Positions 1 to 8,145 of a stretch of DNA of 8,145 nucleotides are shown here, in pieces. The stretch is taken from assembly GCA_030603505.1 (NCBI GenBank), contig JAUVXQ010000047.1, positions 1 through 8,145 of the forward strand, written 5' to 3'. Each line of letters begins with the position of its first letter. Position 1 is the stretch's first letter. Under the pieces are notes generated by a model. It was given only the letters and a program-made list of their open reading frames with translations. It was not told the origin of the DNA and did not search any database. The position numbers were made by a program, and so were the translations under genes. This DNA is from Candidatus Heimdallarchaeota archaeon. Lineage in GTDB: Archaea > Asgardarchaeota > Heimdallarchaeia > Heimdallarchaeales > Heimdallarchaeaceae.

Positions 1-2
1 GT

Positions 3-110
3 AAAGAACTCCTATTAATAAAATATTCATTAGATTTAGGACTTGATTTTACTTCTTTTCTTTTAAAACTACCTGAAAAGGTAGAAGAGTGGAAAAAGAG
101 GTATCTTTAG
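3..110 (+). CDS. C-terminal tail of a gene entering from the left edge
   Basis: A reading frame open from the left edge codes for about 35 residues ending in LPEKVEEWKKRYL and stops with TAG at 108-110. The tail is rich in Lys, Glu, Leu and Trp and ends in an amphipathic, charged helix-like stretch, which is compatible with a real protein C-terminus. It is too short to assign to a family. The other two plus-strand frames meet stops within the first 20 bases. The frame could be open by chance, so this is tentative. Confidence 0.35.
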   Translation, partial: KELLLIKYSLDLGLDFTSFLLKLPEKVEEWKKRYL

Positions 111-261
111 ATCTCTCTTCTAACATGAAACACGTCTGTGAATATTCTATATCGTTATTTATGCGAACTGTTCGAGATCATTTGAATTTAAAACAATTAT
201 CTGATAAACATGAATGCTAGAAACGGAGAAACAGTTGTCAATTTCTATTAAGTAATTTTAA

Positions 262-426
262 CTAGTTTTTATCTGATTCCTCTCCTTCCTCTAAAATCTC
301 TTCAAGAGATACAACAGGGTCTTTGAAGTATTCCTTTGAAATTATGTTTTTGTAATATTCTCTATTACTTTTGTTAATTACATAAGGAATTCTTTCTGCA
401 TCGTTGATAGTAGCTTTTTCAATCAT
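262..426 (-). pseudogene. N-terminal fragment of a GNAT-type acetyltransferase
   Basis: The 54 codons starting MIEKATINDAERIPYVI resemble the first strand and helices of GNAT N-acetyltransferases (pattern MIRKATxxDAExI, then NKSNREYYKNIISKEYF). The acetyl-CoA binding part (the R/QxxGxG/A loop and following strands) is missing: the frame stops at 262-264 after an acidic run, and I could not find the rest of the domain on the minus strand further down to position 1. A complete GNAT has about 150 residues, so this is about the first third. An ATG at 447 would add seven residues. I prefer the ATG at 426 because a TATA-like box (TTTATAAA, 451-458) lies about 28 bases upstream, as expected for a leaderless archaeal transcript, and because GNAT proteins usually begin right at this motif. 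It is most likely a non-functional remnant, but a free-standing short protein cannot be excluded. Confidence 0.5.
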
Positions 427-450
427 TATTTCTAAAACTAGTTCCATGTA

Positions 451-458
451 TTTATAAA
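451..458 (-). promoter_or_regulatory. TATA-like box of the GNAT fragment
   Basis: TTTATAAA lies about 28 bases upstream of the ATG at 426 on the minus strand, the spacing of an archaeal TATA box that drives a leaderless message. The motif is nearly palindromic and the region is AT-rich, so the call rests mainly on spacing. Confidence 0.35.
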
Positions 459-534
459 TTAGTTTTTTGAGTTATTCAGATAAATCAATTTGATGTTTAA
501 TATCTATTATTTTTTATTAATAATATGAGATTAG

Positions 535-588
535 AGGTCAACAGATAGTTTTATAAGAAATTCTTTTTGTCGAGGAAAAAATACGACT
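535..588 (+). repeat. Left terminal inverted repeat (54 bp)
   Basis: It starts AGGTCAACAGATAGTTTT. The first 23 bases match the reverse complement of 2041-2063 exactly; over all 54 bases I count 47 matches with no gaps. The match stops at the outer edge: base 534 (G) does not pair with base 2064 (G). The inner third holds palindrome copy 1 (569-587). Confidence 0.9.
569..587. repeat. Interrupted palindrome copy 1, GTCGA-N9-ACGAC
   Basis: A 19-bp motif with arms GTCG/CGAC, inside the left TIR. It starts exactly 34 bp from the left end of the element, mirroring copy 6. The fifth arm position is A on both sides and so does not pair. Confidence 0.75.
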
Positions 589-762
589 TAGTTTTGTAAG
601 TGAAGTGAAAGAAGGAGATTTGATACGGAATTGGAAAGAGTTAGGAATAGAGAAAGAAGTAAGTCGAGAAAAATAGACGACTGAAATTATCTGCATCTAA
701 TGATGAAACAAGTTATTCTTTGTTTTGTATTTTTGCAAAAAAAGTGAAAGCAATTTTGTAAA
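589..762. other. Non-coding left arm of the cas1 element
   Basis: Purine-rich on the plus strand, between the left TIR and the cas1 promoter, with palindrome copy 2 inside. A frame open from 557 to 676 (ending KEGDLIRNWKELGIEKEVSREK) has no good start and no recognised match, and overlaps the TIR, so I do not call it a gene. A perfect 12-bp palindrome TTTTTGCAAAAA lies near 732-743. No gene is seen between 427 and 793. Confidence 0.5.
663..681. repeat. Interrupted palindrome copy 2, GTCGA-N9-ACGAC
   Basis: A 19-bp motif flanked by a further A/T pair (AGTCG...CGACT). It lies 128 bp in from the left end, mirroring copy 5 at 126 bp from the right end. Confidence 0.7.
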
Positions 763-773
763 GTATATATAAT
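763..773 (+). promoter_or_regulatory. TATA box of cas1
   Basis: GTATATATAAT is centred about 26-27 bases upstream of the cas1 ATG at 794, preceded by an A-rich stretch that could serve as the BRE. This spacing predicts transcription starting at or next to the ATG, that is, a leaderless message. There is no Shine-Dalgarno sequence in front of the ATG, which fits. The promoter lies inside the element, so cas1 carries its own promoter. Confidence 0.6.
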
Positions 774-793
774 AATACAGGCATATATGAGAA

Positions 794-1774
794 ATGAGAA
801 GTGTTATCATAGATCAAGACGAAAGATTAATCGTACAAGGAGAAAAAATATTCATCCATACAAATCTCAAAATTATAGAAATAAAACTTTCAGATGTCAA
901 AGATATACACTGGAAAGGTAGAGGGCAAATTGATACGACAACAATCTTTTCTTTATTGCGAAGAGGGATAATAATCTACTTCCATGAACCCTATGGGATG
1001 TTTGTTGGTTCAGCTCTTCCTTTGTCCTATTTTAGTTATTCTGGAAAGATACTCCTAAAGCAAAGTGAGCATTTCAACAGTAATGAAAAGAGGTTCAGTT
1101 TAGCACAAGAAATTGAAGAAGGAATAAAGCATAATACTCTATGGTTACTGCAAAAATACAAGGGTTTCAGTTATAATATTACAGACCAGATACAAGCGAT
1201 TAAAGCGATTAATTTCAAAGATGTTTTGGATGTAGATCATCTGAAAATCAAAGAAGCTCACATGGCTACTCACTTTTACCAAGCTGTAGCTAGACTTTTC
1301 TTTTGGTGGAAATTCAAAAAACGTACAAGACGGCCACCAAAAGACCCTATTAGTGCGTTGATGTCATATGGAAATATAATACTTTATAGCAAACTTATTA
1401 CAGAAGCTTATCGAACTTTTCTTCATCCTGGAATAGGTTACATACATGAACCAGAAGCTAATAAAGCAAGTTTAGCATATGATATTGCAGATATATTCAA
1501 ACCTGTTATCGTCAATCAAACCATCTTTCATACTCTCAGTTTTTTTCTGCTCAAAGGGTCACACTTTCTAAAAAAAGGAGAAGCTGTATTATTGAATGCT
1601 CAGGGGAAAAGAATCTATCGTAAATTATTGATTAGACGGTTTGATTACCGAATTAAAGATCCCCAAACTCATTGTTCACACACTCTTTCAACTTATCTTA
1701 CAAGGGAACTATATAAACTGAGAAAACATCTCACAAATAATTCCCCTTACAAAAGTTTCAAGGCTTGGTGGTAA
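794..1774 (+). CDS. cas1: Cas1-family integrase
   Basis: A 326-residue Cas1 of normal CRISPR-Cas1 length. The N-terminal beta-rich domain (about 1-85) starts MRSVIIDQDERLIVQGEK. The alpha-helical catalytic domain holds the family signatures KIKEAHMATHFYQ (E154), RPPKDPISALMSYGN (181-194), GYIHEPEANKASLAYDIADI with H218, D230 and D233, and a C-terminus YKSFKAWW typical of Cas1 from type I/III systems. E154, H218 and D230/D233 correspond to E. coli Cas1 E141, H208 and D218/D221, so the metal site is intact. Cas1 dimers cut and join DNA ends in spacer acquisition, usually with Cas2; casposon Cas1 acts as the transposase. Here there is no cas2, effector or repeat-spacer array, and the gene sits alone between inverted repeats, which points to an integrase serving its own element. 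There is no obvious extra C-terminal helix-turn-helix domain such as casposases carry. The start is set by the leaderless-type TATA spacing; an ATG at 787 is out of frame. Confidence 0.93.
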   Translation: MRSVIIDQDERLIVQGEKIFIHTNLKIIEIKLSDVKDIHWKGRGQIDTTTIFSLLRRGIIIYFHEPYGMFVGSALPLSYFSYSGKILLKQSEHFNSNEKRFSLAQEIEEGIKHNTLWLLQKYKGFSYNITDQIQAIKAINFKDVLDVDHLKIKEAHMATHFYQAVARLFFWWKFKKRTRRPPKDPISALMSYGNIILYSKLITEAYRTFLHPGIGYIHEPEANKASLAYDIADIFKPVIVNQTIFHTLSFFLLKGSHFLKKGEAVLLNAQGKRIYRKLLIRRFDYRIKDPQTHCSHTLSTYLTRELYKLRKHLTNNSPYKSFKAWW

Positions 1775-1794
1775 AATTTGTTGTTAACTTTTAA

Positions 1795-1813
1795 GTCGTG
1801 TCTGTGATACGAC
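1795..1813. repeat. Interrupted palindrome copy 3, GTCGT-N9-ACGAC
   Basis: The longest stem of the set. The 19-bp core extends to TAAGTCGT...ACGACTTA, an 8-bp perfect stem with a 9-base loop, 21 bases after the cas1 stop codon. It could also help end or protect the cas1 transcript. Confidence 0.75.
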
Positions 1814-1821
1814 TTATTTAC

Positions 1822-1837
1822 CCACTATTTAAAGTGG
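1822..1837. repeat. Small hairpin CCACT...AGTGG
   Basis: A 5-bp stem with a 6-base AT loop, directly after palindrome copy 3 and of different sequence from the GTCGW set. A T-rich stretch follows at 1840-1866, so hairpin plus U-tract could act in ending the cas1 transcript. Weak evidence. Confidence 0.3.
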
Positions 1838-1885
1838 TGCTCTTATTTCTCTTCTTAACCCTTTTCGTAATCATTAACATCCTAA

Positions 1886-1904
1886 GTCGTTTCTAACTAA
1901 CGAC
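1886..1904. repeat. Interrupted palindrome copy 4, GTCGT-N9-ACGAC
   Basis: A 19-bp core. The stem can lengthen through a one-base bulge with CCTA/TAGG on the outside (1881-1908). The loop TTCTAACTA resembles that of copy 5. Confidence 0.7.
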
Positions 1905-1918
1905 TAGGTACCTTAGTA

Positions 1919-1937
1919 GTCGTCTCTAACATACGAC
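1919..1937. repeat. Interrupted palindrome copy 5, GTCGT-N9-ACGAC
   Basis: A 19-bp core starting 33 bp after copy 4 starts, with loop CTCTAACAT (6 of 9 bases shared with copy 4). Its outer edge is 126 bp from the right end of the element. Confidence 0.7.
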
Positions 1938-2009
1938 AACAGTACCAAAAGTTATTTTTACACTCTCTAATTACTTAATAATTTTTTCTTCTTGATGATT
2001 CAACAATTT

Positions 2010-2063
2010 AGTCGAAGTTTTCTTTCGACAAAAAGAATCCCTTATAAAACTATCTGTTGACCT
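2010..2063 (-). repeat. Right terminal inverted repeat (54 bp)
   Basis: It ends CTATCTGTTGACCT. It is the inverted partner of 535-588, with 47 of 54 positions matching without gaps. The differences cluster at two GG/AA-type sites and in the palindrome loop. That pattern is what independent point changes in an old but recognisable repeat pair would leave. Palindrome copy 6 (2011-2029) lies at its inner end. Confidence 0.9.
2011..2029. repeat. Interrupted palindrome copy 6, GTCGA-N9-TCGAC
   Basis: It lies inside the right TIR, with its outer edge exactly 34 bp from the right end. The stem is GTCGAA/TTCGAC (6 bp) with a 7-base loop. Confidence 0.75.
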
Positions 2064-2084
2064 GTTATGATGAGTTTATATCAC

Positions 2085-2102
2085 CTTGTCAACTAAGACA
2101 AG
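2085..2102. repeat. Hairpin CTTGTC...GACAAG just outside the right TIR
   Basis: A perfect 6-bp stem with a 6-base loop, 21 bases beyond the end of the element. Its meaning is unknown; it is short enough to be chance in a decayed gene. Confidence 0.3.
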
Positions 2103-2121
2103 AGAAGGTTATGCATATTTA

Positions 2122-2153
2122 TTAGAGTGTCATTGCTGCTAAGCTCACTCTAA
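2122..2153. repeat. Inverted repeat TTAGAGTG...CACTCTAA
   Basis: A perfect 8-bp stem around a 16-base loop, lying exactly where the methyltransferase remnant changes frame. About 17 bases seem to be in excess here relative to the expected spacing between the Tyr of the N-terminal segment and motif I. It may be the scar of a small insertion. Confidence 0.4.
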
Positions 2154-2595
2154 AAGGATACATCACGTAGGTTGTGGTATAAGAAGTTTTACTATTATTG
2201 CATCAGAGTTAGTAGGAAATTCAGGGGAAATATATACATTGTATATTCATCCTCTTGCTATTAAGAAAGTTGAGAAAAAAGCTAAAAGAAAGGGATATTC
2301 CAACATTAAAACAATTCTTTCTGACCGTGATACTGTTTTGGATGCTACAAGTGTTGATGCAGTGTTGTTATTTGACATCATTCACATATTGAGTGAACCA
2401 GATAAGATATCACAAGAACTACATAGAATTTTAAAACTTGATGGAGAATCATCTTTAACTATTCATCACATTGACGAAAAAGAAGCTACAGCAAAAGTTG
2501 AACAAACAGAATTATTAAAATTCTATTCTAAAGGGAAATATACGCATAGTTTTTCAAAAATATAGTTTCATTTAACAATATATTTTTCTTGATTA

Positions 2596-3786
2596 TCAAC
2601 AATTCTTAAGTGGTGCTTGAACATCTCCTGGTGTTCTTCCTTTTAACACTTCCATTCCTTTCCATTCAATGACAGGGACCTTTTCATCAAAAATAAACTC
2701 ACCAGTTTTTTCTGCTTGAAGTTGAATTTTTCCATGAATCCCTTCTTCAGCTTTTTCCATGAAGTGAATTTTTATTACTTGTTCTTTACTTCCCACAAAA
2801 TCCCAAATTCCAGTAACTTTACCATTTACTAGTATTGAATTTGTGGCATTACCTGAGCGATCATAAATATAATTATAGTACTCCTGTTTTACATATCTTT
2901 CTCTATTTTTATATCCCATCAGATATGGATCTAAATTCGGAAGAAGGTTAATCACATCATCAACTATATCTGTTGCTTTTCTTAGTTCTTCTATTTCAGA
3001 TTGGAGAATGAAATATTCATTTTCTATCCCTGAGATAGAGATTTTAGTTATCTGATTTCCTAAATCCTTTAAAGCTTCTCGAGTTTCAGTTTTATTAAAT
3101 CCAGTCCACCATACAATATCTGTTTCAGTTGCTGGTCCTAAGCTCTTTAAATAGTATTTTACTAGAAATAATCTACTCTCTTCTTCATTATAATCGTCTA
3201 GTTTCATTATAGGGAAATATTCACTGAAATCTGAGTAAGTATGCCTTCTATCCCGCCAACTTTTATTTGGTTTATTCCTGATAATGAGCGCTTGATCACA
3301 AGCGAGATTAACTATAGCACTGATATTCTCTTGAGAATTCAATGTTTTTTTTATTTCTGATACTGAGATATTGTTTACTTTCAACACATCAAGAATCGCT
3401 TTCACATTCTTCTGGTATTTTTCTTCAGAAACTCCTAGATTCTTTAAGTAACCCACATGACGCTTCGCATATTGTTTCTTAGTTGCAGCATATATATATG
3501 GAACAATTTCTTTTGCTAAAATAAATACAGTTCCTCGCATACAGCGAATCTTGCCCAATTTCTTCTTTTCATAAGCTTCTTCATCTAATTGATTCCTCTT
3601 AAAATTTTTAGAACGAGTTTGAAGCGATAAATAGGGCGTTGTTTGGCTTGTACTATGCAACCCACCAATATCTAGAGCTATCTGTGTAACATCATCAATC
3701 TTGGTTTCATCTGTTAAATGTTGTTTATTTAATACAAATCGGTTAATCGTTGCTACATTAAATTCTTCCAAATCATTATTAATCAT
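2596..3786 (-). CDS. AlkZ/YcaQ-like winged-helix (HTH_42) protein
   Basis: A 396-residue protein of the HTH_42 family, which includes the DNA glycosylases AlkZ and YcaQ/AlkX. Visible landmarks are GLHSTSQTTPYLSLQTR (42-58), RCMRGTVFILAKE (81-93), the winged-helix segment SLGPATETDIVWWTGF (215-230), LLPNLDPYLMGYKNR (281-295) and GKVTGIWDF (322-330). Length is normal for the family. Characterised members use a Q-x-Q or Q-x-D motif after a G-L pair; here the matching place reads G-L-H-S-T (residues 42-46), so the catalytic Gln is not conserved and glycosylase activity is uncertain. If active, it would remove alkylated or crosslinked bases; otherwise it is a DNA-binding protein. The ATG at 3786 is the only start in keeping with family length; no clear Shine-Dalgarno precedes it. 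It converges on the methyltransferase remnant, with about 30 bases between the two stops, and diverges from the gene at 3933. Confidence 0.8.
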   Translation of the reverse strand: MINNDLEEFNVATINRFVLNKQHLTDETKIDDVTQIALDIGGLHSTSQTTPYLSLQTRSKNFKRNQLDEEAYEKKKLGKIRCMRGTVFILAKEIVPYIYAATKKQYAKRHVGYLKNLGVSEEKYQKNVKAILDVLKVNNISVSEIKKTLNSQENISAIVNLACDQALIIRNKPNKSWRDRRHTYSDFSEYFPIMKLDDYNEEESRLFLVKYYLKSLGPATETDIVWWTGFNKTETREALKDLGNQITKISISGIENEYFILQSEIEELRKATDIVDDVINLLPNLDPYLMGYKNRERYVKQEYYNYIYDRSGNATNSILVNGKVTGIWDFVGSKEQVIKIHFMEKAEEGIHGKIQLQAEKTGEFIFDEKVPVIEWKGMEVLKGRTPGDVQAPLKNC

Positions 3787-3846
3787 ATTTGATAATTAGT
3801 AATTCTTCACTTAAGATTTACCATGGAACCGTGTTTTTCACATACC

Positions 3847-3856
3847 AATATATACT
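3847..3856 (-). promoter_or_regulatory. TATA-like box for the AlkZ-like gene
   Basis: On the minus strand the sequence reads AGTATATATT, about 65 bases upstream of the ATG at 3786. It would give a leader of roughly 35-40 bases. The 146-bp gap at 3787-3932 must also hold the promoter of the divergent gene at 3933, probably the AT-rich stretch with TTATTATAC near 3876-3884. Confidence 0.4.
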
Positions 3857-3920
3857 TTTAAAAAATCATTGAACAATTATTATACAGTGTTAGAACAACT
3901 TATGATATTCAAAAACATCA

Positions 3921-3924
3921 GGAG
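3921..3924 (+). promoter_or_regulatory. Ribosome binding site GGAG deciding a GTG start
   Basis: GGAG lies eight bases before the GTG at 3933, a good Shine-Dalgarno spacing. The nearby ATG at 3944 is out of frame, so this site supports the GTG start of the small protein. Confidence 0.6.
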
Positions 3925-3932
3925 TTGAAAGT

Positions 3933-4298
3933 GTGAATAGATATGAAACAATTGAAGTGTGGAATAGGGTTCAGAAAATAATTCTTGCTAGGATTGAGAA
4001 ATTAATTCAGGATGGTTGCGATCTCTGTAAAGATGATAAAAAATGTGAAGAACTAGCTGACTCTACAAATAAAGAAATCGTTAGAACTTTGGTCAAGGAG
4101 TTTAATATATCTGAATATGAAATCCCTCGACTAATGGATAAATTTTATCCTATTATTATTGATTGGATTAATAGTTTGAAGTTGAAAAATTGTGAAAGAT
4201 ACAAAGAAGAAGGAAGGTTAAATGAACTTTCTATTTCAATAACAAATGATTTGGTCAGATCTTTTTTAGAAGAAGAGGATTATGTTGAGCTTTCGTAG
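3933..4298 (+). CDS. Small helical protein made of two tandem repeats
   Basis: 121 residues, family not recognised. It has no signal peptide or membrane segment and is probably cytosolic. Its striking feature is an internal duplication: residues 16-56 and 74-114 align without gaps at an offset of 58. Shared positions are I16/I74, I17/I75, I21/I79, L24/L82, C29/C87, K33/K91, E40/E98, L41/L99, S44/S102, V50/V108, R51/R109 and E56/E114, with many conservative changes between. The first copy also has a C-x2-C-x5-C cluster (C29, C32, C38), of which only the first Cys survives in the second copy. It is predicted mostly alpha-helical and charged, with an acidic C-terminus (EEEDYVELS). The GTG start is supported by GGAG at 3921. 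It diverges from the AlkZ-like gene and converges on the protease gene, so it is probably transcribed alone. Confidence 0.75.
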   Translation: MNRYETIEVWNRVQKIILARIEKLIQDGCDLCKDDKKCEELADSTNKEIVRTLVKEFNISEYEIPRLMDKFYPIIIDWINSLKLKNCERYKEEGRLNELSISITNDLVRSFLEEEDYVELS

Positions 4299-4353
4299 AT
4301 AAAATCTATTAACTACTCCTACCTAAAGTAAGGGGACTTCTGCTATCAACAGT

Positions 4354-4379
4354 TAAAGAAAAAGAAAAAGAAAAAAAGG
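4354..4379 (-). terminator. Poly-T terminator after the M48 protease gene
   Basis: On the minus strand, immediately after the stop codon at 4384-4386, the sequence is a long T tract broken by single C residues (the plus strand shows repeated AAAAAG units). Oligo-T runs without an obligatory hairpin are the usual archaeal termination signal. Confidence 0.55.
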
Positions 4380-4383
4380 AGAT

Positions 4384-6222
4384 TTAGAATAACTTGATAC
4401 CATAAAATATACATATTAAAGCTACTAAGAACAGTAGACCAATGAATATTTTGTTAAAGAAGTCCCTATTTGAACCAAATGTTGAACCATCTTTTCTAAG
4501 TATTCTTTTTATCATAACAGTAGGTCTAGGTCCTCTTCTATACCATCCAACAGCTTTCACTTTTGATCCAATCATTTTTTCAACTCTGAAAATAGCTGTA
4601 AAGAATCTCATAAATCCAAATGCGGGATTGTAATCCAAAACTACTATACCAGATGGATCTTGCAAAACAACATCTTCGCTGAAATAATATCCTGGAGAGC
4701 CTCTACCAATTATTGTTCCTTCTAGAAGAATTGGTTTTCCTCTAAATGGTGATGCTTCAGCATATCCGTCATCTGAAACGTCAGTTACAGCGCCCATTAT
4801 GTTAATCAACGGCAAATCTTGATCTAATTTTGGATATCTAATTCGTAGTCTCCATAGCCAAAGCAATCCTGAAATAGCCAAACCTCCTCCTATCGCGTAC
4901 CACATATATTCTAGATAATAGAAGTATGTTACAAGTCCTGCTCCTCCTGGAAGTATAATTGTTAAAGCTGGGACAAAATACATTAGGAATAGATCTACAA
5001 AGAATTCGTTCCATAAGGACTCTTTTATTTGGTCAGTGCCTAAAGTTGGAAAAGTTCTAGGTTTTTTGAGTTCTACTGATAAATCGTCAAGAGCTAGTAA
5101 TCTTTTTGCTGCTAGAGGGTGTGTTGATTGAAGTTCTATGAAACCAGCCCATGGACTTTCTAGATCCCATGCAGCTGCTTTTACTACTGCCTCAGCTGTG
5201 ACTTCCGCTGTTTGGGCATAAGCTGTCATTACTAAAGAATTAGCTGCTTTGATGTCAAAAATGTTTAAAGAACGGGTAGCATTAACAAAGCCACTTCTTC
5301 GGTAATAAGTAGTTCTTGTTCGGTTATCAGTTTTCTTATCATTCATTTGAATAGCATATGCGCTTTGTGATTTGACCATACCATAGGCAATTTTAACTAA
5401 AGCGGTGGACAAACCTTTAGGATTATTAGTATTTTCTCCTGAAAATCTATCCGCATAATATTCTCTAACTCTACTTAAGAATAGAACTAGGAATTGGCTA
5501 ATGAAATAGAAAACATAGCTAATTACCATTGCAGCTGCAGCACCAGCCATCATAGCAGCTGCTCCTCTATTATCTCTACTACCTCCAGAAGATATAGCCA
5601 TTGAACGAACAAAGCCTCGACTGAAAATGTAAAACACATACAAAATCATAGGGACAGCTGAAGCTAGTGTCATAAACAGAAAATCCATGTGAGCTATATG
5701 ACCAATTTCATGAGCAACAACACCTATCTGTTCTTTAGGAGTAAGCAAATTAAGTGTACCATCTGAGAGAACTATTCTTGCACTTTTCTTGAATCTCCCG
5801 TATGTCAATGCTTGAGGCATTTGATCGTGAATCATTCCGATTTTCTTAATCGAAATCCCGTGAATTTGACTTTGTTCTGCCACAAATTTAGCAAGATGTG
5901 GAGGAAGTTGATCTGGTTGAATCCATGTTAATTTGTGCATCCATCCAAAACTGAGATCAAGTAACCAAGGTGATATTAGGAATTGCAGAAAAACTATCCC
6001 TAGCGCAATTAAAACAGGAATCCAAGTGAATAATAATGTTCCTAGAGCAGCTTCTTGGTAACCAAAATAGAGTATAAGTGCATACGCACCTATGATAAGA
6101 CCATAAATCATACCCCATAACAATGCTAATACGATAAATCCGCGTACTAATAAACTAGTTTTCATTTTTATCTGAGATATTATTCCTTGATAGTATTTAT
6201 TACTTTGGTAATAAGATTCCAT
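4384..6222 (-). CDS. HtpX-like M48 membrane zinc metalloprotease with C-terminal extension
   Basis: A 612-residue integral membrane protease. Two N-terminal membrane helices (about 24-52 and 61-83) precede the M48 catalytic domain, with zinc motif HEIGH (H171, E172, H175) and third ligand E254 in RVREYYAD (251-258). Two more hydrophobic segments lie between and around these (about 182-203 and 225-250). STHPLAAKRL (366-375) is the conserved M48 tail motif. All catalytic residues are present, so it should act in membrane-protein quality control like HtpX. HtpX itself has about 290 residues; here about 240 more follow: hydrophobic segments around 408-455, a soluble beta-rich stretch (about 475-575: GKPILLEGTIIGRGSPGYYF, then VVLQDPSGIVVLDYNP) resembling an OB-like or GIDE-like domain, and a final membrane helix (590-609). 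That domain assignment is inference. The gene lies 37 bases downstream of the HAD phosphatase on the same strand, and the two may be co-transcribed. Confidence 0.88.
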   Translation of the reverse strand: MESYYQSNKYYQGIISQIKMKTSLLVRGFIVLALLWGMIYGLIIGAYALILYFGYQEAALGTLLFTWIPVLIALGIVFLQFLISPWLLDLSFGWMHKLTWIQPDQLPPHLAKFVAEQSQIHGISIKKIGMIHDQMPQALTYGRFKKSARIVLSDGTLNLLTPKEQIGVVAHEIGHIAHMDFLFMTLASAVPMILYVFYIFSRGFVRSMAISSGGSRDNRGAAAMMAGAAAAMVISYVFYFISQFLVLFLSRVREYYADRFSGENTNNPKGLSTALVKIAYGMVKSQSAYAIQMNDKKTDNRTRTTYYRRSGFVNATRSLNIFDIKAANSLVMTAYAQTAEVTAEAVVKAAAWDLESPWAGFIELQSTHPLAAKRLLALDDLSVELKKPRTFPTLGTDQIKESLWNEFFVDLFLMYFVPALTIILPGGAGLVTYFYYLEYMWYAIGGGLAISGLLWLWRLRIRYPKLDQDLPLINIMGAVTDVSDDGYAEASPFRGKPILLEGTIIGRGSPGYYFSEDVVLQDPSGIVVLDYNPAFGFMRFFTAIFRVEKMIGSKVKAVGWYRRGPRPTVMIKRILRKDGSTFGSNRDFFNKIFIGLLFLVALICIFYGIKLF

Positions 6223-6259
6223 GTTAAATAAACTCTAAGTGAGAAAAGAACAATTACTT

Positions 6260-6928
6260 TCAAGCGTTATCAAGCTTATTCATTAATTCAATAATATCAC
6301 TGATTTTTGAAAGAGAATGTTGTATATTAAAATCATCTTTTCTACTTTTAGGAGGTTGCTCTGTACCAAAATGAGCATAATGAATCCCTGCTCTGAACCC
6401 TGCTTCTGCGTCTAACCAGGAATCCCCTATGAAGATTGTTTCATTCGATTTTTTAGAGAATTTCTTCATCAGGAAGAATAAACCTTCAGGATCAGGTTTT
6501 TTTTCTTTTAATTCGTCTCTTGTTATGACAAAATCTATGCATTCCTTAAAACCAAACTTTTCTAGAGCATAATCTGTCAATTTTCGTGAATTGTTAGTTA
6601 AAATAGTGACGAAGTGGTTTTTCTCTTTAAGTTTTTTCAGAGTTTCTACTACATCTAATTCAATCTCTGCATATTCATATCCCTCCGCTTCATATTTTTC
6701 TATTAATTCCCATGCTCTTTTGTAATAAATCTCAGTAGAGTCCTTCTTCTGAATCATTATCACTAATTCAAGAATTGAACGAGGGAAACTTCTGATTATG
6801 TCAAATTCTTCATCGTCTACAACGTTTTTGATTAATTTAATAATTTCAGTTTTTATGGCTTCATAGTTGATTTTAGATTGTACTAAAGTACCATCTAAAT
6901 CGAAAATAATTAAGTATTGCATTGACAT
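6260..6928 (-). CDS. HAD-superfamily phosphatase (Gph-like)
   Basis: A 222-residue cytosolic HAD hydrolase with all four motifs: DLDGT (D10 nucleophile, D12 acid/base), T111 in VTILTNNS, K144 in EKKPDPEG, and GDSWLD (D169, D173). The helical cap between motifs I and II (about 20-90) puts it with C1-capped enzymes such as phosphoglycolate phosphatase and beta-phosphoglucomutase; length fits. The TNNS form and the KKPDPEGL segment resemble general phosphatases rather than mutases, but the substrate cannot be read from sequence. A TATA-like box at 6953-6960 is centred about 28 bases upstream of the ATG at 6928, suggesting a leaderless message; an ATG two codons further in (6922) is equally possible. 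The M48 protease gene follows after 37 bases. Confidence 0.88.
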   Translation of the reverse strand: MSMQYLIIFDLDGTLVQSKINYEAIKTEIIKLIKNVVDDEEFDIIRSFPRSILELVIMIQKKDSTEIYYKRAWELIEKYEAEGYEYAEIELDVVETLKKLKEKNHFVTILTNNSRKLTDYALEKFGFKECIDFVITRDELKEKKPDPEGLFFLMKKFSKKSNETIFIGDSWLDAEAGFRAGIHYAHFGTEQPPKSRKDDFNIQHSLSKISDIIELMNKLDNA

Positions 6929-6952
6929 TTAGATGTAATTTAAGTTGTTTCT

Positions 6953-6960
6953 TTTATATT
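6953..6960 (-). promoter_or_regulatory. TATA box of the HAD phosphatase gene
   Basis: AATATAAA on the minus strand, preceded by AAGGAA as a plausible BRE, about 28 bases upstream of the ATG at 6928. There is no Shine-Dalgarno, so the transcript is probably leaderless. Confidence 0.55.
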
Positions 6961-6977
6961 TTCCTTATGAGCTAGGT

Positions 6978-6995
6978 TCTTTGTAAGTACAAAGA
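6978..6995. repeat. Perfect palindrome downstream of tnpB (terminator or IS right end)
   Basis: TCTTTGTA-AG-TACAAAGA is an 8-bp perfect inverted repeat with a 2-base centre, 11 bases past the tnpB stop. IS200/IS605-family elements carry a hairpin near the right end, so it may mark that end; it could also separate tnpB transcription from the HAD promoter just beyond. The exact element end cannot be set from one copy. Confidence 0.45.
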
Positions 6996-7006
6996 CTTAT
7001 TTTTGT

Positions 7007-7095
7007 TTAAACGCAACTATGTTGAGGGACAACAGAGCGACGTGAAGGTCGACTCAGACGACCACTACCACCTATCTTCACAAGGGAAGACTCAG
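7007..7095 (-). ncRNA. Candidate omega-RNA scaffold at the 3' end of tnpB
   Basis: The last part of the tnpB coding strand can form three small hairpins in a row: TCTTC/GAAGA (7075-7090), GGTCG/CGACC with a 7-base loop (7047-7063) and GTTG/CAAC with a 5-base loop (7021-7033). In characterised TnpB systems the guide RNA overlaps the 3' end of tnpB and runs past the element's right end. The position and folding potential fit, but no covariation can be judged here and the 3' boundary (scaffold-guide junction) is unknown. Confidence 0.4.
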
Positions 7096-8145
7096 GGGCT
7101 ACTTTTTTGAGGATGTTCAAGGCACCGTTAACATCAGCATTCAAAACTATGTTACAGTTCTTGCAAACATATAACCCTCGATATTTACGATTGGCTTTTC
7201 TTCGCAGACCACAGAGGGAACAAGTTTGAGAGGTGTAGGATTCATCAACCTCTTTATAGTCAATTCCATATAATTCACTTTTTGCTTCTAATTTGTGCTT
7301 GAATAAGCCGTAAGTAATGTAATGAAAGTTCTGTGTAGTTCTCTTACCCAACCTACAATGCTTTTTGATGTTTTTCATTTCTCCAACAACTATGGTGCCA
7401 ATATTGTTCTCCTTACAGTGTTTGATGATTTCATTTACTGCTTGAGACATGAAATTACGCAAATAATACCTTCTCTTTCTTGCCAATTTCATCATTTTGG
7501 TGCCAGTTTTGATACCTTGTTTGTCATACTTTTTTTGTAATTTTGCTTTCTTTTTGTTCCACCAACGGTTAAAAGATTTTATTCCATGTCCTTCGATTAT
7601 GAAGGCTGTCCCGTCAGTGTCAACTATTGTTGCGAAATTATCCAACCCCAGGTCAATTCCCAGATATTTAGTACTATCAACAGTGATGCTTTCTTTCGCT
7701 TTATCAAACACAAACTCTATTTCGAAATACATTCCCCAATTGCGTGGGAGAATTCTCACTTCTTTCACTTCTTCCCCTCTTAGATGGCAAGGGAAGCTAA
7801 ATCTCAAGAATCGTTTACTAAGATTTTTTGTTATCCACCTTCCAAGTGAGAGTCTAATTGTCTTTCCTTGCACTTTATAATAACCAGGAGTGAAGGAGAG
7901 TAGAAAGAACCCTTCTTTTGGTAAGTACCATGGTTCTTTAACCCTTTCGGTGTATTTTCCTTGTTCTTTCGCTTTCATTAAGCTGAAAAAGGATTTGTAA
8001 GCTTGTTCAGCTCTTCTAGCTGTTTGTTGAGCTATTTGTGCTGGTAGACGCTGATAATAGTCATTAGCTTTGATCATAGGGTATGCTTTGTTGTAAGAAA
8101 GAAAAGTTTTGTTTGTCTCCCACTCTCTCTTTATCAACCACAGCG
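7007..8145 (-). CDS. tnpB: TnpB RNA-guided nuclease of an IS1341/IS605-type element, 5' end outside the window
   Basis: The 376 residues from a TTG at 8137 are not the whole protein: the frame stays open to the right edge and the usual first strand of TnpB before the YN helix is missing, so the true start lies beyond 8145. Landmarks, numbered from that TTG: an N-terminal helical region with LPAQIAQQTARRAEQAYKSF (31-50), RuvC-I GIDLGLDNFATI (D162), RuvC-II IVVGEMKNI (E253), a zinc finger with C306, C309, C325 and C328, and RuvC-III NADVNGALN (D335). The catalytic triad and finger are intact, so the nuclease is probably active. The tail GGSGRLSRPSRRSVVPQ is the compositionally biased end that overlaps the omega-RNA in this family. 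TnpB cuts DNA guided by that RNA and favours retention of the element. No tnpA is seen, but it could lie beyond the edge; IS1341-type units lack it. Confidence 0.93.
   Translation of the reverse strand, partial: LWLIKREWETNKTFLSYNKAYPMIKANDYYQRLPAQIAQQTARRAEQAYKSFFSLMKAKEQGKYTERVKEPWYLPKEGFFLLSFTPGYYKVQGKTIRLSLGRWITKNLSKRFLRFSFPCHLRGEEVKEVRILPRNWGMYFEIEFVFDKAKESITVDSTKYLGIDLGLDNFATIVDTDGTAFIIEGHGIKSFNRWWNKKKAKLQKKYDKQGIKTGTKMMKLARKRRYYLRNFMSQAVNEIIKHCKENNIGTIVVGEMKNIKKHCRLGKRTTQNFHYITYGLFKHKLEAKSELYGIDYKEVDESYTSQTCSLCGLRRKANRKYRGLYVCKNCNIVLNADVNGALNILKKVAPESSLVKIGGSGRLSRPSRRSVVPQHSCV

Follow-up and report, generated by a model that had tools for sequence, protein, structure and literature searches.

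A lone Cas1b-like gene between terminal inverted repeats in a Heimdallarchaeota contig: a candidate minimal Cas1 transposon

The stretch of DNA analyzed here, 8,145 nt long and called the window throughout, contains a cas1 gene enclosed by 54-bp terminal inverted repeats in an element of 1,529 bp (535–2063). The anatomy around this gene is real, non-random and transposon-like. We give an even chance to the reading that the element is a minimal Cas1 transposon, or a once-active copy of one, with an integrase derived from CRISPR Cas1b. By one neighboring protein, an M48 protease, the contig is placed among Asgard archaea, near Heimdallarchaeaceae. The features are the following.

535..588, plus strand: terminal inverted repeat of 54 nt on the left; its outermost 23 nt recur at the right end
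569..587, unstranded: dyad 1, within the left repeat, 34 nt from the end of the element
663..681, unstranded: dyad 2, left arm
763..778, plus strand: putative archaeal TATA-like stretch before cas1, recognized by eye
794..1774, plus strand: cas1, 326 aa, Cas1b-like, E154/H218/D230/D233 present
1795..1813, unstranded: dyad 3, right arm, soon after the cas1 stop
1886..1904, unstranded: dyad 4, right arm
1919..1937, unstranded: dyad 5, right arm
2010..2063, minus strand: right terminal inverted repeat, 47/54 match to the left repeat
2011..2029, unstranded: dyad 6, within the right repeat, 34 nt from the end of the element

The two arms match in inverted orientation at 47 of 54 nt, with the outermost 23 nt identical, and the same pair is the longest inverted repeat in the window, where it extends to 530–593 and 2005–2068 (83% over 64 nt). 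When the window was shuffled 20 times with its dinucleotides preserved, inverted pairs of 54 nt reached no more than 33–38 matches. A sequence-only reading made earlier had described this repeat pair with the same counts, and a single intact cas1 between the repeats. Both descriptions are confirmed, the gene product matching PF01867 (E 1.2e-54) and the largest other ORF in 535–2063 having 52 aa. The putative TATA-like stretch, AAGTATATATAATAAT, lies 16–31 nt upstream of the cas1 ATG and would plausibly suit a leaderless archaeal transcript.

By sequence, the encoded protein appears to be related, though distantly, to CRISPR Cas1b more than to casposase. Its best NCBIfam model is TIGR03641, at 237 bits, under the model cut-off of 304. 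The CRISPR Cas1 structures 4wj0 and 7ei1 are among its closest sequence matches in the PDB, 4wj0 being the best at 136 bits vs 28 bits for casposase 6opm; by fold comparison, CRISPR Cas1 and casposase score nearly alike. In a tree that contains no casposase rows, the window Cas1 falls together with its relatives P0001 and P0002 in a 24-row group holding rows named Cas1b, and the stem of this trio is 2.05 changes per site long. E154, H218, and D230 are invariant across the 24 aligned Cas1 proteins, and D233 is present in the window Cas1. Within the trio, substitutions tend to fall outside the columns that are conserved in the family (72 variable and 252 conserved columns, p = 3e-4), and the protein is thus under constraint. 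Both the tree and the conservation test leave out the near-identical P0012–P0015, and the alignment leaves out matches P0019, P0020, P0022–P0024, and P0029–P0032. One Cas1 match, P0024, is a protein of 567 aa with reverse-transcriptase (PF00078) and Cas1 domains.

An internally deleted casposon, which lost polB and other genes and kept its casposase and inverted ends, would likewise bring inverted ends together with a Cas1. "Family 5" casposases, mostly without a DNA polymerase, have been proposed from hot springs, according to the accessible part of the source (PMC9755687). Such an origin is nevertheless very unlikely for this element, the Cas1 of which resembles CRISPR Cas1b more in sequence than it resembles 6opm, the single casposase used for comparison, in an analysis with a casposase-free tree.

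The closest relatives of the window Cas1 are P0001 (90% identity, 9 members) and P0002 (81%, 11 members). Matches beyond these two have about 35% identity or less over their length, the next being P0003 at 35%. P0001 is listed on a contig of 1,525 bp and P0002 on one of 1,474 bp, the element itself measuring 1,529 bp. Assemblers tend to split off repeated elements as contigs of element size, and the two sizes hint weakly at a unit present in several copies; the hint is weak because the contigs are known by size alone and may stem from related samples. Contigs of 1,468–1,590 bp, a band picked after the data had been seen, hold 2 of 30 other Cas1 matches vs 0 of 31 methyltransferase matches. The contig sizes of the M48 matches did not serve as a control, since that gene exceeds the band.

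Among the genome loci with a Cas1 relative (the best 7 of 11, L001–L007), a Cas2 recognized by Pfam lies just after cas1 in six, and a CRISPR array occurs in the stretch around cas1 in five. In L003 and L007 the sequence stops no more than about 0.5 kb past cas1, so that an absent cas2 or array says little there. The type I-B CRISPR adaptation module (Cas1b) is the closest sequence family of the window Cas1 (TIGR03641, 4wj0, 7ei1), from which the window gene differs in its very long stem branch and in its surroundings: the Pfam scan detected no Cas2 among the nine window proteins, no CRISPR array was detected in the 8,145 nt, and no effector gene of a CRISPR system was found in the window. Most of the nearest relatives with readable surroundings thus belong to CRISPR loci, and the window cas1 has left that setting.

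The non-coding arms of the element carry six copies of the dyad GTCG-N11-CGAC, two on the left and four on the right, all with the 11-nt spacer, and the rest of the window has none. The outermost copies sit inside the terminal repeats in mirrored positions. This six-dyad arrangement is new beyond the repeats and cas1 noted earlier. The mean number of copies expected by chance is 0.0015 per shuffle of the arms. In 2,000 shuffles, no 4-mer dyad containing two or more G/C occurred more than three times, and for all 4-mer dyads, AT-rich ones included, six was reached in 2 of 3,000 shuffles. RNA hairpins were considered for the dyads and set aside, folding being uneven among the sites: four of the six beat shuffles (z -2.3 to -3.7), site 663 is weak, and site 569 forms no dyad hairpin. 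The constant spacing, the variable middle and the uneven RNA folding speak for a DNA site recognized by a protein with two-fold symmetry, and putative protein-bound DNA sites fit the dyads better than RNA hairpins. Unequal numbers of binding-site-like repeats at the two ends are a familiar transposon pattern, and the repeats and dyads together look like transposon ends with repeated putative dimer-binding sites.

As a minimal Cas1 transposon, the element would move as follows. Cas1 dimers would bind the GTCG-N11-CGAC sites, and the bound Cas1 would bring both element ends together. The 3' ends would then be exposed and joined to the two target strands by the chemistry of casposases and spacer integration, and the gaps would be filled by host polymerase and ligase. 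As no PolB is encoded in the element, replication and repair would be those of the host.

Mobility driven by its own Cas1 is a proposal, and a non-autonomous element moved in trans by another transposase would look identical from sequence. Such a passenger would have captured its Cas1b gene from a CRISPR locus, and its dyads would bind the foreign transposase or a host factor. Many transposase and integrase families are described for two Heimdallarchaeum genomes in the accessible part of their report (PMC8813620). This course of events is judged rather unlikely, because cas1 is the sole sizeable gene and is under constraint, and because the Cas1 diverged strongly after its departure from Cas1b. 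Against it also stands a search of viral contigs, a poor sample of Asgard DNA, in which the 15-base end with an extended inverted partner was unseen. The 15-mer end pattern occurred in 79 stretches, and an inverted partner with at most three mismatches within 10 kb was present at eight loci; the six of these that were checked (all but L074 and L091) showed no extended terminal match. The 18-mer end pattern was found in three viral stretches and the match extends in none of them. Two of the viral loci, L017 and L048, resemble phage structural-gene regions by eye, and L078 repeats the L048 sequence at matched places.

The sequence-only reading had proposed looking for further copies in the same genome and its relatives; none appeared in the viral contigs, plasmids, and phages searched. 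The dyad pattern is present in at least 120 viral stretches. Among 214 loci, the most dyads in one locus were four, widely spaced. The viral contigs hold no close relative of cas1, and one distant Cas1 relative was located there (L215:229–900, 32% identity). The element DNA has no match in plasmids and phages, and the Cas1 protein matches, 3 records from phages and 153 from plasmids, are all below 60% identity.

The traces that insertion could have left were also sought. Within 10 nt on either side of the ends, no target-site duplication rose above random flank pairs, and erosion is possible. An empty site was reconstructed by joining 441–534 to 2064–2620, which gives an ATG-led frame of 23 codons that enters the decayed methyltransferase. 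Methyltransferase homologues (18 aligned; 31 found besides the window's own) begin differently from the joined frame, and the claim of an empty site was therefore dropped.

A resident, non-mobile solo Cas1 locus with a role in repair, defence or regulation would agree with these results, since neither a further copy in the collections searched nor a target-site duplication at the ends nor a supported empty site was seen. In such a locus the dyads would be operators, and the end repeats incidental or structural. The GC content of the element, 32.4%, equals that of the window (32.9%), and Asgard Cas1 homologues are described as very diverse, with some in non-CRISPR systems, in the accessible part of PMC8730458. 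Perfect 23-bp ends lying 1.5 kb apart, together with the mirrored outermost dyads, are however transposon-like, and the gene adjoining the right end (2239–2565) appears decayed. We consider a resident locus unlikely. The reading as a minimal Cas1 transposon, or a once-active copy, is preferred.

Small insertion sequences have one gene between inverted ends, and Tn7-like ends have several unequal binding-site-like repeats. The element differs from these in its enzyme, which is a Cas1 and not a DDE, HUH, serine or tyrosine transposase. Like casposons of families 1–4, it has a Cas1-family integrase with its catalytic residues kept between terminal inverted repeats, and no other recombinase is seen; in plan it is casposon-like. 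Casposons are described, in the accessible text of the sources, as encoding a B-family DNA polymerase in every case (PMC4046053) and as about 6–20 kb in size (PMC9939771), and the target-site duplication of the A. boonei casposon is given as 14–15 bp (PMC6614799). The element has 1.5 kb, a Cas1b-like integrase and no detected target-site duplication, and a family B DNA polymerase gene is absent inside it, the longest ORF besides cas1 being too short at 52 aa; lacking PolB, it falls outside casposons. Of the earlier proposal of a casposon-like transposon, the part that stands comprises the inverted ends, the lone cas1 with catalytic residues and without another sizeable ORF, and now the six dyads; the assignment to casposons in the strict sense is not supported, PolB being absent and the Cas1 scoring far better against 4wj0 than against 6opm.

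"Family 5" casposases, placed in hot springs beside subtype I-A and mostly without PolB in the accessible part of their description (PMC9755687), share with the element a Cas1 without CRISPR, kept catalytic residues, the lack of an HTH tail, and in some cases inverted ends. Compared by that description, they adjoin subtype I-A Cas1 and several hypothetical genes, whereas the element has one Cas1b-like gene. Cas1-solo group 1 of Methanomicrobiales is described as being without the full catalytic residue set (PMC4046053, accessible part), unlike the window Cas1, which keeps it.

No described one-gene Cas1 transposon recognizable as this element was found in the accessible parts of the open-licence literature. 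Makarova et al., in CRISPR J in 2020, reportedly called Asgard Cas1 homologues "possibly associated with novel MGE." These homologues may include this very element. In PMC8730458 the Cas1 of Asgard genomes is said to be highly diverse and in part possibly carried by new mobile elements; the Asgard host, the divergent Cas1 and the possible mobile element are shared with the element described here. The paper on the Heimdallarchaeum genomes uses neither cas1 nor casposon in its main text, as far as that text is accessible (PMC8813620).

On the accepted view, CRISPR adaptation derives from casposons. If the element is a one-gene transposon built on a CRISPR-type Cas1, the step from casposon to CRISPR can run backwards, and the element would offer a minimal 1.5-kb system for studying what Cas1 needs for transposition when Cas2 and a dedicated polymerase are both absent. 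The fuller history, which we put forward tentatively and hold to be somewhat improbable, is that a Cas1b spacer-acquisition enzyme in Asgard archaea lost Cas2 and the array, gained inverted ends with six putative dimer sites, and turned into an insertion sequence with a single gene, in reverse of the accepted casposon-to-CRISPR route and independently of casposons.

Scanning the window with Rfam at the gathering threshold and for tRNA genes gave no match. The rest of the window holds the following features. At the right end of the element lies a decayed class I methyltransferase (2064–2565; 2239–2565), the N-terminal part of which is interrupted by stop codons and by a shift of frame. It is followed by an AlkZ-like DNA glycosylase (2596–3786, minus strand, PF06224) and a 121-aa ORF (3933–4298, plus strand) with no significant Pfam or NCBIfam match. 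A TnpB gene (7007–8143, minus strand; guided_TnpB 185.6 bits, cut-off 100) has a frame that leaves the window end, and a GTCG/CGAC-rich stretch is present at 7038–7062, just past the TnpB stop. The best named matches of the neighboring M48 protease carry the labels Heimdallarchaeota, Heimdallarchaeaceae, Heimdallarchaeum, or Asgard group, with 61–68% identity over nearly full length.
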